DNA of 43,820 bases from Nitrospira sp. CG24E (GTDB taxonomy: Bacteria; Nitrospirota; Nitrospiria; Nitrospirales; Nitrospiraceae): positions 1-43,820 of the forward strand of contig NEWP02000005.1 in the NCBI GenBank assembly GCA_002869895.2. The letters are read 5' to 3'. The notes beneath the pieces are model-generated. The model saw nothing but the letters and a program-made list of their open reading frames with translations, had not been told where the DNA came from and ran no database searches. The position numbers and the translations under genes are program-made. The number at the start of each line of letters is the position of its first letter. The stretch's first letter is position 1. Shown in pieces: positions 1-43,820 of this stretch.

Positions 1-80
1 CGAGGCGTACGCTTCGGTACGTTGAGCCTCTGAGCGACGCGAGAACGCCGCTGGCAGACTTTTTCAGCATCTTGCCAGAA
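1..80. repeat. Right part of a dispersed palindromic repeat cut by the window edge
   Basis: The first 80 bases hold short inverted arms (GAGGC with GCCTC around a GTAC...GTAC core) and then a tail reading CTGGCAGACTTTTTCAGCAT. The last bases of the window hold a related sequence: the word GAGGCGTAC occurs at 3-11 and at 43798-43806. The other end carries CAGGCTGTTCAGAAAGC, roughly complementary to the tail here. Together they look like the two halves of one palindromic family of about 150 bp. I know similar palindromes as common intergenic elements in Nitrospira, but the family name cannot be given. The stretch 81-274 shows no convincing gene. Confidence 0.5.
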
Positions 81-274
81 CACCTACATTTGCAAATGAC
101 ACTCATGCAGATGTTGTGCCCTCGACAAACTACACGACCTGTCACATCATCGAGCGAATGGATTGTATGGAGACAGATACAGCCCTGCACCTGCATGACT
201 TCGGCATGTGTGCGGATCTATCGCCCATGAGGAGGAGGGCTTGATGTCACGCGACCTCGCCTGCTCTATGGACA

Positions 275-991
275 TCATCGCCTGGCATCGTACCAAAAGT
301 GATCCGAGGCCCGTTTGTCCTTGCCGGAGAAGAGTGCCTTGACGAGACGCGGGTTGCGGAAAATATACCAGTCTCCAAATTGATCGCACTTACGACAGGA
401 CGTCGTGATGCCGTTGCGCCAAATGGTGCCGTATCGCTGCCCACGACGTTGCCCGTACGATTTCAGGCGCACGGCAAAGTCCAGATCTTCCACGCTGACC
501 AGAGTTTCGTCGAAACCGCCGATCGCCTCGAACGACTCGCGCAAAAACCAGAACATCCCGATGGATACGCGCTGCCTGACAAGATAGGGGGCGATGGCTA
601 GAAGGCTGAACGCGATGCCCACCGACCACCGCTCCAGCTTCACCATCGATCCTCCCCCGACATAGTGCGCATCGTAGACTCTTCTGATGATCTCGGAAAT
701 CGTATCCGGCGACATCCAGCTGTCCGCGTCAAGCGTGGCCACTGCCGGTGCAGTCGTCGCACGGACGGCAGCATTTCGAACGGCCGCAATGCATCTCGCA
801 TCCTCGACAATGCAACGGGCGCCGAGGGATTCAGCGATGTGGCGCGTTCGATCTGTGCAGCGATTCAAGGCGACAACCACTTCCACGGGCTGGGAACTAT
901 GACGTGCGGCATTGACGATACTTTCAACGCAACGCGCGATATGCTTCTCCTCGTTATGCGCAGGAATCGCCAGGGAAAGAATCGGTTTCAT
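275..991 (-). CDS. Family 2 glycosyltransferase
   Basis: This 238-residue protein has the GT-A nucleotide-sugar fold of family 2 glycosyltransferases. It opens with a hydrophobic strand followed by PAHNEE (residues 10-15), which is the usual N-terminal nucleotide-binding signature. A DAD triplet at 88-90 in LDADSW is the metal-binding DxD-type motif. A GGFDE motif with a downstream VEDLD is the usual acceptor-side signature. A hydrophobic stretch near 125-140 may touch the membrane. The donor and acceptor cannot be told from sequence. It starts with an ATG that overlaps the stop of the upstream EEP-family gene by four bases, so the two are probably translationally coupled. The C-terminus appears complete. 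Confidence 0.88.
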   Translation of the reverse strand: MKPILSLAIPAHNEEKHIARCVESIVNAARHSSQPVEVVVALNRCTDRTRHIAESLGARCIVEDARCIAAVRNAAVRATTAPAVATLDADSWMSPDTISEIIRRVYDAHYVGGGSMVKLERWSVGIAFSLLAIAPYLVRQRVSIGMFWFLRESFEAIGGFDETLVSVEDLDFAVRLKSYGQRRGQRYGTIWRNGITTSCRKCDQFGDWYIFRNPRLVKALFSGKDKRASDHFWYDARR

Positions 992-2052
992 ACGGTGTCG
1001 ATCATCATCTCGATAGGAAAATGGTCGCTGAATCCCTTCTTGGTTTTCTTGTCGAACGATTTCGGCCGTCTCTTCGACCCGGTGGCCATATCGGTCGGAC
1101 GAAAGATCTGCACAGAGCCAGCCCTCGCTTTCAGCCCCGACTCACCAAAATGCAGGCCGCGTGACACGATGAACTGGTCGAACAGGTTCATCGTGTTGGC
1201 CGAGTCTCCGCTGAAAAAAATACTACCCGTATCCGGCACCCCCAGTAGCGGCCACGAGAGATTGAACAGCACTGGCGTTCGATCGAGATACGACTTGATC
1301 GTGGGAATCTGGCGACTCTCTCCGGCCTTGACCTCCTCTTCAACTTTATCGAGATCCTTCGACGCCAGAAGATAGTCGGTCATGCTGCGGTTGAATGGAT
1401 CGTCGTTGAAATCGCCCATCAGGAGCACGTTGCGGTTCCATCTGGCATTCAACTGCACCAAACCTGCCGCAGTATCAGGGACCAGAGTATACGCCTCCCG
1501 ATCCAGCTTCAGCACCTCGTCCACCAGCTGACCACAACGTTCACCCACTGTAATGCGATGGGGTTCCGATTGGAACTGCCCCTGCCGTCGCGACGGCCAG
1601 TGGTTCACAAACACGTTCAACTCAGTGCCCGTGGCCTTGAAAGTCAGCCGTACTTGAAAGATGTCGCGCGTCGGAAACCGGAAGTGGACGAGGTGGCCCT
1701 GCATGTCGGACGCAGCCGGATCGTTGAACAGGTCAGCCGAATAGATGAGCGAACAGTCGATACCGCGGATATCAGGCGACTCGACATGGGCCAGGCGATA
1801 GTCGGCGCGCCCGATTTTGGCTATCAGCCGCTCCACGACACCCTTGTTTTCCACTTCGCACAAGCCCAGCAGGTCGGGACCCGCGCCGCCGTGCATTTGC
1901 TTGATGATCTTGGCGAGGTTGGCCACCTTGGCAGCGAATACGTCCGATGTCCAGCCCTGTTCGGGAGTGAACTCGAAATCCGCCGCAATTGGCGACACGA
2001 CTGTGTCGAACAGATTTTGGACGTTCCAGAACGCAACTTTGATTTCAGCCAT
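988..2052 (-). CDS. Endonuclease/exonuclease/phosphatase family protein
   Basis: A 354-residue member of the EEP (DNase I-like) hydrolase superfamily. The metal and catalytic motifs are in order: FWNVQNLFD near the N-terminus (Asn ligand), LCEVEN (Glu ligand), MGDFNDDP (Asp/Asn pair) and SDHFPI near the C-terminus (catalytic Asp-His). Members cleave phosphodiesters in nucleic acids, lipids or small molecules, and the substrate here is unknown. No signal peptide is visible, so it is probably cytoplasmic. I chose the ATG at 2052 because GGGAG lies six bases upstream. An ATG six codons earlier has no comparable site. Its stop overlaps the start of the glycosyltransferase gene by four bases. Confidence 0.85.
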   Translation of the reverse strand: MAEIKVAFWNVQNLFDTVVSPIAADFEFTPEQGWTSDVFAAKVANLAKIIKQMHGGAGPDLLGLCEVENKGVVERLIAKIGRADYRLAHVESPDIRGIDCSLIYSADLFNDPAASDMQGHLVHFRFPTRDIFQVRLTFKATGTELNVFVNHWPSRRQGQFQSEPHRITVGERCGQLVDEVLKLDREAYTLVPDTAAGLVQLNARWNRNVLLMGDFNDDPFNRSMTDYLLASKDLDKVEEEVKAGESRQIPTIKSYLDRTPVLFNLSWPLLGVPDTGSIFFSGDSANTMNLFDQFIVSRGLHFGESGLKARAGSVQIFRPTDMATGSKRRPKSFDKKTKKGFSDHFPIEMMIDTV

Positions 2053-2340
2053 ACCACGCTCCCAAGTCATTCATAACATCGTTTCCCGCCTGACGTTGCT
2101 CCACGATATGTCAGCCTACTCAACGCGCTATTGCATTACCAAGCAAGAAACCGTGCCCTAAGCCTTCCAGCCAGTTAATGCAATGATAGCGATCCGGATC
2201 TGAGGGGTCAACGAAACCCAATCGGCAAGGGGAACTGATGGCTGGGAAGGTGCGGTGATTTCGCAGGCTAGCCGGTCCTACTTGTTCAATGCTAGAATCC
2301 GCCCGTCGCCCAAACGTTGAACCGACGTAAGAGAACAGGA

Positions 2341-2362
2341 ACGGCCAACTTCGGTTGGCCGT
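2341..2362 (+). promoter_or_regulatory. Perfect TTCG-loop hairpin in the leader of the small gene at 2416
   Basis: A nine-base-pair perfect stem (ACGGCCAAC with GTTGGCCGT) encloses a TTCG tetraloop, which is exceptionally stable in RNA. It lies 53 bases before the start of the 57-residue protein. Few U residues follow it, so a classical intrinsic terminator is not convincing. It could be a leader structure that attenuates or stabilises the mRNA, or the end of a short upstream RNA. The rest of the divergent gap 2053-2415 contains no recognisable gene. Confidence 0.5.
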
Positions 2363-2415
2363 CGATTCTTTCAAGGGTGGGACGTTCCGAAGAATCAGAG
2401 TCAAGAGGGGACCAT

Positions 2416-2589
2416 ATGAAGATGTTTCAGGTGCGACAAACCGTTCAGTATGATCTGACGATAGCTGCCGGCACGGAGCAGGAAGCGATTTTGAAGGCCG
2501 GTGGCATCTCTTTGACGAAGTGGGACCCAGGAAGTACGGAGATCACGGCCGAGTTGCTCGATGAAACGGATGAATTGGACGAATACTGA
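2416..2589 (+). CDS. Small acidic hypothetical protein, 57 residues
   Basis: I do not recognise this protein family. The frame is open further upstream, but AGAGGGG five bases before the ATG at 2416 decides this start. The product begins MKMFQVRQTVQY, looks like a beta-alpha-beta mini-domain and ends in an acidic tail (ETDELDEY). The alternating N-terminal strand and the segment GTEQEAILKAGG suggest a small compact cytoplasmic protein. No membrane segment, metal motif or Cys pair is present. It stands alone, with a stable hairpin in its leader and a minus-strand membrane-protein gene downstream. It is probably a real gene, given the ribosome binding site. Confidence 0.6.
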   Translation: MKMFQVRQTVQYDLTIAAGTEQEAILKAGGISLTKWDPGSTEITAELLDETDELDEY

Positions 2590-2707
2590 TCCCCAAGGAT
2601 CTTCTGACGCCTACCATGCCGAGCGCCCCCTGATTGGCTCTGCCCTCCTCCTTGCCGGACTTCTCTGATATTAAGCCGCCTGCAGACATATTTCTCAGCC
2701 CAGAGAC

Positions 2708-3088
2708 TCACACCATATTCATAGACTGCCGAGCCGATAAAATGCTGACGGGAATCCCCACCAGGCATATCGCGACGACAACAGTCGTGTTTACTCCATA
2801 ATAGAAACAGGCGTAGGCAAGCGGAAGGAGTAGGCTGGCAACGATATGGAGCGGGCTGATCCGGCGCTTCAGCTTGAACTGGCGCACGAAGTACAGCCAA
2901 AGGTTCAGCAGTGTGCCGCCCACCACAAGAAGGAACATGTATTCCCCTTTGAGTGCAGCCACACCGGCCTCATTGAAAGAATCCAATGCCAAGACTACGA
3001 CGGCCAGAATCACGAAGGCCGGGGGCAACGACCACGACACCATATAGATAGGCAGTTTTTCAGCAAGGGCCGGTTCTTCAGTTTTCAT
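2708..3088 (-). CDS. Small integral membrane protein of unknown function
   Basis: A 126-residue protein with about four hydrophobic segments (roughly 18-38, 50-68, 81-97 and 101-118), so it is almost certainly in the inner membrane. A short basic loop (RQFKLKRR) between segments two and three should face the cytoplasm. I see no catalytic motif and cannot assign a family. GGAG five bases before the ATG at 3088 supports the start. The next gene upstream on the same strand is the methyltransferase, whose stop at 3151 leaves a 62-base gap, so cotranscription is possible. Nothing suggests a shared pathway. Confidence 0.65.
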   Translation of the reverse strand: MKTEEPALAEKLPIYMVSWSLPPAFVILAVVVLALDSFNEAGVAALKGEYMFLLVVGGTLLNLWLYFVRQFKLKRRISPLHIVASLLLPLAYACFYYGVNTTVVVAICLVGIPVSILSARQSMNMV

Positions 3089-3150
3089 TCACACTCCGAA
3101 CGTTTGGCATGTACGGTAAGTCCGAGTGAGCGGGTAAGGTTTCAGGATCA

Positions 3151-3768
3151 TTATTTTCTCTTGTAGAGCGCATAGACATATGGTCTGGGATCGCCAAACG
3201 GATTGATGAATGTATACTCCTCATGCTGGATAAGATCGAATCCCTCTCCCAATCGTGTCGTCAATTCCTCAACAGAGTAGCGATGCACGTCAAGCCCGGC
3301 ACACATCGGTGCTCCCGCGGTTGAAAACTCGGCCAACAGGGCAAAACCTCCCTTCCGTAGCAGGGACCGCAAATTCCTGAAATACCCCTCAAGCCCGGCG
3401 GTGTCGAGCAAGAAGTGCAGCACGGCACGATCAATCCAGATATCGACTTGTGGGAGACTGTCAGGCATCGGCTTGGAGATATCATGGTGCAGCCAGGTTA
3501 CTCTGTCCTGAATATTCCCGATTCTTTTCTTCAATTTCTTCAAGGCTTCATCGCTGACGTCATTCAAGATCACCTGCGCCCCTCGTGCGAGAAGCTCGTC
3601 GACGAGCACCGATGTCCCGGCGCCGGGAAGAAATATCGTCGCAGTACGGCTCCCGGGGATGAGATCAAGGAACTTTAATGTCTGCGCTGGATCGCGTTCG
3701 TACCAGCCGAGTTCCTGGTCGGATTTGGCCACGAAGACCGCATTCCAGTGTTGATTGGGCGTCGTCAT
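3151..3768 (-). CDS. Class I SAM-dependent methyltransferase
   Basis: A 205-residue Rossmann-fold methyltransferase. Motif I is FLPGAGTSVLVDELL (about residues 46-60), where the Gly-rich loop binds S-adenosylmethionine. It is followed by an acidic strand end (ILNDVS), a motif II-type DIWIDRAVLHFL and the post-II segment LRKGGFALLAEFS. The N-terminal WNAVFVAK...LGWYERDP resembles the small-molecule or thiopurine-type methyltransferases, with WxxxxxxxxxxxWye spacing. The substrate is unknown. No signal peptide is present, so it is cytoplasmic. The ribosome binding site is weak (GGACAAC), but the conserved N-terminus begins right at this ATG, so the start is believable. Confidence 0.82.
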   Translation of the reverse strand: MTTPNQHWNAVFVAKSDQELGWYERDPAQTLKFLDLIPGSRTATIFLPGAGTSVLVDELLARGAQVILNDVSDEALKKLKKRIGNIQDRVTWLHHDISKPMPDSLPQVDIWIDRAVLHFLLDTAGLEGYFRNLRSLLRKGGFALLAEFSTAGAPMCAGLDVHRYSVEELTTRLGEGFDLIQHEEYTFINPFGDPRPYVYALYKRK

Positions 3769-4084
3769 ATGTTGTCCAGCTCAGGATGATGAGGGAGCGA
3801 TAGAACAGAGACATTCAACATTGTCATTATCATCTGCCGGCGCCCGACGTAATGTTGAGCCTGGCCCAACGCTCACACGCACCCGAAATGGAGAATGCCC
3901 CTGTTTCCCCGCCCCTTCGATGACCACGCGCCCTCCGGCGCTTGTATTCGGCATTGTATCGCAAAGTAGCGGGTGGATGCGATCTGCCATAGAGAAGACC
4001 ATTCCCGAATGTCGACGTGCGCGAAGCCGGATCTGGAAATACTGCCAAATTGACTGCGTCGGCGGGCTGTGACAGGATGCACGC
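3769..4084. other. Intergenic stretch without a recognised gene
   Basis: About 316 bases lie between the divergent methyltransferase gene and the RelE-type toxin gene. Short open frames exist on both strands, but none has a ribosome binding site or a familiar composition. It must contain the promoters of both neighbours. I see no clear hairpin or repeat in it. Confidence 0.4.
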
Positions 4085-4384
4085 GTGTATGACATTCAAA
4101 TCGCGAGAGGCGTAGAGCATGATCTGAAAACTCTTTCAGCGTTCCATCGCAATGCAATTCTCGATGCGATTGAACGGCAGCTAGCCCTCGAGCCGAATAA
4201 GTCTTCCCGCAATCGAAAGGTTCTGATCGGGCTGGTTCCCCCATGGACGGCAGAGCTGCCAATATGGGAGTTGCGAGTAGGGAGTTATCGAGTGTTCTAC
4301 GATGTGGCGGATGAAGAACAGGTGGTGTATATTCGAGCCGTCCGCAAGAAGCCGGCAGGGCAAACGACGGAAGAGATCCTATGA
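4085..4384 (+). CDS. RelE/ParE-family toxin
   Basis: A 99-residue protein of the RelE/ParE superfamily, which are mRNA interferases or gyrase poisons. It begins MYDIQIARGVEHDLKTL, typical of the first strand and helix. It ends with the diagnostic beta sheet LRVGSYRVFYDVADEE followed by VVYIRAVRKK, where the basic tail residues usually contact rRNA or the target. The start is a GTG at 4085, with AGGA eight bases upstream. Its end overlaps the Phd-type antitoxin start by four bases (ATGA). The toxin comes first, which is the less common order (as in HigBA), so antitoxin synthesis depends on toxin translation. The module looks intact. Confidence 0.85.
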   Translation: MYDIQIARGVEHDLKTLSAFHRNAILDAIERQLALEPNKSSRNRKVLIGLVPPWTAELPIWELRVGSYRVFYDVADEEQVVYIRAVRKKPAGQTTEEIL

Positions 4385-4626
4385 AACGTGCAACGGTTCA
4401 AGATCTTCAAAAGCGGGCCAGTGAGTTCGTCGCCAGGGCTCAAAAAGATCGCATCGTCATTACCCAGCATGGTCAACCTGCCGCGGTGCTCGTGGGGGTG
4501 TCCCGCCAGGATTGGGAATCCGTTGCCCTCCAAACCGATCCGAAGTTCTGGAAGCTGATCCGCGCCCGCCGGAAACAGCCGACTCGCACCCTCGCTCAAG
4601 TCCGCGAACGCCTCCTCCGCAAGTAG
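4381..4626 (+). CDS. Phd/YefM-family antitoxin
   Basis: An 81-residue antitoxin. The N-terminal MKRATVQDLQKRASEFVARA and the strand RIVITQHGQPAAVLVG form the Phd/YefM DNA-binding fold, which usually represses its own operon. The C-terminal part (DPKFWKLIRARRKQ...RLLRK) should be the disordered toxin-wrapping segment. The start ATG overlaps the last codon of the RelE-type toxin, so the genes are translationally coupled. Both genes appear complete, making this the best-preserved module of the island together with DUF5615-DUF433. Confidence 0.85.
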   Translation: MKRATVQDLQKRASEFVARAQKDRIVITQHGQPAAVLVGVSRQDWESVALQTDPKFWKLIRARRKQPTRTLAQVRERLLRK

Positions 4627-4820
4627 ATCTGATGAGAGGGAGCGACCACTCCCTCTCAAAGAGGTGGAAAGAATCCGAAGGCCGTCGCCGGGCTGATGGG
4701 AAAGTCGCGCGTAGTGGAAGATCGCCAGGCTCCATCCCTCAAGACAAGCGACCGAGCCTGGAGTGCGCATTCACCTAATGCCCACTCAGAAGGTAGCTAG
4801 ACTGTACTCATGACGAAAAG

Positions 4821-4846
4821 TAGCATGTCCCTGTTCTCAGCCCCTA
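4821..4846. repeat. Short dispersed ATGTCCC repeat motif, copy 1
   Basis: A short stretch with the core ATGTCCCTGTTCTCA followed by CCCC resembles the ends of the two 119-bp repeats (about 6193 and 8300) and motifs near 38031 and 40146. All copies are intergenic. Read on the other strand the core is GGGACAT. Such ends are reminiscent of short non-autonomous elements mobilised by Y1 (RAYT-type) transposases, but no such transposase is in the window, so this is only an idea. Confidence 0.4.
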
Positions 4847-4855
4847 GCCCTCAAC

Positions 4856-5176
4856 TCAGGCCTGGACACGGACGCATGTCCTTGGTATGAGCGCAGCAAG
4901 CTCGCGTTCGAGGTTCGGAACGAGCGGTAGTAGCGCAGGCAACTCGCTCGACACTGCATCTAACACGACTACCGCGATTGGGAGTTCGATCAGGTTCTGC
5001 CGATATGGAAGGTTCTTGTCTACCGTACTAAACGCATCGAAATCACTGGCAACAAGGACAAGCAGTTTCCCATTTTTGATCCCGGACCAACTCATTTCTA
5101 CAACCGTTCGAACTTCGTGAGTCGGCAAGGCACGTCGCAAGCGGCTCGGCACCGACTCGTCAAGCAGCAGGCGCAT
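4856..5176 (-). CDS. DUF5615 PIN-like toxin
   Basis: A 106-residue protein beginning MRLLLDESVPSRLRRAL, the typical start of DUF5615 proteins. These belong to the PIN-like nuclease superfamily and act as toxins beside DUF433 antitoxins. Acidic residues in LLLDES, ASDFDAFSTVDKNL and the following strand ELPIAVVVLDA match the PIN-like metal-binding core. The catalytic role is inferred from the family. Its start lies inside the DUF433 gene, a 17-base overlap, consistent with one bicistronic mRNA. It is full length compared with relatives. Confidence 0.8.
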   Translation of the reverse strand: MRLLLDESVPSRLRRALPTHEVRTVVEMSWSGIKNGKLLVLVASDFDAFSTVDKNLPYRQNLIELPIAVVVLDAVSSELPALLPLVPNLERELAALIPRTCVRVQA

Positions 5177-5378
5177 CTGCGTGCAATCGTTCTCTTGCAG
5201 CTTCCAGCACGGCCACAGCCTTCTCTCGTTGAATGGATGGGAAGTCTTCTAAGAAGTCTTCCATGGAAGAACTCCCTTCGAGGTAGTCGAAAAGGCTCTG
5301 GACTGGAACGCGCGTGCCCGTGAAGCAAAGGGTCCCGCTCATGATCTCAGGGTTGCGGCTGACGAGGGATGTATCCAT
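5160..5378 (-). CDS. DUF433 antitoxin
   Basis: A 72-residue DUF433 protein, a small winged-helix-like antitoxin that pairs with DUF5615. The signature is clear: RNPEIMSGTLCFTGTRVPVQ followed by LFDYLEGSS and DFLEDFPSI, and then a helix with AVAVLEAARERL. TAGGAG six bases before the ATG at 5378 fixes the start. It is the first gene of the pair and probably autoregulates. Both genes look intact. Confidence 0.85.
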   Translation of the reverse strand: MDTSLVSRNPEIMSGTLCFTGTRVPVQSLFDYLEGSSSMEDFLEDFPSIQREKAVAVLEAARERLHADAPAA

Positions 5379-5425
5379 AGCAGACTCCTACGTGCCCAAC
5401 TTACTCCGTTGCCAACCGGCCTCGT

Positions 5426-5683
5426 CTTTAGGAATTCATTCTACCCAACGGCTTTCCACCCGTCCACCCATTTATCGCGGCCTCTTCTGTGGATCGGCAT
5501 CACACCATTCCAATGGGCTATTGCTCCCATATTGGGGTCATGGCAGGAAACCGGGTAGTATTCAACATTGCAGGGAGCCACTACCGCATGATCGTGAAGA
5601 TCAATTACTCCTATCGAATTGTCTATATCCGTTTCATCGGTACGCATACAGACTATGACGTCGTTGATGTCACAACCATCTGA
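5426..5683 (+). pseudogene. higB: Frameshifted HigB-type toxin
   Basis: The C-terminal half is unmistakable for HigB mRNA interferases: NRVVFNIAGSHYRMIVKINY followed by YRIVYIRFIGTHTDYDVVDV. Its frame is open from a GTG at 5489, but no normal N-terminus precedes it. In the next frame upstream, from about 5426, the residues HLSRPLLWIGITPFQWA resemble the usual HigB N-terminal helix with its P-L-x-x-W pattern. The gene therefore seems split by a frameshift near 5500-5540. The exact indel was not located. It is followed 15 bases later by an equally broken higA, so the whole module is probably inactive. Confidence 0.65.
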
Positions 5684-5698
5684 AGATACAAAGGCGAT

Positions 5699-6057
5699 AT
5701 GACGATTGCCCCGATTAAGACCGTACGAGACTATGATCACGCCTTGCGCCACATTGAGCAACTCATGGATGCCAAGCCCGGCACCAAAGGCGGAGATGAA
5801 CTGGACGCCTCGCGACGCTCGTTGAAGCCTATGAAGCGAAGCATCATGCCATCTATCCTCCAGACCCCATTGAGGCCATCAAGTTTAGAATGGATCAGCT
5901 CGGCATCACGCGCAAGGAGTTGGAAACGATGCTTGGCAGGCGCGGGCGTGTCTCCGAAATCCTGACAAAAAAGCGGGGCCTATCCCTGGAAATGATCCGT
6001 CGTCTTCACCGAAAGCTCCACATCCCTCTCGAAAGCCTCATCGGCACCGCAGCGTAA
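5699..6057 (+). pseudogene. higA: Frameshifted HigA-type antitoxin
   Basis: The first frame from ATG 5699 encodes MTIAPIKTVRDYDHALRHIE and on to GGDELD, the classic HigA N-terminus. The rest of the protein continues in another frame from about 5812 to the TAA at 6055: TLVEAYEAKHHAIYPPDPIE, then an HTH of XRE/HigA type with LGITRKELETMLG and RGRVSEILTKKRGLS. Restoring one base near 5808-5810 joins the two halves into a normal antitoxin of about 119 residues. The defect therefore looks like a single-base deletion. Sequencing error is possible, but higB beside it is damaged too. Confidence 0.8.
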
Positions 6058-6096
6058 CAACGATCGTCGCTCTTGCTATCGACTCCCTCTCCCAGA

Positions 6097-6215
6097 GGAG
6101 CGAAACGGTAACATTCCAGGCTTTTACCATTTCCATGACCGACCGTTTAGCCAACTACTCGCGTCTACATCCACACACCCTCAGATAATGCAGAATGTCC
6201 CTATTTTCTCACCCC
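6097..6215. repeat. 119-bp direct repeat, copy A
   Basis: This stretch is repeated at 8204-8322 with the same length and roughly 90 percent identity by eye. It opens with GGAGCGAAACGGTAACATTC, contains TTTTACCATTTCCATGACCG and ends CAGAATGTCCC followed by TTTTCTCACCCC. The two copies are in direct orientation and bracket the cassette-bearing stretch 6216-8203. I see no coding potential in it. Confidence 0.85.
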
Positions 6216-6216
6216 C

Positions 6217-6236
6217 GCCGGAGCGAGTTGTTAGGC
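6217..6236 (-). repeat. Half attC site at the end of the DUF2442 cassette
   Basis: Read on the minus strand, GCCTAAC (6230-6236) is followed by AACTCGCTC, which matches the 5' half of integron attC sites (R'' box then L'' box). The TAA stop of the DUF2442 gene lies inside the GCCTAAC box, a classic cassette arrangement. The other half (a GTTRRRY box) is missing, because copy A of the 119-bp repeat begins immediately beyond. The cassette junction was therefore cut by that repeat or by a later deletion. Confidence 0.6.
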
Positions 6237-6488
6237 AGTAGTCTGCCGGGCTACTTTCCCAACAACCTGCCATCGTGCTTCAATCGTGTCCGCTGACACG
6301 TCAGCACCGCAATCCCATTCAACAAAGTAACCGCCATTGACAACCTTCATAAACTCGTTCTGGTCTCGAAGTACCTCGAACGCCTCATACTGAAGATAGG
6401 GACTCACATCAAACCGGCCAACACGGCCGTCGTCTGCCACAACGGATAGCACCCAGTTTGGTTGTGCCTGCAGTTCCATAATTCTCAT
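6231..6488 (-). CDS. DUF2442 protein, probable antitoxin-like partner
   Basis: An 85-residue DUF2442 protein. It has the pattern LQAQPNWVLSVVADDGRVGR, then FDVSPYL, then FMKVVNGGYFVEWDCGADVS, which is the family hallmark. DUF2442 proteins usually follow DUF4160 proteins, and the pair behaves genetically like a toxin-antitoxin or stress module. Biochemical proof is scarce. Its start overlaps the DUF4160 stop by four bases. Its stop lies within an attC-type box, so it is the last gene of an integron-type cassette. Confidence 0.8.
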   Translation of the reverse strand: MRIMELQAQPNWVLSVVADDGRVGRFDVSPYLQYEAFEVLRDQNEFMKVVNGGYFVEWDCGADVSADTIEARWQVVGKVARQTTA

Positions 6489-6757
6489 TGGTCAAGTCCT
6501 TTGATTGGAAAGGTTTTCTTACCGGTGACAGCCAAGTCCCAGTCAGCAAGCAAATCTTCTTGATGAATCTCAATCCATGCGACGACCAGTTTGTGCTTAT
6601 TCGGGGGCAGATCGCCTGCCAGAAGCGTTCCGTCAGGAATTGAGTACACTGCCACTTTACCTTGGTAATCGGCATGCATGTGCGGTCCGTGTTCTTTCTC
6701 GATGTCTCGAAAGAACATCCGAATGAGAATCCCGTAAAACATGGAAATCGTCGGCAT
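6485..6757 (-). CDS. DUF4160 protein
   Basis: A 90-residue DUF4160 protein with the family core MPTISMFYGILIRMFFRD, then EHGPHMHADYQGKVAVYSI (the conserved HxPHxH-type region) and PPNKHKLVVAWIEIHQEDL. The function is unknown. DUF4160 and DUF2442 are commonly paired and common in integron cassettes, as here. The gene starts 27 bases after an intact attC site when read on the minus strand, which is the expected position for the first gene of a cassette. It is full length. Confidence 0.82.
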   Translation of the reverse strand: MPTISMFYGILIRMFFRDIEKEHGPHMHADYQGKVAVYSIPDGTLLAGDLPPNKHKLVVAWIEIHQEDLLADWDLAVTGKKTFPIKGLDQ

Positions 6758-6783
6758 GCTAATTTTGCCTTTTTATCTATAGC

Positions 6784-6849
6784 GCCTAACGCAGAGCTAC
6801 CCGGCGCGCGCTACCTTTGCGCGCGTCCGTGTTGAGCGACGTGTTAGGC
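6784..6849 (-). repeat. Complete integron attC recombination site
   Basis: On the minus strand this 66-base site starts GCCTAACACGTCGCTCAAC, contains a GC-rich stem (GCGCGC arms around AAAGGTA) and ends TAGCTCTGCGTTAGGC. The outer boxes GCCTAAC and GTTAGGC fit the RYYYAAC/GTTRRRY consensus, and inner boxes near TCGCTCAA and TAGCTC form the second pair. Unequal spacer lengths between the arms are as expected for a folded attC. Its orientation matches both flanking cassettes: the BrnT cassette ends into it and the DUF4160 cassette begins after it. No integrase gene is in the window. Confidence 0.82.
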
Positions 6850-7051
6850 GTGATGTCTTCTCGGTCAGTGCGAGCAGACCGGCAAGCGCTTCATTTACTG
6901 CTTGCGATGTGGGAAATGCCTTGGCGATGCCCGGCTCCAAGAGTGCCACAGACGTTCCTGCGGCAACTTCGGCGTAGAACTTTCCTCGTTCCAGTCTCGT
7001 GAAGTCGGAACGCTTGTACTCGGAACGCATTTCATCTTTAGCCTTCTTCAT
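6797..7051 (-). CDS. Putative antitoxin paired with BrnT
   Basis: An 84-residue protein with MKKAKDEMRSEYKRSDFTRL followed by ERGKFYAEVAAGTSVALLEP and FPTSQAVNEALAGLLALTE. This fits small antitoxins, often seen beside BrnT-type or PIN toxins, in which the SEYKRSDF and EAVNEAL segments are conserved. It starts at ATG 7051, preceded by AGGAAG, and overlaps the toxin gene by 14 bases. The natural family end is near LTEKTSR. The last 15 or so residues are translated attC sequence, since no stop occurs before the recombination site. This shows that cassette insertion changed the C-terminus. Confidence 0.7.
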   Translation of the reverse strand: MKKAKDEMRSEYKRSDFTRLERGKFYAEVAAGTSVALLEPGIAKAFPTSQAVNEALAGLLALTEKTSRLTRRSTRTRAKVARAG

Positions 7052-7310
7052 AGAGCTTCCTTTCACCGCGTGTTACGCGGCGTGCACTGATGATTCGAAT
7101 CGCCCCGGGCCGATAAGTATGAGACACCGAGAGCAGGCGGTTCAGACTCGACGTTCCAAACGTAATGTACCGCGACTCCCCGACCGAATGTTCAGGATCC
7201 GGGCCTGACAGCGCAAGCCGATCCAGGAATACCGAGCCCGCTTCGTCAAAGGATACGCCGTGCTTGCGAAAATTAATCTCGGCTTTGTGCGGATCCCACT
7301 CGAACTTCAT
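7038..7310 (-). CDS. brnT: BrnT-family toxin
   Basis: A 90-residue BrnT toxin, a RelE-like ribonuclease. The motifs are typical: FEWDPHKAEINFRKHGVSFD at the start, then EAGSVFLD, then RYITFGTSSLNRLLSVSHT and the ending IRIISARRVTRGERKLYEE. The Arg and Tyr residues of the last motif are usually needed for activity, and all are present. The partner after it is not a standard BrnA, but it occupies the antitoxin position. A collapsed attC lies just upstream and a full attC downstream, so the pair is a complete mobile cassette. The ribosome binding site (GGAG) is rather far, about 11 bases from the ATG. Confidence 0.85.
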   Translation of the reverse strand: MKFEWDPHKAEINFRKHGVSFDEAGSVFLDRLALSGPDPEHSVGESRYITFGTSSLNRLLSVSHTYRPGAIRIISARRVTRGERKLYEEG

Positions 7311-7334
7311 CGCGATTCGCAGCTCCGATGGCTA

Positions 7335-7354
7335 CGCCTAACACTGTTTAGGCG
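7335..7354 (-). repeat. Collapsed attC remnant forming a small hairpin
   Basis: CGCCTAA and TTAGGCG flank CACTGT, a perfect seven-base-pair hairpin. On the minus strand it reads as an R''-like GCCTAAAC and an R' box GTTAGGC with the central part of the attC missing. It sits at the upstream boundary of the BrnT cassette, where the previous cassette's attC should be. It is directly joined to the word GGATCCGCATAAGAACC (7354-7370), which recurs at 7487-7503. Confidence 0.55.
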
Positions 7355-7472
7355 GATCCGCATAAGAACCGGATCTGCCAATTTCTGTCCGTATAACACG
7401 CCACTACGATTCGTGAACAATACGCCATAACCGTTGCCATTTCAATGAGTTGCAACTATGAGGTTATTTATC

Positions 7473-7506
7473 AGGGGTTCTTATGCGGATCCGCATAAGA
7501 ACCCCT
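7473..7506. repeat. Perfect 34-bp palindrome
   Basis: AGGGGTTCTTATGCGGATC continues into its exact complement, giving a 34-base sequence identical on both strands without any loop. Half of it, GGATCCGCATAAGAACC, occurs in the same orientation at 7354-7370. A degenerate version (GACCCGCATAAGATGCGGATC) lies at 8036-8056. It is intergenic. It could be a dimer binding site, a recombinase core duplication or a cruciform. The stretch 7355-7730 has no convincing gene apart from this and the nested repeat at 7609-7722. Confidence 0.85.
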
Positions 7507-7608
7507 CATTGAAGAGCCTCACATCCCGTCCAGCGGACTGCGGACACCCGTCGTGTCAGAAAAAGACTCCCCGTGCATCTTCTGATCTCCCTCATACGCG
7601 AGACGAAG

Positions 7609-7722
7609 CGCCGACAAATAAGTCAATCGTCATGCTGGACCCAGTTTGTAGGGTTCACCATAATCGGGCAAAAAACGGCATGACGAAAGCACACTGCTGT
7701 TTTGCTGTCCAAATTGTCGGCG
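7609..7722. repeat. Nested inverted repeat downstream of the lipoprotein gene
   Basis: CGCCGACAA (7609-7617) is matched by its complement TTGTCGGCG (7714-7722). Inside them TCGTCATGC (7627-7635) is matched by GCATGACGA (7678-7686). The layout, with outer and inner arms and unequal spacers, resembles an attC site, but the outer boxes do not fit the GCCTAAC/GTTRRRY consensus. It follows the stop of the minus-strand lipoprotein by eight bases, where a cassette's attC or a terminator would lie. Confidence 0.5.
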
Positions 7723-7730
7723 TTGTATAC

Positions 7731-7997
7731 CTATTTAGCGCGCTCAAAACAGACAGCAGCATCAGTACCGACCTTGTTCCCGGTCGTGTACTCGGACACA
7801 TAAATCAGTTTCCAACCATCGTATTTGGCAAAAATGACGCCCATTTCAGACTTATCTCTCATGTCTACTCGCTCGCAACGCGTTTGAGCGTTGGCACCAC
7901 TGACCCCAGTGTCCCACTTTGCTGAAAGAACATTTGCTGGTTGGCAACCCGCAAGACTAATACAGGCAGCAAGCACTAGAAGACATAACTTTTTCAT
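7731..7997 (-). CDS. Small secreted lipoprotein, hypothetical
   Basis: An 88-residue lipoprotein. The signal peptide MKKLCLLVLAACISLAGC ends in an LAGC lipobox, so Cys18 should be lipidated. The mature part has Cys residues in RCERVD and VCFERAK and the segment MGVIFAKYDGWKLIYVSEY, suggesting a small compact domain. I know no function for it. Similar small lipoproteins are frequent in integron cassettes, and it sits beside cassettes here. AAGGAGGT four bases before the ATG is a perfect ribosome binding site, so the gene is real. Confidence 0.75.
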   Translation of the reverse strand: MKKLCLLVLAACISLAGCQPANVLSAKWDTGVSGANAQTRCERVDMRDKSEMGVIFAKYDGWKLIYVSEYTTGNKVGTDAAVCFERAK

Positions 7998-8203
7998 TTA
8001 TACCTCCTTAATTAAAGACATGACAGTGATTAAATGGACCCGCATAAGATGCGGATCTTCGAGGTCCTATCTGAAAAACACGCATCGGGATTCCTCGCCA
8101 AGGACTTGTGAAGTCTTTTATGCCAAAGGCCTCTTATCAGTCAACCCACTGGTCACAGCGTCTTATGTGGAACGGCATCAACCCTCTCATTCAATAGGTT
8201 CAA

Positions 8204-8322
8204 GGAGCGAAACGGTAACATTCTAGGTTTTTACCATTTCCATGACCGACCCCTTAGCCAAATACTCGCGTCCACATACGCATATCGTCAGATAATGCAG
8301 AATGTCCCTGTTTTCTCACCCC
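8204..8322. repeat. 119-bp direct repeat, copy B
   Basis: This is the partner of 6097-6215, with the same orientation, the same length and only about a dozen differences by eye. It ends with CAGAATGTCCCTGTTTTCTC and then ACCCC, just before the stop of the small membrane protein gene. The preceding stretch 7998-8203 contains the degenerate GCATAAG motif at 8036-8056 and no gene I would defend. A 20-codon frame from 8048 is too weak. Confidence 0.85.
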
Positions 8323-8328
8323 TTTCCC

Positions 8329-8475
8329 TCACGCAATGTCCTTGTAGTCTCTGGTCAACGGGACAGCCAGTAGGCAACCGGCGACAGCTGCAACAACGAT
8401 TCCGATCTTGAGGTTTACCCTTCCGGTCAGACTCACTGTTGTTTTTGTCATCTGGATTTGATTTCCGGCTTCCAT
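8329..8475 (-). CDS. Short single-span membrane protein, 48 residues
   Basis: The frame is open further upstream, but AAGGAGGT four bases before the ATG at 8475 clearly sets the start. The product is MEAGNQIQMTKTTVSLTGRV followed by a hydrophobic segment (KIGIVVAAVAGCLLAVPL) and a short charged tail. It is therefore a single-span peptide with a polar N-terminal part of about 22 residues. It may be a small toxin-like peptide or a membrane-protein regulator. No family is recognised. The gene lies directly at the end of repeat copy B. Confidence 0.55.
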   Translation of the reverse strand: MEAGNQIQMTKTTVSLTGRVNLKIGIVVAAVAGCLLAVPLTRDYKDIA

Positions 8476-8559
8476 AACTACCTCCTTGCTGATTTTCACA
8501 CCAACGGATGTCTCCAATACGTTGCTTGGAGATTCAGCATGTTGCAGCATGTCGCCGGA

Positions 8560-8598
8560 ATGCCCCACAGGAATCGAACCTGCGCCCGTCTCCCCCGA
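8560..8598 (-). other. 3' fragment of a tRNA or tmRNA gene
   Basis: On the minus strand the sequence GCAGGTTCGATTCCTGTGGG forms a textbook T-arm: a CAGG/CCTG stem around TTCGATT, followed by a GGGGCA stretch in the acceptor position. No matching D-arm, anticodon arm or 5' acceptor half precedes it, and no CCA follows. It is therefore a fragment, as left when an integrating element uses a tRNA or tmRNA 3' end as its attachment site. It lies between the small membrane protein and the AT-rich DUF3800 gene. Confidence 0.5.
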
Positions 8599-8648
8599 AG
8601 GCCAGAAACCACAATGAATGCTACTGAAACCTTCCCCTTCACCTCATG

Positions 8649-9749
8649 TCATAGCCTAATATGGACAGCGAGATCACCGACAGCAAGATCGAGGCTCGAC
8701 GTGAGCCCAATTCCTAAGCGCGTCAACACATAATCAGCCAACTCATCTTTGTGATTGGGCGTACCCTCTTCACGGCTTAAGACACGATTTGCACTGCTTG
8801 CAACAAGGTCTGCGACCTGGAGGAAGATATTGCTCTTTGAATCTATCGCAACACATCTTTGTACAATCAGCTTGTTGTCGTAAATACTTGCTGCCGCTTG
8901 CTGCAATTTGGTCTCTAAATTCGCCATCAAGAGTTTATCAGCGCCTACTTCCTCAAGATCCTTCCAGACATCAAGAATACGAGGTAGCGGAGCCCTGCCC
9001 GTCGAAATCTCAGGATCGATACCTTTTGTGAGAAGGTGAAAATAGAGGTCATCAAGCGCAACCTGTACGTTCTTAATTCCACTCCTTTCAACTGAGATCG
9101 ACTTGAAACTTATCGCACCCCCCTTTGAAACGAAAATATCGATTAATTCTTTGTAAATGAGCACTTCGTCTTTTTTCAATTCAGAGAAATGAAATTCCCT
9201 CGTGAAGTTTCTCTTACGCTTCAATTCGCTTGAGGCCAAATGAAGGGCGAGACTTTCTTCCCCACTCGACAAAAACCACAAACTGCCTACAATCAGATTG
9301 TTGGACGTTTTCCCGCTTTCATCAAGAAATACTGCATAAACAGGATAGTCAGGCGTTTTCGCTGCTTTCTCCCGTTCACTCTCTTCAAGAGTTCCGCGAC
9401 GCTCCCGTACCACCGGGTCAGCCTGAAATAACTTGTAGTCATTCTGAATTCTCGCACGCGCTCTTACTAGGGAATTAAGTCGAGGCAGGCTATAAAGATC
9501 GTCCAATTTTACATGGTCGCCTTTAACAATATTCTTTTCGAAAATTTTCCAGTACCGGATTTGAAGTGCTATATCCGAGTTCCGAGTATCAGGATGATGA
9601 TTCATCAGCCATGCGACTCTGTGCCCCATTGTGGTCAGCTCGGATGAAGCTACTCGCGCCAGTAACTCTTGCCGCTCTTGCTCGATGCGAAGCTCTTGCT
9701 CTTTCGCGCCTTCTTTTTGTGGAATATGGAAGTCTTGTTCTTCTAACAT
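8649..9749 (-). CDS. DUF3800 domain protein
   Basis: About 366 residues. The C-terminal two thirds form a DUF3800 domain of the RNase H-like superfamily: VFLDESGK near residue 140, the REFHFSEL segment, and a late LQVADLVASSANR in the position of the last acidic motif. DUF3800 proteins are frequent in phage, defence and plasmid contexts, and their activity is not established. The N-terminal 130 residues are a charged helical region, probably a coiled coil (KEQELRIEQERQELLAR). ATG at 9749 or 9764 may be the start, and neither ribosome binding site is strong. The gene looks more AT-rich than its neighbours and uses more Lys, Ile and Asn codons. With the tRNA-like fragment next door, it is probably transferred. 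Confidence 0.8.
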   Translation of the reverse strand: MLEEQDFHIPQKEGAKEQELRIEQERQELLARVASSELTTMGHRVAWLMNHHPDTRNSDIALQIRYWKIFEKNIVKGDHVKLDDLYSLPRLNSLVRARARIQNDYKLFQADPVVRERRGTLEESEREKAAKTPDYPVYAVFLDESGKTSNNLIVGSLWFLSSGEESLALHLASSELKRKRNFTREFHFSELKKDEVLIYKELIDIFVSKGGAISFKSISVERSGIKNVQVALDDLYFHLLTKGIDPEISTGRAPLPRILDVWKDLEEVGADKLLMANLETKLQQAAASIYDNKLIVQRCVAIDSKSNIFLQVADLVASSANRVLSREEGTPNHKDELADYVLTRLGIGLTSSLDLAVGDLAVHIRL

Positions 9750-9764
9750 TACTCTGCCACCCAT

Positions 9765-10472
9765 CCACCACAGTCAGAATCCTCGGCGCTGTGCATTTCC
9801 CAAAATGGCTGAAATGTTGATTCTCTGAAGCGCGATAACTAATGCAAGTCTACTTCATAGCCAGCCCCATCTCCAAATGTCTTAGGCAAGGTTCTGACGA
9901 ACGCTAACAGGTAGTTGGCGGAGAGCCAGATTGGCATCCAACTATGCGCGTCGAACGGGGCCTCCCGTTTACCTCCCTGCAATATCACTCTTTCTCGCCA
10001 AAGAGACTCGCCGGACTATCCCTCATTGTGCGCATCGGACGCCTCATCATTTTAAATCATCCTTCCAAGCTCCCTTGCCTACCTTTTTTGGGGACAGCCT
10101 AGTCATCATCCTACTCGCTCCACCGAGGCGCTCTTGATTCTTCACCTGCTTAATAGGGGGCAGGCAAGCCATGCTTCACTGCGCGCATCAAGCGATCGTC
10201 ACCCATCTAAATGATCCCTCCATGCTCGCTCGTGTTCCCTCTCTTGGAGGGGCACCCATGTTGGTCTACGTGCGGCCGTCGAACGAGGCCCTTCTCAGGG
10301 CGCGCGTTCCGGGAGCACAGGACCAACGTGGGTGTCCTTCCATCCCCTTCATCGTGCGCGTTCCGCGAGCAGGAGGACGGCCAGGCTACCCTCTCTATTC
10401 TTCCAATTCCTGTTTCTTTTTCCCCATTTTACTTTCCGTCCCCTTCCAGAGCCGGACAATATTGTCTTTCCC
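9765..10472. other. Non-coding stretch downstream of amoC
   Basis: About 700 bases without a gene I can support. The part at 10249-10339 forms the long imperfect hairpin listed separately. The motif GCGCGTTCC with GAGCA recurs within 10290-10370. The part next to amoC (10380-10472) is pyrimidine-rich on the plus strand and could be a 3' UTR. Plus-strand open frames here overlap each other and lack ribosome binding sites. Confidence 0.4.
10249..10339. repeat. Long imperfect hairpin downstream of amoC
   Basis: GGGGCACCCATGTTGGTC is matched after about 55 bases by GACCAACGTGGGTGTCC, with only two mismatches. The interior (GAGGCCC ... GGGCGCGC) also pairs in part, so arms of about 40 bases fold around a TTCTCA loop. 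Seen from amoC this lies 134 bases past its stop. It could stop or stabilise the transcript. Its GC content and size resemble REP-type elements more than intrinsic terminators, since no U-run follows. Confidence 0.5.
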
Positions 10473-11270
10473 TTAGTAGGGGATCACATGCAAGCACTTC
10501 TTGTCCTCGTTGTTCCAGACCACATCGCAGAGGTTCGACATCCGGGCGACGATCTGGGCGGCCACGCCCCCGGTCCCGCCGAACAAGCCGCACCAGCCCA
10601 AGGTCACAAAGCCCCAGTGCAAGGGCGCGGCAAACAATTCATCGACGAACCAGAAGGCATGGCCCCACTCGTTGAGGCCCACATTCGGGAGAATCATCAT
10701 CGGCCCCACGATCGCTCCCACCAGCGGGAACGACACGTTCTTGCTGAACTGCGGCAACCGGGTCATGGCATACAGGTAACTGGCCACGCCCATCGTGATG
10801 TAGAGCGGAAAGGTGAAGTAGAACGCGATGATATGGCTGGCGGTGAAACTCGTATCGCGGATGATCACCTGGTGCCACGAGGCATCCTGCTCCAGGGTGT
10901 AGCTCCCCGCCCAGTACACGCCGAAGACGTACATGGCGAGCCACATCATCCAATAAAAGTACCGCTTGACCTCAGTAATGGGAGCCAGGTTGGCCAGGTC
11001 GCGATCCCGCGTACTCCAAAGCCAACCCAGAATCGCGGACGCATTGATGATGTTGGAAATCACGTTAAATTTAAACAGACTCATCCAGACATTCTCGAAT
11101 TCTGGGGTCATCGAATCTAACCCGTGGGAGAAGCCAAAGACGCGCTGAAATATCACCTCGGCGCTGACGGCCATCAACATGGCAAACCAGCTGATCTTAA
11201 AGATCCGCGAATCGTACCAGCGCGACATGTCATACCCGGGGTCGCGACCTCCGAACGTTGTACTAGCCAT
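10473..11270 (-). CDS. amoC: Ammonia monooxygenase subunit C, stand-alone copy
   Basis: A 265-residue integral membrane protein with about six membrane segments. It is the C subunit of the copper-dependent ammonia monooxygenase that turns ammonia into hydroxylamine. Both metal sites described for the homologous PmoC can be read with exact spacing: Asp129-x3-His133 with His146 (DASWH ... SH), and Asn200-x3-His204 with His218 (NEWGH ... H). The N-terminal [20 protein letters not shown] and the C-terminal NLCDVVWNN are typical of comammox and betaproteobacterial AmoC. AAGGAGGT seven bases before the ATG at 11270 fixes the start. No amoA or amoB follows, so this is an orphan amoC. Such copies are thought to assemble with AmoAB under special conditions. 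The gene appears intact. Confidence 0.95.
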
Positions 11271-11730
11271 GTTCCTTACCTCCTTGTGAAAGAAAAATAG
11301 AACAGAATGCGAAGCTCGGGAACTGTTCTTGTCGCTCCTGCTTCCGGCCAAGGACTCGTTGGAGGGCTATGATACAGCTGGTCGTTCCCTTCGCCACGCC
11401 TCTTCCGGCGGATCGAGGGCTCATGACAGTTTCGATCTTGGCCGGTTGCTCCAGGACCATTTCATGCTCTCGCTTGAGAAGGGGCAGCTGAATGGACTTG
11501 AGACCCCTATGCCTGCGTCTTTGAGGCCCATTGTTCGCGAGTCCTGCGCGAAAACTCGACTGTGCGGGCGCGCTAGCCTCCTTCCTTCAGCTCACGTTAC
11601 CGAAAAAGAAGGAGCCCCACGCTGCGCTCGGTCAGTCCAGTCCATGATTCATATCAACATATCGCATAGGCCATTGGACCTATGAGGACCAGGCGACGCA
11701 CATTAGAAAAGTTGAACGATACATGTTGAA
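11271..11730. other. Long leader and promoter region of amoC
   Basis: Upstream of the amoC ribosome binding site, about 640 bases separate amoC from the end of the Crp/Fnr-type regulator gene. I recognise no gene. The stretch 11271-11730 should hold the amoC promoter. The extent of the untranslated leader cannot be read by eye, and I did not find a convincing -10/-35 or symmetric Fnr box. The far part (11731-11845) contains a structured element listed separately. Confidence 0.35.
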
Positions 11731-11845
11731 TTGCCGGAATTGGCAGACGTGGGAGGATTTGAGCTGTTTGGATTTTCGAACCGCGTGCCGCGCGGCAAGC
11801 GCGATCCGAAGACTGAAAGTCGGGGTTCGAAATTCCGAACACTTC
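11731..11845 (+). other. Structured element with tRNA-like D-arm and T-arm words
   Basis: Plus-strand GGAATTGGCAGACG resembles a tRNA-Leu D-arm, and GGGGTTCGAAATTCC resembles a T-arm with a TTCGAAA loop. They are about 90 bases apart, too far for a normal tRNA, and the acceptor halves do not pair well. The 13-base word GGATTTTCGAACC (11770-11782) is also the near-exact complement of GGTTCGAAATTCC (11824-11836), around an inner stem TGCCGC/GCGGCA. It is either a degenerate tRNA relic or an independent structured RNA in the amoC upstream region. Confidence 0.4.
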
Positions 11846-11909
11846 GGCCTTTAGCCTTCAGCCTGCTTCACCTGTCACACTTCACAAATAGCGTTTGACC
11901 CTGTACGGT

Positions 11910-12620
11910 TCAGCACCGGGCAATTCTGGCGAGACGCTCAGGCTTCAACAACGTGATGGTCCTTCCATCGATGGTGAGCAACCCCTCATCCCGAAACACA
12001 CTGAGCAGGCGGATAGCGGTTTCAACCGTGGTCCCGGCCAACTCAGCCACTTCTTCCCGTTTGAGCGTGAGCCCAACCTGGACCTGATCGGCGCTTTTTT
12101 TACCGAATCGGTCGCCGAGTTCCACGAGCAGGCCGGCCAACCGCTCGCGAGCAGTCTTAAACGTGAGCTGGTCGAGCTGATCCATATTCACCCCAAGGTC
12201 GTTGCTGAGGAGTTGAATCAATTTGATCGCCAGTTGGGGATTCCGGTGGATGACCGAGAGGTAGCGCTCCCTCTCGATGACGCAGACTTGAGAGGGCTCC
12301 AACGTCTCGCACGTCACCTCGTGAAGCGCCTGCTTGCCGAATGCGTGCTTCTCGATCAGCTCACCAGGGCCTAAGATCTTGACGATCCGCCGTTGACCTC
12401 GCGCCGAAGAACGAGTCAGCTTGACCTTGCCCCTACACAACAAGTAGAGCCCCACACACAAGTGACCTTCATAGAAGACAGTCTGGTGAGACTCATAATC
12501 GAGGGAATGTTTGATGCGCTGAAATTCGGCGAGGTCGTCCCCTTCGAGGTCGCACAACACCGCCTTCGCGCGAAGCGTACAGGTGCCACAATTCCCGATA
12601 TGACAGGACTTCCGTTTCAT
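11910..12620 (-). CDS. Crp/Fnr-family transcription regulator with N-terminal cysteine cluster
   Basis: A 236-residue regulator. A cNMP-binding-like beta barrel spans about 30-120, a dimerisation helix about 125-155, and a C-terminal winged HTH about 165-225 with recognition-helix region KREEVAELAGTTVETAIRLL. Four cysteines at 6, 11, 14 and 23 (C-x4-C-x2-C-x8-C), plus others at 55, 62, 104 and 113, suggest an Fnr-type iron-sulphur cluster and so oxygen or NO sensing. The spacing is not the E. coli Fnr spacing, so this is inference. The Cys-rich protein gene ends 31 bases upstream, making a likely operon. amoC is the next gene on the same strand, about 640 bases on, and is a plausible target. 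Confidence 0.88.
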   Translation of the reverse strand: MKRKSCHIGNCGTCTLRAKAVLCDLEGDDLAEFQRIKHSLDYESHQTVFYEGHLCVGLYLLCRGKVKLTRSSARGQRRIVKILGPGELIEKHAFGKQALHEVTCETLEPSQVCVIERERYLSVIHRNPQLAIKLIQLLSNDLGVNMDQLDQLTFKTARERLAGLLVELGDRFGKKSADQVQVGLTLKREEVAELAGTTVETAIRLLSVFRDEGLLTIDGRTITLLKPERLARIARC

Positions 12621-12651
12621 GACTTGCCCATCATTATTCGCCCCTCACCCC

Positions 12652-13146
12652 TCACGGCATTCCGAGATTCGGACACCAAGCGATTTCTGCCAGTTCCACC
12701 GCCACACCGAATCGGTTCTCGACATCAATGGCGGACTCATCCTGAGTCATGCGCATACAGGGGGCGCAAATAAATTGGCACGAGACAGGACACCGTTGCC
12801 CTTCACAGCCCACCAGGGTATTGAAGAACGCTGCTTTCTCCAGGCAATACCGCTGTCGATCCGGCTCGTTCAGACTGTCCCGATAACAGTTCAGTCGCTG
12901 CCAGAGCTTCGCCAAACTTGAGATCCGTTTGGAGTCGATGCTTGCCCAGGCCCCGGAGAGTTCGATCGCTTCACCCACGAGCTGAAGCGCCAGGCCGATA
13001 CCGACCGGTAGCGAGGTGAAGATGGCGATCGCCATCTTCTGGTCGTTAACCCATTCCATCGTAAAACTCGGCGCCCGCCTGGCCAAGCTCAGGATCCGAG
13101 AGCTTTCTTCATCAGTCTGATAGGGGATATGAACGACGAGATGCAT
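12652..13146 (-). CDS. Cysteine-rich hypothetical protein upstream of the Crp/Fnr gene
   Basis: A 164-residue protein of unknown family. GAGGAGAG six bases before the ATG at 13146 sets the start. The N-terminal half (MHLVVHIPYQTDEESSRILS then MAIAIFTSLPVGIGLALQLV) looks like an alpha/beta domain with an amphipathic helix. The C-terminal half carries many cysteines: CYRDSLN, RYCLEK, GCEGQRCPVSCQFICAPCMR and WCPN. This pattern suggests metal or Fe-S binding. It precedes the regulator gene by 31 bases and is probably cotranscribed. It may be a cofactor partner or sensor for that regulator, but there is no direct evidence. Confidence 0.65.
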   Translation of the reverse strand: MHLVVHIPYQTDEESSRILSLARRAPSFTMEWVNDQKMAIAIFTSLPVGIGLALQLVGEAIELSGAWASIDSKRISSLAKLWQRLNCYRDSLNEPDRQRYCLEKAAFFNTLVGCEGQRCPVSCQFICAPCMRMTQDESAIDVENRFGVAVELAEIAWCPNLGMP

Positions 13147-13257
13147 GGCTAGCTCTCCTCTCGCTAGCTTTCTCCACTCTGTGCCGACAGTCGATGAGGC
13201 CGGCCAGTGCGGACACCGGCTCGGACCCGTCACGCGCTGCACCATCCTATGCTGGGT

Positions 13258-13464
<207 letters not shown>

Positions 13465-13538
13465 TCAGACTCACATCCCTGAAATTTCCCGCACACTGAA
13501 GCGTGAATTCTCCGCCGCCTAAGTCGGCGGTACGGCTG

Positions 13539-13964
13539 CTACACGAGAGAGCGGTTACCTCGAAATTTTTCGAGTTCCTCGCGTGCCCTCGCTACGTCGA
13601 TCCCCAGCCATGTACCGGCAACATCCAGAGAATTGAACAGGATTGCTCGTACGCCAAAGTCACTTGACTGACTCACGTATAGCCGCGCACGATCGTAGAC
13701 CGACTCATTGACGAAGAGCGCGACTTTCCCCACCCTCAACCGTCCAGCAGAACGCCGATAGAGATCGGTCACCTCATGAACCATTTCCGACTCCGTCTCG
13801 AACGATGCGCTGGTGGCATCGACAAGCACGGATGCGCCGGGCGCTATGGATGGATCGCTCAAATGCCGTCGTTCGTGCGCGAGCACTTCGTCGTGCGAGA
13901 TCGTCCCCGTCCACAACTCCAGTACCAGCGCTCCCCGATTCAGCACGACATACTTGACCGGCAT
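13539..13964 (-). CDS. Hypothetical protein, possibly STAS/SpoIIAA-like
   Basis: A 141-residue protein. Alternating strands and helices (VKYVVLNRGALVLELWTGTI, then GASVLVDATSASFETES, then VGKVALFVNESVYDRARLYV) suggest an alpha/beta fold similar to the STAS-like SpoIIAA family. That match is only by pattern. No catalytic residues or signal peptide are seen, so it is probably cytoplasmic. AAGGAG four bases before the ATG at 13964 supports the start. It sits between the dead PII gene and the periplasmic-protein genes, all on the same strand, without close spacing that would prove an operon. Confidence 0.6.
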   Translation of the reverse strand: MPVKYVVLNRGALVLELWTGTISHDEVLAHERRHLSDPSIAPGASVLVDATSASFETESEMVHEVTDLYRRSAGRLRVGKVALFVNESVYDRARLYVSQSSDFGVRAILFNSLDVAGTWLGIDVARAREELEKFRGNRSLV

Positions 13965-14096
13965 CTCGCTCCTTCCGACATCATCCTTGCTGCCGGCAGC
14001 ATCTCAACCAAATGAAACTGTGCAAGAGTGGCGTGGCGATGGGATATTTCACCAGATCGTCATGGTTCGACGGTCCGATCGTCACAGCGCACCCTC

Positions 14097-14339
14097 TCAT
14101 CGCCTATTTTGCCTTGAACGTAAACCCATCAACGCCGTGCCGTTGGCCGCCAGCTCCCCATCGTGTCCGGACGGCAAGTCCACCGGCCCGAAGGTCACCG
14201 TCACACGGTTGTCCTCATACGTGACCATGGTCTTGGGTTGCGCCAAGAGTTGGGGCACCTCATGCGCACTGTGCGTACCACCGGCTAGCGCAGTGCCCGT
14301 CAGAATCAAGACCAGAACAACCCCCATCATGACACGCAT
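14097..14339 (-). CDS. Small exported protein of unknown function
   Basis: An 80-residue protein with a signal peptide (MRVMMGVVLVLILTGTALAG) cleaved near residue 19-20. The mature part is HSAHEVPQLLAQ, then TMVTYEDNRVTVTFGPVDLP and GELAANGTALMGLRSRQNRR, so it is probably a short beta-rich periplasmic protein. I recognise no family. The start at 14339 is chosen for the signal peptide and the G-rich stretch before it. An earlier in-frame ATG would place a long unrelated segment ahead of the signal. The gene follows the first SUMF1-fold gene by 66 bases on the same strand and may belong to the same periplasmic unit. Confidence 0.6.
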   Translation of the reverse strand: MRVMMGVVLVLILTGTALAGGTHSAHEVPQLLAQPKTMVTYEDNRVTVTFGPVDLPSGHDGELAANGTALMGLRSRQNRR

Positions 14340-14405
14340 GCTCACCCCCCTCCCTCCGCGTGAATTGCTCGAACACACGGATGCGAATACGTCATTCGTC
14401 AACCG

Positions 14406-15401
14406 TCATTCGGGAAGACGAGCGACCCCTTCTCCGTGTTCTCTTTCGGTTGACGATTGGCGATTGACGTTTGACGCCTCCACTGACCGCGCACAGCGAA
14501 ATCCCATCCAGTTGATCTTCGTATTGGGATCGGTCCCGTTCCGCATCGCAACCCGCATCGTCGTGGTGCTATCCATCCAGCCGCCACCACGGAAGGCTTT
14601 TTGCGTCCCGGTCTCCGGTCCCTTTGGGTTCCGATCCGGCGCTGTTTTATAATAGTCTTGGTCATACCAGTCTGCGACCCACTCGGCGACATTCCCGATC
14701 GTTTGATACAGTCCGTACGGACTCACGGCGTTCTCGTACTTGTCGACAGAAATGATTGGAGGATAGAGCAGGAGCCGTTCGGGACGATCCCGCACCGGAC
14801 CTGAAAGGCCGGTTCTTCCAAAATTTGCCCTGGTCGGCCCCGCATATTCTTTGCCCCAGGGAAAGAGCCGTCCGTCTACCCCACGCGCCGCTTTCTCCCA
14901 TTCGGCCTCCGTTGGCAGCCGCTTCCCCGCCCACGTGCAGTAGGCATCAGCGTCATACCAGGACACGTGCATGATGGGATGGTGCGCCATCGGCTCCTGG
15001 AAGTTTCCGCCGTCATACCGCCAATCCAACTGCGGCGAACGGTTTGTCGCGAGTACGAACTTGAGATACTCCAGCGCCGTCACTTCGTACTTGCCGATTT
15101 CGAACGTATCCAGATAGACATGCCGCTGCGGCGTCTCGCCTCGATACGCAAGCCGGTCCGTCTTCTTATCGCTGCCCATGATAAACTCACCGGCCGGCAC
15201 GAGGACCATGTCGTCCTTCGCTTGCCACTGAGCCACACGATCTGCGGCGAGCTTTTTACCTGCTTCGGTCCACTCCACCGTAATGTCTTGTATATCGAGC
15301 GCCCAGGCGACGTTTGCGATCACCAAGGCCGCTGCCACGGCGATGACTGCATTCGCCACACGATTGACTGTCACCAATGTTCTCACTCGCGTCGCACTCA
15401 T
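14406..15401 (-). CDS. Exported SUMF1/FGE-fold protein lacking the catalytic cysteines (1)
   Basis: A 331-residue protein. An N-terminal membrane or signal segment (NAVIAVAAALVIANVAWA) is followed by a sulfatase-modifying-factor (formylglycine-generating enzyme) domain from about 60. Signatures are MVLVPAGEFIMGSD, HPIMHVSWYDADAYCTWAGK, RLPTEAEWEKAARG, LYQTIGNVAEWVADWYD and KAFRGGGWMDS...GFRCAR. True formylglycine generators have two cysteines just after RGGSW-like. Here that segment is MDSTTTMRVAMR, so the copper-dependent catalytic pair is missing and the domain is probably structural or binding. Such NirV-like proteins often sit by copper enzymes. GAGGAGG before ATG 15401 fixes the start. 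A homologue lies directly upstream. Confidence 0.85.
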   Translation of the reverse strand: MSATRVRTLVTVNRVANAVIAVAAALVIANVAWALDIQDITVEWTEAGKKLAADRVAQWQAKDDMVLVPAGEFIMGSDKKTDRLAYRGETPQRHVYLDTFEIGKYEVTALEYLKFVLATNRSPQLDWRYDGGNFQEPMAHHPIMHVSWYDADAYCTWAGKRLPTEAEWEKAARGVDGRLFPWGKEYAGPTRANFGRTGLSGPVRDRPERLLLYPPIISVDKYENAVSPYGLYQTIGNVAEWVADWYDQDYYKTAPDRNPKGPETGTQKAFRGGGWMDSTTTMRVAMRNGTDPNTKINWMGFRCARSVEASNVNRQSSTEREHGEGVARLPE

Positions 15402-15508
15402 GATTCGGCCTCCTCCTCTTACATACCCGTCGTTCGTGAAGCGTTTTTCGTGAAGCGTCAAACGAGAAGGCTCTGCATCATCTTTTTCCGTTGCTTGCGC
15501 TTCACGCT

Positions 15509-16390
15509 TCACGAGTCACGTTCACTTTGCGCACACCGAAACCCAATCAAATAACTGCGATGGTCCGGCGCTCCGGCATTACGACCGGCCGACCGGGCAA
15601 CCTCCGGATCTTCGTTCCACGATCCGCCACGGAACACTTTGAGTTCGCCGGTAGCCGGCCCCATCGGATTGTCGGACAGGTTACGCTGGTAGTACTCAGG
15701 GTCGAACCAATCCGACACCCATTCACTGACGTTGCCCGCCATTTGATAGACGCCGTAGGGACTGACGCCCTTGTCATACCGCATCACATCAGCCAGCGGC
15801 GGATACTTAAAACCCCGCTTCGACCCGGCATGCGCGATATTGCTTTTCAGCCACCCGGCCGGCTCGTTACCCCAGGGAAAGATCCGCCCATCCTCCCCTC
15901 GCGCCGCTTTCTCCCACTCCGCTTCAGTCGGGAGACGTTTCCCAGCCCACCGGCAATAGGCATCGGCCTCGTTCCAGCTCACATTGATCACCGGATGCAG
16001 TGCGGTTTTGTCCGGAAACGGGCTCTCACGCCAGAACTTCGGCCAGTCCGTCCCGGTGGCGAGCACAAATCTCAGGTAGTCCACGTTCGAGATTTCGTAG
16101 ATGTCGATCTCGAAAGGGTCCAGATAGACAGGATGCTGCGGAAATTCCTGCGGACCCGAGGCACGATCGAGCTGCGGATCGCTGCCCATAAGAAACCACC
16201 CAGCCCTCACCGGCACCATGCCGGCAGGCGTGTCCATTGCCGCCAGCCGCTCGGCTCCATCAAGCGGAGTCCACAGCGGTGGCCGCTTGGACGATTCGTG
16301 GTCGGCGTGGGCAAGGCCCCAGGCGATGAAAGTCGAGGCAAGTGGCGCGAGGCAATAGATAAGAACGGCGACACTCCAGCGGCTCTTCAT
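15509..16390 (-). CDS. Exported SUMF1/FGE-fold protein lacking the catalytic cysteines (2)
   Basis: A 293-residue homologue of the next gene downstream, presumably from a tandem duplication that has since diverged. The signal peptide or anchor is VAVLIYCLAPLASTFIAWGL. The SUMF1 domain starts near residue 57 with GMVPVRAGWFLMGSD and continues with HPVINVSWNEADAYCRWAGK, RLPTEAEWEKAARGEDG, VYQMAGNVSEWVSDWFD and VFRGGSWNED...GFRCAQ. The segment after RGGSW is NEDPEVARSAGR, with no cysteine, so formylglycine generation is unlikely. GGGGG four bases before the ATG supports the start. The 107-base gap to the next gene contains CGTGAAGCG-type short repeats. Context suggests a partner of the multicopper oxidase. 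Confidence 0.85.
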   Translation of the reverse strand: MKSRWSVAVLIYCLAPLASTFIAWGLAHADHESSKRPPLWTPLDGAERLAAMDTPAGMVPVRAGWFLMGSDPQLDRASGPQEFPQHPVYLDPFEIDIYEISNVDYLRFVLATGTDWPKFWRESPFPDKTALHPVINVSWNEADAYCRWAGKRLPTEAEWEKAARGEDGRIFPWGNEPAGWLKSNIAHAGSKRGFKYPPLADVMRYDKGVSPYGVYQMAGNVSEWVSDWFDPEYYQRNLSDNPMGPATGELKVFRGGSWNEDPEVARSAGRNAGAPDHRSYLIGFRCAQSERDS

Positions 16391-16441
16391 TGCACCCCCT
16401 TTTCCTGAACCTCTTGCCCATAGCCCTTCGACCGTCCTGGC

Positions 16442-17419
16442 TCAGCGATCCTGCTTCTTGATCATCGGATCGATTTCTTTCTGCGTTTCCTCAGACACGC
16501 TGTAGCGGATGTACGCATGATCCATGACCTCGTTGGCATAGAGCCGCCCTGTCGGGGCCGGGACCACAATCGTGGCCTCCACGGCCCCCTTCGGACCGAT
16601 GGTGACGATCTGCTCGATCGTGCTCCGGACATAGGGATGCCAGACAACCAGCTTATAGGCGCCCGGCGGCACATCGGTCATGGTGAACCGACCCTGCTCG
16701 TCCGTCTGGGCAAAGTACGGGTTGGTGACGGCTAGGCCCCAGCTCTCCATGTAGGCATGAAAGCCGCATTGCATGACGAAGATCCGTCGGTCCTTGCTCA
16801 GATTCACCAATTGCTTCATCGGCGCGCCGGCCATGTGCTTGTGGTACATCCCGGCATCGCTGCGATCCTTCAAGTTGCGCGGGTGCGCCGGATTCATCGG
16901 TAACGGCACGTTGAACAGCACACGCGGCCCCAAATGCGAGGTTTCATAGGCCTGGATGTCATGCATGACGGGGTCCATGTTGACCACTGTTACCGATTGA
17001 TCGTCCCGCACGACGGTCGTGAACGGGAGGAAGAGGCAGTCTTTCGCCTCGATTTGCGGCACGCCCCCCTCACCGAAGGGTTTCCCTTTGTCGATCCCCT
17101 CCAGATAGACCACCACGTCGCGAAACTCGCCCTCCGGCCCCACCTGGAACGGCTGCAGGATGCGCCACCCCTGCCCGTCGGAGATGCGCCCGCAATAGAA
17201 CTGGTCTGGCAAGGTTGTGAGGTTGTACCCTTTCGGTTTCGGAACCTGCCCCTCCAGCTTCACGATACCCGTGAGGGTTCCACCATCAGAAACCGTGATT
17301 CCTTCATACGCCCAGGCAAGCGCGCTTGTGAAGAAAAGCGGGAACAGGAGGAAGGCAACAAGTGGGGCACTGAATTTCATTTTGAATTTCGATTTATCGG
17401 CGGTGATAATTGCTGCCAC
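16442..17419 (-). CDS. Exported cupredoxin-like protein with carboxypeptidase-regulatory-like domain
   Basis: A 325-residue protein. A GTG at 17419 with AAGGAGG six bases upstream decides the start and gives a 13-residue extension before the signal peptide (MKFSAPLVAFLLFPLFFTSA). The central part looks like a blue-copper domain: DQSVTVVNMDPVMHDIQAYE supplies a His, and VMQCGFHAYMESW supplies the C-x2-H-x2-M group typical of type 1 copper. The C-terminal part (GRFTMTDVPPGAYKLVVWHP) is a carboxypeptidase-regulatory-like beta domain. It may pass electrons to or from the multicopper oxidase, whose gene ends 159 bases upstream on the same strand. Copper loading is inferred, not seen. Confidence 0.75.
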   Translation of the reverse strand: MAAIITADKSKFKMKFSAPLVAFLLFPLFFTSALAWAYEGITVSDGGTLTGIVKLEGQVPKPKGYNLTTLPDQFYCGRISDGQGWRILQPFQVGPEGEFRDVVVYLEGIDKGKPFGEGGVPQIEAKDCLFLPFTTVVRDDQSVTVVNMDPVMHDIQAYETSHLGPRVLFNVPLPMNPAHPRNLKDRSDAGMYHKHMAGAPMKQLVNLSKDRRIFVMQCGFHAYMESWGLAVTNPYFAQTDEQGRFTMTDVPPGAYKLVVWHPYVRSTIEQIVTIGPKGAVEATIVVPAPTGRLYANEVMDHAYIRYSVSEETQKEIDPMIKKQDR

Positions 17420-17578
17420 GTCCGGCCTCCTTTGTGATTGATTCGTTGTGCCATCGCCATGCTGGATCAATGATACAAAAAATCAACCGCCATTTCCTAT
17501 GGGGGTTCCAAAAAACGATGAGGGAGCTACCTGTTACCAGCAGCTCCCCCACCAGGAGTTACACCATGTCCATCCCGC

Positions 17579-20500
17579 TTACTTCATGGCGGTTGGAATG
17601 GCCTGCGGCTCTGGCTGCACATCCACGCGCTTGGCGCCTGTTCCTTGAGCCCCCAGCGGTTGGATCCGTAAATCACCCACGGGCAAGACACGGACATAGC
17701 CCCATTGGCCTGACTGTGTGTAGGGCAGCCGCGCATTGGACCAGACGAAGTCTCCCACCTGGCGATAGGGACCACCCGCCCCGCCACGGATGAAGACATC
17801 CAGGATCTCGGACCCTGCATACTCCACCACGCTGATCATGTCGGCGCCGGGCATGTAGGGTTCAATCGGCCATTCATGGCCTTCGACCCCGAACATCCCG
17901 TTCTGTTCGCTGTTCGCACCGATCACGTGAATACGGATTGCGTCGCCGGCATGTGCCTCGATCAAAGGCGTCACTGGATCTTCCGGTTTGTCCACAACGC
18001 AGGGCTGGAAAATCTTGCCCAACGAGCAGCCTTGCTCCTCGCGGAATTTGTACGGTTCCGCGCGATAGTTGACGGACGTCAATCCCGCCACGTTCTGCAC
18101 GTAGGGCATGAACGCAGTCCCGATGATGTTGTCTTCATCCTGGAAGAAAAGAGCCACGTCGCGATAGCTCCGCTTCCCGACGTTCTCCGGCAGACTGGTA
18201 TCGACAATGACATCAGCACGCCATGAATTCTTCAACGAAATATCAGCCCCGGTGACCGGGTCCCGATATTGAGAGCCCTTCGGGCCAATGACCACCGCTC
18301 CGTACAATCCGTTCCGCGGATTCACAACGATGTTCCCCCCGTCCCACACCAACGACGTCGTTTCCTTGTTCGCCGGATGAGCGTAGTAGGTGTAGGTGCG
18401 GCTCTCGCCCGGGCCAATCGTTTGGTCTCCGGGATTATTTCCGACGTTCAGGCCCTGGCTGTCTTTTGGATCGAAGGCCAGGCCCGGCGCAAAGAAGGAG
18501 GCCCGGCTTGCCTTCATCTTGTTCTTCAGATTGACCTTGATACAGTCGCCCAGATTGGCGCGCAACGTGAGCGGATTCGGCATCACTGTGCCCGCCACCG
18601 TGATCGCTTCCTCTGCAAGCGCGTAGATCTTGCCTTCCGGCACCGTCATTTCGATCTTACGCTCGAAGTCCACCTCAATCGTGTCGGGCGCCTTCGGGTG
18701 GAGTTTCAACGGACGGTCCAACGACACGACGTTGAAGTTTTTCACCGGAGCATCGGACGGACAGACGGAACTCGGTGTCGCGGGAATCCCGAGAGGATTG
18801 GTTCCCCTGGGCAGCGGCTTCAGGTCCGCTGTTTCCTTGTCGAGCACACGGATCAATCCCCATCCTCCTTCAGCAAAGTGTGACGTTCGACCGTTGAAGT
18901 GGATGTAGTCGCCCGGCATGCCTTGGAATCCCCCGGCCTTCGTGACCAGGTCATACCGCTCGGCGATCCCGAGGTGAATCGAATTTTTCCGATTGGCATC
19001 TGCCGCATACCGTTCCGTGAGGAAGGTATGCCCCGCAATGGTCCAGACATGGGATTCGTTCATCAACTGGTGCAACAGACGGAACACCATGGTGTCCCCG
19101 GTATAGGCCCGCAAGAGCGGTGTGCTGGGATCGCCATGGATCGCGCTGCTGAACAGCTGAGACGTATCAGGATTATTGGACAGGCGCTGCGCGAACGGGG
19201 CCGCGCGGAAGTTGAAACCGCTGCCGCTCGTATGGGTTCCGCCGTTGATGTACTTGTTCGGCGCGGCCATGATCTTGTCCGGCATCTGGAAGGACACGGT
19301 CTTACCTGCTTCCAACGCCACTTCGATAGGCTGCCCTGGGGGATTGCCTGCCTCGATAGTGTTCACCGTGTGTGGAACGGTGTCGTGGATCGACACCATC
19401 AACTCACGGAAGCTCCCGCTGACACCGGCTCCGATCGGCTCATTGCTATGAATATCGGCAATGGGACCGCTGTATACCAGCTTGCCGTTCTTTGGATCGT
19501 GATAGGTGGACCCGAACGGCTCCACGATCGTCACGCCGAACCCGCCATGGGGCCAGGTCGTCGCGCCGAATGCATGATCGTGCCAGAACACGGTCCCCAT
19601 ATCGACATCCACCCACCATCGATAGCGTACGAACTCCGGCGACGCGAGATCACCCGCCGGGTGGTTGTGCTTCAACGGCTTGAAGAATGTCGCCACATCG
19701 CCCTTGATATCCTTGATACGGGCCACTTCTTGACAGCTCTTGTCCCGCGGCAGCGAAGCAGTGGGATCGTTCCCCTTCTCCAAACAGTCCATCCCGACCA
19801 TCACCTCGGTGTTCACATGGAACGGGGTCGCACCGGGAGCCATCTCAATCTTGATGGACGTCGCACCAGCCTTTGCGGCGGTTTTCAGCTTTGCAACCAT
19901 CGGCGCCGGCAATCCATGCTTGGTCTTCTTTCCCCACATGGTGAAGGGCCGGACCGACATTTCATACTCGAATCCGGAGATCACGCCATCCGAATTCCCA
20001 GTGTCGAACTGAAAGAAGTGGGGATGGATATTGATCTTGGACGATTGGAAATTCGTGTAATCGTCGTCGTCCCACTCGCTCGTCAGCAACACATCCACAC
20101 AGTCATACACGTTGGCGCGGATGACCGCCGGAAGCTTGAGATCGTCGTTGGCCCTGGTCAGACGTTCTTCTTCGTGCAGCACGTAAATCAAGCCGTCCTT
20201 ATCGACCATCGCCGGCTCCTTCCCCTGCTTCTTGGCCAGGGTGATCGGCATGCGGACGAAGTGGATGTTGTAGTGCTTCCGATTGGCGTTGTCAGGGCAG
20301 AGACTCCATCGGCCCTGTTCGCCCGGCATGGCCGGTTCGGAGGTCCGTTCACCATTTTCATCCTGGTGGATCGGCTCCAGCCAGGGCGCACCGTTATGAT
20401 TCGCCGAGAACGGTACCCGTTTACCAAAGTGCGGTTTAAACAGCGGCCAGGACATCTTGGCAGTCGTCGGGTCAAAGAGGATAGCCGGCCTGGTGCTGTC

Positions 20501-22522
20501 ATCCCACTTGGCTGCCCATTGGTATTTGGGATTCTGTGCGGTACTTTCCCGCTCCCCTCTGGCAATGTTGCCGTCCCACTTCCAATCCCATACAGTCGAA
20601 TCGTAGGCCATGATCTGGCCCTTCTCATCATTCGTGTGGCCTGGCTGACCCTGCGCCGGGACAAACATTTCGACCCAATCTTTGATATTGACGATAGCCG
20701 GATCGGCCTTCCAGTTGGTCTTCTGGCTCTTATCGACAATCTTGAACGACTTGCCGAACCAATCGACCGTCGTCCCTATGAGCTTGTCGGATGACACGCC
20801 GAGCTTCATCCGGCCCTGCCGGTCAGGCAATTCACGCAGGTCCGGCATCGTGTCGGTGTGCGCGCTGCCGACTTGCAGCGTGTTGTAGAACCGGGCATAG
20901 CCCCACATCCCTGCCACATAGTGGTGCGCAACATGGCAATGAAAAAGGAATTCACCGGCCAGGTGCTGGCAACCGCCGCCACCGCATTCCGGCTCAAGGT
21001 CCAGGGCTTCTGACGGACCGATCACTTCCACGTCCACCCGATCGGACTTCGTCCGGACGACTGGATACTTCACCGGCCCATCCTGCCCCTTATACCAATG
21101 CTCTTCCTGATCTGCACGCGGGCTCCGCTGCCAACGGATCGTTCCACTGTGAGGATGGTGCGAGTGGAACACTTCCGACCCACCATGGACCAGACGCCAC
21201 TTGACCGGATCCCCCATATACCCGCGAGGAATCGTCGTCGGCACATCCCCAAAAGTATAGGCGCTGTAGCCCATCGACTCATCTTCGAACCCGAAATACT
21301 CGTGCTGCAGATGCATCTGGTCGATGCCGAATGGCTCGCTGCGATAATTGATCGCGCGGCCACCCGGACGGTAGGCGTCGGTCAACGGGTCGCGCTGCGG
21401 GAGGAAGTCGCCCTTCTTATTCAACGGGCGGAAAGCTTCATCGCCTATTTCGTGATAGAACAACACGAATTCGCGGAAGTCCGGTCCGAACCCGTTATCG
21501 ATATTGACCTGCCAACCGCTTCTGGTTTCCGGGGCAGGACCTCCACTTCCAAGCGCATCCAGGTACTTCGAGCCCTTCGGCTCCACGATAAAGGCGCCGA
21601 AGAGGCCCATCACGGTCAACTCACGGTCATGGCTGTAGGAATGGAACTGCCGAACTCCTTCCTGCATCTGAGGATGGATGTACCACTCGAACTCCTGGGC
21701 CTTGCCGGGAGCCACGATGGATTCAGGGTTGGTCGTCAGTGCCGGTTTGCCCGTCGCACTCACGATCATACTGGACGCGCTGATAAACAGACTGCCGTCC
21801 TCACTCTCCATCTGGTTGCGGAGAGTCATTTTCACACAGTCGCCCTGGTTGGCGCGAAGTACCAGGGGCTGAATCATATCACCCTGCAATCCGGTAGAAA
21901 CGGCTCCGGTATTAAATCCGTCCGCATCACGGGCCACTTTGTTTTTGGCTTCCTCGGCGCGAACCTTGTCGAGGTCCTGGGTCAACACATACATGTAACC
22001 AGGATAAAAATCGAGCCACCGGTTCAACGTGATTTCGATATTGATCATCGACACGTCGTACTGCTTGATCGGCACACCGACGGGACACTTCCCGCCTGAC
22101 GTCATCACCGGCTCGCCCTTGGATCCATCCGACATGAGCAGGAAGCTGCTGCCATCCTGGCCCATATACTGATGCATCATGGACATCTCATTGAACGCCC
22201 CGGACGTCTGCTGTGCCGTTGCATCTTTCTGCGCCTGCTGTTCGAGTTTCTCCATCAGGCGATGGTGCTGCATTTCCATCTTTGCAACACTGTCGGCACG
22301 ACCTTCAATGGCGTTTTCTACTACGGTCTGGCCCTTTAATTGCTGGGTCCAGCCTGGCATCGCAACTGGAGAAGCATGCCCCTGATGGGACTCCTCCCCT
22401 GTGCCCGCCGCAAATGACCCTGGCGCTACCACCAGACTGCCGGCCAGTAAGACGCTCTGCAACATCAGAGCTAGTCCCATACCGCGTCTCCTACGCGTTG
22501 ATTGACACATCCAACCCCTCAT
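17579..22522 (-). CDS. Giant multidomain multicopper oxidase with permuted copper motifs
   Basis: A 1647-residue exported protein. The N-terminus STRRRRGMGLALMLQSVLL may be a Tat signal. About six cupredoxin units are suggested by repeated G-x-x-G-x-x-I/V-x-P ends. Ligand motifs: 453-458 (HSHHPH), 528-539 (HCH-x3-H-x4-M, type 1 site), 833-835 (HPH) and 981-983 (WHDH followed by a GFGVTIVEP end). In classical oxidases the order is L1, L2, L3, L4; here it is L3, L4, L1, L2, a circular permutation. The last third lacks a full ligand set. Very large members of this family (MnxG or McoA type) oxidise Mn(II). Equivalent function is possible but unproven. GGGGAGG before ATG 22522 fixes the start. 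It heads the block of minus-strand exported-protein genes. Confidence 0.88.
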   Translation of the reverse strand: MRGWMCQSTRRRRGMGLALMLQSVLLAGSLVVAPGSFAAGTGEESHQGHASPVAMPGWTQQLKGQTVVENAIEGRADSVAKMEMQHHRLMEKLEQQAQKDATAQQTSGAFNEMSMMHQYMGQDGSSFLLMSDGSKGEPVMTSGGKCPVGVPIKQYDVSMINIEITLNRWLDFYPGYMYVLTQDLDKVRAEEAKNKVARDADGFNTGAVSTGLQGDMIQPLVLRANQGDCVKMTLRNQMESEDGSLFISASSMIVSATGKPALTTNPESIVAPGKAQEFEWYIHPQMQEGVRQFHSYSHDRELTVMGLFGAFIVEPKGSKYLDALGSGGPAPETRSGWQVNIDNGFGPDFREFVLFYHEIGDEAFRPLNKKGDFLPQRDPLTDAYRPGGRAINYRSEPFGIDQMHLQHEYFGFEDESMGYSAYTFGDVPTTIPRGYMGDPVKWRLVHGGSEVFHSHHPHSGTIRWQRSPRADQEEHWYKGQDGPVKYPVVRTKSDRVDVEVIGPSEALDLEPECGGGGCQHLAGEFLFHCHVAHHYVAGMWGYARFYNTLQVGSAHTDTMPDLRELPDRQGRMKLGVSSDKLIGTTVDWFGKSFKIVDKSQKTNWKADPAIVNIKDWVEMFVPAQGQPGHTNDEKGQIMAYDSTVWDWKWDGNIARGERESTAQNPKYQWAAKWDDSTRPAILFDPTTAKMSWPLFKPHFGKRVPFSANHNGAPWLEPIHQDENGERTSEPAMPGEQGRWSLCPDNANRKHYNIHFVRMPITLAKKQGKEPAMVDKDGLIYVLHEEERLTRANDDLKLPAVIRANVYDCVDVLLTSEWDDDDYTNFQSSKINIHPHFFQFDTGNSDGVISGFEYEMSVRPFTMWGKKTKHGLPAPMVAKLKTAAKAGATSIKIEMAPGATPFHVNTEVMVGMDCLEKGNDPTASLPRDKSCQEVARIKDIKGDVATFFKPLKHNHPAGDLASPEFVRYRWWVDVDMGTVFWHDHAFGATTWPHGGFGVTIVEPFGSTYHDPKNGKLVYSGPIADIHSNEPIGAGVSGSFRELMVSIHDTVPHTVNTIEAGNPPGQPIEVALEAGKTVSFQMPDKIMAAPNKYINGGTHTSGSGFNFRAAPFAQRLSNNPDTSQLFSSAIHGDPSTPLLRAYTGDTMVFRLLHQLMNESHVWTIAGHTFLTERYAADANRKNSIHLGIAERYDLVTKAGGFQGMPGDYIHFNGRTSHFAEGGWGLIRVLDKETADLKPLPRGTNPLGIPATPSSVCPSDAPVKNFNVVSLDRPLKLHPKAPDTIEVDFERKIEMTVPEGKIYALAEEAITVAGTVMPNPLTLRANLGDCIKVNLKNKMKASRASFFAPGLAFDPKDSQGLNVGNNPGDQTIGPGESRTYTYYAHPANKETTSLVWDGGNIVVNPRNGLYGAVVIGPKGSQYRDPVTGADISLKNSWRADVIVDTSLPENVGKRSYRDVALFFQDEDNIIGTAFMPYVQNVAGLTSVNYRAEPYKFREEQGCSLGKIFQPCVVDKPEDPVTPLIEAHAGDAIRIHVIGANSEQNGMFGVEGHEWPIEPYMPGADMISVVEYAGSEILDVFIRGGAGGPYRQVGDFVWSNARLPYTQSGQWGYVRVLPVGDLRIQPLGAQGTGAKRVDVQPEPQAIPTAMK

Positions 22523-23114
22523 AGCACGGCCTCCCCTGTTATGCCCGCCTCATCAGGTGGGTAGTTGATCACTAGTCATTCGAATCTCGTGGTTCGTAGT
22601 TCGTCGGTGGTTCTACGAGATACGCTGCACGAACCACGCTTTACGTCTCTTGGCCTTTGTTAAGAGCTGGTGAAGGTTTTCTCCTTGCGGAGAAGTGGGT
22701 CATTCGGAGGCCGGTCCAAAATCACCCAGACCTTCACCAGCAGTAGGATTCATGCGCAACTTGTGTGCCGCGGCAGAAGTAGAGCCTGAAATAGTCCGAC
22801 AACCAGCTCCAGTCTTGATGATTAGCGATCGACGCCGGAATAAGACCGATCGGCCTATCTTGGGAAAATTTCCACAGGACTAGACAGTCTTAGAGGGCTG
22901 AAACGATAGTTCTTGAAATTTCAATCAGATGGACTGTCCAGTTTATTGGACAGTGACTCTGTGGAATATGTAGCGGAAACGGACAGAATCAGAACCTCGA
23001 ACGAACTATTCCAATGTGATCGTGCGAAATATGGAATGTGCGGTAGGAGAAATAGCCTCTTGAGTTTTAACTCCAAGTGCAACACTGCACGCCCGGTTGG
23101 GCTAAGGTGTTGCC
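22523..23114. other. Intergenic region upstream of the multicopper oxidase
   Basis: About 590 bases with no gene. An inverted repeat CGTGGTTCGT ... ACGAACCACG lies near 22590-22640, and a perfect hairpin is at 22933-22954. The segment next to 22522 should contain the oxidase promoter. The part near 23060-23110 contains AAGTGCAACACTGC, which looks like the left terminal repeat of an IS30-type element. It sits just before the transposase remnant. Confidence 0.4.
22933..22954. promoter_or_regulatory. Perfect inverted repeat, possible operator
   Basis: ACTGTCCA and TGGACAGT are perfect complements around GTTTAT. The eight-base arms and short centre fit either a protein dimer site or a small hairpin. 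It is about 410 bases upstream of the multicopper oxidase start and 160 bases before the IS30 remnant. No U-run follows, so a terminator is unlikely. Confidence 0.35.
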
Positions 23115-23369
23115 ATGTCCAACAATTGCTATACGCGCCTGAGTGTAGAAGAGCGTGAGACTCTGAGCGTGGGTCAGGCCCATGGCTTTTCGTTGCGGGC
23201 GATAGCCAGGATGTTGGGACGCGCGCCCAGTTGCATTTTTCAAGGCGTACTCTGTCTCAATATTGGGAGCACTTTACCGGGGATTTTGATGAATAGCCGC
23301 ACTGCCAGGAAGTACTTGGGTAAGGGCCGTTCAGGAAGACCGGACAGACTCATATGGCGTCGGCAGTGA
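23115..23369 (+). pseudogene. IS30-family transposase remnant
   Basis: The first 40 or so residues (MSNNCYTRLSVEERETLSVG, then QAHGFSLRAIARMLGRAPS) are the N-terminal HTH of IS30-family transposases. After APS the sequence turns into an unrelated tail (CIFQGVLCLNIG...) ending at 23369, so the catalytic DDE part is missing or shifted. A likely terminal repeat (AAGTGCAACAC) lies about 40 bases upstream. No second end was found. It marks an old insertion in the gap between the copper block and the next genes. Confidence 0.75.
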
Positions 23370-23660
23370 CTCAGCTGGACGAAGATTTTTTACCTGCTTG
23401 CTTGGACTTCGATCCGCGAGTGTACGTGATGGCATGATCCATTAAGGAGGACCAGTCCCGTTCACTGACCCTGATTTCGTACCTCCGCCAACTATCCGCC
23501 ATCCTGCAACGTATTCCCGCCTCTACCCCCTAGCTCTCACACCTAGTGGAATCTCACCCGATCACCGACTCTTTCCCGGCATTATCCAGCGCGAGAGATC
23601 CGTGGATCTTTCGCATCGTTCCTTCTGTAGGGAAGCCCTTGCAAGCTCTGTCCAGAGGTG

Positions 23661-23920
23661 TCAACTGGTGCCGAATTCGACGAGTCCCTGCCGGTGGGCC
23701 GCGATGAGCAGCTGTTGCCGATTGGAGACATGCAGCTTACTGAAGATCGCGGTAAAGTGATGGCGGACCGTCGTTTCCGAAATGTACAGGTGATCCGCGA
23801 TTTGCACATTTGTGAAACCCTTCGCAAGTGACTGCAGGACCTCTCGTTCTCGAGAGGTAAGGCTCGAGCAACCTCATGAATTGCTTAGCAGATAGGAAAT
23901 GCGTCCACCGGCCTTATTAT
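23661..23920 (-). pseudogene. Fragment of a LuxR/NarL-type response regulator
   Basis: On the minus strand, the frame ending at the TGA at 23661-23663 encodes SSLTSREREVLQSLAKGFTN, then VQIADHLYISETTVRHHFTA and IFSKLHVSNRQQLLIAAHRQ. This is a complete LuxR-type four-helix DNA-binding domain, including the conserved Glu-Arg and Thr-Val-Arg-x-His positions. In the same frame upstream, GGRISYLLSNS is followed by TGA and then GCSS, so the linker is interrupted by a stop. No receiver domain precedes it. No ATG or GTG with a ribosome binding site is available for the domain alone, so it is probably a dead remnant. Confidence 0.75.
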
Positions 23921-24302
23921 AGAACTTTCAAGTACTGAAATCCTAACTCTCTTCAGTATGGGTGTCAACAAGTGTACCGATTTGGATCGACCTATATGTG
24001 CAGCATGCTCTGTGCCAGATCCAAACCGAAAACATAGCAACATAGCACCAACCGCTTTATTCTGTGTGAAGAGTCCTAGCTGGGCAAGCCTTCCCTTAAA
24101 AAGTGACGTAATGTCAACTGGTTATGAAGATCAATCCACTGTATATATGCCGAATCGCGAGCTGAACTACTCAGCAATCGAGTCGAATCGGCTCTGGTTC
24201 AACCCGCGTCTCGTTCCGAATTGAGACCTCAATGGACTGAGCCAGTCGGGTTCCAGATCGCACCATCGATCACATCAGAACTTCACCACCCTCACCCAAT
24301 TC
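23921..24302. other. Intergenic stretch without a recognised gene
   Basis: About 380 bases between the LuxR remnant and the DUF2459 gene. A plus-strand frame at 23958-24224 has a Cys/Asn-rich, unfamiliar translation and no ribosome binding site, so I leave it out. No hairpin or repeat stood out. It may hold decayed parts of the regulator gene. Confidence 0.35.
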
Positions 24303-24893
24303 TCAGGTCAGGGGCGCAATACGTCGAAGTTGCTTGGCAAAACCATTGCGCGTTAAGGCTCCCCGCATCGAGATGGGCAGCCCTGCCTCGCGTAAACCCT
24401 TCGCCGTATAGTGATGGCAATGGTGAAACAGATGGTACGAGGACCGAGCTACACAAAACCGGCTGTTGCCGACAATGCCGACCGGCTCTTCCGATGCGAT
24501 GGTCGCTCGGAGGTAGGACCGTAAACTTAAGTACCCAGCTTCACTGATCTGAAACCGGAAGGATTCAACCGGTGGTTTCTGTGTCCGCTCGGCCCAAATC
24601 GAGTCATGAGTCCCGACTTCGACAACCCCCTCCGTCGGCCACAAGAGTGCACGAATTACTCCAGTAAAGCCTTGTCGCTTCTCCAAATACCATGCGCGTT
24701 CTGCATAGCCCCATTCCTCATAGGCAGGAGACTCTCTCTGCACACCGTCCGTCCTAGTGACCACATGGATGCCTCTGGCATGAAATACCGGTGGCTTGGC
24801 AGGCAACGCAATCATTGAATGTGCGGCATCGAGTGACACAACAATTGGAACAGCGTCGCTGGTTCGAAGCTCAAGCTCAGGTCTTGTAATCAT
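24303..24893 (-). CDS. DUF2459-type protein
   Basis: About 196 residues. The segments VSLDAAHSMIALPAKPPVFH, EEWGYAERAWYLEK, LLWPTEGVVEVGTHDSIWAE and SSYHLFHHCHHYTAKGLREA match DUF2459 proteins, which are usually periplasmic or membrane-attached and of unknown role. A conserved His/Asp/Trp pattern hints at a hydrolase. Relatives normally have an N-terminal signal or anchor. Here an in-frame TGA lies just upstream of TTG 24899 and ATG 24893, so the N-terminus is shorter than usual and the gene may be 5'-truncated. The ribosome binding site is weak. The His cluster HHCHHY is intact. Confidence 0.65.
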   Translation of the reverse strand: MITRPELELRTSDAVPIVVSLDAAHSMIALPAKPPVFHARGIHVVTRTDGVQRESPAYEEWGYAERAWYLEKRQGFTGVIRALLWPTEGVVEVGTHDSIWAERTQKPPVESFRFQISEAGYLSLRSYLRATIASEEPVGIVGNSRFCVARSSYHLFHHCHHYTAKGLREAGLPISMRGALTRNGFAKQLRRIAPLT

Positions 24894-25016
24894 GCACAAT
24901 GCCTGTCATGTGGGCTACAGATTCCGACCTCATGACCATGGAAAATGATGCGGACAGAGGCTACAGCCATGCCGGAAAAGAGTCAACCCCGAAACAGGCC
25001 TGTAGCAGGAGCTGCG

Positions 25017-25508
25017 TTATAAGAAGGAGGAGGCGGCGACTTTCATCTGTGGTAAGACATTGGAACGATAGATGGTGGCAGGGGCAGATATCCGTCGGCA
25101 TCCGACCAGGTAGAGGTTTCCAAGCGATTCCACTTGAACGGGTTTGGCCCATCGGGATTCAAAAACATTCACGGTGCGGCCCATTCCCGAAAGGGCAAGG
25201 TGCACTTTTATCAAGTGCTTCGCATCGGGCGGCCGTCCCATGAAGAGAAGCAACCCTTCCATGCTCCGGTTCAGCGCAAAGGCCTCTCCTCGCTCGATAA
25301 TGACCGATTCATTATCCATGGCCTCGAGCACCTCGTAGGAACACATGCACCGATACTCCTTGCGTGCCTCACACCGGCGATCGGGCGGAATGGTCACACC
25401 GGACACCATGCCAGAGGCTTGAGCGGTTTCTATATTTTTTAACTTCCGTTCCCACCCTGTGCCAGTTGTGCTGTAGAAACACGTTACTGCAAGACTGCGC
25501 TTCGCCAT
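25017..25508 (-). CDS. PilZ-like domain protein
   Basis: A 163-residue protein. GGAGG seven bases before the ATG at 25508 sets the start, and an upstream extension in the same frame is not supported. After a short N-terminal part (MAKRSLAVTCFYSTTG) the segment CEARKEYRCMCSYEVLEAMD, with the following FALNRSMEGLLLFMGRPP, resembles a PilZ beta barrel. The usual RxxxR and (D/N)xSxxG elements appear as CEARKEYR and LNRSMEGLL. PilZ domains bind cyclic di-GMP, and both elements are only approximate here. No membrane segment is present. It lies apart from the other three PilZ genes of the window and is less typical than they are. Confidence 0.65.
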   Translation of the reverse strand: MAKRSLAVTCFYSTTGTGWERKLKNIETAQASGMVSGVTIPPDRRCEARKEYRCMCSYEVLEAMDNESVIIERGEAFALNRSMEGLLLFMGRPPDAKHLIKVHLALSGMGRTVNVFESRWAKPVQVESLGNLYLVGCRRISAPATIYRSNVLPQMKVAASSFL

Positions 25509-25966
25509 GACCAAACCTCCGGTCTCATGTTGGGAGAAATCATGTCCCGTGATCCGATGGCGAAAGAAAGCAAGCACCATACCGTAGCGAAGGGACAGAC
25601 GAACATCCTCATTATATAGGTGTTTCGACGTATTGCACCATTTTCCAGTGTCAAGAACGTATCCTTACGAAGGGAAATGAGTGCACCATTTGAGGGCAGA
25701 ATCGCTGCATCCCAACGATTTCACGGGGCTCTTGCGACTGTAGTCCCTGATATACAGTAGTAATGGAATTCCTTCACATCGGTTGGCGGTGACTCCCATG
25801 AGTACGAGTGGCACTCTTGTGAATTCTGCGAGTTTCGCACTGCCGTAGAGGCAGCCCCATTAGCCACCCGGCAGACTCAATCCTGAATCCCTTCTGACGT
25901 GGTTTTGCGAGGCGGACCACTCAGTCCGCCCTTGCTTAGGATCTGGCTATGTGTAGGAGGGTTCGG
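25509..25966. other. Intergenic stretch without a recognised gene
   Basis: About 460 bases between the PilZ-like gene and the end of the transporter gene. The part near 25509-25620 should carry the PilZ promoter. A GTGGCACTCTTGTG word near 25808 recalls a sigma-54 site, but the spacing to the -12 element is wrong, so I do not annotate one. The part near 25900-25930 (GCGGACCACTCAGTCCGCC) contains a GGCGGAC-type inverted repeat that might end the transporter transcript. Confidence 0.35.
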
Positions 25967-27307
25967 TCAGCGAAGAAAGATGAGCCAGAGGTACAGAGCG
26001 CTCATGAGCACCGACCCCAACATCACGGGAAACCCAAACTTGAAAAACTGCCAGAATGTAATGGGATAGCCGGCTTTGCGCGCGATATCCACAATCACGA
26101 CATTCGCGCTCGCGCCGATGATCGTGCCGTTCCCCCCCAAACAGGCTCCCAGCGCCAGCGCCCACCACAGTGGAAGGATATCCGGCTGATGCACCAAAAT
26201 CGCATAGTCCGAAATGTCTGGGTGAAGCGACCGGGCGAGATCCACAATCAACGGATTCATAGCCGCGACGTAGGGAATGTTATCCACGGCAGCCGAAAGT
26301 AGCGCAGACCCCCAGAGAACCGCCATCGTGGATCCTACAAGGTTTCCCTGTGTCACCGACACCAACTGATCGGCCAGGTAATGAATCACGCCGACCTTCA
26401 CCAAACCACCGACCAAGATAAATAGTCCGATGAAAAAAAAGATGGTTTTCCATTCGACATCGGTGAGATACGACAACTCCTCGAGGTCTTTGGGCTTTCG
26501 TCTTGCATGGCCGAGCAGCATGAACAGGCTCGCGCCAAGGAGGGCAATCGTGGCCGGCTCAAGATGAATGAGCGAATGCAGACAGAACCCCACGTTGATG
26601 ATCCCCAGCAGCCAGAGACAGCGATACAAGAATGGTCGATCTGAAACAGCCTCCCGTAAACTCATGGCCAGAACCGCCGTTCGAAGATGCGGCGCCACGG
26701 TCATTTTTCTCCCAAAGATGACCCACAGCGCAGCCACGAATAGAGCCAGGATGAACAGCGCGATGGGAGCCAACACCATCAAAAAGTCGAGATAGCTCAA
26801 TTCAGCTTTACTGGCAATCATGATATTAGGCGGATCACCGACCAGCGTCGCGGTCCCACCGATGTTCGATGCAAGCGCTTCGGCCACAAGAAATGAAATG
26901 GGATTGAGCTCCAACCGTTTGGTAATCGCCAACGTAACAGGCGCCATGAGTAGGACGGTCGTGACGTTATCGAGCATGGCCGAAAGTCCGGCCGTCAACA
27001 ACACCAGCAGCACCAGAAGACGAAACGGCTTCGCGTCGGACCGCTGTGCCGCCCAGATGGCCAAGACCTCGAAGAGACCAGTCTCCCGGACAATGTTCAC
27101 GATCACCATCATCCCGATCAGCAGAAACACGACGTTGTAGTCGACGCCAAATTCATGGGAATAAAACGCCTCGTCCTGTGACACTACGCCGAGGGCGATC
27201 ATCAGCGTCGCCCCGCACAAGGCCACAATCGTCTTATGAATCCGTTCGGTGATGATGACCAGGTAGCACACACCGAAGATGAGTAAAGCCAAAGAAATGG
27301 GAGACAT
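25967..27307 (-). CDS. ArsB/NhaD-family ion transporter
   Basis: A 446-residue membrane protein with about 11-12 hydrophobic segments, of the ion transporter superfamily that includes NhaD sodium/proton antiporters, ArsB arsenite exporters and SLC13-like permeases. Diagnostic regions are LTAGLSAMLDNVTTVLLMAP in the first half and WGSALLSAAVDNIPYVAAMN in the second, the two inverted-repeat re-entrant hairpins with the conserved D-N pair. They are joined by the GGTATLVGDPPNIMIASKA motif with its counterpart GGNGTIIGASANVV. The substrate ion cannot be decided from sequence, but the full motif set favours a functional antiporter. It faces away from the haem peroxidase gene, giving a 434-base shared upstream region. 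Confidence 0.88.
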   Translation of the reverse strand: MSPISLALLIFGVCYLVIITERIHKTIVALCGATLMIALGVVSQDEAFYSHEFGVDYNVVFLLIGMMVIVNIVRETGLFEVLAIWAAQRSDAKPFRLLVLLVLLTAGLSAMLDNVTTVLLMAPVTLAITKRLELNPISFLVAEALASNIGGTATLVGDPPNIMIASKAELSYLDFLMVLAPIALFILALFVAALWVIFGRKMTVAPHLRTAVLAMSLREAVSDRPFLYRCLWLLGIINVGFCLHSLIHLEPATIALLGASLFMLLGHARRKPKDLEELSYLTDVEWKTIFFFIGLFILVGGLVKVGVIHYLADQLVSVTQGNLVGSTMAVLWGSALLSAAVDNIPYVAAMNPLIVDLARSLHPDISDYAILVHQPDILPLWWALALGACLGGNGTIIGASANVVIVDIARKAGYPITFWQFFKFGFPVMLGSVLMSALYLWLIFLR

Positions 27308-27741
27308 GCAATACCTTGTTTTGGCTGAAGTGTGACGCTGGGATCAGAATCTTTGCCGCATTATCCAGAGACCGCTTCCGCAACGCAATGATAGTCGTCT
27401 TCTTCGATCGAGCCAGTGCTCACCCTAGAATCGGCAATGACAGCGGACGCATTCAGAGACAATGCGAGTTCAACGCTTACGTACTGTGAGAAGCCACGCT
27501 GTACGTTTATTAGAGCCAATGGATTCTCTCGCATACGTCTTCTTTCACATACACTTCGCTTGCGAGAACAGAGGCTGCAGAGATCTTTTCATTCGTTTCG
27601 CCTGGATAGGAGCGTGATGAATCTCCATCCTCTCATGGATCGGTTTTTGCTCAGCCTGACTCGTGGGTCGTTCATTCGAGATACCACAATAGAATCAGAA
27701 TCTCGGACATCGGACACCTCAAACACCACGAGGAGGGCATC
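27308..27741. other. Divergent promoter region between transporter and haem peroxidase
   Basis: A 434-base gap with divergent genes on both sides, so it should hold both promoters. No gene is supported, and a plus-strand frame at 27416-27769 overlaps the peroxidase start and looks random. The only clear signal is GAGGAGGGC just before the peroxidase ATG. I could not identify a convincing operator. Confidence 0.4.
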
Positions 27742-29352
27742 ATGTCGCATCGTCGGAAAAAACTCCTGACGACCGGTTTAGCCGGAGTGCTCTGTTCGAC
27801 CGCACTCTTCGGCCTCTCAACGGCTTACGCTGATGGGAAAAACAACCTGCATCTGCCCGGCATGAAGGACCGGCCTCACGCTCCGGAGAATTCCTTTACA
27901 CGCATGTTTCCTGAATTGCCGCCCTTTGCTCCACCGACCGATGAAGCACGAGAGCAGGCGAAGAAGCTGGGCGAAAAGGGCGGTCCCATCGATGCGTTGG
28001 ATAACCTGACCGATCCCATTCAGTCGATCACGAATCCCGCAGTATTCAGTCCCAACAATCCCGACAATCCCAATATGACAGCTGGCGTGACGTTCTTCGG
28101 CCAATTCCTGGACCACGATATCACGCTCGACCCACGATCTCCGTTGCTCGAACGAAGTAATCCCAAAAAAACGACGAACTTTCGCACCGCAGCATTCGAC
28201 CTGGACAGCGTGTACGGGAATGGGCCGGAGGGGTCCCCTGAACTGTATGACAGAACTTCCGGTGACTTTAAACTTCTCGTGGAACCCATTCCGGGCTCCG
28301 AATTGGTCTCCCGCAAGGGAGCGGTCCGTTTCGACCTACCACGCGACCCCAATAAAACCGCCCTCCTAGGCGACAGCCGGAACGACGAACACGTGATCCT
28401 GGCTCAATTTCATATGGCCATGCTTCGCTTTCACAACGCGGTGATCGACCGGCTCCGCGCCGACCCTGAGCATGCCGGTCAATCGGCTGATCGCCTGTTC
28501 AAACTGGCCCAACGCCAGGTCCGCTGGCACTACCAGTGGATCATCCTGCACGAATTTCTGCCGCTCACGATCGGGCAAGAGCGCGTCGATGACATCCTGA
28601 ACAAAGGCCTCCGATTCTATGATGCAGAGAAAAAGAATCCCTCGATTCCCATCGAATTTTCCGTGGCCGCCTACCGCTTCGGCCATTCGCAAATACGTCC
28701 GAGTTACCGCCTCAACTTTGGCCCCACCGCAACGCCGGCAACGCCATTCTTTGCCTTTCTCTTCGACGATACCCAGGACCCCAACGACCTGGATCCGAAC
28801 GATCTGCGCGGTGGGAAGCGCGCACCCCGTCGGTTTGTCGATTGGCAAACGTTCTTCGATTTCGGCGACGGAAATTTCCGTCCGAACAAACGGATCGACG
28901 GCAAGCTCTCCAGCGTCGTGATGTTACTGCCCGGCTCGCGGGGGCTGGCGCCCGGTCTGCCGGCCGACGGGGTCCAGTCCTTGGCCTCACGCAACTTGAT
29001 GCGCCACGTCAATTTCGGACTACCCTCAGGCCAGGCGATTGCGCGCAAGATGAGCGTACCCGTCTTGAGCCCGGCGCAGCTGGAGGCGCTCAGGCCGTTT
29101 AACATGGAGAAGAGCACACCCCTCTGGTTGTATATTCTAAAAGAAGCGGAACTCCTGGAGCAGGGGCTCCGCTTAGGACCCGTGGGCGGGCGCATCGTCG
29201 GAGAAGTGTTTATCGGCCTGCTGAAGGCCGATGAGACATCCTATCTGGCCGCGCGACCCAACTGGACGCCGGTGCTACCGTCTGCGACTGCTGGCGACTT
29301 TCGCATCACCGATCTGCTGACATTTGCCGGGGTGGTGCCTCCGCTGAACTAG
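27742..29352 (+). CDS. Exported animal-type haem peroxidase
   Basis: A 536-residue protein of the animal haem (peroxinectin/MPO) peroxidase superfamily. The signal peptide is LLTTGLAGVLCSTALFGLST...AYA. The distal site FFGQFLDHDITLDP has the catalytic His125 and calcium-binding Asp126. The proximal haem ligand is His315 in RFGHSQIRPSY. The FDLDSVYGNG and LGDSRNDEHVILAQFHMAML segments are also classic. These enzymes use hydrogen peroxide to oxidise halides or organics, and some bacterial relatives (MopA type) oxidise Mn(II). This one is short and lacks the calcium-binding RTX repeats of MopA. GAGGAGG before the ATG fixes the start. It converges with the vanadium-haloperoxidase-type gene. Confidence 0.9.
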   Translation: MSHRRKKLLTTGLAGVLCSTALFGLSTAYADGKNNLHLPGMKDRPHAPENSFTRMFPELPPFAPPTDEAREQAKKLGEKGGPIDALDNLTDPIQSITNPAVFSPNNPDNPNMTAGVTFFGQFLDHDITLDPRSPLLERSNPKKTTNFRTAAFDLDSVYGNGPEGSPELYDRTSGDFKLLVEPIPGSELVSRKGAVRFDLPRDPNKTALLGDSRNDEHVILAQFHMAMLRFHNAVIDRLRADPEHAGQSADRLFKLAQRQVRWHYQWIILHEFLPLTIGQERVDDILNKGLRFYDAEKKNPSIPIEFSVAAYRFGHSQIRPSYRLNFGPTATPATPFFAFLFDDTQDPNDLDPNDLRGGKRAPRRFVDWQTFFDFGDGNFRPNKRIDGKLSSVVMLLPGSRGLAPGLPADGVQSLASRNLMRHVNFGLPSGQAIARKMSVPVLSPAQLEALRPFNMEKSTPLWLYILKEAELLEQGLRLGPVGGRIVGEVFIGLLKADETSYLAARPNWTPVLPSATAGDFRITDLLTFAGVVPPLN

Positions 29353-29366
29353 CGGCGCACTCAATC

Positions 29367-29413
29367 GGTCGGGAGCCTTCATTGCCCTGACGGGTGAGAA
29401 AAGACTCCCGGCC
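29367..29413. terminator. Possible shared terminator hairpin
   Basis: GGTCGGGAG (29367-29375) and CTCCCGGCC (29405-29413) pair with one weak position, around a 29-base loop. The hairpin lies 14 bases past the peroxidase stop and 65 bases before the end of the convergent gene. That is the right place to separate the two transcripts. The long loop and the absence of a U-run make it a modest candidate. Confidence 0.35.
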
Positions 29414-29478
29414 ACTAGAACTTAAAAACATTTTTCAGTGATGGCGGGTGCAGGTGACGGAGGCGTGAATCAATCCCT

Positions 29479-31050
29479 TCATCGTCCCTTGCCTCGGTGA
29501 GGCTGCGGCTGCATCGCATGCTTGAACACATAGTCGGCCACGCGGTTACCCTGCGCAACCCCCTCAGTCGCATCGAACGCCCAATGAATGCCGAGATAGA
29601 TGCGGCTTTGGGCATTTTCCTTTTCCGCCTGCGAGAGGGAGGAGAAGCTGCGCTCCACTACCGGCCGCACAAGGCCATTATTGTCCCGTGTCATACCGTT
29701 AAATTCGTCCGAGACGAAGGTAAACGCGATGCGATCAGTTCGATAGAAGTTCCGCAGCATCTCGAAGAGCGCGCCTCCGAAGCCGGCATGCCCGGACGGA
29801 TATGCCGGAAAGGGTGGGGTGAAATTCGGTCCAGTGAGATTGCTGGCTGGCGCCCCAAGCGGTGTATAGGTTGTGTCTCCTGCCGTCGCGGGATTGCCGT
29901 CGCCGAGCCCGGTCGGCCCTGTGTCTTTATCGGCCTCGCGAATGCCGGTGACGGGGCGCCAGTACTGATAGTAGTATTTGGATTCCCATACAGCGATGCC
30001 GGCATCAGCCATCGCAACATTCACGAGGGCCAGAAGCCGCGCAAGTTCCAGGGGGTCCGTGTCCGTACCCATTTTGTGGGCAATACGCATAGCGATCTGA
30101 TTGTAGAGACGTGGCGGTGCACAGAGGCTGGGGGTCCCGTCATAGGCCCAGTAGATTCCGATTTGGGTTTGATCCGAGGTGCGCGTGGTCGGAGTCACCA
30201 GTCCATCGCCTCCCAGTGTCTTGGCCTCGTGATAGGCGGCGGCATACGCGGCACTATCGAGTCCGGGCGGCGGCGGCACACGGAACTGATCGGCTCGTTC
30301 GAGGACAAAGGGCTTGACGCCGCTCCAATAGGCACCCAAGGCAAGGGGAATCAGACTGATGGGATCTTGCCTCCACTTGCCGGGATCGTTGCTCGTGAGA
30401 AACTCCAGGCCGACGTGCGGTTCAGGACGTTGGGAACCATCGTCGGCTCGTGCAGCCAGAACGGCTGCCGCCGTCCGCCTGCCGAGCGCAATGCCGTTCA
30501 CCTTCAATCGTCCATCCGGAATCTCGGTCAGATCGTCCACAAGCTGCTCATCGAAGCTCGAAGCCTGTGAGGGAAAGAGCGCAACCAGTGTATCGTGGAC
30601 GGCCTGGGCGATCGCCGCCTTCATCGATGTGCCAAACGGAGCAGGTCCTACCCCGGTGTAACTCCTGTATTTGTGCTCACCCTCGATCGCGTTCACGGCA
30701 TCGAACATGGCAAGATGGACGATGGCCATCGCCCGACTCGCTCGTCCTGGCCCCAGTTGTTCGGCATATTTGGCCCGATTTTCTCCTGGTGCGACGGGCG
30801 TATGATCGAGTCCGGTTGCATCGATCGCAATCTGATTCCAATGCTGGACCCAGCCTGCAGCATCGGCCACAGCCCGTGGCCGATGGCGCGGATCGATCGG
30901 GATACGGGGGGCATGCTGCGGATCGGCCCCAAAACGCGGGCCAAACACGTCTCCGATCCCACCAGTAAATCCGCCTGCCCAAACAGTGCTGGTGGAAGCC
31001 AGGAACGACACGACTATGAGCGCTGCAATGAACTTTTCTGCTCGTATCAT
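29479..31050 (-). CDS. Exported vanadium-haloperoxidase/PAP2-family enzyme
   Basis: A 523-residue protein with a signal peptide (FIAALIVVSFLASTSTVWAG). The three vanadate/phosphate-binding motifs have the expected spacing: K-x6-RP at 358-366 (KYYYQYWRP), PSGH ending at His421 (YPSGHAGFGG), and SR-x5-H-x3-D with His489 (SRIYLGIHWAFD). These bind vanadate in haloperoxidases and phosphate in acid phosphatases. The long N-terminal helical half is typical of bacterial vanadium haloperoxidases. Either halide oxidation or phosphatase activity is possible, and the sequence does not decide. GGGAGGGAGAGGG before ATG 31050 sets the start. It follows the di-haem gene by 48 bases, so the two form an operon. 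Confidence 0.88.
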   Translation of the reverse strand: MIRAEKFIAALIVVSFLASTSTVWAGGFTGGIGDVFGPRFGADPQHAPRIPIDPRHRPRAVADAAGWVQHWNQIAIDATGLDHTPVAPGENRAKYAEQLGPGRASRAMAIVHLAMFDAVNAIEGEHKYRSYTGVGPAPFGTSMKAAIAQAVHDTLVALFPSQASSFDEQLVDDLTEIPDGRLKVNGIALGRRTAAAVLAARADDGSQRPEPHVGLEFLTSNDPGKWRQDPISLIPLALGAYWSGVKPFVLERADQFRVPPPPGLDSAAYAAAYHEAKTLGGDGLVTPTTRTSDQTQIGIYWAYDGTPSLCAPPRLYNQIAMRIAHKMGTDTDPLELARLLALVNVAMADAGIAVWESKYYYQYWRPVTGIREADKDTGPTGLGDGNPATAGDTTYTPLGAPASNLTGPNFTPPFPAYPSGHAGFGGALFEMLRNFYRTDRIAFTFVSDEFNGMTRDNNGLVRPVVERSFSSLSQAEKENAQSRIYLGIHWAFDATEGVAQGNRVADYVFKHAMQPQPHRGKGR

Positions 31051-31098
31051 GGTCCCTCTCCCTCCCACTTAGCCCAGACCAGACGAATAGACTCCCTG

Positions 31099-32514
31099 TC
31101 ACAGCGAACGGAGGAAGTTCAACAGATGCTGCTTATCGACCTCACTGAGCCGGTAGAACTGCATAACAACCTGGTTCGCCTCTGACGGCACATATCGCCC
31201 GCCGCCCGATCCGGCGTGAGCTTGAATTGCCTCAAGCAGATCTCTTGTCCGCCCATCATGCAGAAAAAATATCCGCTTCCCGAGACACCACAAAGGCGCC
31301 GTGCGGAACTCATCGCCGCCTGCAGCGCCTTGAACAATGTCGTCGGCTAATTCATGGCCCATGTTATGAAGCACGAGGTCCGAGTAGAGATTCACATCTT
31401 TGTCCTGTAGCGCGGTCACCGCGACCCTCTTGCCTGTATGGAGTGTCGGCGTGTGGCACATGGCACAGCCGACGTCGGTAAACAGCTTTCGTCCATGAAC
31501 GATAGACACTTCGTCCTTCGCAGGCTCCGGAGGGGCGAGCAGGCGCATGAACAGCGCAAACTTCACCACATCGCCGGGCACATCCAGCGGATTTGTGGCA
31601 TCGATGTTGGTCCGATTTTCAGGCGTGGCATTGAACCGGCAGGCCGGCGCTTCATCCCGCTTCTGGGGAAACAGTTCGTTCGTGATTCCCTGCTCGACGT
31701 TGTAGGCTTCGCCTGAAAAGATTTCGAGCGATTTATTCTGGGCCTTCCAGCCGAATCGAGTGACCGTACCGTCATTCCCGCTGGTATTGGGACGCCCACT
31801 CGTACGGTTAGCACGACCCCGAATCCCCAATGACTGTTTCGCCGCACTGTGCGCGTACAAATTGGCGAGAATCGTGTCGTCATCGATCGCTTCGATCAAG
31901 CCGGCGCCGAACAGGGGCGTGGGAATGCGAAACACCACATTCTGGCGGGCTACGGCGGAGCGGAAATCCGGCTGCTGAAGCCAGCAGCCCGGCGCGTCGG
32001 TTCGCCTGCTGATCGTAAAGAGCGCGTGGACACCGCCATCGACTGTGCCGTCTGCATGATGCTTAAATCTGGCCTCGCGCACCGGACCGTCCTTCCTGAT
32101 AAACGAAGGAACGTCATTGTTCGCCCCAGCCTTCTTCGCCACTTCTACCGGTGGATTGACGAACGGGCTGGTCCCACCGATATCCGGTTGCGCGTGACAA
32201 CCGCCGCAACTGTCCAAGTTGAAGCGCGGCCCGAGACCAAGCTCCGTGTCTTCCCCGTCGACGGTGCAGCCGAGTACCGACTGCACTTCCTCAAACTGTT
32301 CTTTACCATTCTCAAACACCTTCTTTTCCTGGAAGGTCAGCCCCTGCAACATCCCGCCGGCACCGGACGGACCCTTCCGGACGCCGGAATCCTGCGCAGT
32401 GAATCGCCCGATTTGCGACTGCACATCCTCGAAAAATGAACCGCTGATGATCATGAATAGGACCAACGCCAGGAGCACAAGAGCGAATCGTGTCTGTGTG
32501 ATAGGCGACATCAT
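31099..32514 (-). CDS. Di-haem DUF1111-type oxidoreductase
   Basis: A 471-residue exported protein with an N-terminal membrane segment (FALVLLALVLFMIISGSFF). Two c-type haem sites are CGGCH at 103-107 and CAMCH at 350-354. The surrounding FNLDSCGGCHAQPDIGG and the C-terminal GRKLFTDVGCAMCHTPTLHT with LWCLGKRIFFLHDGRTRDL are typical of the DUF1111 di-haem family (related to di-haem peroxidases and thiol oxidoreductase-like proteins). It needs the cytochrome c maturation system, which is elsewhere. As first gene of the operon with the vanadium-type enzyme, it may supply or remove electrons. GGAGG five bases before the first ATG supports the start. Confidence 0.88.
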   Translation of the reverse strand: MMSPITQTRFALVLLALVLFMIISGSFFEDVQSQIGRFTAQDSGVRKGPSGAGGMLQGLTFQEKKVFENGKEQFEEVQSVLGCTVDGEDTELGLGPRFNLDSCGGCHAQPDIGGTSPFVNPPVEVAKKAGANNDVPSFIRKDGPVREARFKHHADGTVDGGVHALFTISRRTDAPGCWLQQPDFRSAVARQNVVFRIPTPLFGAGLIEAIDDDTILANLYAHSAAKQSLGIRGRANRTSGRPNTSGNDGTVTRFGWKAQNKSLEIFSGEAYNVEQGITNELFPQKRDEAPACRFNATPENRTNIDATNPLDVPGDVVKFALFMRLLAPPEPAKDEVSIVHGRKLFTDVGCAMCHTPTLHTGKRVAVTALQDKDVNLYSDLVLHNMGHELADDIVQGAAGGDEFRTAPLWCLGKRIFFLHDGRTRDLLEAIQAHAGSGGGRYVPSEANQVVMQFYRLSEVDKQHLLNFLRSL

Positions 32515-33160
32515 GAGGGCCTCCGTCTCGCAGGGGCGTAGGGGACTTAGGTGCTAAGAGGAGGAAGGAGCATAAGGCGTGCCCTCTGGAAACTGCTTTC
32601 TGGAAAATCACATATACGTCCAATAAACCTTCGCTCTTCGATTTCTCGAGAACCAACCGTTCACTGGTGTGAAATCAAAGGCCTGTGGGCAGAGACCTAC
32701 AGAGCGACCATTCCCGGCACAGACCGCGGAACGATCATGTCGGCGTGATGTTGGGATCGGGTGCCAGCGCCAAGCGTCATGCTTCAAAAGCAATCTGCAA
32801 CCTGAAACGAGAAGCTTGAACTTCCATGCGAGATACACTTCACGGGTGTCAGAGATACCACAGGAGGGATTTTTCAGCAGTCTGCTAGTAGAGATGCCCG
32901 GTGCGGGCATGTCGATCAGAGGAGTACAGAGTCCACCTATTGATATAAACCGCTACCTCCAAACTCGATACAACGCTTCCAATCGCCTTCACCTGTGCTC
33001 ATGAACGGACAGGGACATCGCGATCCTCGATATTCAAGCCTACAAAATCATGGGCAAAACGAAAATCGCCATTGTATGCAGATGGCATTACATCTGCATA
33101 CGATATCCCTTGCAACGAGTACAGCCTTTCAGTGGTAAGACCACAGAAAAGAGTCATGTG
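32515..33160. other. Intergenic region with a small hairpin
   Basis: About 640 bases upstream of the di-haem operon and before the first PilZ gene. ATGCCCG-GTG-CGGGCAT (32894-32910) is a perfect seven-base-pair hairpin. Nearby on the minus strand, GCAGACTGCTGAAAAATCCC resembles the tail of the repeat at the window's left edge, so a degenerate copy may lie here. The words at 33004-33016 (CGGACAGGGACAT) recall the dispersed TGTCCC motif in the opposite orientation. No gene is supported. Confidence 0.4.
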
Positions 33161-33487
33161 ATGGTAGTCCGACAATATCCCAGATTCCCGGCGTCTTTTT
33201 CAGGCACACTCGTCCACCAGAATCGCCTTCATGGAATCAGTAAGGCGCTGGATCTCTCGCGTAAAGGCTGTCGGCTTGAAAGTTCCCTGCGAGCCATCGC
33301 GGGAATGCATGTAGATCTTCTGCTCTATGTTCATGAAGGAGCAACTCCGATCCTGATCCAAGGCGCCGTCGTACGCTGGTCCAGCAGGCACGGCATCGGC
33401 ATCGAGTTTCGATCCCTCGCCTCACCCCATCAGGAGCGGTTAGAAAACACCCTCCAACAACTCGAAACCACGGTCGGCCACAGCTGA
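33161..33487 (+). CDS. PilZ domain protein (plus-strand copy)
   Basis: A 108-residue PilZ protein. MVVRQYPRFPASFSGTLVHQ gives the N-terminal RxxxR-type arginines. ALDLSRKGCRLESS is the (D/N)xSxxG element. VVRWSSRHGIGIEF is the characteristic strand pair with a conserved tryptophan. PilZ proteins bind cyclic di-GMP and act on motility, exopolysaccharide or transcription through protein contacts. I start at ATG 33161, since an upstream extension has no ribosome binding site and an unrelated sequence. The site before this ATG is also weak. It is the only PilZ gene of this group on the plus strand. Confidence 0.78.
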   Translation: MVVRQYPRFPASFSGTLVHQNRLHGISKALDLSRKGCRLESSLRAIAGMHVDLLLYVHEGATPILIQGAVVRWSSRHGIGIEFRSLASPHQERLENTLQQLETTVGHS

Positions 33488-33561
33488 TACTGCACAGAAC
33501 AGACAATACGGCCCAGCAGCAGCATGTGCTCCTATCGATGAAACCTTGCCCGATCATGGTC

Positions 33562-33981
33562 CTACCGAGGATTGACGGCCAGAAAGTCGTTGGCAAATTC
33601 TCTCACGAGCGGCTCGATTGAATTGATGACCCACAGTCTCGCATTTTGTCAGCCGACTGTTCGGAGCATGCCGGGAGTGAACCAGGTCGGTGCAGACATC
33701 TGCTGCGGTCGCTGCATGAACGACCCAGCTCGATGGAGCTCCACCCTTGCATTGAACGAATATTGACCGGATGAGGTTTTCTCCGGCCCAACTGCCACGG
33801 AAAGGTATTGGTGGAGAAGGTTAAGATCTTCGACCGCGACTTCTACTCCCTGAAGCCCCCGCAGCGATTCTCTCTGCTGTTCCCTCGTCTGAGCCATGCT
33901 CAGGTCAACGCAGACCAGGATCATCAGCATCGCCAGCACGACATTTCGTATCGCACCTCGGCAATCGCAGCCAGTTCCCAT
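33562..33981 (-). pseudogene. Exported hypothetical protein with frameshifted C-terminus
   Basis: The first frame starts at ATG 33981 (or 34023 in the same frame). A signal peptide (NVVLAMLMILVCVDLSMA) is followed by QREQ-type residues, ESLRGLQGVEVAVEDLN and FNARVELHRAGSFMQRPQQM, and it stops at 33649 after MLRTVG. The downstream DNA continues in other frames with SEQSADKMRDC and then VINSIEPLVREFANDFLAVN, ending at the stop at 33562. That is a natural C-terminus for this protein. Two shifts are needed, near 33655 and 33630, so it is probably a decaying gene. I know similar small exported proteins from Nitrospira but no function. Confidence 0.6.
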
Positions 33982-34039
33982 ATTTTGGCGATGGTAACTT
34001 CTTCGAGAGAGGTGCTCACGCATGTGCGGCAGTCGTGAC

Positions 34040-34372
34040 TCAGGCGAGGTTCTCACCAGTTGCCTGTTCGAGTCGTTCGATAACCTGTTCCAACCGACAA
34101 TGTATCTGCTTATCGATCGCCATGGTTTCCAACCCATACTCCTGGTCACGGGCCCACCGCACAATCGCAGCCGACACGATAAAGCTCGGTTCGTCAGGCA
34201 AGTTGACCGTCAAGGAACACATCTGCCCGACTCGCAGAGGTACGTTGCCCGAAAGTTTCCACCCGTTCACCGAAAAATTCCACAGGGTCCCCTGGCCTTG
34301 AGAGGAACCGGCGTGATAGCTGACGGGACATTGGACGGGGAAACGGCGGAAGGGACGAATGGTGAAGGGCAT
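34040..34372 (-). CDS. PilZ domain protein, paralogue A
   Basis: A 110-residue PilZ protein beginning MPFTIRPFRRFPVQCPVSYH. The RRFPV arginines, the NFSVNGWKLSG element and AAIVRWARDQEYGLE match the cyclic di-GMP-binding fold. GAGG four bases before ATG 34372 supports the start. The sequence CTTACGAGGCCCT before it is nearly identical to that before the paralogue ending at 35599, so promoter and leader were duplicated with the gene. It follows the Sel1-repeat gene by 86 bases on the same strand and may be cotranscribed with it. Confidence 0.82.
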   Translation of the reverse strand: MPFTIRPFRRFPVQCPVSYHAGSSQGQGTLWNFSVNGWKLSGNVPLRVGQMCSLTVNLPDEPSFIVSAAIVRWARDQEYGLETMAIDKQIHCRLEQVIERLEQATGENLA

Positions 34373-34458
34373 AGGGCCTCGTAAGAAGGCCCATTTTAAT
34401 GGGGAAGCGAAGGAGGTGCAAGGGACTACACTGCGAAACGAGCAGGAGTGGGGAGATG

Positions 34459-35493
34459 TCAATCACATTCCTTGAGTTTAGTTTCCTGACAGCGCCGCGC
34501 CATCTCCTGGGCCTTCCCAATCTGCGCGGCTGTCATTTGCAACGCCACATCATCTCGATTCTTCACGGCAATTTTTCGCTCATCGCCAATCGATTCTTTT
34601 GCACTGATGTTGTACCACATGTGGGCGCGAACGAAATCCTGCAGCACGCCCTGCCCCATGTCATACATCACACCCAGATTGTTCTGCGCCCAACCGTGGC
34701 CCTGTTCCGCCGCCTTGCGGTACCACTTCACAGCTTCCTGGGCATCCTGCGCAGTGCCCTGTCCATGGCGATACATCACGGCCAAATTGTACTGCGCCCG
34801 CGCATGCCCCTGCTCCGCTGCCATCCGGTACCACTTCAGCGCTTCCTGGTAGTCCTGTGGACCGCCCTGTCCCTTGTCATATAAGAGACTCAGATTGAAC
34901 TGCGCCGGAGCATCGCCCTGCTCCGCCGCCTTGCGGTACCATTTCACAGCTTCCTGAGCGTCCCGCGGAGTGCCTCGTCCCTTGTCATACAACACGCCCA
35001 GATTGAACTGCGCCGGGACGTCCTCTTGCTCTGCCGCCTTACGGTACCACTTGAGGGCTTCCTGGTAGTCCCGTGGAACTCCCTGCCCTACCTCATACAT
35101 CATCCCCAGATTGTTCTGCGCCCATGCATATCCCTGCTCCGCCGCCTTGCGATACCACTTCACGGCCTCTTCGGCATTCTGCAAAATACCCTGCCCATGG
35201 CGATACATCACACCCAGATTGAACTGTGCCCATGCGTGCCCCTGTTCTGCGGCCTTGCGGTACCACTTGAGGGCTTCCTGAGCATCCTGCTGGACGCCCA
35301 ACCCATGTCGATACATCACACCGAGATTGAACTGCGCCGGTGCGTCGCCCTGTGCGGCAAGCGGCTGCCAGAGAGTCAATGCCTGAGCATAGTCGCCACG
35401 CTCATAGGCAGAACGCGCATCTTCAAAGGAGTCTGCCACAGCGCCTGTTGCACCGACCAAGACCAAGAAGACCGCGAAGAGGAAACGCCGCAT
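34459..35493 (-). CDS. Exported Sel1-repeat protein
   Basis: A 344-residue protein. A signal peptide (FLFAVFLVLVGATGAVA) is followed by a first TPR-like unit (DARSAYERGDYAQALTLWQP) and seven Sel1-like repeats of 36 residues. These have the pattern A-Q-x-N-L-G-x-M-Y-x-x-G-x-G and EALKWYRKAAEQG, covering about 50-310, and then a charged tail with two cysteines (RRCQETKLKECD). Sel1 solenoids are scaffolds for protein-protein contacts, often in periplasmic or envelope assembly. The start is taken at ATG 35493, since AGGTGAG is close by. A GTG directly before is possible. Neighbouring repeats are nearly identical at DNA level, so repeat number may vary between strains. It lies between two PilZ paralogues. 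Confidence 0.88.
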   Translation of the reverse strand: MRRFLFAVFLVLVGATGAVADSFEDARSAYERGDYAQALTLWQPLAAQGDAPAQFNLGVMYRHGLGVQQDAQEALKWYRKAAEQGHAWAQFNLGVMYRHGQGILQNAEEAVKWYRKAAEQGYAWAQNNLGMMYEVGQGVPRDYQEALKWYRKAAEQEDVPAQFNLGVLYDKGRGTPRDAQEAVKWYRKAAEQGDAPAQFNLSLLYDKGQGGPQDYQEALKWYRMAAEQGHARAQYNLAVMYRHGQGTAQDAQEAVKWYRKAAEQGHGWAQNNLGVMYDMGQGVLQDFVRAHMWYNISAKESIGDERKIAVKNRDDVALQMTAAQIGKAQEMARRCQETKLKECD

Positions 35494-35598
35494 CACTCAC
35501 CTACCTTTCAACCATACCCACAATTTCAAGAACCAAGGTGGCACCCCCTTAAAAAAACGTTATTTCCTCTTCCGTACCGCGGTAATCATTCTCTACGG

Positions 35599-35961
35599 TC
35601 ACCGAGAATGATCGTGGTCGCCGATTTCCACATAGGACCCTGCCGGCAATTTTCGGACTAATCGCGTCACATAATGCTTCAGCCGCGCCTGGGTGTGAGG
35701 CTCGATCGTGATATTCTCCACCGCAAACTCCTGTCCTCTCGACCATCGCACCATGGCTTCAGGAATTTCGATGCGTTGTTCATTCGGCAGCGTGACGGTC
35801 AACGAAAGCGTTGCCCCTGCTCGCATGGGCAAATCGCCGGAGAGCCTCCATCCGTCGCACGACAGATTCCACACCGTGCCGTGCCCCTGAAATGGGCCGG
35901 CGTTGTACGTGACGGAGCAGTGGACCGGAAAACGTTGGAAGGCACGAATCGAGAAGGGCAT
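35599..35961 (-). CDS. PilZ domain protein, paralogue B
   Basis: A 120-residue PilZ protein, MPFSIRAFQRFPVHCSVTYN, clearly related to the gene ending at 34040 throughout. It shares PFQGHGTVWNLSCDGWRLSG and AMVRWSRGQEFAVENI with that gene. The arginines (QRFPV) and the CDGWRLSG element fit cyclic di-GMP binding. It has a longer C-terminus ending in a His/Asp tail (GDHDHSR). ACGAGGCTCTC before ATG 35961 matches the leader of its paralogue. It precedes the Sel1-repeat gene by 105 bases. The two paralogues on either side of the Sel1 gene suggest a duplication or a PilZ-controlled envelope unit. Confidence 0.82.
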   Translation of the reverse strand: MPFSIRAFQRFPVHCSVTYNAGPFQGHGTVWNLSCDGWRLSGDLPMRAGATLSLTVTLPNEQRIEIPEAMVRWSRGQEFAVENITIEPHTQARLKHYVTRLVRKLPAGSYVEIGDHDHSR

Positions 35962-36166
35962 GAGAGCCTCGTAAGGTCGTCCATTCTAAGTGGCATGCGA
36001 AGAAGGCGCAAGGGGGCGTATGTTGGATTGCAACACCCAACCGTATCTCCACAACTCAACGGAAAAATCACCATGCTCGTTCATGTATAATGGGGCCTAT
36101 CCGCTCTCGATTCTTTACGCATATATATGACAGGGTCGCAATATTCGGCCGGAGAGGAGGCACAGT

Positions 36167-37672
36167 ATGAGTACAGCAACAATGGGTATCCCGATTCATC
36201 CACAAGTCCTCACGTTTCTCGGCGCGCCCCGCAAGATGCTGATCGGCGGCAAGTGGCTCGACGCGTCATCGGGGAAGACCTTCCCGACCTATAACCCGGC
36301 CACGGGCGAAGTCCTGGCCCAGGTGGCCGAAGGGACCAGCACCGACGTCGACCGTGCAGTTGTCGCTGCAAGGAACGCCTTCGAGTCCGGTCCCTGGCGC
36401 AAGCTCACAACGTCGGAACGTGGACGGTTGATTTGGAAACTCGCCGACCTGCTTGAATCGCACCTGGAAGAATTCGCCCAGCTGGAATCCCTCGACAACG
36501 GAAAGCCAATCGTCGAAGCCCGCGTAGGGGACGTGCCACTGTCCGTGGATCTCTTTCGATATATGGCGGGATGGGCGACAAAAATTGAAGGCAGCACGAT
36601 CCCCATTTCAGTGCCCTACACGCCCGGCGCCCGATATTTCTCCTATACATTACGCGAACCGGTCGGTGTGGTAGGCCAGATCATTCCTTGGAACTTTCCC
36701 CTGCTCATGGCAGCCTGGAAGCTCGGTCCGGCTTTGGCCGCCGGCTGCACCATCGTACTGAAACCCGCCGAACAGACGTCGCTGTCTGCCCTGCGCCTCG
36801 GCGAGCTGATCTGCGAAGCGGGATTTCCGGACGGAGTGGTCAACATCGTGACCGGGTTCGGAGAGACGGCCGGCGCAGCTCTGGCCGCGCACCAGGACGT
36901 GGACAAGATCGCCTTCACTGGTTCCACCGAAGTGGGGAAACTCCTCGTGAAAGCAGCTGCGGGGAATCTCAAGAAACTGTCGCTGGAGCTCGGGGGAAAG
37001 TCCCCCAACATCGTCTGTCACGACGCAGATGTGGTGGCGAGCATACCAGGCGTCTCGAGCGCGATCTTTTTTAACCAAGGCCAATGCTGCACTGCCGGCT
37101 CCCGCCTTTTTATCGAGAAGGCAATCTTCGACCAGGTGGTGGCAGGCGTAGCTGAATATGCCAAGCAGATCAAGGTCGGACCAGGTATGGATCTCACTAC
37201 TCAAATGGGGCCGTTGGTATCGGACGAACAGCAACGGCAAGTACTCGGCTATCTGGAGTCAGGCTTCTCCGATGGCGCCAAGGCAGTGGCGGGCGGGCGC
37301 AAGCTGGGAAATAGAGGCTATTTTGTGGAGCCGACCGTACTGGTCAACACCACACAGAAGATGAAGGTCGTGCAGGAAGAAATCTTCGGACCGGTCGTCT
37401 GTGCCATGCCCTTTACAGACTTGGACGAGGTGCTCCGGACAGCAAACGACTCTATCTACGGCCTCGCAGCGGCGATCTGGACCAACGACGTTGGAAAGGC
37501 ACATCGTATTGCAGCAGAACTGCGAGCCGGATCTGTCTGGATCAACTGCTACGACATCTTTGACGCAGCGCTGCCCTTCGGCGGCTTCAAACAATCCGGG
37601 TGGGGCCGCGAGATGGGCCACAGCGCCATTGATCTCTATACCGAGGTGAAGGCAGTGACTCTGCAGCTGTGA
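36167..37672 (+). CDS. NAD(P)-dependent aldehyde dehydrogenase
   Basis: A 501-residue aldehyde dehydrogenase. PWNFPLLMAAWKLGPALAAG with the following LKPAEQTS binds the cofactor. FTGSTEVGKLL is the Rossmann turn. Glu in LSLELGGKSPNIV is the general base, and Cys307 in NQGQCCTAGSR is the nucleophile. The C-terminal LPFGGFKQSGWGREMG and EEIFGPVV are also conserved. It oxidises an aldehyde to an acid in the cytoplasm. It resembles the betaine/ALDH1-like group, but the substrate is not decidable. GAGAGGAGG before the ATG fixes the start. The gene stands alone on the plus strand and appears complete. Confidence 0.93.
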   Translation: MSTATMGIPIHPQVLTFLGAPRKMLIGGKWLDASSGKTFPTYNPATGEVLAQVAEGTSTDVDRAVVAARNAFESGPWRKLTTSERGRLIWKLADLLESHLEEFAQLESLDNGKPIVEARVGDVPLSVDLFRYMAGWATKIEGSTIPISVPYTPGARYFSYTLREPVGVVGQIIPWNFPLLMAAWKLGPALAAGCTIVLKPAEQTSLSALRLGELICEAGFPDGVVNIVTGFGETAGAALAAHQDVDKIAFTGSTEVGKLLVKAAAGNLKKLSLELGGKSPNIVCHDADVVASIPGVSSAIFFNQGQCCTAGSRLFIEKAIFDQVVAGVAEYAKQIKVGPGMDLTTQMGPLVSDEQQRQVLGYLESGFSDGAKAVAGGRKLGNRGYFVEPTVLVNTTQKMKVVQEEIFGPVVCAMPFTDLDEVLRTANDSIYGLAAAIWTNDVGKAHRIAAELRAGSVWINCYDIFDAALPFGGFKQSGWGREMGHSAIDLYTEVKAVTLQL

Positions 37673-37718
37673 ACGATCGCGGGAAGGCGAAGGGGGAATC
37701 GATGAGGCTAGGTTCCTG

Positions 37719-37976
37719 TTAGATCTCCATACTGGCTTGCTCGCTCAGCCAGGCGACAAACGCCTTACGGAGCATGCGTCGATGCTGCGGTTGGTATCCG
37801 GGGATACTGGAGTAGTCTTCCAACTCCAACATCTTCTGAATCGTACTCACGGTGTACGACGCACCCTGCGCTTCATAATCCTTGTGCTGCACAGCAAGCC
37901 GAGTCGCAGCTTCCCCCCGTTTGGGCTCCTCAAAAACATGCCACTCACAGTCTGGTGAATATCGCAGGTAAGCCAT
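37719..37976 (-). CDS. Hypothetical small protein
   Basis: An 85-residue frame, MAYLRYSPDCEWHVFEEP then KRGEAATRLAVQHKDYEAQG and ASYTVSTIQKMLELEDYSSI, ending QASMEI. The composition looks protein-like, with an alternating N-terminal strand and two helices, but I recognise no family. The ribosome binding site is poor. It is convergent with the aldehyde dehydrogenase, with a 46-base gap, and lies downstream of the ACT-domain gene on the same strand. It may be a small cytoplasmic protein of the lineage. Confidence 0.5.
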   Translation of the reverse strand: MAYLRYSPDCEWHVFEEPKRGEAATRLAVQHKDYEAQGASYTVSTIQKMLELEDYSSIPGYQPQHRRMLRKAFVAWLSEQASMEI

Positions 37977-38020
37977 GAAGACGCCTCACGATACCGAACG
38001 CACTCGACACTGACGAATCC

Positions 38021-38052
38021 TAAAACAACTCAGAATGTCCCGGCTTTTTCCT
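38021..38052. repeat. Dispersed ATGTCCC repeat motif, copy 4
   Basis: TAAAACAACTCAGAATGTCC followed by CGGCTTTTTCC matches 40136-40163 (AAAACAATTCAGAATGTCCC with CGCTTTCC) in 24 or so positions. It also shares CAGAATGTCCC with both 119-bp repeats. It is only six bases from the stop of the ACT-domain gene. Confidence 0.55.
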
Positions 38053-38057
38053 CGCCG

Positions 38058-38477
38058 CTAACTGAATCCACTGCCCAAGACTTTGGCCGCTTTCTTCACA
38101 TCCCGCGGCTTCACCCAGAGAATGGCGCCGAAGCGCCCCTGGCCGGCTGCGAGGCCGGTGACCGCGGTCAAGTTGATCTTGGCTGAACCAAGCCGATCGG
38201 TCAGATCGGCCAGCGCTCCCGGTCGATCATTTCCCTCCACGAGTAAGCACTGTTTAGGTCCCTGCATTTTCAACTTATGGACCTTCGCCACATTCTTAAA
38301 CGAGGCGGGATCTTCCGGCACTACATCCACCTGCGTACGGCGGCTCCGAGGAAACGCATGCACGGCCATCAGATTCACACCTGCCTCTCGCAGTACCGCG
38401 AGCATGCCGCCTAATGTTCCAGGTTTATCGGCGATCTGCACCTTAAAGTATTGAGCAATTTGAATCACATCGGCCAT
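38058..38477 (-). CDS. Double ACT-domain protein
   Basis: A 139-residue protein with two ACT domains, about 8-68 and 72-135. The first has FKVQIADKPGTLGGMLAVLR with EAGVNLMAVHAF. The second has CLLVEGNDRPGALADLTDRL with SAKINLTAVTGLAAG. ACT domains bind amino acids or other small ligands and regulate metabolism, and the ligand here is unknown. Stand-alone double-ACT proteins usually bind regulatory ligands or partner enzymes. GAGGAGGGA directly before two ATG codons favours the second (38477), with good spacing. No membrane or signal segment is present. It stands alone. Confidence 0.8.
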   Translation of the reverse strand: MADVIQIAQYFKVQIADKPGTLGGMLAVLREAGVNLMAVHAFPRSRRTQVDVVPEDPASFKNVAKVHKLKMQGPKQCLLVEGNDRPGALADLTDRLGSAKINLTAVTGLAAGQGRFGAILWVKPRDVKKAAKVLGSGFS

Positions 38478-38480
38478 CAT

Positions 38481-38781
38481 TCCCTCCTCTACCCGCCAGA
38501 ATTGCGGATATCGTCAGACCTGAATTGCATCGCGCAAGAACCATGAGTTTTGGAATAATCATCACGTGAACTTCCCCTGCAGGAGCACCATGATGGGATA
38601 GACGTGACTGCGGAATAGACTAGGCGCACAATCGAGAAAATGCAACCGGTGCAATTCTGCTGTTCGCGGAAGACCCTGTCTTCCTGCCCATACTTTCCCT
38701 TCCGTTCACTTTGCCATCGCCATTCGATAGAATCACAGTCGATCAGTCCCTTTGTCTGCTTCAGCCCGCAAGGAGAATGAT
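38481..38781. other. Divergent intergenic stretch
   Basis: About 300 bases between the minus-strand ACT gene and the plus-strand gene at 38782. It should hold both promoters. The only clear signal is AGGAG at 38771-38775 for the plus-strand gene. No repeat or structured element was recognised. Confidence 0.4.
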
Positions 38782-39174
38782 ATGTTCGGTCCAATTACCG
38801 TCCCGTTCGGAGCCAAAATGCTGTTCAATACTGTCAGGCTCAAGCCTCATGTCACGTTCGAAGACGTCGAGATGGCCGTCGGTGAGTTATGCAGCGTCGT
38901 CAAAGGGACATACGGAGGCGACGAGGGCTGATTCATCGCCGGGCAGGTGTTCAGATTCTCAGGCTTCGTCTCTGACCAGGGGTCCCTGGCGGAATCGAAG
39001 ACCGCCGACAACCATTATGTCATCGTCACCTACTGGCGATCGTTCGAAGAACACGAGCGGTCCCATGCAGACGAGGTCTTCACCAATAAGTTCAGCGCCC
39101 TGGCGTCCATGTGTTCCGACACCAAAGAATTGGGATACGACATGCTCTGGCAGGGCGAGGCGGCGAGCCGATAG
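38782..39174 (+). pseudogene. Antibiotic-biosynthesis-monooxygenase-like protein with in-frame TGA
   Basis: From ATG 38782, with AGGAG six bases upstream, the frame reads MFGPITVPFGAKMLFNTVRL and so on to VVKGTYGGDEG. A TGA follows at 38929-38931. The same frame then continues without another stop for 80 codons: FIAGQVFRFSGFVSDQGSLA, then YVIVTYWRSFEEHERSHADE and ELGYDMLWQG. The two parts make one coherent ferredoxin-like ABM-type domain (small haem-degrading or monooxygenase-like fold) of about 130 residues. The TGA sits where a residue, perhaps Gly, is expected. Either it is a nonsense mutation or the product is two short proteins. Recoding has no support, because I see no convincing SECIS hairpin. 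Confidence 0.65.
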
Positions 39175-39226
39175 CGAAGATGTTCATTCCGACCGCTCTA
39201 TCAACCACGGTGGCGGAGCTAGGCCA

Positions 39227-39658
39227 TCACGTCAGCCGAGCCAGATCCTCTACCCACATCAGCCTGCAACTATAGGTCCCACCGGTCACCGCGTTGTAGA
39301 ATTTTCGGTCGGCCGTGATCATACGCCCATCGACCGCCTCCGCTAAGGCGAGATAGAGACAATCGTACAGACTTTGTTGAGTATCTAGCGCGAGTGCATA
39401 GGCCGCAGGAAACAGTCGCTCATCTGCGTGCCGCTGGAACGGCAGATGTTGCAACTCCTTCAGAATATTCTTACCATCCTCTCTGGTGAGTTCCCCTCGT
39501 CGAATCTTCTTTGCGATGACGCTACCCAGCTCCAACGTCATGAAGGCCGGAACATGGAGTCGCTCGCGTGACCGCCTGGCCCGGAGCGCGACGTCAGAGT
39601 GGACTTCAGGAATGAACCACTTGATGGCCACACTGGCATCCACCACATAGCCACTCAC
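39227..39658 (-). CDS. vapC: VapC-type PIN-domain toxin
   Basis: A 143-residue PIN-domain ribonuclease. The metal-binding acidic residues are visible: VDASVAIKWF (first Asp), LELGSVIAKK (Glu), SLYDCLYLALAEAVDGRMIT and TADRKFYN (last Asp pair). VapC toxins cleave tRNA or rRNA when the antitoxin is lost. It overlaps its antitoxin gene by four bases (39655-39658), which is the usual order (antitoxin first, toxin second). It is full length, and all four acidic positions appear to be present. Confidence 0.88.
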   Translation of the reverse strand: MSGYVVDASVAIKWFIPEVHSDVALRARRSRERLHVPAFMTLELGSVIAKKIRRGELTREDGKNILKELQHLPFQRHADERLFPAAYALALDTQQSLYDCLYLALAEAVDGRMITADRKFYNAVTGGTYSCRLMWVEDLARLT

Positions 39659-39888
39659 CGGTCACGATCCTCACGGATGAGGTCTACGCTGTCACTGAAT
39701 ATCCGGCCAGACTTTCCCAATCGCTTCCGAAACCGCTCGATTCGTTTCCAAGCCGCCTCATAGTCCGGCACAGCCTCTTCCAGAATCGTCTTCACCTCCG
39801 ATTGAAGAGAGCGGCCATGCTCCTTTGCCCGCTTCTTCAACCGAACGACCACGCTGCTATCGAGTTGCCTCACAAGAACCTGAGCCAT
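39655..39888 (-). CDS. FitA/VapB-type ribbon-helix-helix antitoxin
   Basis: A 77-residue antitoxin. MAQVLVRQLDSSVVVRLKKR with AKEHGRSLQSEVKTILEEA is the ribbon-helix-helix DNA-binding domain of the FitA/VapB type. The C-terminal AAWKRIERFRKRLGKSGRIF and DSVDLIREDRDR should wrap the VapC toxin and reach its active site with an arginine. GGGAGG before ATG 39888 sets the start, and an upstream in-frame extension is not needed. With VapC it forms an intact module. Confidence 0.86.
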   Translation of the reverse strand: MAQVLVRQLDSSVVVRLKKRAKEHGRSLQSEVKTILEEAVPDYEAAWKRIERFRKRLGKSGRIFSDSVDLIREDRDR

Positions 39889-40212
39889 AGGCGCCTCCCA
39901 TTCCTGACATCCATACTGATAGCACAATGATAGCAGTCCAAGATTGACCGGTCAACGAAGTCCTACACGAGAGAGGAGCCTCCGTCCGGATGATTGGGAG
40001 TTTATGGCGTATAGCCAATGGTTCGAAGGGAAGTTCATCGCTGAGAAGCTCATGCGAATTTGGCTATTCCATACGCGAATGGCCATAAGTTCCTCTATTC
40101 TCAGACACGGTGGGCGGTTGGCGGGAGCAAGACACCAAAACAATTCAGAATGTCCCCGCTTTCCCCTGTCCAGCCCCTGCCAAGCAGGAGTGACCAGCAG
40201 CTACCCCCGTCC
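39889..40212. other. Intergenic stretch with a dispersed repeat motif
   Basis: About 320 bases between the antitoxin gene and the lipoprotein gene. The segment 40128-40163 carries the GACACCAAAACAATTC and CAGAATGTCCC words of the dispersed motif (copy 5). No gene is supported. A short minus-strand frame overlapping this region seems random. Confidence 0.45.
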
Positions 40213-40809
40213 TCATAGAACCCCCTTCGAAGCACGCGCATCTAGAATGGTTGCCCGATTCAGATCATAGATCGAAAGGTGATCCATGGACCGAAAGGGC
40301 ATCGCAAAGGCGAGAAACAACTCCACCCACGTCGTGAGGCGCTCAGATTTCTCAAAACTGCCCACGGTAACTCCATTCCTGTCTTTCAAGGCAGTCGTCA
40401 CGGTCATGGTTTCGGTGACCGACGAAGGAACAAGGAACAGCGTAAAGCCCGTAATAAAACCCATGACGGGGCTAGATTCCGTTTTATCAAGGATCCTGAT
40501 CTCTGCTCGCAAGTCACTCTCAACAGCGGTCTGCCTCACCTCTGAAAACAATCCCGAATCTTGATAGGCACGAACTGTGTCGCGGCGCCATTCTTCAAGA
40601 TAATAATCGCCTGAACCTTCCTTCACAGACCCATTGAGGATGGCTTGGCCAGTGACAATCAAACTAATAGTCGGCTTGGTTTGCTTCACGGCGGGTGGCC
40701 ACTGTGTGATGGGAGGAAGATTTCCCTCCCGATACATGATGCAACCAGAATTTGCACCAACAGCGACGACAATCAATACAGCGAGCCACAAGAGCTTCCA
40801 TCTTTGCAT
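40213..40809 (-). CDS. Putative lipoprotein
   Basis: A 198-residue protein whose signal peptide (KLLWLAVLIVVAVGANSGC) ends in a lipobox-like NSGC, so Cys23 or so should be lipidated. The mature part has a strand-rich core (TISLIVTGQAILNG, then AYQDSGLFSEVRQTAV and LRAEIRILDKTE), two hydrophobic stretches (MGFITGFTLFLVPSS and VELFLAFAMPF) and ends in ARASKGVL. It resembles small envelope lipoproteins with a LptE- or YajG-like strand arrangement, but I cannot name the family. AGGAG six bases before ATG 40809 sets the start. It stands alone between the VapBC module and the methylase. Confidence 0.72.
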   Translation of the reverse strand: MQRWKLLWLAVLIVVAVGANSGCIMYREGNLPPITQWPPAVKQTKPTISLIVTGQAILNGSVKEGSGDYYLEEWRRDTVRAYQDSGLFSEVRQTAVESDLRAEIRILDKTESSPVMGFITGFTLFLVPSSVTETMTVTTALKDRNGVTVGSFEKSERLTTWVELFLAFAMPFRSMDHLSIYDLNRATILDARASKGVL

Positions 40810-41031
40810 GCCGATCTCCTGGTTCAGGTTCGATGGGTCACTTCGTCTTGCTCGGACAAAATACTTCGGACCGAGAACAAATGGAAGCCTCGCAGGGATG
40901 CGTATGTTAGGAGAGAATCCGACAAAGACGCAAGGGCCGTTCAACGGAGAATGGTCGAATTAGCAACCAGCGGTGGGCGGCTGACGAGGCGGGGATGGGT
41001 TAGTGCAAGACCTCGATGGCGGTGCCTGGCA

Positions 41032-41931
41032 TCATTTTCCATCTGCCTCCATCCATCGGAGGTCTCGCCCGATAAGTAGTTCGGTCATCTCCGCATGGTG
41101 CGTGTTCTTCATCGCGATTGGCTTTGCATCGAAACCATGACGGCGAGCTAGTGCGCGAACTTCGTCGGCGTTATCGTAGGTTAGCAGGAAGTCACCACGA
41201 AGCTCTTCGCACACTGAAAACAGGTGTGCATGATCGACCGCGTTGTGAGTATAGAGCCTGGAGCCTGCGCGTTTCCCTCCGGCTGTATAGGGAGGATCGA
41301 TAAAGAATACGGCACTCTCGGTGTTCTTGAATTTCGAGAGTGCAGCAAATGCGTCACCGTGATCAAAACGAATCCGCTCAGCGATCAGCCCAATATTGGT
41401 AATTCTCTTAGCGATGGTCTGGGGATACCAGCGTGAATGGATTCCTTTGCCGTTCTCTCCGTGTTTTATGACACCCGCACCCTCTGCCAATATTCCGCCA
41501 TGGGCGGTGCGGTTTTTGAGTATCGTTTGGAAAGCAACTTCCCGCCGAGATGATGGCTTTCTAGCAAGCTCTTTTTTTGCGCTTTCAAGTGAGAGATCGA
41601 ACATAATAATTCGTTTTGCCAGCCACTCCGACTCGCCCCCAAGAATCGTTTCCCAGACAGCAGCAATTTGATCATCTAGTTCCACAAGAACCACTCTATC
41701 AGTGAGCTTTTCAAAAGCGGCAGTGAGACTGATGATGCCACCGCCCGCAAATGGCTCGACTAGCGTTCGTGGCGGGATTTCGAAACTCTGCATCCATCGC
41801 CGGAATAGAGGGACAAACCACGTCTTGCCCCCGGGATACCGAAATGGGCTTCTCTGTGGGACAGAAGCAACGTTGACAGGCTTCTCTCGCTCATCGATCT
41901 CAACATCTGTGAGGAATGACATTTGTGGCAT
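41032..41931 (-). CDS. D12-class (Dam-like) DNA adenine methylase
   Basis: A 299-residue N6-adenine methyltransferase of the D12 class. Motif X is RYPGGKTWFV (31-40), motif I is LVEPFAGGGIISL (57-69) for SAM binding, and catalytic motif IV is DPPY at 212-215 in FFIDPPYTAGG. The C-terminal DFLLTYDN and KNTHHAEMTELLI fit as well. The frame is complete. It begins three bases after the stop of the NotI-type endonuclease gene, so the two are one restriction-modification operon with the nuclease first. A D12 enzyme methylates adenine, which conflicts with the adenine-free NotI target GCGGCCGC. The recognition sequence of this pair must therefore contain an A, or the pairing is secondary. Confidence 0.88.
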   Translation of the reverse strand: MPQMSFLTDVEIDEREKPVNVASVPQRSPFRYPGGKTWFVPLFRRWMQSFEIPPRTLVEPFAGGGIISLTAAFEKLTDRVVLVELDDQIAAVWETILGGESEWLAKRIIMFDLSLESAKKELARKPSSRREVAFQTILKNRTAHGGILAEGAGVIKHGENGKGIHSRWYPQTIAKRITNIGLIAERIRFDHGDAFAALSKFKNTESAVFFIDPPYTAGGKRAGSRLYTHNAVDHAHLFSVCEELRGDFLLTYDNADEVRALARRHGFDAKPIAMKNTHHAEMTELLIGRDLRWMEADGK

Positions 41932-41934
41932 GGG

Positions 41935-42828
41935 TTATCTGCCGAATGGATCTTCGATGGTCTGGTTGTTGGGTGGGTTTTCAAGCTTCTCGTCCACTTT
42001 GGTCTGAATCTGCCTGAGGAAATCTTCCATCTTGCCCGGCCGCGACTTCGTAATCTGCTTCAGCGCCGCATCGAACTGTGTATAGACGATCTTTTCACGA
42101 AACAATTCATAATGGCTGCCGGGCTTGGCGGGAGGTTTCAAATCATAAATAAGCCATGCGATGTCAGCTTTTTCCTTCGGAACTTCGTGCAACTTTGGAA
42201 GGGTTTCAAAGAAACTCTTATTGAGCGCAACAGCCGACTTCTTATTCCATGCGTTGAGGATTCCACCTTTGAAAATGAGCTGAGGCGCGAGTCTTTTTCG
42301 CGATGAAGAGAGATAGTCGGGGCGTGGGTAGTTTTCTTCCTGCGACCAATCCATAGCGAAACGCAATTTAGGATTTTCCATATAGCGCTCAAAAGGGTTC
42401 CGGACATTGCCGGAGATGTAAACTGCCTGAACTTCGAGCGCCCCGAAGTCGTAGACCTTGCCTCCTTGGTCATAGGCACACAGAACAATGTCGATATTAC
42501 CGGCTGAGCCGCCGCCTGCGTCTTTCAAGCGTACTTCGGTCAGGGCCGTCCAAGTCGCATTGGGTTGAAAGAAAAACTCAGCCGCATCATCGGCAATGAT
42601 CCATTCTTGCCGAAAACGAATCGGGCATGTGATAACGACTTCTTGCCCCTGCAAGACGCTGCATACCCCAAGCGGATTCTGGGCTTTGTCTTTTGTGCAG
42701 TTGGGCACTTTGTTATTGAACGGGCAAAGACGGTTTTTCCGATGGCGGTGTGCACTTGGGCTCATGTCCGAAGTTGCATACCCAAAAACTTCGGCCAGCG
42801 GATGCTTAGGAGCGATTTCATCTGACAT
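41935..42828 (-). CDS. NotI-family type II restriction endonuclease
   Basis: A 297-residue protein starting at ATG 42828. Extensions upstream in the same frame have no ribosome binding site and look random. Cysteines at 35, 44, 56 and 68 (CPFNNKVPNC, NPLGVCSV, VVITCPI) form the Fe-Cys4 fold typical of NotI. The catalytic PD-(D/E)XK site is Asp113 in GNIDIVL, then Glu132 and Gln134 in ALEVQAVYISG, matching NotI, where the last residue is Gln instead of Lys. The C-terminal VYTQFDAALKQI and ENPPNNQTIED complete it. It should cut double-stranded DNA at a symmetric target. It sits directly before the adenine methylase gene. Confidence 0.85.
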   Translation of the reverse strand: MSDEIAPKHPLAEVFGYATSDMSPSAHRHRKNRLCPFNNKVPNCTKDKAQNPLGVCSVLQGQEVVITCPIRFRQEWIIADDAAEFFFQPNATWTALTEVRLKDAGGGSAGNIDIVLCAYDQGGKVYDFGALEVQAVYISGNVRNPFERYMENPKLRFAMDWSQEENYPRPDYLSSSRKRLAPQLIFKGGILNAWNKKSAVALNKSFFETLPKLHEVPKEKADIAWLIYDLKPPAKPGSHYELFREKIVYTQFDAALKQITKSRPGKMEDFLRQIQTKVDEKLENPPNNQTIEDPFGR

Positions 42829-43218
42829 TATCGTTACTTTCCACGCTGGGCTAGTGCGATTTTGAGATGTATTCCATTTCAAACACAACAGCCGTCGTAT
42901 TGCATTCGAGGTAACCCAACGGCTGTAGGTTTCCATGAGAATATTGGTTCCGGAGGATACCCTTTTTACCAAAAGAAATCACCCCGTCATTAGACAAGAT
43001 ACTGATTATTGAGAATGAGCAGTAGTGGGTCAGCAACGGCAACAGAGGCGGTCACGGAGTATGTGAGCCAGACCGCATAGGTGGCACCCAGCAATAAAGA
43101 TTCTCAACCCTTAAATCTCCTCTGCTGTAGTTGCGGGAGTCCGTGTGAGGCAAGGAAGGAGCAGACCTGCGACGCGTCGCGAAATGTAGGGTTCGAGGCT
43201 GGACTATCTTCGACCTTG
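42829..43218. other. Intergenic stretch upstream of the restriction-modification operon
   Basis: About 390 bases that should hold the operon promoter. AT content is somewhat higher than elsewhere (42960-43020). The words GTGAGGCAAGGAAGGAGCAG near 43145 look like a ribosome binding site, but no frame follows. No gene or clear repeat was found. A regulatory C protein is not encoded. Confidence 0.35.
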
Positions 43219-43518
43219 CTACCTTGGCCATAGCGGAACACCTTTCCTCAATTCTTCACAGATTCGAATGGTGAGAACCTCTTGCGTCATAGAACTTATA
43301 AGCTGTTCCAAGGCAAGAGAGTCCTCCAAGAGTTCCGGTTTGTTTTTCACCAGTAGAATATTTGGGATCGAGAGACCATTTTTCTTGGAATACTTGATCC
43401 CCTCAAGAATCGCACCTCGTGCAGCAATGAGGTGAATTTTTCTATTCGCCGCCATCTTGGTCAACGGCGGGTCGAAGAAGAGATCGGCGCTTTGGATATC
43501 ATCCTGAGACAACAACAT
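43219..43518 (-). CDS. Hypothetical protein
   Basis: A 99-residue frame from ATG 43518 (a TTG 15 codons earlier is also possible). The sequence MLLSQDDIQSADLFFDPPLT, then IHLIAARGAILEGIKYSKKN and PNILLVKNKPELLEDSLALE reads like an alpha/beta protein, and it ends RICEELRKGVPLWPR. No family is recognised. The ribosome binding site is weak. It may be an accessory gene of the restriction-modification locus or of the region beyond the window. No sign of truncation is visible. Confidence 0.5.
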   Translation of the reverse strand: MLLSQDDIQSADLFFDPPLTKMAANRKIHLIAARGAILEGIKYSKKNGLSIPNILLVKNKPELLEDSLALEQLISSMTQEVLTIRICEELRKGVPLWPR

Positions 43519-43726
43519 GTTTTTTTCACCGCTCTCTTTCAGTTCTAGGGTTGGGGCTTCCAACCATGCATAGGATTATTTCCGTTGCGTCTCTCAGTTT
43601 TCGCCAGCGCAAGTCCTTCGGCTGGTTTCTACTCCGCTCTTGCTTCCTCGAACAGAAGCCGTCTCAGCTATCAGGATGGTGACAAACTACAGACGCGTTA
43701 CAGAAACGTGACGCTCGGATACTCGC

Positions 43727-43820
43727 AGGTTTTTTCAAAATGATTCGCAGGCTGTTCAGAAAGCTCGTCCAGCAAGGCCGCAGGCGAGCAGGAACCGGAG
43801 GCGTACCCTCTGGGGCGCAC
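43727..43820. repeat. Left part of the dispersed palindromic repeat, cut by the window edge
   Basis: Starting near 43727, CGCAGGTTTTTTCAAAA is followed by a near copy, CGCAGGCTGTTCAGAAAGC, and by GTCCAGCAAGGCCGCAGG and GGAGGCGTACC up to the end. GAGGCGTAC also occurs at 3-11, and the GTTCAGAAAGC part is roughly complementary to GACTTTTTCAGC at 57-68. It is therefore the other half of the palindromic family seen at the left edge. Confidence 0.5.

Follow-up and report, generated by a model that had tools for sequence, protein, structure and literature searches.

The closest described counterparts of the locus analyzed here are the singleton amoC genes of comammox Nitrospira, which exist as stand-alone copies beside an amoCAB operon; according to a review, all comammox genomes contain at least one such non-operonal copy (PMC6311188). 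The same text cites amoC3 of Nitrosomonas europaea as a stand-alone, diverged gene that is regulated apart from the operon, has been proposed to supply a stress subunit and is reported to be under a stress sigma factor (Berube and Stahl 2012, via PMC6311188). In the Nitrosomonadales, amoCAB and hao undergo concerted evolution, with paralogues in syntenic places being homogenized within a genome (PMC6053082). Under O2 limitation, operon transcripts of N. europaea decreased by up to 3.3-fold and the singleton amoC increased 1.9-fold, neither change being significant (PMC6967387).

We analyzed a stretch of 43,820 bases (the window), which constitutes the first part of the 83,475-bp contig C45 and belongs to a 3.45-Mb genome bin of 99 contigs that is 98% complete. 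The closest relatives of this genome are MAGs labelled Nitrospira, Nitrospiraceae or Nitrospirae, and because these include RCB (Rifle clade B), CG24C and WB-IL-04, we assign it by relatedness to the clade B comammox-type Nitrospira. Like the comammox singletons, the amoC of the window is a stand-alone gene beside an amoCAB operon in Nitrospira; it is distinguished by a hemerythrin remnant and an FNR-like regulator, whereas the accessible text of the review gives no context or regulation for the singletons (PMC6311188). With amoC3, as portrayed there, it shares the properties of a stand-alone, diverged AmoC; regulation distinct from the operon, by a stress sigma factor and with induction in starvation recovery, is reported for amoC3, whereas the candidate regulator here is FNR-like. 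Orthology to the amoC3-type singletons of AOB was rejected, because the protein is 58–64% identical to the AOB copies found, whether from operons or stand-alone, compared with at least 82% to comammox clade B, and groups within clade B comammox at 100/99 in a tree built without the AOB singletons. A regulator-hemerythrin-amoC arrangement was not found described in the literature searched, of which subscription papers formed only a small part, and the one paper retrieved there for hemerythrin with comammox had an unrelated title. The features of the locus are collected in Table 1.

Table 1. Positions of the amoC locus features and of selected neighbors within the window.
Feature	Position	Strand	Remarks
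3' ends of two further amoC copies, same genome	10469..10524	minus	56 bp identical to contig ends of C34 and C28
Stand-alone amoC	10473..11270	minus	265 aa; ATG at 11270, stop at 10473; both metal-ligand triads intact
3' tract of amoC (~300 bp), apparently homogenized by recombination	10473..10778	minus	2 mismatches/300 bp to CG24C L014
Ribosome site AAGGAGGT of amoC	about 11278-11285	minus	
Degraded remnant, 5' half of hemerythrin gene	11311..11526	minus	Runs into amoC leader
FNR-box-like site TTGATATGAATCAT	11644..11657	minus	9/10 to TTGATNNNNATCAA, at -387, inside locus-conserved block after ATAGGTCYAATGGCCTA
Conserved motif ATAGGTCYAATGGCCTA	11667..11683	minus	Downstream of regulator gene
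Crp/FNR-family regulator, 236 aa	11910..12620	minus	Upstream of amoC, same strand
Cysteine-containing hypothetical protein	12652..13245	minus	Conserved neighbor, also near orphan amoC in clade A
Multicopper oxidase, 1647 aa	17579-22522	minus	Weak similarity to MnxG (manganese oxidation)

The sequence-only reading had described an intact amoC with both copper-site triads, and this description was borne out. All six metal ligands (Asp129/His133/His146 and Asn200/His204/His218) are present with the spacing known from PmoC; they form invariant columns in an alignment of 28 AmoC sequences from comammox bacteria and AOB, and are retained in 81 of 83 amoC copies, the remaining two being truncated or ambiguous at those positions. 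The protein scored 344.5 bits against the Pfam AmoC family (curated cut-off 26.7) and 337.5 bits against the AmoC-specific NCBI equivalog NF041641 (cut-off 319), and its top solved relatives were the AMO subunit C chains 9pxf, 9leg and 9cl6, which ranked above every PmoC chain. We therefore rejected a PmoC identity, and with its place among bacterial AmoC in the tree the earlier assignment to AmoC, rather than to PmoC, held. In comparisons with other copies, dN/dS was 0.07–0.16 overall and 0.09–0.26 in the 5' third; purifying selection acts on this intact gene. The protein carries Phe at the nearly invariant Trp66. An AlphaFold2 model built from the 28-sequence input had a mean pLDDT of 56.7, too low for use in a fold comparison.

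No amoA or amoB adjoins the gene, as had been proposed: a genome-wide search placed the only amoA and amoB matches on contig C58, which starts inside amoA and thus cuts the gene at its edge. Contigs C34 and C28 each have the final 55–56 bp of an amoC at one end, beyond which their flanks differ; the genome holds at least three amoC copies, plus presumably an operon copy upstream of amoA. The stand-alone state is therefore ordinary, given the review's count of at least one non-operonal copy in every comammox genome, and its rarity had been overstated in the initial assessment. The operon amoC lies outside the bin, and operon and orphan copies were compared through sister genomes. In two of these (G015 and G019), one amoC lies 5' of amoA-amoB, others stand ahead of a CBS/universal-stress stretch, the arrangement found on C28, or of an esterase-like gene, the arrangement on C34, and there are copies elsewhere as well; three or more copies at different places are found in clade B genomes. 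PF13447 (hydroxylamine dehydrogenase) was not found in the window bin or in CG24C; in the genus, 12 of 32 genomes have it, the sister G015 among them. We ascribe its lack in the window bin to a gap in binning close to the amo operon rather than to a true absence. Together with the start of C58 inside amoA, this pattern makes it seem that contigs at the amo operon were lost from the bins.

Several other amoC regions were recorded along the way. On C28 (G000, L008) and on contig C26 of G015 (L129), the genes after an orphan amoC encode CBS-domain, universal-stress and YbaK-like proteins, along with a nirK, and the C28 region also carries a Cache/PAS histidine kinase and a response regulator. RSF11 (L021:8626-10777) has two tandem amoC genes about 580 bp apart, the frame of the second extending to 347 aa.

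The regulator upstream of amoC combines a cNMP-binding fold (PF00027) with a Crp helix-turn-helix (PF13545), and its Cys11, Cys14, Cys23 and Cys113 are invariant in nine orthologues and two paralogues. Three N-terminal cysteines and a central one form the pattern of Fe-S FNR proteins; the cysteine spacing in this regulator is unlike that of E. coli FNR. The NCBIfam models FnrL and Fnr gave the top matches but stayed below threshold (91.5 and 88.2 bits, against cut-offs of 300 and 228), so the domain evidence designates the protein as FNR-like only, not as FNR proper; solved FNR regulators were among its structural relatives.

Orthologues of the regulator occur in 9 of 32 genomes of the genus (the window genome counted), and in six clade B genomes (the window genome, RCB, JACQEY, CG24C, GL140 and G019) amoC follows. 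The GL140 copy at this locus (L106/L031) contains an in-frame TAG and may be a pseudogene or reflect a sequencing error. In G014 and G015 the regulator is present with neither amoC nor hemerythrin behind it, so the locus appears to have been lost or remodelled in places. In the sister genome G016, the conserved block precedes an intact hemerythrin gene of 182 aa (PF01814, E=1.4e-14), after which comes a gene for an outer-membrane-like protein; amoC is lacking there. In the six amoC-bearing genomes, the match to G016 continues through the 5' half of the hemerythrin gene, interrupted by deletions and, in some genomes, by stops; G019 retains only the last stretch of the remnant. All six depart from G016 at one point, just after the codons for ...RKQERQEQF, and the amoC ribosome site lies within about 45 bases; in RCB, JACQEY, CG24C and GL140 the same outer-membrane gene follows amoC. 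Because the six genomes diverge from G016 at one point straight into amoC, the simplest reading of the alignment is that a single event in an ancestor put amoC in place of the hemerythrin 3' half, and amoC probably took over the hemerythrin promoter. A working hemerythrin gene upstream of amoC was rejected, since its 3' half is gone in every amoC-bearing genome and internal deletions or stops are present.

Between regulator and remnant, the ATAGGTCYAATGGCCTA motif occurs exactly once per genome in seven genomes, each time downstream of the regulator gene, with no match in a reversed control. The FNR-box-like site beside it matches the FNR consensus at 9 of 10 positions in the window and at 7–8 of 10 in relatives; by our own rough estimate, for a site sought after the fact, a match of at least 9/10 would arise by chance in 700 bp with a probability of 0.02. 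A scan of positions 10200-12000 found no sigma-70-like promoter or terminator. A short leader motif near -40 that is common to most other clade B amoC copies, the operon copy included, is missing at the window gene: the best match in the Crp-type copies is 8–11 of 17 at varying positions, compared with 11–17 of 17 near -40 in most others.

The coding sequence itself has the appearance of a mosaic. Compared with an amoC copy from another place in CG24C (L014), the window gene has 2 mismatches in the 3' 300 bp and 78 in the 492 bp upstream, a split that differs from the splits against nine other copies (Fisher p 1e-5 to 8e-9). From 5' to 3', dS between the two genes runs 0.99/0.47/0.03, against a window-CG24C background of 0.67–1.29 for nhaD, the peroxidase, amoA and amoB, and 0.37 for the regulator gene. 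Relative to G015, dS in the 3' third (0.26) equals the genome background (0.26–0.49, nirK 0.80), and that in the 5' third (1.04) lies above it; the L014 copy and G015 remain close across the whole gene (0.20/0.08/0.26). In the whole-gene DNA tree, the regulator-locus copies of RCB, JACQEY and CG24C form one clade (100/99), and the window copy falls outside it and joins L014 and the G015 copy (100/100). Trees from the two halves of the gene disagree. Within a six-row group, the window copy has the greatest divergence in its 5' third (branch 0.14). In the 3'-half trees the operon, CBS, esterase-associated and stand-alone copies of G015 cluster together. Within each of G015 and G019, the 3' ends of the operon, CBS and esterase-associated copies hardly differ; three of the G019 copies show no difference at all over the stretch they have in common.

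These comparisons show a 5' third with the character of a diverged paralogue and a coding sequence that, above all in its last ~300 bp, appears to have been overwritten through recombination with other amoC copies. The drop in dS, the conflict between half-trees and the common 3' ends within sister genomes indicate that amoC copies recombine within clade B genomes, chiefly at the 3' end, and apparently between genomes too. The L014 gene (L014:10001-10789) is much closer to the G015/window lineage than other parts of the CG24C genome are, which suggests that individual amoC copies have moved between species of clade B. In the Nitrosomonadales nearly the full gene is homogenized (PMC6053082), whereas here the effect is mainly on the 3' part, the 5' third and the upstream region being locus-specific.

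We put the probability at slightly better than even (about 0.55) that this gene encodes a functional extra AmoC subunit and has captured the regulation of another gene. In this account the FNR-like protein, which probably senses O2 or NO through an Fe-S cluster, would bind the conserved block and drive amoC at low O2 or high NO. The orphan AmoC could then replace or supplement the operon AmoC in the same AmoA/AmoB complex, while recombination would keep its AmoA/B- and metal-binding part compatible and leave the upstream control different. A condition-specific role, as suggested in the sequence-only reading, may apply, with support from the FNR-type regulator, the conserved block and the upstream hemerythrin remnant rather than from copper genes. 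The full scenario is more tentative, and we hold it to be doubtful in its entirety: that in clade B comammox an AmoC isoform came under an O2/NO-sensing FNR-like regulator via hemerythrin replacement, such that AMO subunit composition shifts when oxygen is short and gene conversion keeps the rest of the protein matched to the operon copy. Against captured regulation stand the weaker FNR-box match in relatives (7–8 of 10), the long distance of about 390 bp between the FNR-box-like site and the amoC ATG, with no sigma-70-like promoter found in that interval, the lack of synteny in the downstream flank, and the nearest relative, G015, which has the regulator without amoC at the locus, so the regulator-amoC arrangement is not essential in the group. 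The transcript changes of N. europaea under O2 limitation would fit FNR-type control by analogy but prove nothing for the window copy.

The main rival to captured regulation holds that the gene serves dosage alone: several amoC genes, interchangeable with one another, would raise the supply of AmoC, and the upstream region would be a mere landing place. The three or more amoC copies scattered over clade B genomes agree with this, as does the homogenization of 3' ends within genomes, which selection for dosage would favor and which in the Nitrosomonadales has been tied to dosage (PMC6053082). What makes this the less probable account, at perhaps half the weight of captured regulation, is that six genomes have kept the regulator and upstream block around amoC whereas the intervening hemerythrin remnant is decaying, and that the leader differs from those of other amoC copies.

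It is also conceivable, though unlikely, that the mosaic is in part an assembly artifact, the 5' end and upstream region being right and the 3' part and downstream flank having been joined from another copy or a co-occurring strain. C34 and C28 end in the same 55–56 bp, which is typical of a k-mer junction; the 3' end is nearly identical to that of a genome, CG24C, whose other genes are far more distant; and the flank downstream of the window amoC is syntenic with no relative examined. Diverged 5' ends joined to common 3' ends, however, recur independently in G015 and G019, the closeness of L014 to G015 over the whole gene speaks for interspecies transfer rather than one misjoined contig, and the 5' junction between hemerythrin remnant and amoC is reproduced in six genomes. 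That the gene is a relict falling out of use, a view for which the long 5' branch, the Phe at position 66, the TAG of the GL140 copy and the missing G015 copy could be cited, is highly improbable given the low dN/dS even in the 5' third, the retention of every ligand and a frame free of stops and frameshifts.

We know of no clade B comammox isolate, and for the role of extra amoC copies in comammox the locus offers a testable candidate with a named regulator and a short conserved site. The amoC here has an upstream region that derives from a gene whose product is of an oxygen-binding type, and this amoC may be switched on by conditions other than those of the main copy. Since amoC copies recombine, their 3' ends would be poor markers for phylogeny, read mapping and the separation of paralogues in transcriptomes.

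The context of copper and redox genes emphasized in the sequence-only reading applies only loosely: the immediate neighbors are the FNR-type regulator, a hypothetical protein and a DUF3800 protein, and the start of the multicopper oxidase gene lies 11 kb upstream of the amoC start codon. A copper cluster was rejected as an explanation, the oxidase being far off and, in G015, standing beside the regulator without amoC. The oxidase gene adjoins two genes for FGE-type proteins and one for a carboxypeptidase-regulatory-like protein, and a related cluster accompanies the regulator in CG24C, JACQEY, GL140 and G015 and, in clade A, lies close to orphan amoC. In the clade A loci L070, L074 and L076, a diverged orphan amoC is followed by a homologue of the cysteine-containing hypothetical protein, by the same outer-membrane gene and by a large multicopper oxidase; a sensor-kinase-like match lies upstream. 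Positions 10205-10400 of the window weakly match unrelated places elsewhere in clade B and are possibly a dispersed repeat near the break in synteny downstream of amoC. Farther along, at 27742-32514, genes for an animal-type haem peroxidase, a vanadium-chloroperoxidase-like protein and a di-haem oxidoreductase stand in a row, and in G015 the same row adjoins an amoC 5' end.
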